Part shown: positions 1-47,227 of the stretch, piece after piece | How positions within the stretch are numbered: position 1 is the first letter of the stretch | Layout of the letters: each line of letters starts with the position of its first letter | Source of the DNA: an uncultured Bacilli bacterium | GTDB lineage: Bacteria; Bacillota_I; Bacilli_A; RF39; UBA660 | NCBI GenBank assembly: GCA_947589435.1 | Contig: CANQBI010000009.1 | Coordinates: 1-47,227 of the forward strand | Length of the DNA stretch: 47,227 bases | Direction of reading: 5' to 3' | The notes under the pieces: model-generated | Seen by the model: only the letters and a program-made list of their open reading frames with translations | Told to the model about the DNA's origin: nothing | The model's database searches: none | Translations under genes and position numbers: made by a program

Positions 1-1
1 A

Positions 2-52
2 AAAGAAAATGGCTCTATTGATGAAATATTTAGGAGGATGTTCAAATGTTAA
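2..52 (+). CDS. C-terminal tail of an ABC transporter ATP-binding protein (5' partial)
   Basis: Frame 2 is open from the window edge and ends at TAA 50-52. Its last residues include SIDEIFRRMF, the kind of tail that closes ABC-2-type ATPase subunits. It overlaps the start of the next gene by seven bases, and the AGGAGG ribosome site of that gene (32-37) lies inside it. Translational coupling with a membrane permease is the main support for the call. Only 16 residues are visible and no catalytic motif is included, so the assignment rests on context. Confidence 0.45.
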   Translation, partial: KENGSIDEIFRRMFKC

Positions 53-843
53 GTAAATGTTTAAAATATGATTTAAAGTACATTTATAAAGTTTTAATAG
101 TTTTTTATTTACTTGCTACTATATTTGCAATTTTTACAAGAGTTTTGTTCTCTTTTGATAATTCTTTTATGTTGCATATTCTAGCACTTATATCAAGTGG
201 AACAACAATTGCTTTTATTATAAATATCATAATAAATAGTTTATTACGAGTATGGGTAAGATTCGTTAAAAATGTATATGGAGATGAATCTTACTTAACT
301 CATACTTTACCAATAAGTAAAAGTACCATTTATACGTCTAAATTTTTATCTTCTATTATTACAATGTTTACAAGTATATTAGTTATTATCTTATGTGTAT
401 TTATTGCTTATTATTCTGAAAATAATTTAGAAATATTAAAAAATACCTTACAGTTTTTTGCGACATCCATGGATAGTACAGCCATAAAAGTAGTTCTTGT
501 TGCTTTCTTTGTAATATTTTTAGAATTTACGGCTATATTACAAGCAGGTTTTACGGGTTTATTACTAGGACACAGATCTAATAATTTAAAAATGGTTAAA
601 TCAATTCTTTATGGTTTCTTAAACTACTTGTTTGTTGTTGCAATATCAGTTTTAATTATTTATATCATTGGTTTATTTAATCCAAATATTATGGCTTTAT
701 TTAATTCTAATATAAGTAATACACTTTCAGTTGATATTGTAAAAACAGCTTTAACTTTAGGAATATGCTTATATATCATTTTAATTGGTATCTATTATTT
801 CATAGATATAAAAGTATTCAAAAAAGGTGTAAATGTGGATTAA
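46..843 (+). CDS. ABC-2-type transporter permease
   Basis: This 265-residue protein is almost entirely hydrophobic, with about six membrane segments (near residues 15-35, 45-65, 100-125, 150-175, 190-210 and 235-255). Between the second and third is a cytoplasmic-looking loop with GDESYLTHTLPIS, a sequence typical of ABC-2 permeases of Gram-positive bacteria. It starts at ATG 46 behind AGGAGG (32-37) and overlaps the end of a likely ATPase gene, so the two probably form one exporter. The substrate cannot be read from the sequence. Such pairs often act in lantibiotic or antimicrobial-peptide export or immunity, but that is family knowledge, not something seen here. Confidence 0.75.
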   Translation: MLSKCLKYDLKYIYKVLIVFYLLATIFAIFTRVLFSFDNSFMLHILALISSGTTIAFIINIIINSLLRVWVRFVKNVYGDESYLTHTLPISKSTIYTSKFLSSIITMFTSILVIILCVFIAYYSENNLEILKNTLQFFATSMDSTAIKVVLVAFFVIFLEFTAILQAGFTGLLLGHRSNNLKMVKSILYGFLNYLFVVAISVLIIYIIGLFNPNIMALFNSNISNTLSVDIVKTALTLGICLYIILIGIYYFIDIKVFKKGVNVD

Positions 844-959
844 ACAATTTTAATAAGAGCAAATTACAATTTGGATGAGTAAAATATATAACTCTACTAA
901 TAGTAGGTGTTAAAACTTTGGTTAATATTGTATAGTTATTTTTGAAAGGAGCAAAAAAT

Positions 960-2114
960 ATGGATTTAGAAAAAATAGGTAAATTTATTGCAAGTGCAAG
1001 AAAAGATGCTAATTTAACTCAAGAACAACTGGCCGAAAAATTAGGAATAACTTATAAAGCTGTATCTAAGTGGGAGTGTGGTAAGGGACTCCCTGATGCC
1101 TCGATTATGGTGGAATTATGTAAAATTTTAAAAATAACGGTTAATGATTTATTAAGTGGAGAAAAAGTTGGGGAGATAGAATATCAAGAAAAGTTAGAAC
1201 AAAATATTATTGATACAATAGATTATACAGATAAAAAAGTATCGGAAAAAAATAAAAATATCGCCATGATGATTATGTTTGGAGGTCTATTTCTAACTTT
1301 TATTGCTTTTACAATATTCCCAAGTGAATCATCATGGGGTTCTATTTATTCGGTAATTGGCTTAGTTATATCTTTAATAGGTTTTTCTATAATTAATAAG
1401 AAAAAGTCTTATTTAAAAAGAATATTATATAGTTTTTTATATGTAGTGGTGTTTTTAATAACTTTATTAGTAATTGATTATTCTAATGTTGTCTTAAATA
1501 AAGTTGCTCCTCGATTTTCTTATTTAAAAGAAACTGGGGATACAATGATTATTTATAAAACTCCTTTTTATAATGTCTATAGAATAAATAGAGATACTAA
1601 AAATGAGTATTATATAATCGATACTAAAAAAGAATATACCGAAGATAATATACCAATAACTCCCTTTAACAGGGATAAATCAGGAATTGAAAACATAATC
1701 AAATATAAAAATAAATATGTGGGTAATAATAGTAATGATAGCCATTTAATAGATAATTTACCCCTTGCTGAATATGGTTATGTATTTGAAATTGATTCCG
1801 TAAATTTAGGGCTTACTATCGATTACCATATTACAGATTGGTATGTTAATGAAAATCATTATTTGGAAAAATCTTTATTATATAACTCTGTATCAATATT
1901 TGCTTTAATAGATAATGTCGAACAAATTACTTTTAATTTTAGTGGTAATACCTATACCGTAAGTAGAAACCAAATAAATGAATTGTATCCGCATTTTAAA
2001 GACATAGTTGATAAAGAAATCAATCAAGATAATTTCAATATATATTTAGAAAATAAAATGAATGATAATAATTTTGTCGAAGATACTTTTAAAGAGATAT
2101 TTATTTTAGAATAA
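960..2114 (+). CDS. XRE-family regulator with membrane segments and an extracytoplasmic C-terminal domain
   Basis: Residues 1-65 form a Cro/C1 helix-turn-helix (LTQEQLAEKLGIT, then VSKWE), followed by the LLSGEKV end typical of this subfamily. Residues 85-175 hold about four hydrophobic segments. Residues 180-384 form a polar domain that should sit outside the cell. ATG 960 is preferred over an upstream in-frame TTG at 942 because GAAAGGAG (945-952) is then correctly spaced. Three more genes of this architecture lie in the first 13 kb. The design suggests a membrane-tethered one-component sensor-repressor, but target and signal are unknown and the C-terminal domain is not recognised. Confidence 0.72.
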   Translation: MDLEKIGKFIASARKDANLTQEQLAEKLGITYKAVSKWECGKGLPDASIMVELCKILKITVNDLLSGEKVGEIEYQEKLEQNIIDTIDYTDKKVSEKNKNIAMMIMFGGLFLTFIAFTIFPSESSWGSIYSVIGLVISLIGFSIINKKKSYLKRILYSFLYVVVFLITLLVIDYSNVVLNKVAPRFSYLKETGDTMIIYKTPFYNVYRINRDTKNEYYIIDTKKEYTEDNIPITPFNRDKSGIENIIKYKNKYVGNNSNDSHLIDNLPLAEYGYVFEIDSVNLGLTIDYHITDWYVNENHYLEKSLLYNSVSIFALIDNVEQITFNFSGNTYTVSRNQINELYPHFKDIVDKEINQDNFNIYLENKMNDNNFVEDTFKEIFILE

Positions 2115-2221
2115 AACTTGCTATATATTTCCAGTGGAATTAATTACTTGGAACTTTACATGAAGCATACAATATTATATAATAATGCATATAAAAAAAA
2201 TTTTGAAAGGAAGTTGATTTT

Positions 2222-3505
2222 ATGAAGTTTTTATCAATTAGTGCGATAAAAGGTTTACTTCTAAGTGTGGGAACCGTAGCGGTAGTAACTACGGGAGTTA
2301 TTGTGGTTAATAACAATAATTCTTTAAATGATAAACAAGTAAATCTAGTGGAAAATGGAATTACAGAAACTAAAAATCCTAATTTAGTGGAAGCCGAAAA
2401 TGAAGTAAATGCCTCAAAGGCAAATCTTGAAGAAGCGAGTAAAGAAGTTTTAAAAGCTGAGGCCGAAAAAGAAAATGCTGAAAAGGAAGCACTTGATGCT
2501 GAAAAAGCCATAAGTAAAGCAGAAGATGCTAAAAAATTAGCTGAAGCTGAAGTTAAAAATGCTAAAACCGAAAAAGAAAAAAATGCGGCTTTAGAAAAAG
2601 TTAAGGAAGCAGAAAAAGCTATAAATACAGCAAAAGAAACAAAAAAAGCTGCAGATGATAAAGTTCAAAAAGCGGAAAAAGCGATAAATGAAGCTACAGA
2701 AAATAAGAAAGCAGCGGAGGAAAGAGTTCAAAAAGCCGAAGATGCTAAAAAAACTGTGGAAGATGAAATAAGAAAAAATCAAGAAAGTGAAGAGCAAACA
2801 CCAAAAGTTGAAGAGGCAAAACAACAAACTCAAACAGAAGTAAAAAAAGAAACAAAGACTAAAACTTCAACTAAAGAAAATAACAAAACAACTAATGAAA
2901 CTAAAACTGAAAGTCAAAACAACAATAGTAATGTCAATAATAACAATAACAATAACAATAACAATAACAGTACTAATAATAATGCAACATTAACAAATCC
3001 AAGCAACGATGAGGAAAGAACTCTTACGGATGAACAACTTAAAAAAGTTTTAGAACAAGCCGCTAAAGGAGAAGCAGCAGATAAAGAGGCTTATAAAGAA
3101 GCCTATAAAGAAAAATATGGTCATTATCCAGATGAAGAAAAACAAGAAGTAGAATTCCATTTCTATAGTAATTTAAATCCTTTAACAATTCGTTTATATG
3201 ACCATGAAAATTTTTATACAACTCAAAGATGTGGAGAAGATAAACATGGTTGTATTTGGTTTGTTGAATTTGCTTGTGATTTAAATGAATGTGTCGGTTT
3301 CAAAGACCAACATACAGGAGAATTAAAAAGTGATGTTATTTATTCTAAAAGAGCTAATATTAGTGAATTTACAATGAATGCTCCTGAAGCAAGATATGGT
3401 TATAAATTTAAACAATGGGAATTAATATCTGACCGTAAAAATACAATAAATGGAGAAACTGGTATTGCTTATAAATATGTTGCTGTTTATGAAAAAGTTC
3501 AATAA
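2222..3505 (+). CDS. Secreted or surface-anchored coiled-coil protein with Asn-rich linker
   Basis: An N-terminal hydrophobic segment (about residues 9-29) acts as signal or anchor. Residues 55-195 are an uninterrupted Ala/Lys/Glu coiled coil of repeating EAEKAI- and KAEDAKK-like units. Residues 200-260 are a Lys/Thr then Asn-rich linker containing eleven consecutive Asn. The C-terminal 120 residues form a compact domain with three Cys residues and a GYKFKQWEL...YKYVAVYE ending, like the closing strands of listerial/Flg_new-type repeats. No LPXTG sorting signal is visible. The start is supported by GAAAGGAAG just upstream. A stalk-plus-tip surface protein is likely; the function is unknown. 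Confidence 0.65.
   Translation: MKFLSISAIKGLLLSVGTVAVVTTGVIVVNNNNSLNDKQVNLVENGITETKNPNLVEAENEVNASKANLEEASKEVLKAEAEKENAEKEALDAEKAISKAEDAKKLAEAEVKNAKTEKEKNAALEKVKEAEKAINTAKETKKAADDKVQKAEKAINEATENKKAAEERVQKAEDAKKTVEDEIRKNQESEEQTPKVEEAKQQTQTEVKKETKTKTSTKENNKTTNETKTESQNNNSNVNNNNNNNNNNNSTNNNATLTNPSNDEERTLTDEQLKKVLEQAAKGEAADKEAYKEAYKEKYGHYPDEEKQEVEFHFYSNLNPLTIRLYDHENFYTTQRCGEDKHGCIWFVEFACDLNECVGFKDQHTGELKSDVIYSKRANISEFTMNAPEARYGYKFKQWELISDRKNTINGETGIAYKYVAVYEKVQ
2936..2968 (+). repeat. In-frame AAT/AAC trinucleotide tract
   Basis: Eleven consecutive Asn codons, mostly alternating AAT and AAC, sit in the linker of the coiled-coil protein. Loss or gain of units would lengthen or shorten the linker without breaking the frame. 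Confidence 0.85.
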
Positions 3506-3516
3506 TTAAAATACTT

Positions 3517-3546
3517 AGAGATAAGAAAAAAACTTATCTCTTTTTC
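3517..3546 (+). terminator. Rho-independent terminator of the coiled-coil protein gene
   Basis: AGAGATAAG (3517-3525) pairs perfectly with CTTATCTCT (3533-3541) across a short A-rich loop, and a T run follows. Confidence 0.85.
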
Positions 3547-3593
3547 ATTATCTAAATTAATTTTAGTGTTATAATATTTAAAGGAGATGAATA

Positions 3594-4010
3594 ATGGATA
3601 AATTTAAAGAAATAAGACCAGTTGTTCTGGGTGTTTTAAAGAAAGACAATAAAATATTAGTAAATAGAGGATTTGATAAAGTAACAGGAGAAGAATTTTA
3701 TCGCCCTATTGGGGGAGGTATTGAATTTTTAGAAACTAGTGAGGACGCTTTAAAAAGAGAATTTCAAGAAGAACTTAATATTGCTATTGAAGTAAAAGAA
3801 TTTTTAGGTATCGAAGAAAATATATTTACTTATAATGGTAGATGCGCTCACGAATTAATATTATTTTATAATGTATCTATGAATGTTGAAGATTATAAAG
3901 AAGAATATATAGTTGAGGGTAATGTTAATGCCAGGTGGATTGATATAAATAAGTTTAAAAATAAAGAATTGAAATTATATCCAGAACAAACATCTAAATA
4001 TTTAAATTAA
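3594..4010 (+). CDS. Nudix hydrolase
   Basis: The Nudix box reads G-x5-E-x7-RE-x2-EE-x-N/I around residues 40-63 (ending REFQEELNI), with the usual Gly near the end replaced by Asn. The catalytic REx2EE glutamates that bind Mg are intact. At 138 residues it is the standard length for a single-domain Nudix enzyme. The N-terminal strand (RPVVLGVLKKDNKILV) and C-terminal YPEQTSKYL fit the fold. The enzyme should cleave a nucleoside diphosphate linked to another group; the substrate cannot be predicted. It stands alone behind AAAGGAGATG and a terminator, so it is probably its own transcript. Confidence 0.88.
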   Translation: MDKFKEIRPVVLGVLKKDNKILVNRGFDKVTGEEFYRPIGGGIEFLETSEDALKREFQEELNIAIEVKEFLGIEENIFTYNGRCAHELILFYNVSMNVEDYKEEYIVEGNVNARWIDINKFKNKELKLYPEQTSKYLN

Positions 4011-4082
4011 AAAATAAAGTAAACCTTTAGTATGTTTAAAAAAAGTTAAAAAATGTTATAGTTTTTCTTGGAGGGAGAATTT

Positions 4083-4589
4083 ATGAATCAAGAGAAAATA
4101 GGAAAGTTTATTGCAAAGAATAGAAAATTAAAAAATTTAACCCAAGAAGAATTAGCGGACAAATTAGGTATTACGAAAAATGCGGTCAGTAAGTGGGAAA
4201 GAGGTTTATGTTTAATGGATATGTCTTTACTTAAACCTTTAAGTGAAATATTAGAATTAAGTGTAAATGATATTTTAGCGGGAGAAAAAATCGAAGAAAA
4301 AGATATTGAAAAAAAGAGCGAAGAAAATATTATTAAATTAACCGAACTCATTAATTTAAAATCAATGAAATATGGTATTATAGGAATGGCTTTATTTTCC
4401 ATTATTTTAATGTTTATTTCTTTTTGTAAAGACATTCAAATATCTTCGATTGTAAGTTTATTATGTGCATATAATACAATTACTTTTCTAAGTCGTTATA
4501 AATTACAAAAAGATAAAATGGATTTACTTACGGGAATAATTTTCTTTATTGCTGTTATCTGTAATACCACTACCTTTATTTTATCTTAA
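4083..4589 (+). CDS. Short membrane-anchored XRE-family regulator
   Basis: Residues 1-65 are a Cro/C1 helix-turn-helix (LTQEELADKLGIT, AVSKWERGL) very similar to the genes at 960 and 5422. It is followed by about three membrane segments (near residues 102-120, 122-140 and 148-167) and no extracytoplasmic domain. ATG 4083 is chosen because GGAGGGAG (4069-4076) lies directly before it; an in-frame TTG at 4068 overlaps that site. At 168 residues it is the shortest paralogue, either a truncated sensor or a minimal membrane-bound repressor. Regulatory targets are unknown. Confidence 0.72.
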   Translation: MNQEKIGKFIAKNRKLKNLTQEELADKLGITKNAVSKWERGLCLMDMSLLKPLSEILELSVNDILAGEKIEEKDIEKKSEENIIKLTELINLKSMKYGIIGMALFSIILMFISFCKDIQISSIVSLLCAYNTITFLSRYKLQKDKMDLLTGIIFFIAVICNTTTFILS

Positions 4590-4634
4590 AAAAATTATTA
4601 CAAAAAAATATAAATTGTGTTAAACTTAATAAGT

Positions 4635-4722
4635 AATACATTTGACACATGTAGTGCTAGGCACATAAATCTGATTACAGAGATGTATTTAGAAAATGGA
4701 CCTAGAGCTTATGTGTTTTTTT
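4635..4722 (+). promoter_or_regulatory. Candidate structured leader/attenuator upstream of the DUF2798 gene
   Basis: AATACAT (4635-4641) can pair with ATGTATT (4683-4689). CTAGG (4657-4661) matches CCTAG (4701-4705). CACATAA (4662-4668) matches TTATGTG (4709-4715), which is followed by seven T (4716-4722) and, 12 bases later, the ribosome site AAAGGAGGTG. The pairings cross, giving either a pseudoknot or mutually exclusive terminator/antiterminator folds. A possible promoter (TTGACA 4642-4647, CATAAA 4664-4669, 16-bp spacer) lies inside, so how much is transcribed is uncertain. I cannot match it to a known riboswitch class. Confidence 0.4.
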
Positions 4723-4744
4723 GTTGTTAAAGGAGGTGAAGTGT

Positions 4745-5284
4745 ATGCCTACAAAAAAATCTGAAAGAGCAATATTTGCTTTAATTACCGTTATTATTAC
4801 GGTGCATGCTTATGTATTTTATAGTTTGTATGTGGTAAATGGTGCTACCCTTATGAGTTTAATGGGAGCGAGTAGTGTCATTGGGGCAATTAATAAACTA
4901 GGTGGAGTTTATATGTTTGGTCATTATTTACCAATATGGGCTGTTATTTTAACAGAATTTTGTTTTGCTTATTCAGCTGAAATGTTAATTGGCCAACCAT
5001 TTTCATTTAAAATGGCTTGTAAAAATTTTGATATTAAAAAAACGGATCCCGTCCATTTTGAAACAGCTGTTATATGCGCTACCGTAGGAATAATGGTGCC
5101 AGTAATGAGTTTAATCGCGGCTTTTTTATATTATCCTTATTATGCCGGATTTAATATATTTACTTTACTTGCCAACTGGTTAAAATTAATTTGTTTTAAT
5201 TTTCCTTTTGCTTATTTCTCTCAACTATTTTTTATTCAGCCCTTTGTTAGACAAACATTTAAAGTAATATTTAAAAGAAAATAA
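4745..5284 (+). CDS. DUF2798-family membrane protein
   Basis: The protein has four hydrophobic segments (near residues 10-30, 55-75, 105-130 and 140-165). It begins MPTKKSERAIFALIT, the signature opening of DUF2798 proteins, here present as two copies of the two-helix unit. ATG 4745 follows AAAGGAGGTG with ideal spacing; the in-frame upstream TTG overlaps the ribosome site. The family has no established function. It is preceded by an unusual structured leader with a T run, so expression may be controlled by transcription attenuation. Confidence 0.75.
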   Translation: MPTKKSERAIFALITVIITVHAYVFYSLYVVNGATLMSLMGASSVIGAINKLGGVYMFGHYLPIWAVILTEFCFAYSAEMLIGQPFSFKMACKNFDIKKTDPVHFETAVICATVGIMVPVMSLIAAFLYYPYYAGFNIFTLLANWLKLICFNFPFAYFSQLFFIQPFVRQTFKVIFKRK

Positions 5285-5301
5285 TAAATTACCATTAATA
5301 T

Positions 5302-5332
5302 AAAGTAAACTCTATGTGAGATTTACTTTTTC
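5302..5332 (+). terminator. Rho-independent terminator
   Basis: AAAGTAAA plus CTC (5302-5312) pairs with GAG plus TTTACTTT (5318-5329) with one unpaired A, followed by a T-rich tail. It closes the DUF2798 gene. Confidence 0.75.
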
Positions 5333-5421
5333 TTTGGTATAATTAAATTACAACCCTTGAAGTGTTTCCTGTTAAAATAAGATTTTATATTCTAAAATAT
5401 TAACCAAAAGGAGCCAAAAAT

Positions 5422-6285
5422 ATGGATTTAGAAAAAATAGGAAAATTTATTGCCAAAGCAAGAAAATTAAAAAATTTAACCCAACAAGAACTTGCGGACA
5501 TTCTAGGAGTTTCCGATAGAACTATTGGTAATTGGGAAAATGGTAGGAATATGCCTGATTTATCTTTATTTAAGCCTTTATGTCAAGAACTTGATATTAC
5601 TTTAAATGATTTAATGAGTGGCGAAAAAGTTAGAGAAAAAGAATTAGAAGAAAAGTTTGAAGAAAACATTGAAAATACGATTAAGTATTCAAATAAAAAA
5701 GTTAAACGAGTTAAAAAAATTTCCATATTGGTAGCTATTATTATAGGTTTAATATTATCTACTTTAGGGGTATTATTTGCCATTGATGTTACGAGAATGC
5801 GAAATAACGAACCAGTATTCTTTAGCACTTGGGGATTTAAGTATGCTCCTCCCGTAAATATTGATGATGTTAATATAGAGAAGGTTATTAAAGATTACTT
5901 AATAAAAGAAGATGAACGAGTTAATTATTATGAAGATGAAAAATCTTTTGCATCTATGCACATCTATCTTATCAATAAAGATATAGGTAATAAATATTAT
6001 GTTTATGCTTGGGTATTACAGGAAAAATATTATTTAGAAGGTAATAATGTAGTTAGGGATACCAGTACATCTATTCCTTATAAGTTTGAATTAGTAAAAA
6101 ATAATAATGAATTTATTGTAAGTGCTTATGATATTCCCAGAGATGGCAGTTATTACGTTAAAGATATGAAAAAAATATTTCCTAATAGTGTCTTAAGAGA
6201 TATGGATAGTATTCATACGGATGGCACAATCGAAAGATTATCTTTAGAAATTCAAAACGAAGTAAATTTATATTTTCATAAATGA
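5422..6285 (+). CDS. Membrane-anchored XRE-family regulator with C-terminal sensor-like domain
   Basis: Residues 1-65 form a Cro/C1 helix-turn-helix (LTQQELADILGVS, IGNWENGRN), followed by one membrane segment near residues 100-122. A roughly 165-residue C-terminal region should then face the outside. ATG 5422 follows AAAAGGAGCC. The first 30 residues are nearly identical to those of the genes at 960 and 4083, so these are recent paralogues with exchanged C-termini. The C-terminal region starts after FFSTWGF and has no motif I recognise. It ends at a TGA codon, showing TGA is a stop here. Confidence 0.72.
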   Translation: MDLEKIGKFIAKARKLKNLTQQELADILGVSDRTIGNWENGRNMPDLSLFKPLCQELDITLNDLMSGEKVREKELEEKFEENIENTIKYSNKKVKRVKKISILVAIIIGLILSTLGVLFAIDVTRMRNNEPVFFSTWGFKYAPPVNIDDVNIEKVIKDYLIKEDERVNYYEDEKSFASMHIYLINKDIGNKYYVYAWVLQEKYYLEGNNVVRDTSTSIPYKFELVKNNNEFIVSAYDIPRDGSYYVKDMKKIFPNSVLRDMDSIHTDGTIERLSLEIQNEVNLYFHK

Positions 6286-6304
6286 ATAATTAATTAATTT
6301 ATAT

Positions 6305-6335
6305 AAATCAACTCTATTGAGGAATTTGCTTTTTT
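6305..6335 (+). terminator. Probable terminator
   Basis: An imperfect stem (AAA, TC, CTC against GAG, GA, TTT) is followed by CTTTTTT. It resembles the hairpin at 5302 in sequence and position, which raises confidence slightly. Confidence 0.5.
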
Positions 6336-6410
6336 GTAATAATATTTAAAGAAAAATAAATAGTAATTTACATGAATAAGTTAATTTTTAAATTTATTGC
6401 CATTTTAGGA

Positions 6411-6441
6411 TTGACTTAAAGTTCACTTTAACTTATATAAT
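6411..6441 (+). promoter_or_regulatory. Promoter with MerR-type 19-bp spacer and embedded operator
   Basis: -35 TTGACT (6411-6416) and -10 TATAAT (6436-6441) are 19 bp apart, two more than optimal. The spacer holds the perfect inverted repeat TTAAAGT-TC-ACTTTAA (6416-6431). This is the geometry of promoters activated by MerR-family proteins, and the half-sites resemble those of AdhR/NmlR-like aldehyde-responsive regulators. No merR gene is in the window. Confidence 0.72.
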
Positions 6442-6492
6442 TATAATGAGAGGAAGTTTATGAAATAAGATTTTATACGAGGAGAATAGTTT

Positions 6493-7149
6493 ATGAATAA
6501 AAAAATAATAATTTTAATTATAGCTATAGTAGTAATTGTGACAGTAGGTTGTGTTGGATTTTGGATTATAAATTCTAATAATAAGGCCAATTCTAATAAT
6601 TCAAATTCAACTGAAAACCAAAGTAATAATGAAATAAAAGAAGAAACTCCAAATGATAATGCGGAAACTAATGATAAAAAAGTGGCGGTCATTTATTTCT
6701 CGGCAACAGGTACAACTGAAAAAATAGCTGGTTATATTAAAAATGTGACAAATGGTGATTTAATCGAAATAGAACCTAAAGAAAAATATACTAGTGCCGA
6801 TTTAAATTATGGTAATAATAATTCTAGAGCCACTAGAGAACAAAATGATTCTAGTGCAAGACCAGAAATAAAAAACAATATAAATACGGATAATTATGAG
6901 GTAATTTATTTAGGTTATCCGATATGGTGGGGAGATGTTCCCAAAATTATTTTAACATTTTTAGATAGTCAAAATTTAGATGGTAAAATACTTATTCCAT
7001 TTTGTACTTCAGGAAGTACAGGTATAAGCGGAAGTGTAAATACTTTAAAAAATTATAAGAAAAATATTATTTGGTTAGATGGTAAAAGATTTTCGGCAAG
7101 TACGAGTCTAGAAGAAATAAATAGTTGGGTTACAAATTTAAATTATTAG
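6493..7149 (+). CDS. Membrane-anchored flavodoxin
   Basis: An N-terminal hydrophobic segment (residues 4-26) and a 40-residue Asn-rich linker precede a complete flavodoxin domain (about residues 67-218). FSATGTTEKIA forms the FMN phosphate loop, IYLGYPIWWGDVP the second flavin loop (with WW), and FCTSGSTGI the third. The anchor is unusual: flavodoxins are normally cytosolic electron carriers, whereas this one is predicted to sit on the outer face. The Cys near residue 20 lies within the hydrophobic run rather than in a clear lipobox. It is first in an operon with a second flavodoxin, a CMD protein and a cupin under a MerR-type promoter, which suggests a role in handling reactive electrophiles or quinones. 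Confidence 0.85.
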   Translation: MNKKIIILIIAIVVIVTVGCVGFWIINSNNKANSNNSNSTENQSNNEIKEETPNDNAETNDKKVAVIYFSATGTTEKIAGYIKNVTNGDLIEIEPKEKYTSADLNYGNNNSRATREQNDSSARPEIKNNINTDNYEVIYLGYPIWWGDVPKIILTFLDSQNLDGKILIPFCTSGSTGISGSVNTLKNYKKNIIWLDGKRFSASTSLEEINSWVTNLNY

Positions 7150-7180
7150 ATTTAAGAGGATAAAAGAAAGGAATGATTTT

Positions 7181-7648
7181 ATGAGTAAAATTTTAGTGAG
7201 TTATTTTTCAGCAAGTGGTGTAACAAAAGGAGTAGCAAGTAAAATTGCGAAAGTTTTAGGTGGTGATTTATTTGAAATTGAACCAATAAATAAATATACC
7301 GATGAAGATTTAAATTGGACAAATAAACAAAGTAGATCATCAGTTGAAATGAATAATCCAGCCTCAAGACCAGAGGTAAAAAGTAAAGTTTCTAATTTAA
7401 GTGATTATGATACTATCTTAATTGGATTTCCTGTATGGTGGGATTTAGCCCCTAGAATTATTAATACATTTATTGAAGAAAATAATCTTGAAAATAAAAA
7501 AATATATGTATTTGCAACATCAGGTGGTTCAAGTGTAAATAATAGTTATAATACTTTAAAAAATACATATAATAACCTTAATTTTGTTGATGCAAAAAGA
7601 TTAACAAGTAATGTATCAGATAGTGATATAACAAATTGGATTATATAG
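7181..7648 (+). CDS. Flavodoxin (cytosolic)
   Basis: A full-length flavodoxin of 155 residues without a signal. It has the FMN phosphate loop FSASGVTKGVA, the aromatic loop LIGFPVWWDLAP and the third loop FATSGGSSV. It matches the domain of the preceding anchored flavodoxin closely (both contain a DLxEIEP motif), indicating tandem duplication. The start is ATG 7181 behind AAAGGAATG, 31 bases after the upstream stop. The likely role is one- or two-electron transfer from a reductase encoded elsewhere, cotranscribed with the CMD and cupin genes. Confidence 0.9.
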   Translation: MSKILVSYFSASGVTKGVASKIAKVLGGDLFEIEPINKYTDEDLNWTNKQSRSSVEMNNPASRPEVKSKVSNLSDYDTILIGFPVWWDLAPRIINTFIEENNLENKKIYVFATSGGSSVNNSYNTLKNTYNNLNFVDAKRLTSNVSDSDITNWII

Positions 7649-7682
7649 CAAATATAAAAGAAGTAGAAGAGGAGAATGAATA

Positions 7683-8015
7683 ATGAAAAAACAAACAGCA
7701 GGTAGAGAGAAGTTAGGTAATATTGCCCCTTTATTTGCCGAATTAAATGATGATGTATTATTTGGCCGTGTTTGGTCAAGAGAAGATGAATTATCACCGA
7801 GAGATAGAAGTTTAATAACAATATCAGCATTATTTGCAATGGGATTATATCCCCAATTAAAAAGCCATCTTTTCCTTGGCAAAGAACATGGTCTTACAAA
7901 AGAAGAAGTGGTAGAAGCAGTAACTCAATTATCATTTTACTGTGGATGGCCTAAAGCTTGGAGTACATTCCCTTTAATTGAAGAAGTATATGGGAGTGAT
8001 GATAAAAATGAATAA
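7683..8015 (+). CDS. Carboxymuconolactone decarboxylase (CMD)/AhpD-like protein
   Basis: At 110 residues this matches the CMD domain, with LSPRDRSLITISALFAMG, the central LKSHLFLGKEHGLTKEEVVE and WPKAWSTF. The typical AhpD CxxC is absent; one Cys is present near residue 82 (FYCGWPKA), as in many CMD paralogues. His 62 and Glu 68 in the HLFLGKEHG helix match the usual proton-relay positions. It follows the flavodoxin by 34 bases with GAAGAGGAG before the ATG, and overlaps the cupin gene. In many bacteria CMD and cupin domains are fused into one protein; here they are separate but translationally coupled. Confidence 0.85.
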   Translation: MKKQTAGREKLGNIAPLFAELNDDVLFGRVWSREDELSPRDRSLITISALFAMGLYPQLKSHLFLGKEHGLTKEEVVEAVTQLSFYCGWPKAWSTFPLIEEVYGSDDKNE

Positions 8016-8436
8016 AGAAGAATTTGATAAATTAAATATATTTGGACTAGGAAATCCAAATGATGCTTTTAAAGAATATTTTATTGGTCAAAGTTATCTT
8101 AATTTGTTAGCCAAAACGGAAAATGGTATTAGTTTTGCTAATGTAACATTTGAACCATCTTGCCGAAATAATTGGCATATTCATCATGCTAAAAGTGGTG
8201 GAGGACAAGTTCTAATTTGTATTGCCGGTTATGGATATTATCAAGAATGGGAAAAAAAGGTTCAAAAACTATCTCCTGGTGATATTGTGGTAATACCTGC
8301 AAATGTCAAACATTGGCATGGTGCCCAACCCAGTTCTTGGTTTAGTCATATAGCCGTTGAAGTACCAGGAGAAGATACTTCAAATGAATGGTTAGAACCA
8401 GTAACAGATGAAGAATATAATAAATTAGAAAATTAA
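8008..8436 (+). CDS. Cupin-domain protein
   Basis: A single cupin barrel of 142 residues. Motif 1 is N-WHIHH-x-GGGQVLICIAGYGYY (His near residues 53, 55 and 56) and motif 2 is LSPGDIVVIPANVKHWHGA. The metal-binding His set (HxH plus the late His) is present. ATG 8008 is chosen because GGGAG (7992-7996) is well spaced; the frame stays open further upstream without a better site. It overlaps the CMD gene by eight bases. CMD plus cupin pairs occur with flavodoxins in electrophile-stress operons; the substrate is not determinable. Confidence 0.88.
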   Translation: MNKEEFDKLNIFGLGNPNDAFKEYFIGQSYLNLLAKTENGISFANVTFEPSCRNNWHIHHAKSGGGQVLICIAGYGYYQEWEKKVQKLSPGDIVVIPANVKHWHGAQPSSWFSHIAVEVPGEDTSNEWLEPVTDEEYNKLEN

Positions 8437-8450
8437 AAAATGAATATTAT

Positions 8451-8484
8451 AAGCAGACCATTTTGTGGTTTGTTTTTCTTTTTT
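8451..8484 (+). terminator. Terminator of the flavodoxin-cupin operon
   Basis: AAGCAGACCA (8451-8460) pairs with TGGTTTGTTT (8466-8475), including two G-T pairs, over the loop TTTTG. A long T/C-rich tail follows. Confidence 0.82.
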
Positions 8485-8514
8485 GCTAATAAAAAATAAA
8501 AGAAAAAAATGAAG

Positions 8515-8533
8515 TGCACGAAAAAATCGTGCA
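8515..8533. repeat. Hairpin element, copy 1 (TGCACGA stem, A5 loop)
   Basis: TGCACGA (8515-8521) pairs with TCGTGCA (8527-8533) over an A5 loop. Flanks are an A-rich run with one G on the left and ATTGA on the right, as in copy 2 at 12116-12140. The second base of the stem core is C-G here and T-A there, a compensatory difference. Confidence 0.65.
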
Positions 8534-8648
8534 ATTGAAAACAAATGATTAAGAAAGTAAGTTGCACTTAAAATTGGAACATCTTAAATTAAAATATCTA
8601 AACAATAAAAATAGTTTTTTAAATACTTAATTGAAATAGAAAACGAAC

Positions 8649-8667
8649 TGGTTAGTATTACTAACCA
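8649..8667. repeat. 9-bp inverted repeat
   Basis: TGGTTAGTA and TACTAACCA flank a single central T. No T tail follows, so a protein-binding site is as likely as a terminator. Confidence 0.65.
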
Positions 8668-8677
8668 ATAGAAAAAT

Positions 8678-8702
8678 AGTTGACTACAACTTGTAGTCAA
8701 CT
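8678..8702. repeat. 12-bp inverted repeat with one central base
   Basis: AGTTGACTACAA and TTGTAGTCAACT are perfect complements around a single C. This near-continuous 25-bp palindrome suits a dimeric regulator; no T tail is present. Confidence 0.75.
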
Positions 8703-8759
8703 GAAAAAGTAAAGATATATTATTATGTTTTGATGCTAATCAAAATAAAAACTAATATA

Positions 8760-8777
8760 TTTATTTACGTAAATAAA
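8760..8777. repeat. 18-bp perfect palindrome
   Basis: TTTATTTACGTAAATAAA is self-complementary over all 18 bases and lies about 75 bases before the next gene, where an operator could sit. Confidence 0.7.
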
Positions 8778-8852
8778 ACTATACTGAAATTAATATCATT
8801 TTGTTTTTAAATAATAAATGATAAAATAAAAATAAAGGAAGGCTAGATTAAA

Positions 8853-9416
8853 ATGAATGAATCAAATAATAATAATATGAATAATATTCAAAATGCTAAT
8901 TTAAATTATGAATCAAGTAATAATATGAATAATAACTATAATACTAATATGAATAATAATTTTAACAATCAAAATGAAAATTCTAAAAAATTTATAACAA
9001 CAATTATTATAGTGGTGGTAGTAATATTATGCGGAATAGGCATAGGTTTTGGAGCAAATGCCTTATTAAACAAGAAAGATGATGGTGAAATTCAATTATG
9101 TCAAATTATGGCCCCAAAAATTGATGATTATAAAAAAGAAAAAATTTCTTATGGCCAATTCTTTGAACAAATCAAAAACGATTATGACAAGTATTGTAAA
9201 GGAAATAATAGTGATCTATGTGTTACAGTGACCGATTTTTATAATGATTTAGAAAATGATATAAAGTTTTCTGAATTGGAAAATTGTAATAAATATAATG
9301 GTTATTTCAACGAAAGTCAATTGAAAGAATTATGTGAATCAACAAATAATGAGAAAAAAACATTCCTTGATTCTCATATAAATCTCTTAAATAGTAGTTG
9401 TTCAAATGTTAATTAG
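8853..9416 (+). CDS. Asn-rich single-pass membrane protein of unknown function
   Basis: Residues 1-45 are a low-complexity Asn/Met/Tyr tail. Residues 46-72 are one membrane helix (TTIIIVVVVILCGIGIGFGA). The remaining 115 residues are polar with five Cys after the helix, plausible for disulfides outside the cell. The start follows AAAGGAAGG. The orientation (Asn-rich part inside, Cys-rich part outside) is inferred. It lies 67 bases before the DUF2207 gene in the same direction and may be cotranscribed with it. I do not recognise a family. Confidence 0.6.
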   Translation: MNESNNNNMNNIQNANLNYESSNNMNNNYNTNMNNNFNNQNENSKKFITTIIIVVVVILCGIGIGFGANALLNKKDDGEIQLCQIMAPKIDDYKKEKISYGQFFEQIKNDYDKYCKGNNSDLCVTVTDFYNDLENDIKFSELENCNKYNGYFNESQLKELCESTNNEKKTFLDSHINLLNSSCSNVN

Positions 9417-9483
9417 TTTTAAACATACTTTTGAACAATTTTTGAGAGGAAAAAATAACTTTTTAAGTAGGTGAATATAATAT

Positions 9484-11268
9484 ATGAAATTTAAACCTTT
9501 ATTGTTTTTTATATTTAACTTTTTATTTATTAATGTTGTTTATGCCAATGATATAAAAAACATTAATATGGATATTTATCTAGATAATAATGGTAATGCT
9601 CATATTAAAGAAAAATGGGTAGTTAATGTTACTAGTGGAACTGAAATATATAGAACTTATAAAAATGCTGGACCATCAACAATTACAGATTATAAAGTTT
9701 ATTTGAATAATCAAGAATTTACAACGATACAAGATTGGAATGAAAAAGCATCTTTTAGTGAAAAAAGTTATAAAGCAGGATTAAATATTATAAAAGTAGC
9801 GGGGGTTCCAAAAGAATATGAATTATGCTTTGGAATATCTGAATATGGTTTAAATACTTATGAATTAGATTATACAATAACAAATTTTGTTATAGAAGCA
9901 ACGGACTCTGATGTTGTATATTGGAATTTAATTCCTGAAGATTTAGATAATAAACCGGAAAATTTTTATATAAAAATATATAGCGATTTTAAATATGTTA
10001 ATTCCGATATATGGGCATATGGTAGTTATGGAGACATGGCTTATGTTTATGATGGCTATATGGAAATAGAAAATAGTAATGCCTTAGATTATGATGAGTA
10101 TGTAACAGTTTTGATTAGATTTCCTAAAGAAACTTTTAATAATGAAGTAAAAACAGATTTTAATTTTAATTATTATTATAATAAGGCAGAACAAAGTTCA
10201 GTACATTATGAAAAAGAAGAGGAAAATAAAACCACTTATAGTATTACTTATATTTTAAAAGTTTGTTTAAGAAATATTTTATTATGTATATTAGGTCTTT
10301 TAGTTGGAGCAATTATATTTTCACCAATTTCTCTAGTTCTTATCCGTCATGATTTGGCCACGAAAATTAAGTATGGCACCAAAAAAATAAAATTTAGAAA
10401 AGGAGTAAATAAGGTTAAAAATGCCCCTTACTTTAGAGATATCCCTTATGATAATATATTTGAAGGTTACTGGGTTTCTTGTCAATTTGATTTAGTAAAA
10501 AATAAAACTGATTTTTTAGGAGTTATGCTTTTAAAATGGTTAAAAGATAAAAATATTGAAATAATTAAAGATAAGAAAATAAAAATAAAATTTAATAATG
10601 ATAATAATCTATCAAAAGATGAAAAAGAACTTTATGATATGTTAAAAGCTGCTAGTAAAGATAATATTTTAAAAGAAAATGAATTTTCTGATTGGTGTTA
10701 TAAAAATTATTATAAAGTTATAGATTGGTTTGATGATATATTTGACAAAACAACTGCAAAATTTTATCAAAAAGGTAAACTAACGAAAGTAATAGAAAAA
10801 GTTCCTTTTGGAAAACTATTTAATGATCCAAAAGAACAAGTGGTTTATTACGTAGAAGAAATAATGAAAAATGATGGTTTAAAAGTGGCAGGACTTAAAA
10901 ATTTCTTAAATGATTTTTCGAATATAAAAGATAGAATGGCAATAGAAATTATTCATTGGGAAGAATATTTAATGTATGCTCAAATGTTTGGAATAGCTGA
11001 AAAAGTGGCGAAGGAATTTAAAGATTTATACCCTGAAACTATAATAGATATTACTTATGATGATATCGTGGCTGCTTACAATTTCTCTTATGTTGGTATA
11101 AGTTCTATAAATAGATCTAAATCATCAGGCTCAAGTTCCTCATCTTCATTGTCAAAGGATCGTTCTCACGAAAGAGCTGATAGATATTCTTCTGGTGGCG
11201 GAGGTTATTCATCAAAAGGAGGCGGAAAAGATGCTTTTGGAAGTGGTTCCAAAGGAGGTTTCCGTTAA
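9484..11268 (+). CDS. DUF2207-domain membrane protein
   Basis: A cleavable signal peptide (residues 1-21, ending VYA) is followed by the DUF2207 beta-rich region (about residues 25-235: NGNAHIKEKWVVN and YELDYTITNFV). A membrane segment lies near 260-285. A long cytoplasmic region (290-560) follows, and then a Ser/Gly tail (SSGGGGYSSKGGGKDAFGSG). This is the organisation of YciQ-like DUF2207 proteins, which normally end in a similar Gly/Ser run, so the gene looks complete at 594 residues. Their function is not established. The adjacent zinc-ribbon gene is probably cotranscribed. Confidence 0.85.
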   Translation: MKFKPLLFFIFNFLFINVVYANDIKNINMDIYLDNNGNAHIKEKWVVNVTSGTEIYRTYKNAGPSTITDYKVYLNNQEFTTIQDWNEKASFSEKSYKAGLNIIKVAGVPKEYELCFGISEYGLNTYELDYTITNFVIEATDSDVVYWNLIPEDLDNKPENFYIKIYSDFKYVNSDIWAYGSYGDMAYVYDGYMEIENSNALDYDEYVTVLIRFPKETFNNEVKTDFNFNYYYNKAEQSSVHYEKEEENKTTYSITYILKVCLRNILLCILGLLVGAIIFSPISLVLIRHDLATKIKYGTKKIKFRKGVNKVKNAPYFRDIPYDNIFEGYWVSCQFDLVKNKTDFLGVMLLKWLKDKNIEIIKDKKIKIKFNNDNNLSKDEKELYDMLKAASKDNILKENEFSDWCYKNYYKVIDWFDDIFDKTTAKFYQKGKLTKVIEKVPFGKLFNDPKEQVVYYVEEIMKNDGLKVAGLKNFLNDFSNIKDRMAIEIIHWEEYLMYAQMFGIAEKVAKEFKDLYPETIIDITYDDIVAAYNFSYVGISSINRSKSSGSSSSSSLSKDRSHERADRYSSGGGGYSSKGGGKDAFGSGSKGGFR

Positions 11269-11317
11269 CAATTAATTAAAAGGAAAAATTAAAAATAATT
11301 TAGTAAGGAGTAAAAAA

Positions 11318-12049
11318 ATGAATTGTAAAAAATGTGGTAGTCCAATTTTGGAAAATGAACAATATTGTCGAAACTGTGGTGAGTCAGTTTTGACTTTAGA
11401 AAATCAAAATAATAACGTTCAACAAGTAAATAATATTAATAATAGTGTGGTAAATGGAACTAATATGCAAACAAATATAAATAACAATATTTCAAGTACA
11501 TATAAATTAATATTGAGAAGAAAAAAAGCATTTGCTGGTTGGGCAGCAACCTTTGATATTTATATAGATAATGTCTTAGTTGGTAAAGTTAAAAATGGTC
11601 AAACAATAGAATTAGAAGTAAGTAGTGGTGTTCATCAAATATCTGTAAATCAAAATAATCCTATAAATATTACAATAAATGGTAATACAACTGCTGATTT
11701 AGTAGTATTTGGTCTTAACAACTATGGAATTAGTAATGTTAATGGACAATCTATAAATAATAATAATGATAATGCTTTTATTCAAAAAAATGTGAAATCA
11801 ACTAATTATGTATTTATAGCTAGTCTAGCTATTTCAATTATTTCTATAGTAATGCTAGTAGCATCTGGATACTATATTACTTTTTGGATTTATCCAATTA
11901 TTATAGGATATTCTATACTTAACATAGCAGGTTTAAATAATCAAAAACAAAGCAGTAATTATAATAAATTAATGACTAAAAATATTATTGCAATAGTAAT
12001 ATCGACAATTATGTTACTAGTAACAATCTATCTTACGGCATTTCTATAA
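11318..12049 (+). CDS. Zinc-ribbon membrane protein
   Basis: The N-terminus carries a zinc ribbon (CKKCGSPI...QYCRNCGES, four Cys within residues 3-23). An Asn-rich linker follows, then a compact beta-rich domain (residues 65-140: YKLILRRKKAFAGWAATFDIYIDN, VGKVKNGQTIELEV). Three hydrophobic segments lie near 158-180, 185-203 and 220-242. The start follows AGTAAGGAG. Zinc ribbon plus small beta domain plus membrane helices is common in uncharacterised Gram-positive proteins; the specific role is unknown. It lies 49 bases after the DUF2207 gene, likely in one operon. Confidence 0.72.
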   Translation: MNCKKCGSPILENEQYCRNCGESVLTLENQNNNVQQVNNINNSVVNGTNMQTNINNNISSTYKLILRRKKAFAGWAATFDIYIDNVLVGKVKNGQTIELEVSSGVHQISVNQNNPINITINGNTTADLVVFGLNNYGISNVNGQSINNNNDNAFIQKNVKSTNYVFIASLAISIISIVMLVASGYYITFWIYPIIIGYSILNIAGLNNQKQSSNYNKLMTKNIIAIVISTIMLLVTIYLTAFL

Positions 12050-12115
12050 AGCATCATTAAATTTATTTATAATATAAAATTATTAAAACTAGTAAAATAA
12101 AAAAAAGAAAAATTG

Positions 12116-12140
12116 AGTTGTACGATTTTTTCGTACAACT
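12116..12140. repeat. Hairpin element, copy 2 (AGTTGTACGA stem, T5 loop)
   Basis: AGTTGTACGA (12116-12125) pairs perfectly with TCGTACAACT (12131-12140) over T5. Flanks match copy 1 (8515-8533): an A-rich run with one G on the left and AATTGA on the right. Confidence 0.7.
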
Positions 12141-12142
12141 AA

Positions 12143-12171
12143 TTGACCAACTTTCGTTAATGTGATAATAT
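12143..12171 (+). promoter_or_regulatory. Promoter of the candidate small RNA
   Basis: TTGACC (12143-12148) and TAATAT (12166-12171) are separated by 17 bp. No coding start follows; the next structure is a terminator about 70 bases on. Confidence 0.55.
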
Positions 12172-12177
12172 TTAATT

Positions 12178-12249
12178 ACAAAAGCCATTATGGTTTTGGA
12201 TCACGTTGTGTGGTTGGTAGAGGGAATTACAAAAGTCCCTCTATTTTTA
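12178..12249 (+). ncRNA. Candidate small RNA of about 70 nt
   Basis: A promoter with correct spacing is followed by a stretch with no open frame. A small CCA-TTA-TGG hairpin (12185-12193) lies within it. It ends in a clean terminator: TAGAGGGA (12218-12225) with TCCCTCTA (12236-12243) and TTTTT. The motif AATTACAAAAG occurs twice, near the predicted 5' end and in the terminator loop. It matches no RNA family I know. It could also be an attenuated leader of the XRE gene at 12346, although a separate promoter lies between. Confidence 0.5.
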
Positions 12250-12253
12250 TGTA

Positions 12254-12297
12254 AGCAAGAAATTCTTGCTAGTAATGTCAAATAAGTTTGATATAAT
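12254..12297 (+). promoter_or_regulatory. Promoter with two inverted repeats before the XRE gene
   Basis: AGCAAGAA-A-TTCTTGCT (12254-12270) and TCAAA-TAAG-TTTGA (12278-12291) sit directly upstream of -10 TATAAT (12292-12297). A possible -35 TTGCTA lies at 12267. These are plausible operators for autoregulation by the gene that follows. Confidence 0.5.
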
Positions 12298-12345
12298 AAT
12301 TTTAGATTATCTTTTATTATAGTCTATAGGAAAGGAGGAAATTTT

Positions 12346-13053
12346 ATGAATCTGGGTAATAAAATTTTAAAAATAAGGAAGGATAATAAAATGTCACAAG
12401 AACAGTTTGCTGAAGTTTTAAATGTAACAAGACAAACAGTTTCCAATTGGGAAAATAGTAATAATTATCCAGATATTGAAACCCTAATTAAAATTAGTGA
12501 TAAGTTTAATGTTTCCTTAGACATTTTATTAAAAGGTGATAAAGAAATGATAAAAGATATTAATAAGAAAACTAAAAATAACAAAATATTAAAAAGAGTT
12601 ATTATTGTTCTTAGCGTAGTTATTGTTATTTTACTCATCGGAACTATAGTCTATAAAGAATATAGTTATCGTTTACAAATTAATTTTGCGGAAAGTAATT
12701 CGGAAAGTGCTATAACTGATAAATGTAATTTAGATGGCAAAAGATTAAAAATTATGGCTATAGCCCATGATATATGTAATAATGATAAAAAATTTTTAGA
12801 AACGCCACTTTGTCATTTTAGTGATTTACCATGTAAAAACAGAAAATTTTTAGAACTTCCAAGATGTACATCAGATTTTGATAGTAAACCATCTAATTAC
12901 AATATTGTAAATAATAATACGAAAGAACAAGAAAAAGAATTAATGAAAAAGATGAATATTAATTTAGATGATTATGAGAATACTTATGATTTACTTAAAA
13001 GTATGGAAGATTATATTATAAGTATGGGTGGTACTTGTGATAATAGAGAATAG
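12346..13053 (+). CDS. Membrane-anchored XRE-family regulator with Cys-rich C-terminus
   Basis: Residues 1-65 form a Cro/C1 helix-turn-helix (MSQEQFAEVLNVT, VSNWENSNNYP, SLDILLKGD). One membrane segment lies near residues 85-105. The C-terminal 130 residues should be outside and contain seven Cys, including CHFSDLPCKN and LPRCTSDF. The DNA-binding part differs from the three upstream paralogues and is of the GNKILKIRKDNKMSQEQFAE type common in Clostridia. The start follows AAAGGAGG. Disulfide-stabilised extracytoplasmic sensing is an inference; the target could be its own palindrome-bearing promoter. Confidence 0.7.
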   Translation: MNLGNKILKIRKDNKMSQEQFAEVLNVTRQTVSNWENSNNYPDIETLIKISDKFNVSLDILLKGDKEMIKDINKKTKNNKILKRVIIVLSVVIVILLIGTIVYKEYSYRLQINFAESNSESAITDKCNLDGKRLKIMAIAHDICNNDKKFLETPLCHFSDLPCKNRKFLELPRCTSDFDSKPSNYNIVNNNTKEQEKELMKKMNINLDDYENTYDLLKSMEDYIISMGGTCDNRE

Positions 13054-13116
13054 ATAAAATTATTGTAAATTATCTAAAAAGTATTATAATAATAAGAACC
13101 AAAAGGGGATTTTATA

Positions 13117-14061
13117 ATGGAATATGATTATTATAAAAATATCGATAATGCTATTAGAAGATGTAAAGATATGTATGCTGATGATGGGGCAAATAAATGG
13201 GAGTTTTATAAAATGTATCCTTTTACTACCGAAAATATAAATGGTTATATTGATAATTTTTCTCTAGAAGGTAAATCACTACTTACAGTAGGAAGTTCAA
13301 CTGACCAAGTCTTAAATGCTATTTTAAAGGGAAGTACTGACATTACGCTTTTAGATATTTGTCCTTATGTTAAATATTATTACTATTTAAAATTAGTATC
13401 TATTCTAAAGTTAAATAGAGAAGAATTTTTAGAGTTCTTTAGATATATCGACTATCCTAAAGTATTTAAATATAACATTAATGTTTTTAAAAGAGAAGTA
13501 TTTGAAAAAATTAAAATGGATTTAAGAGTAATCGATTATGAATCTTATCTATTTTGGGATGAGTTATTACAAGTATATGGAAGTATTGGTTTAAGAAGAA
13601 AAATGTTTTCTAATGATGAATATCGGACAGATGTTATAACGAGTGTTAATGCTTATTTACAAAGTGAAGAAAATTATAATAATCTTAAAGATAAAATATT
13701 AAAAGTTAAACCGAAGTTTATAACTAGTGATGCTTTTAATTTTACAAGTGATAGAAGCTATGATAATATTTGGTTAAGTAATATAGGGACTAGAATTGCG
13801 GTAACTTCCTTAAAAATACTTGTAAATAAAATGCAAGAATATTTAAATAAAGATGGCTTAATGCTTATGTGTTATTTATATGATTGTACAAAATATACTA
13901 AATATAATCCTGTTTGGGACCCTATCTATAATTTAAAAGAAACATTTAAAGTTTTAAAGGATTTTAATCCGGAACTTAGAACTTTTACGGGAGTTGAAGG
14001 TCTAAAATTTCAAAATAAAAATATATGTAAAGATTCTATTATTTTAAGTAGAAAGAAATAA
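13117..14061 (+). CDS. Predicted class I SAM-dependent methyltransferase-like protein
   Basis: The segment LEGKSLLTVGSSTDQVLNAI (about residues 52-72) followed by DITLLDICP is a Rossmann motif I/II pair with an acidic residue at the end of the second strand. FITSDAFNF...YDNIWLSNI (about 203-223) and LNKDGLMLMCYLY fit motifs IV and VI of class I methyltransferases. The protein is 314 residues with no signal or membrane segment. The usual GxGxG is relaxed to VGSSTDQ, so cofactor binding is likely but not certain; DUF3419-like enzymes share this looseness. Substrate unknown. It stands alone between regulators and an ABC system. Confidence 0.6.
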   Translation: MEYDYYKNIDNAIRRCKDMYADDGANKWEFYKMYPFTTENINGYIDNFSLEGKSLLTVGSSTDQVLNAILKGSTDITLLDICPYVKYYYYLKLVSILKLNREEFLEFFRYIDYPKVFKYNINVFKREVFEKIKMDLRVIDYESYLFWDELLQVYGSIGLRRKMFSNDEYRTDVITSVNAYLQSEENYNNLKDKILKVKPKFITSDAFNFTSDRSYDNIWLSNIGTRIAVTSLKILVNKMQEYLNKDGLMLMCYLYDCTKYTKYNPVWDPIYNLKETFKVLKDFNPELRTFTGVEGLKFQNKNICKDSIILSRKK

Positions 14062-14121
14062 ATTTCTAACTTACTTGTAACATTGGTTATAATATAATTG
14101 TAGTGAGAAAGGGAGAAGTTT

Positions 14122-14790
14122 ATGGAAATATTAAGAGTGGAAAATTTAACAAAGATATATGGTAAAGGGGATACCAAAGTAGTGGCTTTAGACAATGTTT
14201 CCTTTAGTGTGGAAAAAGGAGAATTTGTGGCTATTGTGGGAGCTAGTGGTAGTGGTAAATCTACTTTACTGCATTTAATCGGGGGTGTTGATAAACCAAC
14301 AAGTGGAAAAGTTTATTTAAATGGGGAAGATATTTATAGTTATAATGATGATAAACTTGCTATTTTTAGAAGAAGACAAGTTGGGTTAATTTATCAATTT
14401 TATAATTTAATTCCGATTTTAAATGTGGAGGAAAATATTTGTCTACCCATGAATTTAGATGGAAGAAAAGTTGAAGAAAAACATTTAGAAGATATATTAA
14501 AAAGATTAGGTTTACTTAAAAGAAGATATCATTTACCTAATGAATTATCAGGTGGTGAACAACAAAGAACCTCAATTGGAAGAGCCTTAATTACAAGTCC
14601 AACCATTATTTTAGCCGATGAACCAACAGGTAACTTAGATTCTAAAAATAGTGAAGAGATTATTGAACTTTTAAAAAGTTCTAATCAAGATTATAAACAA
14701 ACAATTATTATGATTACTCATAATTTAGAAATTGCCAAGAATGCTGATCGAATTATTAAAATTCAAGATGGTAAAATAGTTGAGGCTTAA
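14122..14790 (+). CDS. ABC transporter ATP-binding protein (MacB/LolD/BceA type)
   Basis: All ABC motifs are intact: Walker A GASGSGKST (about residues 41-49), Q-loop at YQFYNLIP, signature LSGGEQQR (about 141-148), Walker B IILADEPTG and the H-loop MITHN. At 222 residues it is the exact length of the LolD/BceA subfamily that pairs with FtsX-type permeases. The permease gene begins two bases after its stop. The following response regulator and kinase suggest the transporter senses or removes an envelope-active compound, as in Bce-type modules. The start follows GAAAGGGAG. Confidence 0.93.
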   Translation: MEILRVENLTKIYGKGDTKVVALDNVSFSVEKGEFVAIVGASGSGKSTLLHLIGGVDKPTSGKVYLNGEDIYSYNDDKLAIFRRRQVGLIYQFYNLIPILNVEENICLPMNLDGRKVEEKHLEDILKRLGLLKRRYHLPNELSGGEQQRTSIGRALITSPTIILADEPTGNLDSKNSEEIIELLKSSNQDYKQTIIMITHNLEIAKNADRIIKIQDGKIVEA

Positions 14791-14791
14791 G

Positions 14792-17461
14792 ATGGATATT
14801 TTAAAGAAATTAACAATTAAGAATTTAAAGTTAAATAAAAAAAGAACTTTAGTAACCATCATTGGAATTATTTTATCTGTCGCTTTACTTTCCGCGGTTA
14901 CCAGTATGTTTTTCTCTTGTCGTAATAGTTTAATCGCTTTTGAAAAGGTTAGAGATGGAAATTTCCATTATGCTTTTTATGATGTTCCTAAAGAAGACTT
15001 AGATACTTTTAATTTAAATAGTAAGATTGAAAAGTATTATTTAACTAAAAGTTTAGGTTTAGCAAAACTTTCGGGTATTCAAAATGAAAATAAACCTTAT
15101 GTTGATGTGGAAATGTATGATGAAGGAGCCTTAAATAATTTAGGAATTAAACTTGTTAAGGGAAGAATGCCCGAGAGTATGCAAGAAATTCTTATTCCGA
15201 AACACTTACTTACTAATGGTAAAGTAGAATTAGAAGTGGGAGATACTCTTACTTTAGATTTAGGAAAAAGAGTAAATTTGGAAGGAATTCCTCTAAATCA
15301 GTATGATTCATATAATATTTATGATGAAGAAGGAAATTTACTAGATAATGAAAGGATAATTGATAGTCAAACTTATACTTTTAAGATTGTGGGTATTATA
15401 GAGCGTCCTTCCGATGAAATAGAAGATTATTCCTCTCCCAGTTATACTTTGGTTACCATTTTACCTAAACAAGAAGAAAATGGCACCTTTACAGTTTATA
15501 CGAGATATAACCGTAAAGGCCTTAAAAATGAATATAAAACCACGGCCGGTATTTTAGAAGTTGATGCTGATAAATTTACTAAATTATATAAGGGAATTAG
15601 TAATACAGTCCAAAATGAATTTAATGATTTGTATAAAGAAATTAGTACGAAAGCTAAATATGATTATAATAGTAATAGTTATTTAATTACTTTAGAAACC
15701 GGAATAACCAATGATGGAATGCTTAATGCTCTAGCAGTTGCCGGTTCTATTGTTATTGTCATTATTATTTTTACTTCAGCATTTTGTATTAAAAATTCTT
15801 TTGATATTTCCGTTACCGAAAGAATTAAAGAATATGGGGAGTTATCGAGTGTGGGGGCCACGAAAAAACAAATCAGAAAAAGTGTCTATTATGAAGCCTT
15901 TATCTTAGGTTTAATCGGTATTCCCCTAGGAATATTAAGTGGGCTATTTGCATCTTTTGTTTTACTTTTAATTAGTAATTACCTTTTAGGAGCCTCTTTT
16001 ATTGAAGGTTTAATTTTGCGTTTTTCTTTCTCAATTCCAGCCATTCTATTTGCAGTTATCCTAGGTATAATTACCATTTTACTTTCTTCTTTTAGAAGTG
16101 CTTATAAAGCGAGTAAAATAATGCCTATTACCGCGATAAGAAATAGTAGTGATATAAAAATAAATACGAAAAAGTTAAAAACCCCTAAATTTATTTCCAA
16201 AATTTTTGGGATAGGCGGCGAAATTTCTTATAAAAATTTAAAGAGAAGTCGAAAGAAATATCGAACTACGGTTATTTCTATTGTGGTTTGTACGGCAGTC
16301 TTTATCGCTTTATCATCATTCATTAATTATGCTTTTAAAGTTGTCGGTTTAGATTATGATTCTTATAATTATAATTTAGAGGTTCATATCTATGATGAAA
16401 ATACTCAAGGTGTTAAAGAAAAAATCGAAGAAATAAAAAATATTGAAGAGATTAAAGAAATTGCCATTACTAATTATTCCTCTCCTAAGATTGTGGGTTT
16501 AAATGAATATTATACGAAAGAATATTTAAATTATATGGGCGGTAAAAATGATGTTTCAGCGGAAATAATCGGTGATGATGAAGGGGATGCCGATACTTAT
16601 CTATTTACTTATTTAGTAGATGATGCTTACTTTAGAAAATATACTAAATCTTTAGGACTTGATTATAATGCTGTTAAAGATAAATATATTTTAATTAATA
16701 ATTTATATTACTTAGATGCTGATGAAAATAAATATTATGAAATTAATAAATTTAATTTTAAAGATAATACTAATTTAACTATGTATGAAAATGATACTTC
16801 TTATGATATAAATATTGCGAAAGTAACCGATAAAATTCCAATGTTTATTGGTAAAAAACACTTTGAGGTTTATCTTATAGGTAATATGGAAGCTCATCCA
16901 GAACTAGAAGATTCTACTTACTATAAAAATATTTATATAAATAGTGATAAGGCTTCAAAGTGTGAGAGTGAAATTGCCGATATTTTAAAAGATTTTGAGT
17001 ATGCTTCCAATAATATATCCGATACTTTAAAACAAATGCATTCTTTATTCTTACTCGTAGCTATCTTCTTATATGGTTTTATTACCGTTATTGCCCTTAT
17101 TGGTATAACGAATATCTTTAATACCATAACAACTAATATGGATTTAAGAAGAAGAGAATTTGCCATATTAAAAAGTATTGGGATGACTAAAAAAGAATTT
17201 AATTACATGGTTCGTTTAGAAAGTTTATTCTATGGTTTAAAATCATTAATTATTGGGATACCTTTAGGTATAATCTTATCATACGTTATCTTTAAAGCGA
17301 TAAATAACGGCGAATATGTCATGGTTTATGAAATACCTTATATGGCTATTTTAATTGTTTGTGTTGTAGTATTCTTACTTTTAGATATTTTAATGCATTA
17401 TTCTTTAAGTAAAATAAACAAACAAAATACGATTGAAACTATTAGGTGCGAAAACATTTAA
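14792..17461 (+). CDS. FtsX-like ABC transporter permease with two extracytoplasmic domains
   Basis: This 889-residue protein contains two FtsX units. Membrane segments lie near residues 20-42, 310-335, 370-400 and 415-440, then near 495-515, 755-780, 810-835 and 850-875. The large loops (about 45-305 and 520-750) lie outside. The FtsX signatures LSSVGATKKQIRKSVYYE and LKSIGMTKKEFNYMVRLE follow helices 2 and 6. ATG 14792 is preferred because GAGG (14782-14785) is spaced correctly; TTG 14780 overlaps the ATPase gene. The eight-helix double-FtsX layout differs from ten-helix BceB, so this is a relative and not a true Bce permease. Confidence 0.88.
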   Translation: MDILKKLTIKNLKLNKKRTLVTIIGIILSVALLSAVTSMFFSCRNSLIAFEKVRDGNFHYAFYDVPKEDLDTFNLNSKIEKYYLTKSLGLAKLSGIQNENKPYVDVEMYDEGALNNLGIKLVKGRMPESMQEILIPKHLLTNGKVELEVGDTLTLDLGKRVNLEGIPLNQYDSYNIYDEEGNLLDNERIIDSQTYTFKIVGIIERPSDEIEDYSSPSYTLVTILPKQEENGTFTVYTRYNRKGLKNEYKTTAGILEVDADKFTKLYKGISNTVQNEFNDLYKEISTKAKYDYNSNSYLITLETGITNDGMLNALAVAGSIVIVIIIFTSAFCIKNSFDISVTERIKEYGELSSVGATKKQIRKSVYYEAFILGLIGIPLGILSGLFASFVLLLISNYLLGASFIEGLILRFSFSIPAILFAVILGIITILLSSFRSAYKASKIMPITAIRNSSDIKINTKKLKTPKFISKIFGIGGEISYKNLKRSRKKYRTTVISIVVCTAVFIALSSFINYAFKVVGLDYDSYNYNLEVHIYDENTQGVKEKIEEIKNIEEIKEIAITNYSSPKIVGLNEYYTKEYLNYMGGKNDVSAEIIGDDEGDADTYLFTYLVDDAYFRKYTKSLGLDYNAVKDKYILINNLYYLDADENKYYEINKFNFKDNTNLTMYENDTSYDINIAKVTDKIPMFIGKKHFEVYLIGNMEAHPELEDSTYYKNIYINSDKASKCESEIADILKDFEYASNNISDTLKQMHSLFLLVAIFLYGFITVIALIGITNIFNTITTNMDLRRREFAILKSIGMTKKEFNYMVRLESLFYGLKSLIIGIPLGIILSYVIFKAINNGEYVMVYEIPYMAILIVCVVVFLLLDILMHYSLSKINKQNTIETIRCENI

Positions 17462-17480
17462 AGGGGTTATCCCCTTTTTG
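17461..17480 (+). terminator. Terminator between the ABC genes and the two-component genes
   Basis: AAGGGG (17461-17466), loop TTAT and CCCCTT (17471-17476) continue into TTT. It begins in the permease stop codon. A TATAAT at 17483-17488 suggests a separate promoter for the regulator pair. Confidence 0.85.
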
Positions 17481-17505
17481 TGTTATAATGAATTAAGGAG
17501 GCTAT

Positions 17506-18162
17506 ATGGATATATTACTAATTGAAGATAGTGAAAGTATTATTTCAGGACTTGAATATTCTTTTAAAATAAATAATTATCAAATAAAAAGTGTGAGAAC
17601 GATTAAAGAGGCTCTTCTCGTTTTAGAAAAAAATCGTCCTAAATTAATTATTTTAGATATCACTTTACCTGATGGGAGTGGCATGAGTTTTTATGAACAT
17701 ATTTTAAGAAAATATGAAATACCGACAATTTTTTTGACCGCCAGAGATAGTGAAGAAGAAATTGTAAAAGCCTTAAATCTAGGGGCGGAAGATTATTTAA
17801 CTAAACCATTTTTCACGAAAGAACTTTTGGCAAGAGTTAGAAAGATAATTTTACGAAATCAAAATAATGCTATTATTAAAGTTAAAGATATAACTTTTGA
17901 TTTAGACAAAATGGAAGTTTATAAAAATGATAAAAAAGTGGAAGTGTCTTCCTTAGAACTTAAAATCTTACATTTATTGTTTTTAAATATTAATAAGGTC
18001 GTAAATAGAGAAGTAATCATTGATAAATTATGGGAATGGACGGGGAATGATGTTTCCGACCATACTATTACGGTTTATATAAGTCGTTTAAGAGAAAAAA
18101 TTGGGGATGAAATAATTAAAACTGTTAAAGGAATAGGATATAGAATTGATGAAGAAGAATAA
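17506..18162 (+). CDS. OmpR/PhoB-family response regulator
   Basis: The receiver domain (residues 1-115) has the acidic pocket E7/D8, phospho-acceptor D51 in LIILDITLPDG, switch residue T78 and K100 in LTKPF. The winged-helix DNA-binding domain (about 125-218) shows the family pattern SSLELKILHLLFLN, VVNREVIIDKLW, DHTITVYISRLREKIG and IKTVKGIGYRI. It starts at ATG 17506 behind TTAAGGAGG and overlaps the kinase gene by 14 bases. It probably regulates the ABC genes just upstream; members of this family bind direct repeats spaced by 10-11 bp. Confidence 0.95.
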   Translation: MDILLIEDSESIISGLEYSFKINNYQIKSVRTIKEALLVLEKNRPKLIILDITLPDGSGMSFYEHILRKYEIPTIFLTARDSEEEIVKALNLGAEDYLTKPFFTKELLARVRKIILRNQNNAIIKVKDITFDLDKMEVYKNDKKVEVSSLELKILHLLFLNINKVVNREVIIDKLWEWTGNDVSDHTITVYISRLREKIGDEIIKTVKGIGYRIDEEE

Positions 18163-19357
18163 TTATTTTAAAAAATATTTAATGACATTTATAGTTTTAA
18201 GTGGAATCTTTTTAAGTATTCTAACTATTTTAAATGTTCTAGAATATAACTTATATAATCAAAATATTAATCTTAAGATTAATCAAATATTAAATGTCGT
18301 TAAGAAGGAATACCCCGAAGTATCCGAAATCGAACTTATTAAAATTTTAAAATCCGAAAATAATAATCAAGATATTTTAAATAAATATGGAATAGAAGAT
18401 ATCGAATTTATTATTGAGAATAATAAACTTAATAATATTTATTTTTTAATTTTTAAAATTAGTATTATTCTTATCTTTATAATTATAAGTTTAAAATTAT
18501 TTATAAAATATAAAAAGGTAAGTAGTAAGGAAATTGAAGATATAATTGAGGCTTTAGAAAAAATAAGAGAAGGTAATTATCAAGAAAAACTAGCCTATTT
18601 TCAAGAAGGAGAACTTTCTTTACTAAAAAATGAGATTACCAAAATTATTAGTATGCTTAAAAGTTTAACGGATAAAGCCAGTACGGATAAATTGAGTTTA
18701 AAAGAAGCTCTAGAGGATATTTCCCATCAAATAAGAACCCCTTTAACATCCATTTATATTATGCTTGATAATTTAGTGGATAACCCCAGCATGGAAGAAG
18801 AAAAAAGAGAAGAGTTTTTATTAAAAATTAAAAGAGAACTATCTAATATTAATTTTTTAATTAATACATTATTAAAACTTTCGATGTTTGATGCTTGTAC
18901 AATTACTTTTCTTAAAGATAATTATAAAGTAGAAGATATTTTAGAAGAGGTTATATTAAATATTAATAGTTTAAGTGATTTAAAAAATGTATCCCTTAAT
19001 ATAAGTGGGGATATAAATGAAAAAATTTATGTGGATAAAAAATGGGAAATCGAAGCTTTAACTAATATTTTAAAAAATGCTTTAGAGTATTCTTATAATG
19101 ATTCCCATATTGATATAGTTGTTAAAAAATATAACTTATATTTAGAAATAACGATTAAAGATTATGGTAAAGGAATATCTAGTAATGATGTAAAACATAT
19201 CTTTGAAAGATTCTATAAAGGAGAGTGTTCCTCAAGTGATAGTATTGGAATAGGACTTGCTTTATCTAAATCCATCATTTTAAATGATAATGGTAAGATT
19301 AGTTGTGAATCTAAAATAAGTGAAGGAACTACTTTTAAAATTAAATATTTTTATTAA
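18149..19357 (+). CDS. Sensor histidine kinase
   Basis: The protein has two membrane segments (residues 11-31 and 98-120) flanking a 65-residue sensor loop. A HAMP-like linker follows, then the HisKA box LEDISHQIRTPLTS with H193. The ATPase domain has the N box (TNILKNALEYS), G1 (DYGKGIS), F box (HIFERFYKG) and G2 (GIGLALSKS). ATG 18149 lies inside the regulator gene, so the two are translationally coupled. The small extracytoplasmic loop is in the range seen for intramembrane-sensing kinases that rely on a partner ABC transporter; that functional link is inferred. Confidence 0.93.
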   Translation: MKKNNYFKKYLMTFIVLSGIFLSILTILNVLEYNLYNQNINLKINQILNVVKKEYPEVSEIELIKILKSENNNQDILNKYGIEDIEFIIENNKLNNIYFLIFKISIILIFIIISLKLFIKYKKVSSKEIEDIIEALEKIREGNYQEKLAYFQEGELSLLKNEITKIISMLKSLTDKASTDKLSLKEALEDISHQIRTPLTSIYIMLDNLVDNPSMEEEKREEFLLKIKRELSNINFLINTLLKLSMFDACTITFLKDNYKVEDILEEVILNINSLSDLKNVSLNISGDINEKIYVDKKWEIEALTNILKNALEYSYNDSHIDIVVKKYNLYLEITIKDYGKGISSNDVKHIFERFYKGECSSSDSIGIGLALSKSIILNDNGKISCESKISEGTTFKIKYFY

Positions 19358-19398
19358 TTAATAATATGATATAATGATTATGGAAAGTAGTGATTTTA

Positions 19399-20277
19399 AT
19401 GAGTAGTAAAAAAAGTATTTTAGTGGCTTTCTTTTTAAATTTCTTTTTTGCCATTTTTGAATTTTTTGGAGGCATACTTTCTAAAAGTGTGGCTATTATG
19501 AGTGATGCATTACATGATGCCGGTGATGCTTTAAGTATTGGCCTTTCTTATTTTTTAGAAAGAAAAAGCGAAAAGAAACCTAGTGCGGATTATACTTTCG
19601 GTTACCGCAGGTATTCTGTTTTAGGAGCTTTAATTACCACCCTTATTTTAACCTTAGGTTCTTTGGTAGTTATTGTAAGTTCTATTATGCGGATGTTTAA
19701 ACCCATGGAAGTTAATTATGATGGCATGATTATTTTAGCTATCTTTGGCTGTTTAGCTAATTTTTTAGGAGTTTATTTTACGCATGAAGGAGAAAACCTA
19801 AATAAAAAAGCGGTTAATTTACATCTTTTAGAGGATGTCCTTGGTTGGATAGTAGTTTTAATCGGGGCCATTGTTATTAAATTTACCAAATTTTATTTAA
19901 TTGACCCGCTTATGAGTTTAGGAGTGGCACTCTTTATTTTAATTTCCGCCCTTAAAAATTTAAAAGAAGTTTTTGATTTGTTCTTAGAAAAAACTCCTGA
20001 AGGTATTACGGTTAATGAGGTTAAAAAATTGGTTAAAACTATAGAAGGCGTTAAAGATGTGCATCATATCCATTTATGGAGTATGGATGGCGAAGAAGTA
20101 TATGCGACGATGCATATCGTTAGTGATAAGAAAAAAATTAAAGAAGTTAAAACTAAAGTTAAAGATGTTTTAAAAGAAAATAATATCAGTCATACGACAA
20201 TTGAAATGGAAGAAGAGGGTGAAGTTTGTCATGAAGAAAAATGTGAGGTTAAAAAAGAAACTCACCATCACCATTAA
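19399..20277 (+). CDS. czcD: CzcD-type cation diffusion facilitator (zinc exporter)
   Basis: A 292-residue protein with six membrane segments and a cytoplasmic C-terminal domain. The transport site is the zinc-type pair HxxxD in helix 2 (H39/D43 in LHDAGDAL) and HxxxD in helix 5 (NLHLLEDVLG). The C-terminal domain keeps HHIHLWSMDGEE, and the tail ends in CHEEKCEVKKE followed by four His, a likely metal-binding tail. ATG 19399 is preferred over the in-frame GTG 19390, which is too close to GGAAAG. It should exchange cytosolic Zn for protons. It follows the two-component genes directly but has its own TATAAT upstream. Confidence 0.92.
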   Translation: MSSKKSILVAFFLNFFFAIFEFFGGILSKSVAIMSDALHDAGDALSIGLSYFLERKSEKKPSADYTFGYRRYSVLGALITTLILTLGSLVVIVSSIMRMFKPMEVNYDGMIILAIFGCLANFLGVYFTHEGENLNKKAVNLHLLEDVLGWIVVLIGAIVIKFTKFYLIDPLMSLGVALFILISALKNLKEVFDLFLEKTPEGITVNEVKKLVKTIEGVKDVHHIHLWSMDGEEVYATMHIVSDKKKIKEVKTKVKDVLKENNISHTTIEMEEEGEVCHEEKCEVKKETHHHH

Positions 20278-20287
20278 GAGGTAATTT

Positions 20288-21067
20288 ATGAAAATATTTA
20301 AGTTAATTTTTAGTTTATTAATTATTGGTATCTTTCTAATTATTATTGATATGGTTTATATTTTAAAGTTTGAGCGTCCTTTAATTAGTAAAAAAGATGA
20401 AGCATATCTTACTTGTGATGTTTATATGGGACCTTTCTATAATGTTATTACAAGTGGAGATAAATATAAAGTTTTAATGAAGTGGGAAGATATTGAATGT
20501 CCCAAAGAATTTGAAGTTATAAACGAAACAGTTAGTTGTGAGGATTCTTTAGAAGAAATATATAGAACAAGTAATAAGATATATTACTTACCTTGTCTAG
20601 AAAGTGATAATATCAAGATAAAATTTGCAAGTGGTAAAGAATATAAAATAAAAGAAGTGTTAGAGAAAAATATGCTAACTATTGAAGATGTTATTAATCA
20701 TGGTTTAGAAGTAATAGAGGAAGAAATCGAGGTAAAAGATAGGATGAATTTAATAATTGATGATGTAACTTATAACGTATCTTTAGAGGATAATGAAACA
20801 GTTAAAGAACTTTTAAAAATGTTACCTTTAAATATCGAAATGCAAGATTTAAATGCTAATGAAAAATATTATTATTTAGATAAAAGCCTACCTACTAATA
20901 GTAGTGTTCCTACTAGAATTAACAAAGGAGATATTTATTTATATGGTGATGATTGCCTAGTTTTATTTTACAAAGATTTTAATACAATTTATAAATATAC
21001 GAAAATAGGCCATATTGATAATTTAAAAGATTTAGATGGAAGTAATATAAAAGTTGAGATTAAATAA
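20288..21067 (+). CDS. Membrane-anchored protein of unknown function
   Basis: Residues 6-28 form a hydrophobic anchor; the remaining 230 residues are polar and should be outside. They include an N-terminal half with four Cys (LTCDVYMG, DIECPKEF, VSCEDS and LPCLES). The C-terminal half, LIIDDVTYNVSLEDNETVKELLKMLP...NSSVPTRINKGDIYLYGDDCLVLFYKDFN, strongly resembles the cyclophilin-like/DUF4430-type fold seen in flavodoxin-associated lipoproteins; this resemblance is by eye only. The start follows AAGAGGTAA. It lies ten bases after the zinc exporter and just before the alkyltransferase gene, so the three may share a transcript. Confidence 0.55.
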   Translation: MKIFKLIFSLLIIGIFLIIIDMVYILKFERPLISKKDEAYLTCDVYMGPFYNVITSGDKYKVLMKWEDIECPKEFEVINETVSCEDSLEEIYRTSNKIYYLPCLESDNIKIKFASGKEYKIKEVLEKNMLTIEDVINHGLEVIEEEIEVKDRMNLIIDDVTYNVSLEDNETVKELLKMLPLNIEMQDLNANEKYYYLDKSLPTNSSVPTRINKGDIYLYGDDCLVLFYKDFNTIYKYTKIGHIDNLKDLDGSNIKVEIK

Positions 21068-21068
21068 T

Positions 21069-21530
21069 ATGAATTATACTTATTATGAAAGTAGTATAGG
21101 TATTCTTACAATAGTTAGTGATGGAGAATATTTAACTCATCTTTATATAGGTAAAATTATTTTTAAAGATAAAAAATTAAATGATAACTTACTTATATTT
21201 AAAAAAACTAAAAAATGTTTAGATAATTATTTTAAGGGTTTAAAGGAAAATTTTAGTAGTCTGAAAATAAAGTTAGAAGGTAGTCCTTTTTCTATAAGGG
21301 TTTGGAATGAAGTTTCAAAAATACCTTATGGCAAATATTTTACTTATAAAGATATAGCTTTTAAACTAAATTGTAAAGCCTATCAAGCAGTGGGAAGCAT
21401 TGTTGGTAAAAATCCTTTACCTATTATTATTCCTTGTCATAGAGTTATTGGTCTTAAAAATAAATATAATTATCATTATGGTAAAGAAATAAAGCAAAAA
21501 TTAATGGCTTTAGAGGGCATAATTTTTTAA
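21069..21530 (+). CDS. ogt: Methylated-DNA-protein-cysteine methyltransferase
   Basis: The acceptor motif IIPCHRVIG with Cys123 is intact. Before it lie the helix-turn-helix region IPYGKYFTYKDIA and the arginine-finger region (KAYQAVGSIVGKNP, where Gln-Ala-Val replaces the usual Arg-Ala-Val). At 153 residues it matches Ogt-type enzymes without an Ada domain. It removes alkyl groups from O6-alkylguanine in DNA in a suicide reaction. The start ATG 21069 comes one base after the previous stop with no strong ribosome site, suggesting translational coupling. The Gln in place of Arg at the arginine-finger position deserves a check. Confidence 0.9.
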   Translation: MNYTYYESSIGILTIVSDGEYLTHLYIGKIIFKDKKLNDNLLIFKKTKKCLDNYFKGLKENFSSLKIKLEGSPFSIRVWNEVSKIPYGKYFTYKDIAFKLNCKAYQAVGSIVGKNPLPIIIPCHRVIGLKNKYNYHYGKEIKQKLMALEGIIF

Positions 21531-21583
21531 AAATTCTTGCCATATTTTGTGAAATAGAGTATCATTATCTATAGGTGGTAAAT

Positions 21584-22240
21584 ATGATTAAAAATAAAAA
21601 TATTGTTTCTGTTGTCTTAACTTTAATAGTAATTATTGGCATGTTTTGTTTGCTTTTTATTCCATCAATCGTTAATGCCGCAAGTTATAATACAAAGAAT
21701 TTTGAAGAAACGTTAAAAGCGGAAGATATCACGCCAAGTTTTAAAGATTATAAAGAAAGTGATGATCAAGCGACAATCTACATGTTTAGAGGTCAAGGAT
21801 GTACGGTTTGTAAATCCTTCTTAACATTCTTAAATTCGATTGCGGAGGAATATGGTAAATATTTTAAAGTTGTTTCATTTGAAGTATGGAATGATACCGC
21901 AAATAATAAATTAATGCAAGAAGTTGCCGATTTTACCGGGGTAGAAAATAAAGGCGTTCCTTATATTGTCATTGGTAGCCAAGTATTTGATGGTTATTAT
22001 TCAGGATATGATGAAGATATTAAAAATGCTATTAAAGATGAATACAATAAAACGACAAAATATGATGTTTTAGAAGAAATGGGTAAAGAAGTAAAAGAAA
22101 GTAATAGTACTTCTAATTCTGGCAGCATCTGGTGGAGTTTATTATTTACCGTAGTAAGTACCGGAATTATTATGGTTTATGTTCATTATGAGAATAAAAA
22201 GATATTAACTAGTGTAAATAAAATTAGCAAGAAAAAATAA
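21584..22240 (+). CDS. Membrane-anchored thioredoxin-like protein (CTVC active site)
   Basis: An N-terminal signal or anchor (residues 6-30, ending VNAAS) is followed by a thioredoxin-fold domain with the active site GQGCTVCKSF (about residues 66-75). The cis-Pro segment is NKGVPYIVIGS. A C-terminal membrane helix lies near 180-200 with a basic tail. It should be an extracytoplasmic disulfide oxidoreductase tethered at one or both ends. ATG 21584 follows AGGTGG; the in-frame GTG at 21575 overlaps it. It is followed by a lipoprotein with a second thioredoxin fold, and the pair probably forms one operon. Confidence 0.8.
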   Translation: MIKNKNIVSVVLTLIVIIGMFCLLFIPSIVNAASYNTKNFEETLKAEDITPSFKDYKESDDQATIYMFRGQGCTVCKSFLTFLNSIAEEYGKYFKVVSFEVWNDTANNKLMQEVADFTGVENKGVPYIVIGSQVFDGYYSGYDEDIKNAIKDEYNKTTKYDVLEEMGKEVKESNSTSNSGSIWWSLLFTVVSTGIIMVYVHYENKKILTSVNKISKKK

Positions 22241-22257
22241 GGAAGAAGGAAGTAAAT

Positions 22258-22959
22258 TTGAAAAAGAAAATATTAATCGTTTTAACTTTAATATTAAGTG
22301 TTTTATTAGTAACATCTTGTGGTAAAAAAGAAGAAGTAGTAACTGATGCGCAAAAATTTAAAGAAGAATATGAAAGTGTAAATAATACCCAAACTTCTAG
22401 TGGTAAAGATATTCGTAATTTAAGTATTTCTGAAAATAACCCATTTGTTTATAAAACTGCTGATGAAGTAGTGGAACTCATGGAAGCCGGTGAAACTTTT
22501 GCCGTATACTTTGGTTATAATACTTGCCCATGGTGTAGAAGTGTTCTTCCAACTTTAATGGAAGTAGCTGAAGATTTAGATATTAAGAAAATATATTATG
22601 TGGATATTCATGATATTAGAGATACTTTAGAAGTTAAAGATGGTAAAGTAGTAACTACTAAAGAAGGTAGTGAAGGATATTATAAATTACTCGAAGTATT
22701 TAAAGATGTTTTAAGTGATTATAGTTTGCAAGATAGTAAAGGTAAAGATGTTAAAACTAACGAAAAAAGAATTTATGCTCCAAATGTTGTAAGTGTAATT
22801 GATGGTAAAGCCCAAAAGTTAGATACCGGAATTTCCGATAAACAAACTGATGGTTATATGGAATTAACCGAAGAAATGAAGAAAGATACTTATGATAAAT
22901 TAAAATGTGTCTTAGAATGTTTAGAAGATGTTCCTGAAAAATGTGGCATAGGTTGTTAA
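22258..22959 (+). CDS. Thioredoxin-fold lipoprotein (CPWC active site)
   Basis: Residues 1-21 are a lipoprotein signal with lipobox LVTSC. The domain holds YNTCPWCRSVLP as active site and APNVVSVIDG as cis-Pro region. A C-terminal Cys cluster (CVLECLEDVPEKCGIGC) follows. The gene uses TTG 22258 as start, supported by GGAAGAAGGAAG just upstream. The family resembles PedC/BrcD-type bacteriocin accessory thioredoxins, but no bacteriocin gene is nearby. It should reduce or isomerise disulfides on the outer face of the membrane. The extra C-terminal cysteines are shared with the degenerate paralogue at 23656. Confidence 0.82.
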   Translation: MKKKILIVLTLILSVLLVTSCGKKEEVVTDAQKFKEEYESVNNTQTSSGKDIRNLSISENNPFVYKTADEVVELMEAGETFAVYFGYNTCPWCRSVLPTLMEVAEDLDIKKIYYVDIHDIRDTLEVKDGKVVTTKEGSEGYYKLLEVFKDVLSDYSLQDSKGKDVKTNEKRIYAPNVVSVIDGKAQKLDTGISDKQTDGYMELTEEMKKDTYDKLKCVLECLEDVPEKCGIGC

Positions 22960-22983
22960 GTAGATTTAAAGTCTACTTTTTCT
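22958..22983 (+). terminator. Terminator of the thioredoxin operon
   Basis: AAGTAGA (22958-22964) pairs with TCTACTT (22972-22978) over a 7-base loop, followed by a T run. It begins in the stop codon. Confidence 0.85.
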
Positions 22984-23058
22984 TTGAAAATAATTGCTAA
23001 AAAGAAATTTTTATGCTATATTATAAAGCAAACTTAAAACGCGAAAAGGAGAGAAGTT

Positions 23059-23568
23059 ATGGAAAAAGAAATAGAAAATAATCAAAAAGAAATTGATTTA
23101 CAAGAATTAGCCACATTTAGTGAAGAATATTTAGAAAATATGAAAATGGTTTATGAAGATATTGATTTAGAAAGACAATTTGAAGAAGCTAATAGAGTAA
23201 GATTTAAACATTTAGAGTTAATGATTAAAATGAATGTAGTTGGTAAAATAAGTGATGAAATTTTAAATAAATATGAAATATTATTACAAGAGAAAGAAAA
23301 ATGTGAAGAAAATTTATCTTCATCTATTTCTGAAAGAGAATATTGGCAAGATAGATTAAATAAAATAAATTTAATGATAAGTAAAATTGAGGATTTCTTT
23401 GCAATTGATTCTAAAGCTTTTCCAGATAAAGAACAAATCTTAACCAATTTAAGAACTTGGGCGGCGGGAGCAAAAGTTAGAGAAAAAATATCTAAATTAG
23501 ATGATGATTTTCCTTTATCTCTTCTTAAGTCTGAAACATTAGTTAAAATGCGTTCTGTTAAAAGATAA
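23059..23568 (+). CDS. Cytosolic coiled-coil protein of unknown function
   Basis: A 169-residue, strongly charged protein without signal or membrane segments. Residues 5-120 are almost wholly helical (LENMKMVYEDIDLERQF, then EREYWQDRLNKINLMISKIE), with coiled-coil periodicity around 75-115. The last 50 residues contain LRTWAAGAKVREKIS. It is monocistronic: own ribosome site AAAAGGAGAG, and terminators on both sides. No family is recognised. Confidence 0.6.
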   Translation: MEKEIENNQKEIDLQELATFSEEYLENMKMVYEDIDLERQFEEANRVRFKHLELMIKMNVVGKISDEILNKYEILLQEKEKCEENLSSSISEREYWQDRLNKINLMISKIEDFFAIDSKAFPDKEQILTNLRTWAAGAKVREKISKLDDDFPLSLLKSETLVKMRSVKR

Positions 23569-23578
23569 CATATATAAG

Positions 23579-23610
23579 AATTAACTTTTTATTAGAGAGT
23601 TAATTTTTTT
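23579..23610 (+). terminator. Rho-independent terminator
   Basis: AATTAACT (23579-23586) pairs with AGTTAATT (23598-23605) and five or more T follow. Confidence 0.78.
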
Positions 23611-23655
23611 GACTTAAAATTTAATTTATAGTAAAATTACTATAGGTGGTAGTTA

Positions 23656-24342
23656 ATGGACAAACATAATAAATACATTTTATATTTAGTCATGGTCCTT
23701 ACGATTATTGTTTTAACTATAGGTATTAGAGCTTTACTTAAAAATAAAAGTGTAGCTTTCTCGGATGCTTATATTTTTAGACAAGAGTTTATGAGTTATA
23801 ATGATAAAATAGATGAGTTTGATAGTGAATATTTAGATGTGGTAATTGATATAGATAATCCGGTAAAATATATAAGTAGCGATGAAGCCGTTAATCTTTT
23901 AAGTAAAGAAAGTGGTGTTATTTTATTTGGGAGCGCTACGAATGATAGTTGTCGATATCTAATTAATCCTTTAATTGAAGTAGCTAAAGAAAAAGGGGAA
24001 ACAATATATTATTTAGATTTAACAGATGAAATGCCAACTTATCAAATAAAAAATGGCGAGATTATAAAAGATATTGAAGGAAGTATGGCCTATCAAGAAC
24101 TTGTTAATATTTTAAATGATTATTTGAATGTTTTTACTTTAATGGATAATGAGGGAATTGTTTATAAAAGTAGTGATAAAAAAATAGAAATTCCCATGGT
24201 CGTGGCTTTTCATAAAGGTAAAATTACTTATGTATATAAAGATATAAATATGGAAACGGAAGAAAATACTTTAAAGAGTGTTTTTGCAACTTTAATTAGA
24301 AGTAAAGAAATTAATGAAGAATGTGCCCAAAATGGGTGTTAA
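23656..24342 (+). CDS. Membrane-anchored thioredoxin-like protein with degenerate active site
   Basis: An N-terminal helix (residues 7-28) is followed by a domain that aligns with the lipoprotein at 22258: FGSATNDSCRYLINPL here against FGYNTCPWCRSVLPTL there. The first Cys of CxxC is lost, leaving NDSC. The cis-Pro stretch is IEIPMVVAFHKG, and the tail again ends in a Cys motif (EECAQNGC). A redox role would have to be monothiol, or the protein may be a non-catalytic binder. The start follows ATAGGTGG. It precedes an anchored protein and scpA in the same direction. Confidence 0.75.
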   Translation: MDKHNKYILYLVMVLTIIVLTIGIRALLKNKSVAFSDAYIFRQEFMSYNDKIDEFDSEYLDVVIDIDNPVKYISSDEAVNLLSKESGVILFGSATNDSCRYLINPLIEVAKEKGETIYYLDLTDEMPTYQIKNGEIIKDIEGSMAYQELVNILNDYLNVFTLMDNEGIVYKSSDKKIEIPMVVAFHKGKITYVYKDINMETEENTLKSVFATLIRSKEINEECAQNGC

Positions 24343-24390
24343 AAAATAATATTTATGTTATAATTAATAAAGATAATAAGGGTGATGTAG

Positions 24391-25326
24391 ATGGCGAAGA
24401 AAAAAGAACCAGTAATACTAGAAGATGTGGAATTAAAACCTCAAGTAATAGGTTATGCGTACGAGAAGAAAAGTAATTTAGGAAGAGTTATAATTATTTT
24501 TATAATTCTTATCATTGCGGTTTTTTATATTAATGATATAACTGTTTTCATTAATAATTTATTAGGAAAGAAAACTCCAAGTACCATTACCGAAGGCAGT
24601 GGTAAACCTAGTGAAGGGGAAAAACCCGGAAGTGAACAACCAGGGGAGGATGATACCGAATATAATTTATTTAATGAATCATTAGAAATTAAAAGTGGTT
24701 CTTTAACTTTAAATAATTTTAAATATGCCAATAATACATTAACTTTTGATATAAATAATAGTACAACATCTCCCGTTAATTTAAGTAGTAGGAAGTATTT
24801 TTTAGAAACTTATACGGAAGATAAAACTTTAATTAATCGTTTTAAAGTCGATATTGATTCTATCTTAGGAAATAATAAAGAAAGTTATACTTTTAATGAG
24901 GTAAGTAGTTTTTCTTATCTGGTGTTTGTGGAAAAAACTACCAAAGATTATCCGGAATATGCTTTAAGTGATAGTGAAAATGGTATTGGTGATATCACTT
25001 GTAAAATGAATGATGATACTTATATTTATTCATTTGAAAATAATAAACTTACGAAAATAAATCATACCATATCAAATAGTAATATAAGTGATGCTAATTA
25101 CTATAATAAATATAATGAAGTTCAAACTTTAGTGAATAATTATAAGACTATGGAAGGAATGACGGCCACATTTAATGGTACGCAAAATGGTTATAGTGCC
25201 GTTATTACAATAGATTTAGAGAAAGTTGATTTAAGTAAAGTAAATAATAAATATTATTATGCTAAAGGGGAAGAAGCTAAAGTTGTCGATTTTGAAATGA
25301 TAACCTATGGTTATACGTGTAGTTAG
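24391..25326 (+). CDS. Membrane-anchored protein of unknown function
   Basis: A short cytoplasmic tail (residues 1-30, VELKPQVIGYAYEKKSN) is followed by one membrane helix (32-55). A Pro/Gly/Glu spacer (60-95, KPSEGEKPGSEQPGEDD) leads to an extracytoplasmic domain rich in Asn, Ser and Tyr. That domain includes SGSLTLNNFKYANNTLTFDINN, like the immunoglobulin-like folds often found in such proteins. The start follows AAGGGTGATG. It ends 12 bases before scpA and may be cotranscribed. The proline-rich spacer suggests reach across the wall. Confidence 0.58.
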   Translation: MAKKKEPVILEDVELKPQVIGYAYEKKSNLGRVIIIFIILIIAVFYINDITVFINNLLGKKTPSTITEGSGKPSEGEKPGSEQPGEDDTEYNLFNESLEIKSGSLTLNNFKYANNTLTFDINNSTTSPVNLSSRKYFLETYTEDKTLINRFKVDIDSILGNNKESYTFNEVSSFSYLVFVEKTTKDYPEYALSDSENGIGDITCKMNDDTYIYSFENNKLTKINHTISNSNISDANYYNKYNEVQTLVNNYKTMEGMTATFNGTQNGYSAVITIDLEKVDLSKVNNKYYYAKGEEAKVVDFEMITYGYTCS

Positions 25327-25338
25327 GGTGGTTTAAAA

Positions 25339-26061
25339 ATGAATTTACATCTAGAGGATTTTGAAGGTCCCTTTGATTTACTTTTACATTTAGTAAGAGT
25401 ATCTAAAGTGGATATATATGAAGTTAATATTAAAGAAGTAATTGATCAATATTTAAATTTTATCAGTAGTATTCCGGAAGGTGATTTAGATTCTTCATCG
25501 GAATATTTAGTTATGGCCTCAGAACTTGTCCATTTAAAAAGTAAGATGTTGGTGAAGAAAAACGAAGAAGTCGAGGAAGAGGAAAGTGAATTTAATATTA
25601 CGAGTGAAGAAGATTTACGCGATAAATTAATTTCTTATGAAAAATATAAAAATATGAGTGATACATTTAGAGTTTTAGAAGAAAATAGAATGGATTATTA
25701 TACCAAGGTACCCGAAAACTTAAAAGAATATATGGATGAAGAAGAAAATGTCGTTAATAGTGAAGTATCTATAAACGATTTATTAAATGCTTTTTTAGAA
25801 ATGCAAAAAAGAGTAAATTATGAAAAACCAATAACCACTAAAGTAATGAAAAAAGAATATAGTGTTAAACAAAGAATAAAAGAAATAAGAAGTCTTTTAA
25901 AAATTAAAAAAAGAGTGGAATTTACCGAGTTATTTGAAGAAGTAACAAAAGAAAATGTGGTAGTAACTTTTTTATCTCTTTTAGATATGAGTAAAAATAA
26001 AGAAATTACTTTGAAACAAGATAAAATATTTAGTACAATATTAATAGAAAGTGTGGCTTAA
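25339..26061 (+). CDS. scpA: Segregation and condensation protein A
   Basis: The N-terminus LEDFEGPFDLLLHLVR is the hallmark of ScpA (the kleisin of bacterial SMC complexes). The following SKVDIYEVNIKEVIDQYLNF and ASELVHLKSKMLV match the family helices, and the C-terminal winged helix (VTKENVVVTFLSLLDMSKNKEITLKQD) is complete. At 240 residues it is full length. It bridges the SMC heads and binds ScpB. scpB follows directly, as in most Bacillota. Start ATG 25339 behind AGGGTGG. Confidence 0.96.
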   Translation: MNLHLEDFEGPFDLLLHLVRVSKVDIYEVNIKEVIDQYLNFISSIPEGDLDSSSEYLVMASELVHLKSKMLVKKNEEVEEEESEFNITSEEDLRDKLISYEKYKNMSDTFRVLEENRMDYYTKVPENLKEYMDEEENVVNSEVSINDLLNAFLEMQKRVNYEKPITTKVMKKEYSVKQRIKEIRSLLKIKKRVEFTELFEEVTKENVVVTFLSLLDMSKNKEITLKQDKIFSTILIESVA

Positions 26062-26062
26062 G

Positions 26063-26608
26063 ATGAATTTACTGGGAGTTTTAGAAGGTTTATTATTTGT
26101 AATGGGTGATGAAGGTGTTACTTTAAATGATATTTGTAATACTTTAAATGTTGATGAAGATAAAGCGAAAGAATTATTAACTAAATTAAAAGAAGAATAT
26201 GATAAAGATGAAAGAGGTATTAGAATTAGTTATTTAGGAGATGCTTTTAAATTAACCACTAAGAAAGAACATAAAGAATATTATCAAAAATTAATAAAAG
26301 AAAAAGAAGAAATTTTATCGCAAGCCCAATTAGAAGTTTTAGCTATTATTGCTTATAATGAACCCATAACAAGAATTGAAATAGATGAAATAAGAGGTAT
26401 AAGTAGTACTTATGTTATTAAAAAATTATTAAGTAAAGATTTAATAAAAGTCGTGGGTAAAAGTGATTTGCCTGGTAAACCTAATTTATATAAAACAACT
26501 AAAACTTTCTTAGATTGTTTTGGACTAGCCTCAATTAATGATTTACCAGAACTAGAAAAAGAAGAAGTAGAAGAGGAAGTACCTTTATTTAAACAAAAGA
26601 TGTTATAG
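26063..26608 (+). CDS. scpB: Segregation and condensation protein B
   Basis: The protein has the two winged-helix domains of ScpB: MNLLGVLEGLLFVMGDEGVTLNDI at the start, then LSQAQLEVLAIIAYNEPITRIEIDEIRG and GKSDLPGKPNLYKTTKTFLDCFGLASINDLP. The length (181 residues) is typical. ATG 26063 begins one base after the scpA stop; an upstream in-frame GTG lies inside scpA. It dimerises and binds ScpA in the SMC condensin-like complex needed for chromosome segregation. Coupled translation with scpA is likely since no strong ribosome site is visible. Confidence 0.95.
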   Translation: MNLLGVLEGLLFVMGDEGVTLNDICNTLNVDEDKAKELLTKLKEEYDKDERGIRISYLGDAFKLTTKKEHKEYYQKLIKEKEEILSQAQLEVLAIIAYNEPITRIEIDEIRGISSTYVIKKLLSKDLIKVVGKSDLPGKPNLYKTTKTFLDCFGLASINDLPELEKEEVEEEVPLFKQKML

Positions 26609-26609
26609 A

Positions 26610-26641
26610 AGATATTAGTTATTTATGATATAATATCTTTA
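26610..26641 (+). terminator. Hairpin after scpB, possible terminator
   Basis: AGATATTA (26610-26617) pairs with TAATATCT (26631-26638), followed by TTTAC. It contains a TATAAT at 26629 that may instead be the -10 of the tRNA promoter. Confidence 0.45.
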
Positions 26642-26644
26642 CTT

Positions 26645-26731
26645 GCTCATATGGCGGAATTGGTAGACGCATAGCACTCAAAATGCTACGACCGTAAGGT
26701 CATGAGAGTTCGATTCTCTCTATGAGCACCA
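26645..26731 (+). tRNA. tRNA-Leu (anticodon CAA)
   Basis: Acceptor GCTCATA (26645-26651) pairs with TATGAGC (26721-26727); CCA is encoded (26729-26731). The D arm GCGGAATTGGTAGACGC, anticodon loop CTCAAAA (anticodon CAA), long variable arm (GACCGTAAGGTC) and T arm GAGAGTTCGATTCTCTC are all canonical. The long variable arm is diagnostic of a class II tRNA. It reads TTG codons. Confidence 0.97.
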
Positions 26732-26751
26732 TATAAATATTAAGGGCGACT

Positions 26752-26766
26752 AAGAGCGCTCTTTTC
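26752..26766 (+). terminator. Probable terminator of tRNA-Leu
   Basis: AAGAGCGCTCTT is a perfect 12-bp palindrome (effective stem AAGA/TCTT with GCGC loop) followed by TT; short but suitably placed. Confidence 0.45.
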
Positions 26767-26794
26767 TAATATAATTATAGAAAGGGTGATATTT

Positions 26795-27580
26795 ATGCAA
26801 GATTTAATGGTGGTAGTTAGTAATGCTAATATTAATAATAACCCACTCGAAACTATTGCGGCTATAAAAGAGGCAGGTTTTAAAAATGTTTTTATTCAGT
26901 GGTATAACAGAGATTTTAGCGTATCCCAAGAAAAACAATTAGAATACTTAAAAAGTTTAGGTTTAAATGTTCCTTATGCTCATTTAACTTATGATGGTAT
27001 TCCGGATTTATGGAATGATTCGGGTGATTATTTAATAGATAAATATAAAAAAGATTTAGATGTATGTCATCAAAATGGGATAACTTTAGTTATGATGCAC
27101 GTAACTAGTCGAAAGACAAAGCCTTTAGAGTATAACGAAAAAGGAATAAAAAGATTACAAGCCATTGCTGATTATGCTGAAAAGTTAAATATTAAAATTG
27201 CATTTGAAAATGTCCATTATCCAGGATTCTTAGAATATGTTTTAAGTAATATTAAAAATAAAAATGTGGGTATTTGTTTTGATGCTGGGCATTATCATTA
27301 TTATTTTAAAGATGAGTTTAATTTTGATTTCTTTAAAGATCGAATACTAGCTGTTCATCTTCACGATAATCATGGTAATGCTGATGAACATTTACTACCT
27401 TTTGATGGCACGAATAATTGGGAGGAAATTATTTCTAAATTAAAAGAAAATAATTATAATGGTTATATTGTATTAGAAATAGTTTATAGTAAACATTATC
27501 CAAATATGAATATTAAAGACTTTTATAAAGAAGGTCTCATTAGAGGTAAAAAACTCCAAAAAAAGTTTAAGGAAAGTTAG
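26795..27580 (+). CDS. Sugar phosphate isomerase/epimerase (AP endonuclease 2-like TIM barrel)
   Basis: A 261-residue TIM barrel of the xylose-isomerase-like superfamily. Metal ligands are visible in order: Glu in IAFENVHYPG, Asp/His in GICFDAGHYH, His in AVHLHDNHG and Glu near the end in GYIVLEIV. VPYAHLTYDGIPDLW near the N-terminus forms part of the active-site rim. ATG 26795 follows AAAGGGTGAT; the upstream GTG 26786 overlaps it. Members isomerise or epimerise ketoses or act on inositol derivatives; the substrate cannot be given. The next gene, an acetyltransferase, starts nine bases later. Confidence 0.85.
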   Translation: MQDLMVVVSNANINNNPLETIAAIKEAGFKNVFIQWYNRDFSVSQEKQLEYLKSLGLNVPYAHLTYDGIPDLWNDSGDYLIDKYKKDLDVCHQNGITLVMMHVTSRKTKPLEYNEKGIKRLQAIADYAEKLNIKIAFENVHYPGFLEYVLSNIKNKNVGICFDAGHYHYYFKDEFNFDFFKDRILAVHLHDNHGNADEHLLPFDGTNNWEEIISKLKENNYNGYIVLEIVYSKHYPNMNIKDFYKEGLIRGKKLQKKFKES

Positions 27581-27588
27581 GTATAGTT

Positions 27589-28041
27589 ATGGAAATAAGA
27601 AAAGCTAAAATGGAAGATGCCAAAGAACTTAATAGTCTTTTAACTCTTCTTATTCGTGATGAAGGACAATATGATAAAAATATTAATATGAATTTTGAAG
27701 TTACTAATATGTATGAAAATTATATCAATGATCCTAGTAGAATTATTTTAGTAGCTTTAATAGATAATAAAATAGTGGGTTATATCTATGGTTTTAAACA
27801 AGCTAAGGATGAAGTATCAACTCATGACATCGCCATTTTAGATGCCCTATACGTAAAAGAAGAATATCGCACTTTAGGAGTAGCCAACAATTTACTTAAA
27901 GAATTTAAAAAATGGGCTCAAGAAATGGCCCTAAAGGAAATTGAAGTAAATGTTTTGGTGGCCAATACTAAAGCCCATAATTTGTACTTAAAAAATGATT
28001 TTAAAACTTTTAGTGAAAAAATGAAATGTGTTATTGATTAA
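27589..28041 (+). CDS. GNAT-family N-acetyltransferase
   Basis: The 150-residue sequence shows the GNAT order: IRKAKMEDAKELNSLL at the start, ILVALIDNKIVGYIYGF for beta-3/4, and the acetyl-CoA site LYVKEEYRTLGVANNLLKEFKKWA (Q/RxxGxG/A as RTLGVA). It ends EIEVNVLVANTKAHNLYLKNDFK with the conserved NxxAxxLYxKxGF motif. It acetylates an amine of unknown identity. It probably shares the transcript of the preceding isomerase. Its 3' end overlaps the convergent small gene by 11 bases. Confidence 0.9.
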   Translation: MEIRKAKMEDAKELNSLLTLLIRDEGQYDKNINMNFEVTNMYENYINDPSRIILVALIDNKIVGYIYGFKQAKDEVSTHDIAILDALYVKEEYRTLGVANNLLKEFKKWAQEMALKEIEVNVLVANTKAHNLYLKNDFKTFSEKMKCVID

Positions 28042-28243
28042 TCATTTCGTTTTTATTTTCACTGTTTTCTTCATCTTCTAAGTTTTCTATTGCATATTTT
28101 AGGCAGAGATTCATTAACTTATTAACTGATAAATTATGTTTATAAGATAATTCTTCAAGTTTCTTTAAATCACTTAGTCTAATTCTAATAGATTTTATAA
28201 CTGAATAAAAATCTTCACCTTTAGGTAAAACCAACTTAGCCAT
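28031..28243 (-). CDS. Ribbon-helix-helix-like DNA-binding protein
   Basis: A 70-residue protein with a short strand (SIRIRLSDLKKLEELS) and two helices (HNLSVNKLMNLCLKYAIENL), the pattern of Arc/CopG-type regulators. The acidic tail is disordered. ATG at 28243 follows AGAGG on the minus strand, with a TATAAT about 25 bases upstream. RHH proteins of this size are frequent antitoxins, but the neighbouring minus-strand gene at 28295 lies upstream, not downstream, and has no toxin motif. It converges with the acetyltransferase gene. Confidence 0.6.
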   Translation of the reverse strand: MAKLVLPKGEDFYSVIKSIRIRLSDLKKLEELSYKHNLSVNKLMNLCLKYAIENLEDEENSENKNEMINQ

Positions 28244-28294
28244 ATTTTTTACCTCTTCTCTAATTATAACAAATAGGTAAATAAATATAAAATA

Positions 28295-28612
28295 TTATAC
28301 TTCTTTTACTTGTAAGGGTTTATCATTTATTATTTTTAATCCATAATTATATAAAAGAATATCTTTTATTTTTTCTAATAATTTATCATCAATATCTATT
28401 TTTAAATTAAAATAATCTAAAGCTTCTTTTATAAATAAATCTAAGTTATCTTCATATTCAGTAGATGCATAATAGGAAGAGGCAATAAAATAAGCCACAA
28501 AGTTAGGAACAATAATATTAATAATATAATTATTTATTCTCATACCATGAGAATTTATTTTATCTTCATCCATATTTATTTTTTCATACTCTTTAGGATA
28601 TTTTAAAAACAT
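28295..28612 (-). CDS. Small protein of unknown function
   Basis: A 105-residue protein, mostly helical, with KYPKEYEKINMDEDKINSHGM then a hydrophobic middle (NIIVPNFVAYFIASSYYAS) and an acidic/Lys C-terminal half. ATG 28612 is chosen over the GTG at 28624 because AAAGGTGG then lies eight bases upstream. The hydrophobic run is moderate and may be a buried helix rather than a membrane span. It precedes the RHH-like gene on the same strand, 51 bases apart, so both may be one transcript; a two-gene toxin-antitoxin unit is possible but unsupported by motif. Confidence 0.55.
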   Translation of the reverse strand: MFLKYPKEYEKINMDEDKINSHGMRINNYIINIIVPNFVAYFIASSYYASTEYEDNLDLFIKEALDYFNLKIDIDDKLLEKIKDILLYNYGLKIINDKPLQVKEV

Positions 28613-28769
28613 ATAATCAACCACCTTTATTATATAATTATAATATAATAAATTAAGAAAATGTTTATTTTGTTATTTTTAGTTATATTAGGACATAAAA
28701 AAATTAATAGGCGTCTTTATTATTTTCTAAAAATAATCTTACATAATATACTTATGAAAGGAAGATATT

Positions 28770-29003
28770 ATGTATAATAGGCGACCTATTAATTATTATC
28801 CAAATAATTTTAATAATGAAAGATTTATTGTACCGTTTTTAGGGGGAGCCCTTTTGGGTGGAGCCGCAGTAGGCTTAACAAGACCAAGACCAATTTATAA
28901 TGTAGCTCCAAATCCTGGTGGCCCTAATCCTGGTTTGAATCCAAATTATCCTTATGGTAGTTATAGTTATAACTATTATTATCCACCATTTAGACCATAT
29001 TAG
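28770..29003 (+). CDS. Small Tyr/Pro/Asn-rich protein
   Basis: A 77-residue protein in three parts. RRPINYYPNNFNN is followed by a short hydrophobic Gly/Ala stretch (IVPFLGGALLGGAAVG) and then a Pro/Gly/Tyr tail of GPNPGLNPNYPYGS type ending YYPPFRPY. Similar small proteins occur as coat or surface components in spore formers and mycoplasma relatives; this is a resemblance in composition only. ATG 28770 follows GAAAGGAAG, and a promoter-like TACTTAT lies shortly before. It converges on the XRE gene through a shared hairpin. Confidence 0.6.
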   Translation: MYNRRPINYYPNNFNNERFIVPFLGGALLGGAAVGLTRPRPIYNVAPNPGGPNPGLNPNYPYGSYSYNYYYPPFRPY

Positions 29004-29028
29004 AAGAAGTTAACTCTTCTTTTTATTT
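29002..29028. terminator. Convergent terminator overlapping a stop codon
   Basis: AGAAGA (29002-29007) pairs with TCTTCT (29015-29020), then TTTTATTT. The loop contains the stop codon of the minus-strand XRE gene. Confidence 0.65.
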
Positions 29029-29249
29029 GGCTTTTTTCTAAAATCTTCGTCATCTTTTAATCCAAGAATATAATCAGCGGAAACTCCTAAGTATTTACAT
29101 ATTTCAGGTAGGTAAGTTATAGGCATTATATTAACGGCTTTTTCATATCTGGCATATTGTTGTTGTCTAATTCCAAGATGGTCCGCCATTTCCTTTTGGG
29201 TTATATTTTTGCAATCTCTCACCCATTTAATTCTATCATTATAATACAT
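29010..29249 (-). CDS. Small XRE-family repressor
   Basis: A 79-residue single Cro/C1 domain: ITQKEMADHLGIRQQQYARYEKAVN is the helix-turn-helix (about residues 16-40), followed by YLPEICKYLGVSADYILGLKDD and a basic tail. It has no membrane segment, unlike the XRE genes in the first 13 kb. ATG at 29249 follows GGTGAT. It is divergent from the secreted-protein pair beginning at 29410, and two matching palindromes overlie the promoter between them (29283-29316). Repression of both directions is therefore likely. Confidence 0.82.
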   Translation of the reverse strand: MYYNDRIKWVRDCKNITQKEMADHLGIRQQQYARYEKAVNIMPITYLPEICKYLGVSADYILGLKDDEDFRKKPNKKKS

Positions 29250-29282
29250 CTTATATCACCATATTATCTATACCATCATTTA

Positions 29283-29322
29283 CAACAAATGTGTTGACAA
29301 TTGAACACATGTGTTGTAAAAT
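29283..29322 (+). promoter_or_regulatory. Promoter with twin operators for the surface-protein pair
   Basis: TTGACA (29294-29299) and TAAAAT (29317-29322) are 17 bp apart. CAACAAATGTGTTG (29283-29296) overlaps the -35 and GAACACATGTGTTG (29303-29316) fills the spacer. The two sites share the pattern AACA-N4-TGTTG and lie 20 bp centre to centre, on the same face of the helix. The divergent XRE protein is the obvious candidate ligand. Confidence 0.75.
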
Positions 29323-29409
29323 TTGATTATAAATAGAAAATAGAAATAAGAAAAGTTTTTTATTGATATTGATTTTAGGTATTTGCAACATATAAAAAAA
29401 GAGGTTAGT

Positions 29410-30117
29410 ATGTTAAAAGAAAAAATTATTAATTTTAAAAGCAAACTAAATTTTAAATTAATTTACATAGTAATATGTTTATGTTTTCTTATGGGGTTGC
29501 TTTATTTTAATACTACTCACGCTTATTATAATTATGAAACAGGACCTGTTCCAATCTTTACAGGTAAAGTAGGAAACTTTTCTGGTAAAGGAGATACTAG
29601 CCCTTTAGATAAACCATCAGATATTAATGTTTTGTATTTAGTTCAAGATGTAACTAATCCAAAGAGTTATACAACAATGGAAGTACCACCCGTGGCAGTA
29701 TCAGGATACATTATCAACGATAAAAAAAGTAATTGTATTCCTAAAGATGGTAAATATGAAATGAATGGAGATAAAACTTATTCCATAAAGGAAGATGGAG
29801 AAGTAACAATTAAAGTTTCACAAGATAAACCAAATCAAATAGTATGTCGAATATATTACGATTATGAAAAAGATTTAACTAAAGATGATGTAATAGTTTT
29901 TGCTTTAATTGAAGATCCATTAGGAATGGTTGTATATAATGGCAAAAATTATATAATGAGTGAAGAAGTACCTACTAGTGGTTATACTTATGATAGTTCC
30001 AGTTGTAATAATACAGATAATGTAAAAACCGAATTAAGCTACGATGAAGAAAAAGGATTTACTTTTAAAACAGAAGGTAAAAATATATGTTATGCCTATT
30101 TTAATAAGACAAGTTAA
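29410..30117 (+). CDS. Secreted/anchored surface protein with Cys-pair domain
   Basis: An N-terminal hydrophobic segment (residues 16-36, ending THAYYNYE) leads to a beta-rich extracytoplasmic region of about 195 residues with no further membrane span. The last 55 residues (SGYTYDSSSCNN ... GKNICYAYF) match a segment of the next protein (GEYLYTGSKC ... KTIYCTLYF), a shared domain with one Cys pair that could form a disulfide. ATG 29410 follows AAAGAGGTTAG; an in-frame TTG at 29383 lacks a site. Expression is under the twin-operator promoter. A structural or adhesive role is likely, without direct proof. Confidence 0.65.
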   Translation: MLKEKIINFKSKLNFKLIYIVICLCFLMGLLYFNTTHAYYNYETGPVPIFTGKVGNFSGKGDTSPLDKPSDINVLYLVQDVTNPKSYTTMEVPPVAVSGYIINDKKSNCIPKDGKYEMNGDKTYSIKEDGEVTIKVSQDKPNQIVCRIYYDYEKDLTKDDVIVFALIEDPLGMVVYNGKNYIMSEEVPTSGYTYDSSSCNNTDNVKTELSYDEEKGFTFKTEGKNICYAYFNKTS

Positions 30118-30129
30118 GGAGTGGAAATA

Positions 30130-31248
30130 ATGAAAAGAAAAATATTAAATATACTAGTAGTTATATTAACTGTAAGTATTATTTTTGAAAGTTATATGTG
30201 TTTTAAAAACATTAAAAATAGCAAAGTTCTAGAAGATATCAAAACAGTAGATATATTTGATAATAAAGATAAAACACTTTCTATAATGGTACAGAATCCT
30301 ACAACATTTGAATATGAAGAAGATACAAGTAGAACCCAATGGCCAGATTATGGTGAGTATTTATATACTGGTTCTAAATGTACAGATATAAAAGGAAACA
30401 ATTTGGGAGATACAACACCTTATATTCAATTTGATGAAACTGATAATACAGCAACAATAACCACTAAAAAAACAATATACTGCACATTATATTTTGCTAA
30501 TGGAAGACCTGCCTTAGAAGTATTAAAAGCAAAAGGTGGTGCTAACTATGCAGGAGGAAATAATACAGCAGTAGATGGAATGTATAGATTTAAAGGAACA
30601 AAAGCTCAAATAACAAATAATTATATATGCTTAGGAGATGAAAATCCAGATGTATGTAAAACAAATACTGATAATATGTATAGAATAATCGGAGTAACAA
30701 CAGAAGGAAATCTAAAAGTAATCAAAGCCAAAAAATATGGAGCAAACCAAGTATGGCATAGTAGTGATTCTTCCGATACAAAATGGAGTGCATCGAATTT
30801 ATATACATATTTAAATGGAACATTTTACAATTCAATAGATAAAAGAATACAAGGACTAATAGAAAAACATACATGGAACATGGAATTAACAAGATCAACC
30901 CCAGGAGCAACAGCAGGAAAACAAGATGGAACAGTGTCAGCAAACATAGGATTAATGTACGGAAGTGATTATGTAAATGCATACAAAGATGGCACTACAG
31001 ATAATTGGTTATTCATACAAAATGGATTAACAGGAAACACAGCTGAGAACGAATGGACCATGTCTAGGTATGGCTTTGAGGGCACCCACCGTTCGTGGCT
31101 TGTGACTACGAGCGGGTCCTTGGGCTGGGATAATTACGGTGTGTACGCTAAGCTTACGGTTCGCCCAGTCTTCTATCTGTTGTCCACGGCAGGACTGATA
31201 GGATTTGGAACGGAACAACAACCTTACACTGTAACAAGTATTAAATAA
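30130..31248 (+). CDS. Surface protein with C-terminal lectin-like domain, candidate diversified adhesin
   Basis: Residues 4-24 are a hydrophobic signal or anchor. Residues 75-125 repeat the Cys-pair domain of the preceding protein. From about residue 145 follows a domain of the type MYRFKG, NYICLGD, MYRIIGVTTEGNLKVIK, NLYTYLNGTFYNS, NIGLMYGSDY and NWLF. It ends with NEWTMSRYGF, a variable-looking stretch, VRPVFYLLSTAGL and QQPYTV. This layout recurs in secreted proteins of uncultured gut Bacillota. The last 50 codons lie in an abrupt G+C-rich, A-poor block (31041-31200) with different codon use. That pattern fits a diversity-generating retroelement target. ATG 30130 follows AAGGAGTGG. Confidence 0.72.
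   Translation: MKRKILNILVVILTVSIIFESYMCFKNIKNSKVLEDIKTVDIFDNKDKTLSIMVQNPTTFEYEEDTSRTQWPDYGEYLYTGSKCTDIKGNNLGDTTPYIQFDETDNTATITTKKTIYCTLYFANGRPALEVLKAKGGANYAGGNNTAVDGMYRFKGTKAQITNNYICLGDENPDVCKTNTDNMYRIIGVTTEGNLKVIKAKKYGANQVWHSSDSSDTKWSASNLYTYLNGTFYNSIDKRIQGLIEKHTWNMELTRSTPGATAGKQDGTVSANIGLMYGSDYVNAYKDGTTDNWLFIQNGLTGNTAENEWTMSRYGFEGTHRSWLVTTSGSLGWDNYGVYAKLTVRPVFYLLSTAGLIGFGTEQQPYTVTSIK
31041..31200 (+). other. G+C-rich, A-poor block: candidate DGR variable region
   Basis: These 160 bases contain 86 G or C (54%) and 31 A (19%). The preceding 160 bases of the same gene have 59 G or C (37%) and 69 A (43%). Within 31071-31190 only 17 of 120 bases are A. The block covers the codons from about NEWTMSRYGF to LLSTAGL and includes the pattern SWLVTTSGSLGW...VYAKLTVRPVF. 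In diversity-generating retroelements, A-specific mutagenesis from a template leaves variable regions depleted of A at the 3' end of lectin-fold genes. No reverse transcriptase or template is in the window. Confidence 0.5.
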
Positions 31249-31249
31249 G

Positions 31250-31271
31250 AGACATATTTCTATGTCTTTTT
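31250..31271 (+). terminator. Terminator of the surface-protein operon
   Basis: AGACATA (31250-31256), loop TTTC, TATGTCT (31261-31267) and a T run. Confidence 0.85.
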
Positions 31272-31355
31272 AATATATATAAATTAAAATATATTTTTTA
31301 TACATTTAATGGTATTATTATGTTAATAAATTCTTCTAAACATTTAATAGTGTCA

Positions 31356-32165
31356 TTAAATTAACTCATAATATACCCCTATCATGTCCATTACTTTTTC
31401 ACTTATTCCCATTTTTTTAGCATAAATAGATAGTTTTGCAATATTTTTATCTTTGCTTTGAATATATTGTTTAATAGATTTCTTTACTTGTTCAGAATCC
31501 ATTCTACCTTTTGATTTTATAATATCACAAATACATCTTTCTTTATCATAAACTCTAACTTTATTTCCACTAGGTGTTTTAACTTCCGTAACTCCTAGTT
31601 CATATATATCATCTGACACATAAAAAACATTACATTTTTCATTTACAGTTTCAACATGATAGTTTTGAGGAACAGTTACAGTATAGTTATAAGGAAATTC
31701 TTCTGTCATACCATAAAAATATAGGGCAGTCATATGGGAAAAAATGGCTTTTTTATATTTTTGTTGAAATGAAAAATAACTATCCTCAAAAGCATTTGTT
31801 GAAATATAAATACCTCTTGATATTTTTTCAATATCGTTATTTTTTTCCATAATTGATAGATATTGTCTACTTATATTTAGTGGCTCTATCATTCTAGTAG
31901 AAAACATTCCATTATTGGTATTCATTATTTGTTTTATAATATCAATAAATATTTTTGATTGTTCATTTGGATATTTTCTTGATAGTTTCTTTATGGCATT
32001 AGCCATAGCATTAATATTTTTTAGTGGTTCTTGCGTTGGCTTTGATAGTTCTTTAAGTTGTTTCTTGATTTGACTCATGGGTTCTTTTATTGAATTAATA
32101 GTTTCTACATAATTTATAAGAATATTAATGTCAATTTTATAATTTATTTTTTTATCTTTTTTCAT
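31356..32165 (-). CDS. AbiEi-type antitoxin/transcriptional regulator (no partner toxin visible)
   Basis: The middle of this 269-residue protein carries a winged-helix region (FSTRMIEPLNISRQYLSIMEKNNDIEKISRGIYIS). The AbiEi C-terminal signature follows: FSHMTALYFYGMTEEFPYNYTVTVP, then VRVYDKERCICDIIK. The N-terminal 95 residues are a charged helical extension. Family members are antitoxins of type IV AbiE systems and repress their own promoter; the toxin AbiEii (a nucleotidyltransferase) normally overlaps downstream. Here only 107 noncoding bases separate it from the convergent surface gene. ATG 32165 follows AAGGAG on the minus strand. The promoter is enclosed by a perfect 19-bp inverted repeat, supporting autoregulation. 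Confidence 0.8.
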   Translation of the reverse strand: MKKDKKINYKIDINILINYVETINSIKEPMSQIKKQLKELSKPTQEPLKNINAMANAIKKLSRKYPNEQSKIFIDIIKQIMNTNNGMFSTRMIEPLNISRQYLSIMEKNNDIEKISRGIYISTNAFEDSYFSFQQKYKKAIFSHMTALYFYGMTEEFPYNYTVTVPQNYHVETVNEKCNVFYVSDDIYELGVTEVKTPSGNKVRVYDKERCICDIIKSKGRMDSEQVKKSIKQYIQSKDKNIAKLSIYAKKMGISEKVMDMIGVYYELI

Positions 32166-32183
32166 ATTAACTCCTTTTCTTTT

Positions 32184-32231
32184 TTTGACAATTACACTGA
32201 AATTATAGCATTTTTCAGTGTAATTGTCAAA
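32184..32231 (-). promoter_or_regulatory. Promoter of the AbiEi-like gene embedded in a 19-bp inverted repeat
   Basis: TTTGACAATTACACTGAAA (32184-32202) and its exact complement (32213-32231) are separated by 10 bases. On the minus strand the -35 TTGACA lies in the upstream arm, the spacer is 17 bp, and the -10 TATAAT sits mainly between the arms. Bound dimers would cover the whole promoter. Confidence 0.85.
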
Positions 32232-32334
32232 CAATTAACATGTTCTTTATAATTATTATCTTACTAAAGGATTTATATTTTTCTTAAAATTCTATCTTTA
32301 AATTCACTATAAATTCTTATAAAATATAACAATA

Positions 32335-32380
32335 CGACAATATTCGACACACATTCGACAAAAGGTGACAAAACTTGTCA
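32335..32380 (+). repeat. Helically phased CGACA/TGACA repeats upstream of the small-peptide promoter
   Basis: CGACA at 32335, 32345 and 32356, TGACA at 32366 and the inverted TGTCA at 32376 recur every 10-11 bases. Spacing of one helical turn is typical of sites for OmpR/PhoB-family regulators. They end 11 bases before a -35-like TGGACT. Confidence 0.55.
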
Positions 32381-32390
32381 AAATCTCCTA

Positions 32391-32419
32391 TGGACTTTTT
32401 GTTGACTTATAGTTAAAAT
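32391..32419 (+). promoter_or_regulatory. Promoter of the 35-residue peptide mRNA
   Basis: TGGACT (32391-32396) and TAAAAT (32414-32419) with a 17-bp spacer. The predicted start near 32426 places ACGCAGGAA (32429-32437) at the 5' end of the transcript. Confidence 0.6.
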
Positions 32420-32513
32420 AAGTAACTGACGCAGGAAGAAGCGTTGCAAAAAATTACCTTTTAACTTCATCTTAGTCACCTGACTATTAATGAAAATGAA
32501 AGGAGTGGTGCGT

Positions 32514-32621
32514 ATGAAAAATAAAACTTTGATAAAAGTATTATTTATCATTATTTTTGTGTTATTGTACTTGCTAGTACTTAATAATACAAAAATACCT
32601 ACTCTGGTAATACCGGAGTAG
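32514..32621 (+). CDS. 35-residue hydrophobic peptide, candidate type I toxin
   Basis: The frame starts at ATG 32514, eight bases after AAAGGAG (32499-32505), and ends at TAG 32619-32621. The peptide has three Lys in the first eight residues, a 15-residue hydrophobic run (VLFIIIFVLLYLLVL, residues 9-23) and a short polar tail ending VIPE. This is the build of small membrane-acting toxins of type I systems, although it matches none I know by sequence. The leader contains CCTTT (32457-32461), which can pair with AAAGG of the ribosome site. The mRNA ends are complementary, and an antisense RNA gene overlaps the 3' end. Confidence 0.65.
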   Translation: MKNKTLIKVLFIIIFVLLYLLVLNNTKIPTLVIPE

Positions 32622-32655
32622 GCCCCACAATGTAACGCATATTCCTGCGTTTTCT
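32590..32655 (-). ncRNA. Candidate antisense RNA (antitoxin) of about 65 nt
   Basis: On the minus strand a TATAAT (32667-32662) predicts a start near 32655. The RNA would end at a strong hairpin, 11 bp with a 3-base loop (32598-32622), followed on this strand only by TATTTTTG. The plus strand has no T run after the hairpin, so the terminator is directional. The RNA is fully complementary to the last eight codons and the 3' untranslated region of the small-peptide mRNA, including the arm that closes its 5'-3' interaction. This resembles the txpA/RatA and bsrG/SR4 layouts. Confidence 0.6.
32634..32655 (+). terminator. Terminator of the small-peptide mRNA, also arm of a long-distance pairing
   Basis: AACGCA (32634-32639) pairs with TGCGTT (32646-32651) followed by TTCT. 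The overlapping TTCCTGCGT (32642-32650) is also the exact complement of ACGCAGGAA at the predicted 5' end (32429-32437), so the two folds compete. Confidence 0.6.
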
Positions 32656-32661
32656 ATTTAT

Positions 32662-32690
32662 ATTATACACATGATTAGATAAAAATACAA
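32662..32690 (-). promoter_or_regulatory. Promoter of the antisense RNA
   Basis: Consensus TATAAT (minus strand, 32667-32662) with TTGTAT (32690-32685) 17 bp upstream. The -10 is perfect and the -35 is weak. Confidence 0.55.
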
Positions 32691-32764
32691 TTACAAATAT
32701 AAAACTTGTATAAGAATTTAATAAATATCTCATTATAAACATAGAATTGTAAGGGAGAAATTTT

Positions 32765-34876
32765 ATGTTTAATAATTTTGGAGTACATGTATCAAGTATA
32801 TTTCGCGGAGCGGAAAAAGAAAGATTAGAATTAAGACATCCTTATGTGGGAACAGAGCACTTATTATTATCTATCTTAAAATTAGATAAAGAAATGAGTG
32901 AATTTTTTAAAAGTTATAATTTAACGTATGAGAATTTTAAAAAAGAATTAAAACTAGTGGTCGGAAGTGCCACTAAATCTAATGAATACAATTTATATAC
33001 GCCTCTTTTAAAAAGAGTAATTAATAATGCGATGGAAAATGCGAAAGAAAATAACAATGGCATGGTTACCAGTAAACATTTAGTTTTATCAATCTTTGAA
33101 GAAGGAGAAGGTATTGCGATAAGACTAATTATTGGTATGGGTATAGATATTGATGAAATCTATGATAGTTTAAATAAAAATCAAAAGTTAGTAAGTAAAA
33201 AGTTAGAAGTATTAGAAACAGGAACTCTTTTAAATGAAACAGTGGATTTTAATGAACATGTGGTAGGAAGAGATAAAGAAATAGATTTAATTATTGAAAC
33301 TATTTTAAGAAAGAAAAAGAATAATCCTATTTTAATCGGTGATGCTGGAGTAGGAAAAACCGCCATTGTGGAAGAGTTAACAAGAAGAATAGAAAGAAAA
33401 GAAGTACCCGAAAATTTATTTGATACGAAAATTGTTTCTTTAGAAATGGGTTCTTTAGTATCGGGAACTAAATATCGGGGGGAATTTGAAGAAAAACTAA
33501 CGAAAATAATTAAAGAATTAGAAAGAGAAGGCAATATTATATTATTTATTGATGAAATTCATTCCATGGTTAATGCCGGAGGAGCAGAAGGAGCCATAAC
33601 TGCCGGAGATATATTTAAACCAGCTTTAGCCCGTGGTAAAATAAAATGTATCGGAGCTACTACTTCTTATGAATATCACAAATATTTTTCATCGGATAAA
33701 GCTTTAATGCGCCGTTTTGAAGTCATTAATGTAAGAGAGCCAAATAAAGAAGAAACTAAAGAAATTCTTTTAAAAGTCAAAGGAGAATATGAGAATCATC
33801 ATAATGTTATCATACCAGATAATATTTTAGATAAGATTATTTATTATACGGGTAAATTTATTAATAATAAGAAAAATCCCGATAAAGCCATCGATTTTTT
33901 AGATTCTGTTTGTTCGAAAGTTAAAACCCAAAATAATAATTTACAAGAAAGAAAATTATTATATCAAAAGTTAGATAAATTAAAACGTGAAAAAGATAAA
34001 AGTATTAAAGAAAATGATTATGATAAAGCTTTACTTATATATAGTGAAGAATTAGAAATTGATAAAAAGATAAATAATTTAGCGAAAATGAAAAAACAAG
34101 TCGTTAAAGAACAAGATATTATTAAAGTTTTAGAAAATAAAACTAATTTAATTTTAAGTAAAGAAAAATTAAAATGTTTAGATAATATTAAAAGTAATGT
34201 ATCTTCTAAATTATATAATATGGATAAATATACTAAAGAGATTAATGAGTTAATTAAAGATAATTGTTTAAATAAAAAGGGAATGTTAAAAATATATTTA
34301 GAAGGACCTGCTTATTTAGGTAAAAGTACTTTAGCCAAAATATATGCGGAATCTTTAAATGCTAATTTTATAAGACTTGATTTAAAAGAATATAAATCAT
34401 CAATTCATATTAATAAATTAATTGGAACAACTCAAGGTTATGTTGGGTATGATGATGAACATATATTTAATAGTTTAAAGAATAATAATTTTACGACTAT
34501 CTTACTCGATAATTATAATGAATGTCATGAAAGAGTTAAAGATTTAATTAAAGAAATCTTAAGAGAAGGTTATATAACGGATAATAAAGGAGAAAAGATT
34601 TACTTTAATAATACGATTATCTTTATTACGGATGACACAATTAATAATGTTAAAATAGGTTTTAATAATACAGTTGATAAAGATACTAATGAACTTACAG
34701 ATTTAGTCGATAAAGAAATAAAATTTACAAGTTTAACTAAAGAAGAGTTGACTAATTATTTAAAACTTAATAAAGTTAAAAATATCGAAAGTATTATAAA
34801 TAAAAGTAATTACGAAAAAGATAATTATAAAAATATTTCGAAATTAATAAAAGAAGATAATTTAATTAACAACTAA
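32765..34876 (+). CDS. clpC: ClpC-like AAA+ unfoldase with reduced second ATPase domain
   Basis: The N-domain (residues 1-140) has both Clp repeats. The first AAA+ domain is intact: Walker A GDAGVGKT (192-199), Walker B ILFIDEIH and the IGATT sensor. A short middle domain lies near 385-450. The second domain keeps Walker A GPAYLGKST (513-521). Its Walker B is altered to LLDNYNE, and an IGF tripeptide (631-633) stands where ClpP-binding loops lie. After that only 70 residues remain: the arginine-finger (FINRIDE), sensor-2 (GARPLRR) and small subdomain of normal ClpC are missing, giving 703 rather than about 810 residues. The start follows AAGGGAG. Confidence 0.85.
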   Translation: MFNNFGVHVSSIFRGAEKERLELRHPYVGTEHLLLSILKLDKEMSEFFKSYNLTYENFKKELKLVVGSATKSNEYNLYTPLLKRVINNAMENAKENNNGMVTSKHLVLSIFEEGEGIAIRLIIGMGIDIDEIYDSLNKNQKLVSKKLEVLETGTLLNETVDFNEHVVGRDKEIDLIIETILRKKKNNPILIGDAGVGKTAIVEELTRRIERKEVPENLFDTKIVSLEMGSLVSGTKYRGEFEEKLTKIIKELEREGNIILFIDEIHSMVNAGGAEGAITAGDIFKPALARGKIKCIGATTSYEYHKYFSSDKALMRRFEVINVREPNKEETKEILLKVKGEYENHHNVIIPDNILDKIIYYTGKFINNKKNPDKAIDFLDSVCSKVKTQNNNLQERKLLYQKLDKLKREKDKSIKENDYDKALLIYSEELEIDKKINNLAKMKKQVVKEQDIIKVLENKTNLILSKEKLKCLDNIKSNVSSKLYNMDKYTKEINELIKDNCLNKKGMLKIYLEGPAYLGKSTLAKIYAESLNANFIRLDLKEYKSSIHINKLIGTTQGYVGYDDEHIFNSLKNNNFTTILLDNYNECHERVKDLIKEILREGYITDNKGEKIYFNNTIIFITDDTINNVKIGFNNTVDKDTNELTDLVDKEIKFTSLTKEELTNYLKLNKVKNIESIINKSNYEKDNYKNISKLIKEDNLINN

Positions 34877-34894
34877 ATTATCTTTTTAGTGTAT

Positions 34895-34928
34895 AAAAAA
34901 GAAGTATAGAAAACCTATACTTCAATTT
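34895..34928. terminator. Bidirectional terminator between convergent genes
   Basis: GAAGTATAG (34901-34909), loop, CTATACTTC (34915-34923). On the minus strand six T follow, on the plus strand AATTTT. The stop codon of the P-type ATPase lies in the stem. Confidence 0.85.
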
Positions 34929-37476
34929 TATAACCTTTCTTTTTTAAGATTACTTTTCTTAAAAATTCAAAGGGGATAACAGTAAAAGCTATAGAAATAA
35001 CAAATAATAATTCAAATAAAGTCATACCATAAGTTCTAAATAAATTACCACCATTATAAATTAAGAATATTTGAGCAATGATAATAAACAAGAAGATGAA
35101 AATAAAGACTTTATTTTTGGTAATATTAGATAAGATATTTAATCTTTCCGTTCGGGAATTAAAAGCATTGAAGATACCGATAAAGATAAATAGAGCAAAG
35201 TAAGAAGTCATGAAGTGGGCTTCATCACTTCTTATAATTTCTTTTATAATTGGTAGTTTTAAAAATAAGATACACAATAGAGCAGAATATGTTGCTGTTA
35301 AAATGATTTCGGAATACATATATTTATTAATAATGGGTTCATTAATACTTTTAGGTTTATGGTCCATATAGTATTTTAATGGTGCTTCATAAGAGAAAGC
35401 AAGTCCAGCAAAGGTATCCATAATCATATTAAGCCATAACATTTGAATAATTGTAATTGGCGTACTTACGCCAATATAAGAACCAATTATCGATAAGAAT
35501 AGAGCTGTAAAATTAACGGTTAATTGATAAGTAACAAAACGTCTGATACTTTTAAAAATAGTTCTACCATAAAGAATCGCTTTACTTATCGATAAAATAT
35601 TATTATCTAAAATAACGATATCACTGGCTTCTTTAGATACTTCCGTCCCACTTCCCATCGCAAAGCCCACATTAGCTTTCTTTAAAGCTGGGGCATCATT
35701 AACTCCATCCCCCGTCATTCCGACAATAAGGTTCATATCTTCTAAAATACTTACTAAACGACTTTTGTCTTGAGGAAGAGCTCTTGCTACCACTTTTAAT
35801 CTTGGCATTATTTTTTTGATGTCTTCTTCATCCATTTTATTAAGTTCATTACTTGTTAAAATTATATCGGTACTATCTGTAATAATGCCACAATCTTTGG
35901 CAATATTCTTGGCCGTATCTTTAGCATCCCCGGTAATCATAATAACATTAATCCCTGCATTCCTTATTAAACTAATACCTTCTTTGGCCTCACTTCTTAA
36001 CTCATCTTTTAAAGTGATAAAACCTAAGAATGTTAAGTTATTATCTAAATTAGTCCCTTTAGCAAGGGTAATAACTCTAATGCCTTTTTGAGTATATTTA
36101 TCTATTTCTTTTAAAATATTTTTGGAATTAAGAATAATTTTTTCTTCGCCATTAGTATTTAAATATTTGGTACATTTGGGAATAATTACTTCGGAGGCTC
36201 CTTTTAAATAGATTTCTTTATCTAAATAAATAGCGCTATATTTATTTTTACTATCAAAAGGAATTCTTTTATTTATTTTTAAATTTGTATTTTGATAAGG
36301 TAAAAAGTTAATTAAGGCTTGATCGGTGGAGTTACCACCGATTACTTTGTTATCACTAATTACACTTTCATTATTTAAAATTAAAGAGTTATAAACATCA
36401 TTATATATTTTCGTGCGTTTTAAATCTTTTGCTTTGGTAAAAGTTTTTAAATCTCCCGAAATAAAATGGGTTACTTCTAAAATACCTTTGGTAAGAGTAC
36501 CCGTTTTATCAGTTAATAAATAATTTAAATTACCGCTGGTTTCGATACCTATTGGTTTTCTTACTAAAACATTATCTTTAAGCATTCTTTTCATATTGGA
36601 AGATAAGACTAAAGTAATCATCATGGGTAGTCCTTCGGGAACAGCCACGATTATAATAGTTACGGATAAAGTTAAAGCATAAATTAAATAATTTAAAATA
36701 ATCTTTGGTGTCGTAATAGTCGTAATAATTAAATCCATATCAAAGTTATTTTCAATCACTATTTTATTAAAAAGATAAGAAAGTGAAACAACAAAAGCCC
36801 CAATGTAACCAATTTTACTAATAATCTTGGCTAGTCCATATAATCTCTTTTTTAAAGGTGATGTGGGTGGCGTTGTTTGAACTTCTAAAGAAATTTTGCC
36901 ATATTCTGTGTTGTTACCCACACTTTTAACGAGCATTTTTCCATTTCCCGAAGTAACTACCGAACCACGATAAAGGGTGGAATTGTTACTTTTTTTAATA
37001 TCTTTAGCTTCTCCTGTTAAGGATGATTCATTACAAGTTATGGTGCCATTTATAAGGATACCATCAGCAGGAACCGAATCACCAGTCGTAAGTTTCACAA
37101 TGTCTCCCACGACAATATCCCCAATCATTACTTCTTTTAAAATATTATCTCTAAAAACTTTAACTTTTATTTTACTGGCTTCTTCGGATAACTTTTTAAA
37201 AGCTTCTTCGCTACCATATTCTGAAATAGTTGAAATTAAAGAAGCCAGCATAACGGCAATCGCAATACCTATTGTTTCATACCAATCGTATTTGGAAAAA
37301 ATAAAAAGTAGTTTAATTCCTAGAGCAATGAGCAAGATTTTAATGATAGGATCTCCTAGAGACTCTAAAAGAATTTTAAAAAAAGTTTTCTGTTTAACTT
37401 TCGTAAGTTCATTTGTACCATATTGATTTCTTTGCTTTTTTACTTCATTTTCACTAAGACCATTATAATTTATCAT
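34915..37476 (-). CDS. P-type calcium ATPase (PMCA-like)
   Basis: All core motifs of a type IIB P-ATPase are present. The actuator loop is LTGEA (around residue 155, TGEA rather than TGES). The helix 4 ion site is VAVPEGLP (278-284). The phosphorylation site is DKTGT with Asp323. The hinge is MTGDGVNDAPALK, and helix 6 has NMIMDTFAGLAFSYE. Ten membrane segments are expected and the 853-residue length is typical. The short N-terminus lacks a metal-binding domain. It should export Ca from the cytosol. It starts at ATG behind GCGGGTGAAAT and converges with clpC through a shared terminator. Confidence 0.92.
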   Translation of the reverse strand: MINYNGLSENEVKKQRNQYGTNELTKVKQKTFFKILLESLGDPIIKILLIALGIKLLFIFSKYDWYETIGIAIAVMLASLISTISEYGSEEAFKKLSEEASKIKVKVFRDNILKEVMIGDIVVGDIVKLTTGDSVPADGILINGTITCNESSLTGEAKDIKKSNNSTLYRGSVVTSGNGKMLVKSVGNNTEYGKISLEVQTTPPTSPLKKRLYGLAKIISKIGYIGAFVVSLSYLFNKIVIENNFDMDLIITTITTPKIILNYLIYALTLSVTIIIVAVPEGLPMMITLVLSSNMKRMLKDNVLVRKPIGIETSGNLNYLLTDKTGTLTKGILEVTHFISGDLKTFTKAKDLKRTKIYNDVYNSLILNNESVISDNKVIGGNSTDQALINFLPYQNTNLKINKRIPFDSKNKYSAIYLDKEIYLKGASEVIIPKCTKYLNTNGEEKIILNSKNILKEIDKYTQKGIRVITLAKGTNLDNNLTFLGFITLKDELRSEAKEGISLIRNAGINVIMITGDAKDTAKNIAKDCGIITDSTDIILTSNELNKMDEEDIKKIMPRLKVVARALPQDKSRLVSILEDMNLIVGMTGDGVNDAPALKKANVGFAMGSGTEVSKEASDIVILDNNILSISKAILYGRTIFKSIRRFVTYQLTVNFTALFLSIIGSYIGVSTPITIIQMLWLNMIMDTFAGLAFSYEAPLKYYMDHKPKSINEPIINKYMYSEIILTATYSALLCILFLKLPIIKEIIRSDEAHFMTSYFALFIFIGIFNAFNSRTERLNILSNITKNKVFIFIFLFIIIAQIFLIYNGGNLFRTYGMTLFELLFVISIAFTVIPFEFLRKVILKKKGYKIEV

Positions 37477-37546
37477 ATTTCACCCGCTAAAATATATGAA
37501 GTAAATATATAATATATGCAAAATTAAAAAATTGTTTCTTAAATAA

Positions 37547-37575
37547 TTGTTAATTAAATTAATTTATGTTAAGAT
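37547..37575 (+). promoter_or_regulatory. Promoter of the unknown gene at 37600
   Basis: TTGTTA (37547-37552) and TAAGAT (37570-37575) with a 17-bp spacer, 24 bases before the ATG. Confidence 0.5.
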
Positions 37576-37599
37576 AGAAACTTAAAGAAAGAGGTCAAT

Positions 37600-38481
37600 A
37601 TGACAAAATTAGAATGTGAAAAATATGAAAAATGGCTTTTAAATGGTTGTTATAAGGAATTAAGTGAAGAAATAGAGCCTTGTGAACTTCCAATAGGAAT
37701 TCAACCATCAGGGGCAAAGGTTTATAATTTTACAGAAGTTAATTATCCTAATCAAGAATTAATGGGAATGTATTTAGCAGGTACTTTATCTTATATACTA
37801 GAGGGATATGCCATGCCTACCGAGAATGGTTTTGAAAATACTAAAAAACATCAAATTATTTTAGGCAATGAATTTTTTAAGTTTATTCGGAGTTTTACTA
37901 AAAGAGTTTTAACGGCTTATGAAAAGGGAGAAGACAAATATAAGTGGTTGAAATATAATGCTTTTCCTCAACCTATTCAAAATGAACAACTTTTTAATCC
38001 AAGGGAAAAATTTGTCTATTATTACACTGAAGGATTTCTTATATATGATATTTTAGGCCCTACTACTTATAATCTTTGGGGAAATTATGGCCTTATATAT
38101 TTAATGCCTTTATATGTACGAAATTTGGCTTGTTCTAGTGATGTTGATGTAAGACCAATGGTTAAAGATATTTTAGAATTTTATGAAAGAAATTTACATA
38201 ATGATAATATAAATTATGTTTTAAGAACTTTAGCCCCTTATTTTGTTTTTTATCTTGGTTCTTTTTGCACTAAAGAAGAAAAAGATATGGTGGAAAATTA
38301 TTTAAGTATCTTTTGTAAAGAAACAAAAGTTATAGAGCAAGTTGATACTAATTATTTTTATGCTAAATATATTGATGATGCTAATATTGAAATGCATAAA
38401 AAGATGATTATGTCTTGTGATTTTTGGTATACAAAAATGATTAATGATTTAAATGAGGTGGCCTTTAAAAAAAGAAAGTAA
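37600..38481 (+). CDS. Cytosolic protein of unknown function
   Basis: A 293-residue soluble protein, helical by appearance, with aromatic-rich segments. Recognisable stretches are CELPIGIQPSGAKVYNF, LAGTLSYILEGYAMPTENGF, FPQPIQNEQLFNPREKFVYYYTEGFLIYDILGPTTYNLW and the C-terminal YAKYIDDANIEMHKKMIMSCDFWYTKMIN. No signal, membrane span or known catalytic motif is evident. The start follows AAGAGGTCAAT. Its stop abuts the stop of trmL on the other strand, with a hairpin across both. I do not recognise a family. Confidence 0.6.
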   Translation: MTKLECEKYEKWLLNGCYKELSEEIEPCELPIGIQPSGAKVYNFTEVNYPNQELMGMYLAGTLSYILEGYAMPTENGFENTKKHQIILGNEFFKFIRSFTKRVLTAYEKGEDKYKWLKYNAFPQPIQNEQLFNPREKFVYYYTEGFLIYDILGPTTYNLWGNYGLIYLMPLYVRNLACSSDVDVRPMVKDILEFYERNLHNDNINYVLRTLAPYFVFYLGSFCTKEEKDMVENYLSIFCKETKVIEQVDTNYFYAKYIDDANIEMHKKMIMSCDFWYTKMINDLNEVAFKKRK

Positions 38482-38490
38482 TTAACTTTC
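38474..38490. terminator. Hairpin across two abutting stop codons
   Basis: GAAAGT (38474-38479) pairs with ACTTTC (38485-38490). On the minus strand it is followed by seven T, making it the trmL terminator; the plus-strand tail is weaker. Confidence 0.65.
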
Positions 38491-38991
38491 TTCAATAAAA
38501 TTTTTAGATTTATGAGGTTCATCAAATAAAAGGTTAGGGTAGCCTTGTTGTCTTAAGGCTTCATAAACTACAATAGCAACCGTATTAGATAAATTTAAGG
38601 CTCTTACATCACTAGTCATGGGAATCCTTAAACATCTATCAATATATGGTTTTAGAATTTTGGGTGGAATACCCGTTGATTCTTTGCCAAAGAAAAAATA
38701 GATGTTTTTTGATTGGTCACTATAATCAAATGAAGTATGAGGTTTATGACCATATCTAGTTAAAAAATAATATTCTCCTTTATTTTTAGAAAAAAATTCC
38801 TCAATATTTTCATAGACAGTATATTCACATTTATCAATGTAATTGACACCACTTCTTCTTACATATTTATCATCTAAACTAAAGCCTAGGGGTTTAATTA
38901 GATGCAAATGCGTATGGGTAGCAATACAAGTCCGCATAATATTACCTGTATTAGTAGGTATTTCTGGTTCAAATAAAACAACATTAATCAT
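38482..38991 (-). CDS. trmL: tRNA (cytidine/uridine-34-2'-O)-methyltransferase
   Basis: This 169-residue SPOUT enzyme has the three family motifs: LFEPEIPTNTGNIMRTC at the start, FFGKESTGIP and IPMTSDVRALNLSNTVAIVVYEALRQ forming the knot. It methylates the ribose of the wobble base in tRNA-Leu; the window also carries tRNA-Leu(CAA), a known type of substrate. ATG at 38991 is preferred because GGAGG lies just upstream on the minus strand; an upstream in-frame start lies in the promoter. It is transcribed from a consensus promoter (TTGACA/TATAAT) divergent from ftsK. Confidence 0.94.
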   Translation of the reverse strand: MINVVLFEPEIPTNTGNIMRTCIATHTHLHLIKPLGFSLDDKYVRRSGVNYIDKCEYTVYENIEEFFSKNKGEYYFLTRYGHKPHTSFDYSDQSKNIYFFFGKESTGIPPKILKPYIDRCLRIPMTSDVRALNLSNTVAIVVYEALRQQGYPNLLFDEPHKSKNFIEES

Positions 38992-39010
38992 AACATCCTC
39001 CGTAAAAATA

Positions 39011-39061
39011 ATTATATTAAATCTAGAATTAATTGTCAAAAAATAAAATCTAGTTTATAAT
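39011..39061. promoter_or_regulatory. Divergent trmL/ftsK promoters with overlapping -35 boxes
   Basis: Minus strand: TTGACA (39039-39034), 17 bp, TATAAT (39016-39011). Plus strand: TTGTCA (39033-39038), 17 bp, TATAAT (39056-39061). The two -35 hexamers occupy the same bases, so polymerases should exclude each other. The ftsK start site predicted near 39068 makes ATG 39078 the only usable start and leaves a leader of about ten bases. Confidence 0.8.
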
Positions 39062-39077
39062 TAAAATGGTGATAAAA

Positions 39078-41318
39078 ATGGCTAAGCGAAAAAAATCCAA
39101 AGAAGCAACTAGTAAAGGAATGAGTGTCGAACTTACCGGTTTAATACTGGCTATTGTTGGTATAATTGGTTTTGGCTTTGGTTATATTGGGACTCTTATT
39201 AAAGAGTTTGGGATGTTTTTAATGGGTTCTTGGTGGATTGTTTTTGTAATCTATCTTCTTTTAGTGGGCCTTTTTATGATTTTTAAAAGAAAGATGCCAA
39301 AGTTTTTTTCTTCCCGTTTAATTGGTTTTTATTTAATTATGTTAGTTATTTTAGTAGCTAGTCATTTTACCTTTTTAAATGAAATTGAAAATCCGGCTGA
39401 TATTTTAAAAACAACTTTTGACCAATATATGGATCGAATTAATTCCATAGATATGGCGGCCTCAATATTAAATACAGGGAATACTTCCATATCTATTGGG
39501 GGCGGTTTAATCGGTGCTTGTGCCATTAGTGTTTTGTATGCTTTATTTGCCAGAGTTGGCACCATCGTTATTTTAGTTGTTATGGCTATTGGTGGTTTAA
39601 TCTTATTATTTGATGTTACATTTAGTGATGTTTTAGATAAAATAAAGGGATTTATTAGAAAGAATAAAGAAGAGAGTAAAGATACTGAAGAAGAGGATGG
39701 TTTAGTTAAAATTAGCGAGAATGTCCATGAAGAAGTAGAACTAGAACCTAAGCACGATGATAAAATTGTTATTAATAGACTAGAAGATATCAAAAATAAA
39801 AATAAAGAAGTATCTCCTAACGAGATAGTAGAAGTAGAACCAATGGTAATTGAGCCTATTAATGATGGGAAATATAAATTACCTCCAATTAGTATTTTAA
39901 AAGATGTTAAAAGTCCAAAGAAAACCGAAAATGATGCTCGAATAATGGCTAATAAAGATTTATTAGAAAAAGTATTAGGAGACTTTAAAATAACTGCTAA
40001 AGTTGTCAATATTCAAGTAGGACCAGCATTTACCCAATATGAGGTATGTGTTCCTGCCGGAACTAAAGTAAGTCATATTTTATCAATTAATAAAGAAATT
40101 GCTTTAGCCTTAGCGGCCAAAGATGTGCGTATTCAAGCGCCAATTCCGGGGAAAAGTACCATTGGGGTAGAAATACCTAACGAAACAATTAGTGCGGTAC
40201 CATTTAGAGAAATTTTAGAAGCTAATTTAAGTGTTAAAAATAAATATGATATTATGATTACCTTAGGAAAGAACTTAATGGGTAAACCTATTGTGGCTGA
40301 CCTTACCAAGATGCCTCACCTTTTAGTGGCGGGTTCTACTGGTAGTGGTAAATCAGTATGTATTAATTCCATTATTTGTTCTATTTTAATGAATTATACC
40401 CCTTATGAAGTAAAACTTATTATGGTTGACCCTAAAAAGGTTGAACTTACTAATTATAATGGGACACCTCATTTATATTGTCCGGTAGTAAATGATCCAA
40501 AGAAGGCTTCCATAATGCTTCAAAATGTGGTTGCCGAAATGGATAGGCGTTATGATACTTTTGCCGAACATAAAGTAAAGAAGATTAATGAATATAATGA
40601 ATATATCGAAAAAGAAAATAAAAAACATCCGGAAAGTCCATTGCCAAAGATGCCTTATTGGGTTGTAATAATTGATGAACTTGCCGATTTAATGTTAGTG
40701 GCTTCTAAAGAAGTGGAAAATTCTATTATGCGGATTACCCAACTAGCAAGAGCGGCCGGTATTCATTTAATCGTGGCTACCCAAAGACCATCAACTAATG
40801 TTATTACGGGTGTTGTTAAAGCAAATATTCCATCGCGTATTTGTTTTGCTGTCGCAAGTCAAATAGACTCTCGGACAGCCCTTGATATGGGGGGAGCTGA
40901 AAAACTTCTAGGAAAAGGTGATATGTTATATTTACCAATGGGGGAAAATACCCCTGAAAGAATTCAAGGCTGCTTTATATCTGATGAAGAAATCGAAAAA
41001 TTAATTAATTATTGTACGAAACAAATGAAAGCTCAATATACCGAAGATTTAACGGTTTCGAGTGGAACATCTAATTCTTCATCGGGAAGTGGTAATGGCG
41101 AAGATGATTATGATGATCCAATGTATAATGAAGTGGTAGACTTTGCTATTTCAACTGGTAAAATTAGTGCATCTTTAATTCAAAGAAAATTCCGTTTTGG
41201 CTTTAATAGAGCGGCTAGAATGATTGATTTACTAGAATCAAGAGGAATAGTAGGACCGCAAAACGGCAGTAAACCAAGAGAAGTTTTAGTAAAAAGTGAA
41301 GACGAAATAGATGAATAA
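39078..41318 (+). CDS. ftsK: DNA translocase FtsK/SpoIIIE
   Basis: Four N-terminal membrane segments (within residues 15-185) and an acidic/Lys linker (190-270) lead to the motor. The motor has the alpha/beta region (KVVNIQVGPAFTQYEVCVPAG), Walker A GSTGSGKS, Walker B VVIIDELADLMLV, TQRPSTNVITG and MGGAEKLLGKGDMLY. The C-terminal gamma winged helix (ISASLIQRKFRFGFNRAARMIDLLE) reads polar DNA motifs. At 746 residues it is full length. It pumps chromosomal DNA at the division septum and, in spore formers, SpoIIIE moves DNA into the forespore. GGTGA before ATG 39078 is the ribosome site. Confidence 0.96.
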   Translation: MAKRKKSKEATSKGMSVELTGLILAIVGIIGFGFGYIGTLIKEFGMFLMGSWWIVFVIYLLLVGLFMIFKRKMPKFFSSRLIGFYLIMLVILVASHFTFLNEIENPADILKTTFDQYMDRINSIDMAASILNTGNTSISIGGGLIGACAISVLYALFARVGTIVILVVMAIGGLILLFDVTFSDVLDKIKGFIRKNKEESKDTEEEDGLVKISENVHEEVELEPKHDDKIVINRLEDIKNKNKEVSPNEIVEVEPMVIEPINDGKYKLPPISILKDVKSPKKTENDARIMANKDLLEKVLGDFKITAKVVNIQVGPAFTQYEVCVPAGTKVSHILSINKEIALALAAKDVRIQAPIPGKSTIGVEIPNETISAVPFREILEANLSVKNKYDIMITLGKNLMGKPIVADLTKMPHLLVAGSTGSGKSVCINSIICSILMNYTPYEVKLIMVDPKKVELTNYNGTPHLYCPVVNDPKKASIMLQNVVAEMDRRYDTFAEHKVKKINEYNEYIEKENKKHPESPLPKMPYWVVIIDELADLMLVASKEVENSIMRITQLARAAGIHLIVATQRPSTNVITGVVKANIPSRICFAVASQIDSRTALDMGGAEKLLGKGDMLYLPMGENTPERIQGCFISDEEIEKLINYCTKQMKAQYTEDLTVSSGTSNSSSGSGNGEDDYDDPMYNEVVDFAISTGKISASLIQRKFRFGFNRAARMIDLLESRGIVGPQNGSKPREVLVKSEDEIDE

Positions 41319-41344
41319 ATAGGCATAAGCATATAAAAAAATTT

Positions 41345-41381
41345 AATTACCTCATACATTACGTTAGGAGGTAATTTTTTT
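41345..41381 (+). promoter_or_regulatory. Terminator-like hairpin containing the ribosome site of the cotJ operon
   Basis: AATTACCTC (41345-41353) pairs perfectly with GAGGTAATT (41368-41376). The run of T that follows (41375-41381) touches the ATG at 41382. The Shine-Dalgarno GGAGG (41367-41371) lies in the 3' arm. The element can both end ftsK transcription and hide the ribosome site in read-through RNA. Confidence 0.65.
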
Positions 41382-41843
41382 ATGTTATTTGATGATAACA
41401 ATGTCAATTTAGATTTAGCCCTATTTAATTTAGCTAACATAAGTAGTCCCAAGCCTAGTGTTCCAAATTATAATAAAAATAGTAAATTTTTAACAGCCAA
41501 AGAAGGATTTTTAAGAGGAAATATTTTTAAAGATGAATATTTACCTTATAAAAATTTAACTTACTTAAATATTCAACCTAAAAGTGATAGAGAAGCCAAA
41601 CTTTTTAATGTTATGGAATATGCGCACGCTATTACCGATATGAATCTTTTCTTAGATACACATCCTGATGATAAAGAGGCTTTACATTATTTAGAAGAAT
41701 TAATCAAAGAAGAAAAAGCAGCCAAGAAAGAATATATGGAAACTTATGGACCTCTTATGGTAATTAATACTAAAGGGGAAGAATTTAAATGGATTGATAG
41801 TCCTTGGCCATGGGAAGAATTTAGAGGTGATATCTATGTTTAA
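41382..41843 (+). CDS. Spore coat protein, apparent CotJA-CotJB fusion
   Basis: The C-terminal half (about residues 75-153) is CotJB: VMEYAHAITDMNLFLDTHPDDKEAL, EYMETYGPL and WIDSPWPWE. The region before it (GFLRGNIFKDEYLPYKNL, residues 43-60) matches the short CotJA consensus (LxRGTxFPELYxPY). In Bacillus and Clostridium these are separate adjacent genes, so this 153-residue protein looks like a fusion. The cotJC gene overlaps the 3' end by eight bases. CotJ proteins are early spore coat components, which suggests that the organism sporulates or descends from spore formers. The ribosome site is inside a hairpin. Confidence 0.78.
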   Translation: MLFDDNNVNLDLALFNLANISSPKPSVPNYNKNSKFLTAKEGFLRGNIFKDEYLPYKNLTYLNIQPKSDREAKLFNVMEYAHAITDMNLFLDTHPDDKEALHYLEELIKEEKAAKKEYMETYGPLMVINTKGEEFKWIDSPWPWEEFRGDIYV

Positions 41844-42393
41844 ATATGTTAAACATACTAATTATCCCATTAGTATTAACAAAAAAGATTTAAGAATGGC
41901 CAAACTTCTTTTAACGCAATTTGGCGGTTCGAATGGGGAACTTGCGGCCGCATTAAGATATTTCAGTCAAAAATATACGATGCCTGATGATAAAGGAAAA
42001 GCCTTACTTAATGACATTTCAACTGAGGAACTTGGCCATTGTGAAATGATTTGTACAATGGTCAAACAACTTACCCAAAATGCCACGATTGCCGAATTAA
42101 AAGAAGCTGGACTTGATGCTAATTATGCCGAACACAATAAAGGATTATATCCAGTAGATGCCAATGGTGTTCCTTTTACGGCTACTTATTTTTCCGTAAC
42201 TGCTGATCCAATTGCCGATTTAATGGAAGATATGGCTGCCGAACAAAAAGCTAGAGCAGTTTATGAAAACTTAATTGACCTAACCGATGATGAAGATGTT
42301 TTAGCTCCATTATTATGGTTAAGACAAAGAGAAGTAGTGCATTTTAATCGTTTTAAAGAATTATATGAATATTATAAAAGTAAAGGATATTAA
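41836..42393 (+). CDS. cotJC: CotJC, manganese-catalase-family spore coat protein
   Basis: A four-helix-bundle dimanganese protein of 185 residues. Ligand motifs are GGSNGELAAALRYFSQ (Glu), DISTEELGHCEMI (Glu and His), MAAEQKARAVYENL (Glu) and LRQREVVHFNRF (Glu and His). This is the complete set of the manganese catalase fold. The start ATG 41836 follows AGAGGTGAT within the preceding gene. It may degrade hydrogen peroxide in the spore coat or mother cell. No sigma-E- or sigma-K-like promoter could be assigned with confidence upstream of the operon. Confidence 0.93.
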   Translation: MFKYVKHTNYPISINKKDLRMAKLLLTQFGGSNGELAAALRYFSQKYTMPDDKGKALLNDISTEELGHCEMICTMVKQLTQNATIAELKEAGLDANYAEHNKGLYPVDANGVPFTATYFSVTADPIADLMEDMAAEQKARAVYENLIDLTDDEDVLAPLLWLRQREVVHFNRFKELYEYYKSKGY

Positions 42394-42395
42394 AA

Positions 42396-42420
42396 AAGAC
42401 TCACATGAGTCTTCTTTCTT
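42396..42420. terminator. Bidirectional terminator after cotJC
   Basis: AAGACTCA (42396-42403) and TGAGTCTT (42406-42413) form an 8-bp stem; T-rich runs follow on both strands. Confidence 0.85.
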
Positions 42421-43041
42421 TTATTTAACTGTTTCAAATTCATAAATGTTTAAAAGTCTTTCTAAATCTTCTACTTTTAAAATAGTACCTTTAACACCAT
42501 CTAGAATATTACTATCTTTTATTTCTCCATTATTAACATATATAATGGCGGGAACATTATCTAAATTATTAAGTTTTAAAGTCTTTTTAATAGTGTCTAA
42601 ATAATTTTCATCTTCTTTAATTAAGTTTGTAACATCAATATAATAGAAGATATCATTTATATTATAAGTATCAATTAAGACTTTTAATTCTTTTTCAAAA
42701 TTATAAACTTCTTTATCACCAGTATAACCTAAATAGATAAAATATGATGAAGGTAATTCTTGACTAATTTCATCAAATTCATCTAAACTAGTAACACTGG
42801 TAACAATGGTACTAGAAGTAATTAAATAACTTTTCATGAGCTTTTCTTCGCTTTTTAATTGATACCATTTAAAACTATAGAATAATACTAAAATGCCTCC
42901 GACTAAAACAAGAAGGGCATACAAATAATTTTTAAAACCTATTTTTGGTTTAACAATTTCTTCTACTTTTTTTTCAACTTTTTTGACAGTTGGACTTTTC
43001 TTTGTTGGTTTTTTGGTTGCTACTTTTTTAGATGTACTCAT
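42421..43041 (-). CDS. Membrane-anchored thioredoxin-fold protein without active-site cysteines
   Basis: A Lys/Thr/Pro-rich cytoplasmic tail (residues 1-40) is followed by one membrane helix (43-62) and a thioredoxin-like domain. The active-site position reads FIYLGYTGDKEVYNFEKEL, aligning with FGYNTCPWCRSVLP of the lipoprotein at 22258, with no Cys at all. The cis-Pro stretch is LDNVPAIIYVNNGE. It is thus a catalytically dead or binding paralogue of the redox proteins at 22-24 kb. ATG at 43041 follows AAAGGA on the minus strand. It stands alone between terminator and divergent transporter gene. Confidence 0.7.
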   Translation of the reverse strand: MSTSKKVATKKPTKKSPTVKKVEKKVEEIVKPKIGFKNYLYALLVLVGGILVLFYSFKWYQLKSEEKLMKSYLITSSTIVTSVTSLDEFDEISQELPSSYFIYLGYTGDKEVYNFEKELKVLIDTYNINDIFYYIDVTNLIKEDENYLDTIKKTLKLNNLDNVPAIIYVNNGEIKDSNILDGVKGTILKVEDLERLLNIYEFETVK

Positions 43042-43127
43042 ATCATCATATCCTTTCAATTATTATTGTAACATAATTAAAAATCATTTGTAAACTTTAT
43101 TTTGCTTTTAATGAATGAAAATATCTA

Positions 43128-43156
43128 TTGTTTACAATTATTTATTTTGTTATAAT
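43128..43156 (+). promoter_or_regulatory. Promoter of the DUF368 gene
   Basis: TTGTTT (43128-43133) and TATAAT (43151-43156) are 17 bp apart, 28 bases before the ATG. Confidence 0.65.
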
Positions 43157-43184
43157 AAAAAAGTAGGTAGAAAAAGGTGATTAA

Positions 43185-44078
43185 ATGAAAAAAATAAAAG
43201 AGTACATTGTTAATTTTATTAATGGTTTATGTATGGCTCTTGCCGATAGTGTGCCAGGAGTATCAGGTGGTACAGTAGCCTTTATCTTAGGATTTTATGA
43301 TAAATTCATAAGGGCTTTAGATGATTTATTTAGAGGGGACATGAAGGCCAAAAAGAAAGCCATTGCTTATTTATTTAAACTCGCTATCGGCTGGATTGTC
43401 GGAATGGTTTTAGCCGTTTTATTCTTATCTAATTTATTTGATAAACATATTTATGAAATGAGTTCTTTATTTATTGGGTTTATTGTGTTTGCTTTACCAA
43501 TTGTTATAAAAGAAGAAAAGGATAATTTAAAAGGTAAATATCAAAATATAATTTTTGCTCTTTTAGGAGCTTTATTAGTTATTGTGATTACTTATTTAAA
43601 TCGGGTTGTTGGCGGTACATTTAATATTGATAACTTTAATTTAGGAACTATTTTGTATGTCTTTTTAGCGGCGATGGTAGCTTTCTCAGCCATGATATTA
43701 CCTGGAATTTCGGGTTCAACTATTTTGCTTATCTTTGGTATTTATATTCCCATAATTACAAAAATTAAAGCCTTATTAAGTTTGGATTTTAGGGCCTTAC
43801 CAATCTTAATTGTCTTTGGCTTAGGTGTTATATTTGGAGTTCTTTATTTCATTAAATTATTAAGAAAATGTTTAGATAAAAAAAGAAGCGCCACTATATA
43901 TTGTATCTTAGGAATGATGATTGCCTCAATTTATTCAATTATTATGGGCCCAACTACTTTAGATGTTCCTTTAAATAGTTTAAGTTTCGAAACTTTTAAT
44001 ATTTTATACTTCATTTTAGGAGGAATAATTATTTTAGGTTTAGAAGGTTTAAAGAACTTTTTAACTAAAGAAAACTAA
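43185..44078 (+). CDS. popT: DUF368 membrane protein, polyprenyl-phosphate transporter PopT-like
   Basis: A 297-residue protein with about eight membrane segments. The family signature is in the first helix, CMALADSVPGVSGGTVAFILGFYDKFI, and its repeat lies in the middle (FSAMILPGISGSTILLIFGIY). DUF368 proteins have been identified as transporters that recycle undecaprenyl phosphate across the membrane for cell wall synthesis; the assignment here is by family. The start follows AAAAGGTG. The metallo-beta-lactamase gene follows 13 bases later and is probably cotranscribed. Confidence 0.9.
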   Translation: MKKIKEYIVNFINGLCMALADSVPGVSGGTVAFILGFYDKFIRALDDLFRGDMKAKKKAIAYLFKLAIGWIVGMVLAVLFLSNLFDKHIYEMSSLFIGFIVFALPIVIKEEKDNLKGKYQNIIFALLGALLVIVITYLNRVVGGTFNIDNFNLGTILYVFLAAMVAFSAMILPGISGSTILLIFGIYIPIITKIKALLSLDFRALPILIVFGLGVIFGVLYFIKLLRKCLDKKRSATIYCILGMMIASIYSIIMGPTTLDVPLNSLSFETFNILYFILGGIIILGLEGLKNFLTKEN

Positions 44079-44091
44079 GGAGAAATATTAA

Positions 44092-44964
44092 ATGGAATTA
44101 CAAAAATTAGGAGAAAAAACCTATGTGTTATTAAGTCCAGTGAATGTAGGGATATATCTTTTAGATGAAGAAAATGTTTGTTTAATTGACAGTGGCAGTT
44201 CTAAAGATTATGGTAAAGAAATATCTAAAGTTTTAGAAGAGAATAATTGGCATTTAAAGTGTATTATTAATACCCATAGTCATGCGGACCATATTGGAGG
44301 CAATGCCTATTTACAAAATAAATATAATTGTCAAATTTATGCCGAGAAAACCGAGAGCTATTTTATAAATAGTCCTATTTTAGAACCTGCTTTAATGTAT
44401 GGGGCTAAACCGATAAAAGAACTTTGTACATCATTTTTAATGGCGAAACCTAGTGTTTGTGAAGATATAAAAAATTTTACCGAAGAAGGTTTAGAAATAA
44501 TCAATTTGGAAGGTCATTCCTTTGGTTTAATTGGGGTAGCCACGAGTGATAATGTTTTATTTGTAGGGGATGCTTATACAAGTAGTAAAATCCTTGAAAA
44601 ATATAAAATTCAATATACTTATGATGTGGCTAATTTTTTAAAAACTTTAGAGTTTTTAAAAGAAACCAATTATGCTTATTATGTTCCATCACACGGAGAA
44701 GTAGAAAGTGATATTGGGGATACTTTAAGAAAAAATGCGGAGGCAATTACCAGTATTGAAGAAGAAATATACGAAATAATATTAGATAAACATAATTATA
44801 ATGAAATATTAAAAGAATTATTTAATCATTATCATATTAAAGAAACAGTAGAACAATATCATATTGTAGGGACCACAATTAAAAGTATGATTGCTAAATT
44901 AATGGAGGAAGATAAGATTTCTTTAAGTGTTAAAGATGCAAATCTTTGGCTAGAAAGAAAATAG
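44092..44964 (+). CDS. Metallo-beta-lactamase-fold hydrolase
   Basis: The zinc-binding motif NTHSHADHIGGN (HxHxDH, about residues 60-71), a downstream His in LEGHSFG, Asp in FVGDAYTSS and His in VPSHGEVES make up the full dinuclear metal site. At 290 residues it is longer than glyoxalase II-type domains, owing to a helical C-terminal extension ending AKLMEEDKISLSVKDANLWLERK that resembles winged-helix tails in this family. The substrate is unknown. It starts at ATG 44092 behind AAGGAG in what appears to be an operon with the DUF368 gene. Confidence 0.85.
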   Translation: MELQKLGEKTYVLLSPVNVGIYLLDEENVCLIDSGSSKDYGKEISKVLEENNWHLKCIINTHSHADHIGGNAYLQNKYNCQIYAEKTESYFINSPILEPALMYGAKPIKELCTSFLMAKPSVCEDIKNFTEEGLEIINLEGHSFGLIGVATSDNVLFVGDAYTSSKILEKYKIQYTYDVANFLKTLEFLKETNYAYYVPSHGEVESDIGDTLRKNAEAITSIEEEIYEIILDKHNYNEILKELFNHYHIKETVEQYHIVGTTIKSMIAKLMEEDKISLSVKDANLWLERK

Positions 44965-46431
44965 TTATTTAAAATAGTTAAGTTTGTTTAAATGAACTTT
45001 AACTATTTTTTTTAATTCCGTAATAAAGGGAGAAGGCATAGATTTGTTGTAAAAAATAAAAGTTTTTAAACGACACCTCGTTAGGGCCACATAAAATAGC
45101 CTTCTTTCTTCAGCATATTTTATTTCTTTATTGGGAAGAATTTTATTAATTAAAGGGTTATTTTCAATTTGATTAGGAAATCCTAAAAGTTCATCATTAC
45201 AATTTAAAATAATCGTGTAATCACTTTCTAATCCTTTGGCTTTATGAACAGTATAAATAGGTATCTTTTGCTCCTTATAAATTAGCGATGTATCGTTAAT
45301 AGAAAAATCATTATCAATGTAACTGTAAATATCTTTGTTGTTCCTAAATAAAATCATAATATCATTTGTGAATGTTAAAAGATAATTTAAAACTTTTTTA
45401 AACATGACAACTTTGTTTTGATAGGGAATAAAAATAATTGGATTTGGTTCATGTTTAAATGATTTTAAATCTTTTTTTATTTGTAAAGGATTTTTGGAAA
45501 TGAAGTCGCTAGCAATATCCACTAATTCTTGACCACTTCGATAGGTATTTAAAAGTTTAATTTCCTCTACATTATTTAGTTTTTGGGAAAAATTCAAAAA
45601 GATATTTAAATCACATCCGGAAAACCTATAAATAGATTGGTAATCATCACCAACAGCAATTATTTTAGAATTTGTATGTTGATATATTGCTTCGATTAAA
45701 TTAAATCTAATCATGGAAGTATCTTGAAATTCATCAATAAAGATATATTTGTAATTTAGAGAAGCCATGCTAACATATTTGGTAGCCATAATGATTAAAT
45801 CATCAAAATCAAAGGCCTTTGTTCCCTGTTTTTCTTCATTATAAATTTTATAAATATTAAAAATAATAATAAGGATTTTTTTCTCTTTAAAACTAAATTT
45901 ATTTAACGATATATCGTTAAAAGCTAGACTGTTGGTTTTCCATAAATTAATAAAAGTTTCAATGAAAGTAACAAAACTAGAAAATTCTTTAGATTGACAA
46001 AACTTTTTGTAATTAGTTTTTATTTTTAAAAATTTGAGGATTGTTTTTTGTTCCTTTTTATTACATGTAAGTAAGTATTCTTTAATTATAAATTTTAATA
46101 AATAAGGATTTGCTAAAGTATAAGTAATATTACATTTTTGCAAAATACTAATTGCCAGTTTGTGAAAAGTAAAAACATCTACGTCATCATTAATTTTCTT
46201 TTTTATATCGTTAACGGAGGCATTAGTGAATGATATCATTAAAATTTCTTGAGGATCTATACCATTTTCAATTAAGGATTTGACCTTATGAATGATAGCT
46301 GTGGTTTTTCCGGAGCCGGCCGCTGCAATAACTAAAGCGTTGTTTTGACATTCTAAAACTTTATTTTGATAAATATCAAGATTGGTTGACACATTTTTAA
46401 TCATAATAAAATTTGTAAAGGAAAAGTTCAT
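44965..46431 (-). CDS. Short UvrD/PcrA-like superfamily I helicase
   Basis: All helicase motifs are visible in 488 residues: Walker A AAAGSGKTT, motif Ia SFTNASVNDI, Walker B FIDEFQDTS, GDDYQSIYRFSG, YRSGQELVD, VHKAKGLESDYTII and motif VI RRLFYVALTRCR. UvrD and PcrA are about 700 residues, so the 2B subdomain and C-terminal tail are much reduced here. It should be a DNA-dependent ATPase for repair or restart. The start at 46431 lacks a clear ribosome site and lies just below TTAATATAAA, so a short leader or an internal ATG (46404) is possible. Confidence 0.85.
   Translation of the reverse strand: MNFSFTNFIMIKNVSTNLDIYQNKVLECQNNALVIAAAGSGKTTAIIHKVKSLIENGIDPQEILMISFTNASVNDIKKKINDDVDVFTFHKLAISILQKCNITYTLANPYLLKFIIKEYLLTCNKKEQKTILKFLKIKTNYKKFCQSKEFSSFVTFIETFINLWKTNSLAFNDISLNKFSFKEKKILIIIFNIYKIYNEEKQGTKAFDFDDLIIMATKYVSMASLNYKYIFIDEFQDTSMIRFNLIEAIYQHTNSKIIAVGDDYQSIYRFSGCDLNIFLNFSQKLNNVEEIKLLNTYRSGQELVDIASDFISKNPLQIKKDLKSFKHEPNPIIFIPYQNKVVMFKKVLNYLLTFTNDIMILFRNNKDIYSYIDNDFSINDTSLIYKEQKIPIYTVHKAKGLESDYTIILNCNDELLGFPNQIENNPLINKILPNKEIKYAEERRLFYVALTRCRLKTFIFYNKSMPSPFITELKKIVKVHLNKLNYFK
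44972..45013 (+). terminator. Terminator of the DUF368/hydrolase operon
   Basis: AAATAGTTAA (44972-44981) pairs with TTAACTATTT (44999-45008), followed by five or more T. It lies inside the 3' end of the convergent helicase gene. Confidence 0.8.
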
Positions 46432-46523
46432 CTTTATATTAACACAATTTGACTTATTTTGGGAAGAGAAGTTTCACAAAATTTTAAAATTTAGTATAAT
46501 TTAATTGGTAGTAGGTGATTGTT

Positions 46524-46949
46524 GTGGAAAAATTTAAAAGAGTAGTAGGTGTTGCTTTTATCGAAGATGGCAAGTTATTAATTGTAAAATCACAAAGAAG
46601 CAATACCACCAATTCTTGGACTTTAGTAGGTGGAGGAGTTGAGACTGGTGAAACCGAAATTACCGCTGCCTTAAGGGAAGTAAACGAGGAAATAGGGCAA
46701 GGATTTGAATTTTGTGAAGAAGATTTACTACCAATTATGTGTTTTAAAGAAGCGGCTGCAAGTGATATGGATGTAACTATTGAAATGAATATGTTCTTGG
46801 CTACGAAAAAAATTCATGTAAGTTTAATTCCAAATGATGAAATTATGGATTATCATTGGTATTCTTTAGGAGAAACAGAATATAATTTATCATCATCAAT
46901 TAGAGACCATTTTCTTCCATATGCAATCCAAAAAGGACTACTTTTTTAA
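46524..46949 (+). CDS. Nudix hydrolase
   Basis: A perfect Nudix box, G-x5-E-x7-REV-x-EEIG (GVETGETEITAALREVNEEIG, about residues 36-56), sits in a 141-residue protein of family-typical length. FKRVVGVAFIEDGKLLIVKSQ gives the first strands and NSWTLVGGG the approach to the box. GTG 46524 is chosen because AGGTG (46513-46517) lies six bases upstream; GTG 46515 overlaps that site. It shares only the box with the Nudix gene at 3594. The substrate is unknown. A TATAAT at 46495-46500 serves as -10. Confidence 0.88.
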   Translation: MEKFKRVVGVAFIEDGKLLIVKSQRSNTTNSWTLVGGGVETGETEITAALREVNEEIGQGFEFCEEDLLPIMCFKEAAASDMDVTIEMNMFLATKKIHVSLIPNDEIMDYHWYSLGETEYNLSSSIRDHFLPYAIQKGLLF

Positions 46950-46978
46950 AAAAATAGAAATAAAATTGTCAAAATTAG

Positions 46979-47007
46979 TTGCATAATTAAAATTTGTATA
47001 GTATAAT
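46979..47007 (+). promoter_or_regulatory. Promoter of the tRNA-Val/tRNA-Thr cluster
   Basis: TTGCAT (46979-46984) and TATAAT (47002-47007) with 17-bp spacing, 42 bases before tRNA-Val. Confidence 0.7.
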
Positions 47008-47011
47008 CTTA

Positions 47012-47040
47012 ATTGTCTTGAAATCTTATTTTAAGACAAT
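47012..47040 (+). other. Leader hairpin before tRNA-Val
   Basis: ATTGTCTT plus GAAAT (47012-47024) pairs with ATTTT plus AAGACAAT (47028-47040), 13 bp with a 3-base loop. It fills almost the whole 5' leader of the tRNA precursor and may protect or present it for RNase processing. Confidence 0.6.
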
Positions 47041-47049
47041 AATGGTTTT

Positions 47050-47126
47050 GGGCGATTGGCTCAGTTGGTTAGAGCATCTGCCTTACAAGCAGAGGGTCAT
47101 AGGTTCGAGTCCTATATCGCCCACCA
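47050..47126 (+). tRNA. tRNA-Val (anticodon TAC)
   Basis: Acceptor GGGCGAT (47050-47056) pairs with ATCGCCC (47116-47122). The anticodon loop CTTACAA gives TAC (Val). The T arm includes GGTTCGAGTCC, and CCA is encoded at 47124-47126. Confidence 0.97.
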
Positions 47127-47155
47127 TTTTATTTTTTGGGCCGACATTTATTTTT

Positions 47156-47227
47156 GCCGACATAGCGTAATTGGTAGCGCAACTGACTTGTAATCAGTAG
47201 GTTGGGGGTTCGATTCCCTCTGTCGGC
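47156..47227 (+). tRNA. tRNA-Thr (anticodon TGT), 3' end at window edge
   Basis: Acceptor GCCGACA (47156-47162) pairs with TGTCGGC (47221-47227). The anticodon loop CTTGTAA gives TGT (Thr). Discriminator and CCA fall beyond the window. The preceding spacer carries a second copy of the first eight bases, GCCGACAT, at 47140-47147. Confidence 0.95.

Follow-up and report, generated by a model that had tools for sequence, protein, structure and literature searches.

A lone copy of a new DUF3800-associated structured RNA family, a candidate RNA antitoxin, in an uncultured Bacilli genome

The DUF3800 RNA motifs, whose discovery paper is reportedly that of Weinberg and others from 2017, are small structured RNAs that Rfam types as sRNA genes, among them DUF3800-I, DUF3800-VII (RF02967), DUF3800-VIII (RF03075), and others. 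DUF3800-I is listed as RF02969 in the relevant passage of PMC11701678. The DUF3800 protein itself is described, in a section of PMC10910872, as having a predicted RNase H fold and putative associated noncoding RNAs and as being found with Cas12a2, and a passage of PMC12669027 presents it as an RNase H-fold nuclease that is an accessory in some type V-A2 and VI-F CRISPR loci. Our literature search found no functional test of the Rfam-catalogued DUF3800 RNAs. The closest precedent that we see for the neutralization proposed below is the abiF motif RNA (RCd22; RF03085), likewise compact, structured, and partnered with a protein gene, which according to part of PMC12373285 neutralizes the toxic AbiF through direct binding. 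RCd22 is described there as upstream of and co-oriented with its gene and as also lowering abiF transcription (PMC12373285), whereas the RNA reported here is downstream and convergent. Type III toxin-antitoxin systems (ToxIN and others) pair an RNA antitoxin with a nuclease toxin, as we propose for the DUF3800 module. ToxI consists of an array of repeats that precedes the toxin gene and shares a promoter with it; the present family instead consists of a single RNA unit with its own promoter, convergent downstream on the opposite strand, so it lacks the upstream, co-transcribed antitoxin repeats of type III systems, and its protein belongs to an unrelated family. The partner proteins of the two RNAs compared above also differ, as Abi_2/AbiF is a HEPN protein, versus an RNase H fold for DUF3800.

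We analyzed a 47,227-nt stretch of DNA from an uncultured Bacilli bacterium (hereafter, the window; its genome is G000), in which positions 12143–12248 read as a real, free-standing small RNA gene, a well-supported conclusion from sequence comparison. Sequence reading and a promoter scan place the promoter at 12143–12171 on the + strand, with a −35 element TTGACC (12143–12148), a 17-nt spacer, and a −10 element TAATAT (12166–12171) extended by a preceding TGn. Transcription would start about 7 nt past the −10 and stop at the T-run, giving a predicted sRNA of roughly 70–72 nt (about 12178–12248, + strand) in which folds and homologous copies indicate three hairpins. Hairpin 1 (12181–12197, + strand; 12181–12187 paired with 12191–12197) varies in sequence among relatives, in which comparable hairpins of the AAGC/GCTT type are visible. 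Hairpin 2 (12199–12215, + strand) is the conserved, covarying core, GATCAC-GTTGT-GTGGTT, with GG on its flanks. The third is an intrinsic terminator (12218–12248, + strand), whose 8-bp stem TAGAGGGA/TCCCTCTA pairs 12218–12225 with 12236–12243 around a 10-nt loop and is followed by T5 at 12244–12248; among relatives, one stem pair is changed on both sides. Four open frames of 26–41 codons cross the locus, and none is gene-like. A first-pass annotation made from the sequence alone had described a 17-bp-spaced promoter, no open frame, an 8-bp terminator with T5, and hence an RNA of ~70 nt with its own promoter and terminator, and all of these hold up, the promoter with the TGn extension in addition. 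The annotation had also pointed to a repeat at the 5′ end and in the terminator loop. The repeat, AATTACAAAAG, is indeed present twice and exact (12174–12184 and 12225–12235), but it is not conserved: the first copy is altered in genome G032, and both copies are missing from G016 and G031, so the repeat is probably incidental. Upstream of the sRNA promoter, the scan listed a 10-bp hairpin (12116–12140) that is terminator-like on the − strand and also present in G032.

Promoter-like sites in this AT-rich stretch are about as common as in shuffles (41 vs. 32.3, sd 6.8; no clear enrichment), so the sRNA promoter alone proves nothing. The fold is more stable than shuffled sequence (z −2.6 for 12178–12252 and −3.1 for 12174–12252), and the terminator was not listed by our terminator scan, as its 10-nt loop exceeds the loop limit of 8. 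A longer, 137-nt fold in which the promoter pairs with the RNA (z −6.3) was rejected, since the promoter is not expected in the transcript and the spacer differs among relatives. What places the locus above chance is that relatives whose sequence has diverged still show the promoter, the fold, and the terminator.

The first-pass annotation had suggested searching relatives for a conserved structure, and relatives that keep promoter, fold, and terminator were found by several routes. BLAST against a first set of 60 genomes, the window's own included, yielded three convincing further copies, in G032 (96%), G031 (83%), and G016 (78% identity across 88 query positions, E 4e-14); matches up to E 1 occur in 59 of the 60 genomes and are mostly short and by chance. 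A 25-base core pattern matched three genome-collection records, all of them metagenome genomes titled "uncultured Bacilli bacterium" and bearing the label Lapin, which is suggestive of rabbit, and had 0 matches in the viral contigs searched. With a covariance model built from four RNA copies (R1), five of the 38 genus genomes gave six clear matches, G024 contributing two, and extending the search to the 385 order genomes brought in G366 (3e-7) and G179 (1.8e-4). Class-wide, across 395 genomes, matches at 1e-4 were confined to four genomes, all of the window's own family. Six weak R1 matches were inspected and judged to lie outside the RNA family (L063, L064, L065, L066, L036, and L037); two others (G004:C14 and G005:C51) are real by the R2 model introduced below. 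At L036:1501–1576 and L037:1501–1576, which lie close to the ends of contigs of G033 and G002, a different family is represented by what looks like a further hairpin RNA or the end of an element (GTTCTTCCGAAAGTTTGGGTATG...); other weak R1 matches located at the ends of contigs (L052, plus several in G003) may belong with it.

Comparison with G032 and G023 separates the RNA from its downstream neighbor, an XRE/HTH_3 regulator gene at 12346–13053 on the + strand (gene calls, Pfam) that we do not count in the RNA system. In G032, contig C62 shows synteny to window positions 6493–8715 and 12090–12297, and contig C17 continues from 12295; given this synteny, the G032 RNA is orthologous to the window RNA. 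The two are identical at 131 of 135 positions, none of the four differences falls in the promoter, hairpin 2, or terminator, and the longer neighboring blocks share 94–96% identity (83% in one 277-bp block). The intervening ~3.4 kb of the window (8716–12089; genes 8853–9416, 9484–11268, and 11318–12049) is absent from the syntenic G032 contig, and a search of the 37 other genomes of the genus at E ≤ 1e-15 found no relative of the last of these genes, which encodes a zinc ribbon. In G023, the XRE ortholog (84% protein identity) keeps its own promoter, and the RNA is absent at the site; homology between the window and G023 resumes at the RNA's end (12242–12255) and includes the XRE promoter, whose extended −10 (TGATATAAT) lies at 12289–12297 on the + strand. 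XRE can thus do without the RNA region, and the site also occurs RNA-free. This agrees with the separate promoter that the annotation had assigned to the next gene, and it argues against a leader; the sRNA is probably not a leader of XRE. We consider it extremely improbable that the sRNA serves XRE as a 5′ mRNA leader or that promoter and terminator came together by chance: promoter-like sites are common by chance in this stretch, but promoter, fold, and terminator are conserved across many genomes, and a terminator and the separate XRE promoter stand between RNA and XRE. The proposal that the RNA acts on the adjacent regulator found no support, as the RNA in relatives adjoins DUF3800 genes, its commonest partner, or varied other genes. 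Nor is it at all likely that an orphan RNA became an ordinary trans-acting regulator in the window's lineage, perhaps of XRE. The RNA lies upstream of XRE in G000, and the syntenic contig of G032 ends with it, the next contig beginning near XRE after a contig break; against this, the G023 XRE ortholog lacks the RNA, and the conserved positions are those of DUF3800-linked copies.

The link to DUF3800 emerges from the relatives. G016, G024, and G179 each carry the RNA immediately behind a DUF3800 gene and in convergent orientation to it; the gene was assigned by Pfam (PF12686, E 9e-11) in G016 and by tblastn in the other two. Searching the 385 order genomes with the G016 protein (1e-10) gave 28 matches in 26 genomes, five of which show no 3′ flank (L092, L093, L096, and L098 at contig ends, and L099, which is the front piece of the L095 gene). 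Where the flank is visible, the RNA is convergent and right behind the stop in 22 of 23 cases, on the opposite strand and within a few nucleotides of the stop codon. The sole exception, L094, is a remote DUF3800 gene (1501–2361, 32% identity) followed by a different hairpin-rich stretch, on which Rfam gave no match at E ≤ 0.1. Two further genus genes, in G007:C73 and G015:C108, are likewise followed by the RNA (R2: 1.9e-26 and 1.4e-18). In its complete form, the family thus reads as a two-gene module, a DUF3800 gene and, behind its stop, a convergent RNA with its own predicted promoter and terminator. The linkage holds for the family and not for the window copy: no gene in the window matched DUF3800, and for that reason the window copy is an orphan of this DUF3800-linked RNA family. 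The RNA's partner is also not always DUF3800, since in L162 (RNA 1501–1584, − strand) and L171 (RNA 1285–1367, − strand) it is convergent behind an ORF6N-domain gene; the ORF6N frame of L162 is seemingly broken in two.

Across nine proteins of the DUF3800 clade, D25, E26, E171, D178, and D230 are invariant. Among the PADLOC models, none matches the clade's protein, a search of solved structures returned none at E ≤ 1, and no relatives of the protein were confirmed in the viral contigs searched. AlphaFold2 on a single DUF3800 protein gave a mean pLDDT of 38.6, and this model was not used.

A second covariance model, R2, was built solely from the 22 gene-linked RNAs and, at E ≤ 0.01, yielded 53 matches in 48 of the 385 order genomes. 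It recovered the window-type RNAs of G366, G016, G179, G024, and G031 (5e-10 to 4e-5) and gave no right-strand match at E ≤ 10 to the window copy or its G032 ortholog, so both are tied to the family via nearer relatives. The promoter plan, TTGA[CT][AC], 16–18 nt, TAnn[AT]T, is present in 29 of 30 aligned RNA copies, the one without a promoter being the second G024 copy. Structural conservation is supported by covariation. In the 22 gene-linked RNAs, all 154 cells of the 7-bp hairpin 2 are paired, with 17 double changes versus 5.8 in shuffles, and sliding the partner lowers pairing to 23–48%; the number of pairs with a double change (2 vs. 2.0) and of further pair types (6 vs. 5.6) do not rise above shuffles. 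In seven window-type RNAs (L062 of G179 was excluded, as its shorter loop misaligns), 99% of cells are paired across the 6-bp hairpin 2 and the terminator, with five double changes versus 1.2 in shuffles and further pair types not above shuffles.

Existing Rfam models do not capture this family. Across the whole window, gathering thresholds returned three tRNAs only, and at E ≤ 10 the interval 12050–12345 gave three weak matches (plastid and atoC families, ~12081–12148), none on the RNA and none to DUF3800. In the relatives, no DUF3800-family model matched the RNAs of six relatives (E ≤ 1) or of 20 DUF3800 loci (E ≤ 0.1). Since Rfam holds DUF3800 RNA families and none matches, we regard the window RNA family as a new one of the same kind, and its kinship with the DUF3800-associated RNAs is very probable. 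All five Rfam copies that we met face a DUF3800 gene convergently, lying at its 3′ end or past it: DUF3800-VII lies behind the gene in L106 and between two RNA copies in L034, DUF3800-VIII at the gene's 3′ end in L137 and in L134, where it extends slightly into the open frame, and DUF3800-I behind the gene in L105, a match below threshold (42.0 vs. 44.2 bits). The L137 copy has a TTGACA promoter similar to that of the present RNA family. A new RNA family is thereby added to the DUF3800-associated kind, with the convergent layout common to DUF3800-I, -VII, and -VIII.

To compare the fates of RNA and gene, we tallied 49 RNA copies, which comprise 38 R2 matches below 1e-7, eight window-type copies, and three found through genes (L138 of G031:C125, L203, and L204); they come from draft genomes and are not phylogenetically independent. 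The 15 weaker R2 matches (≥1e-7) stand outside the tally. Three of these 15 were inspected: L179 (G240) resembles a fused relative, and L177 and L178 are unconvincing. An intact DUF3800 gene is adjacent to 21 copies (L143, L144, L146, L147, L148, L151, L152, L155, L161, L163, L164, L167, L170, L180, L181, G016, the first copy of G024, G179, L138, L203, and L204), with intactness in L203 and L204 judged from the Pfam match and open frame. Four copies adjoin genes with stops or frameshifts (L149, L153, L084, and L087), of which L084 and L087 have a single in-frame stop each, one at codon 6, and may still work. Only stubs remain at seven (L154, L157, L158, L165, L168, L172, and the second G024 copy), and no gene or stub was detected at 14 (L150, where merely 105 bp are visible beyond the RNA, L160, L162, L166, L169, L171, L173, L174, L175, L176, the window, G032, G031:C38, and G366:C9:6311); the remaining three are at contig ends and cannot be classified (L145, L156, and L159). 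To guard against overlooked remote DUF3800 genes, 18 of the 62 long frames near 12–13 gene-less copies were scanned with Pfam, and none of the 18 is DUF3800. The neighbors of the RNA are diverse and include ligA (L173 and L174), the convergent ORF6N gene (L162 and L171), an HD-like gene (L061), and mraZ (L011).

Altogether, 25 of the 46 classifiable copies have no intact adjacent gene, and 18 of these 25 keep the promoter (17 by criterion, L174 by eye); the other seven have none by our criterion, and L166, L172, and L175 look decayed. In the reverse direction, the RNA is present at 21 of 21 intact genes of the clade. The pattern is one of one-way loss, in which the RNA often occurs without the gene and no intact clade gene occurs without the RNA. 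Target size may explain part of the asymmetry, an 830-bp gene being hit more often than an 80-nt RNA.

We propose that the RNA hairpins bind and neutralize a toxic DUF3800 protein, as an RNA antitoxin would. Loss of the gene would then be tolerated and loss of the RNA would not. The window copy would be a remnant left after its DUF3800 gene was lost, possibly retained as protection against incoming DUF3800 modules. Taken as a whole, the explanation of 12143–12248 as a lone copy of a new DUF3800-associated structured RNA family, most likely an antitoxin, is one that we favor modestly; for the narrower proposition that the RNA is an antitoxin binding the DUF3800 protein, we see the case as evenly balanced. 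We prefer it over a cofactor, guide, or antisense role because of the one-way loss and the abiF RNA precedent. Counted against the overall explanation are the failure of R2 to match the window and G032 copies, the lack of a DUF3800 gene in the window, the ORF6N loci, and the promoterless or decaying copies.

A rather unlikely alternative, yet one with some substance, makes the RNA a working part of the DUF3800 nuclease, a cofactor or guide in a joint ribonucleoprotein that might serve, e.g., in defense. The RNA's presence at every intact clade gene would fit such a role, as would the accessory role of the RNase H-fold DUF3800 protein at some V-A2 and VI-F loci (in a passage of PMC12669027) and its occurrence with Cas12a2 (in a section of PMC10910872); in addition, RNAs of another subgroup form small tandem sets with a variable part. 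However, a cofactor is useless once its enzyme is gone, and the copies with no intact adjacent gene mostly keep their promoter. A guide-like variable segment was not seen in the family, where differences fall mainly in compensated stems and in loops. It is improbable that the RNA is a cis-antisense or 3′-end regulator of the convergent DUF3800 mRNA: its position on the opposite strand, a few nucleotides from the stop codon, would suit this role, but many gene-less copies retain promoter and fold, and the compensatory changes indicate that the fold is functional.

With RNA often found without the gene and no intact clade gene found without the RNA, the function of DUF3800 RNAs becomes a simple co-expression question. 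If the antitoxin reading is true, DUF3800 proteins would be RNase H-fold toxins checked by convergent structured RNAs, which would make up a large class of RNA antitoxins distinct in gene layout, and the solitary RNAs would be immunity genes, a generalization that we offer tentatively and with less than even confidence.

The window's own genome carries three other DUF3800 genes (two on C6 and one on C7) of another subgroup, each with convergent RNAs of another kind. Behind each of the C6 genes stands a tandem set of hairpin RNAs, convergent with the gene, that share a stem and differ in the middle, and each of these RNAs has a promoter-like site and a terminator-like end; the units lie near 2455, 2649, 2838, 4116, and 4315 on the − strand of L131 (G000:C6:26500–32500). 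The third gene has one RNA, near 1949 in L132, and Rfam gave no match at E ≤ 0.1 on the L131 and L132 RNAs. Upstream, the DUF3800 genes of both loci share a conserved leader (near 1591 and 3242 in L131) with a long terminator-like hairpin (AAAACGGAGATGATATA...CTCCGTTATTTTT), which is perhaps an attenuator. Lastly, at L176:1545–1690 and from L179:406–481 onward, the first half of the RNA (promoter and hairpins 1 and 2) is fused to a different 3′ part, on which Rfam is without a match and which by eye resembles the DUF3800-VII RNA of L034. These joins look as if the RNAs were modular.
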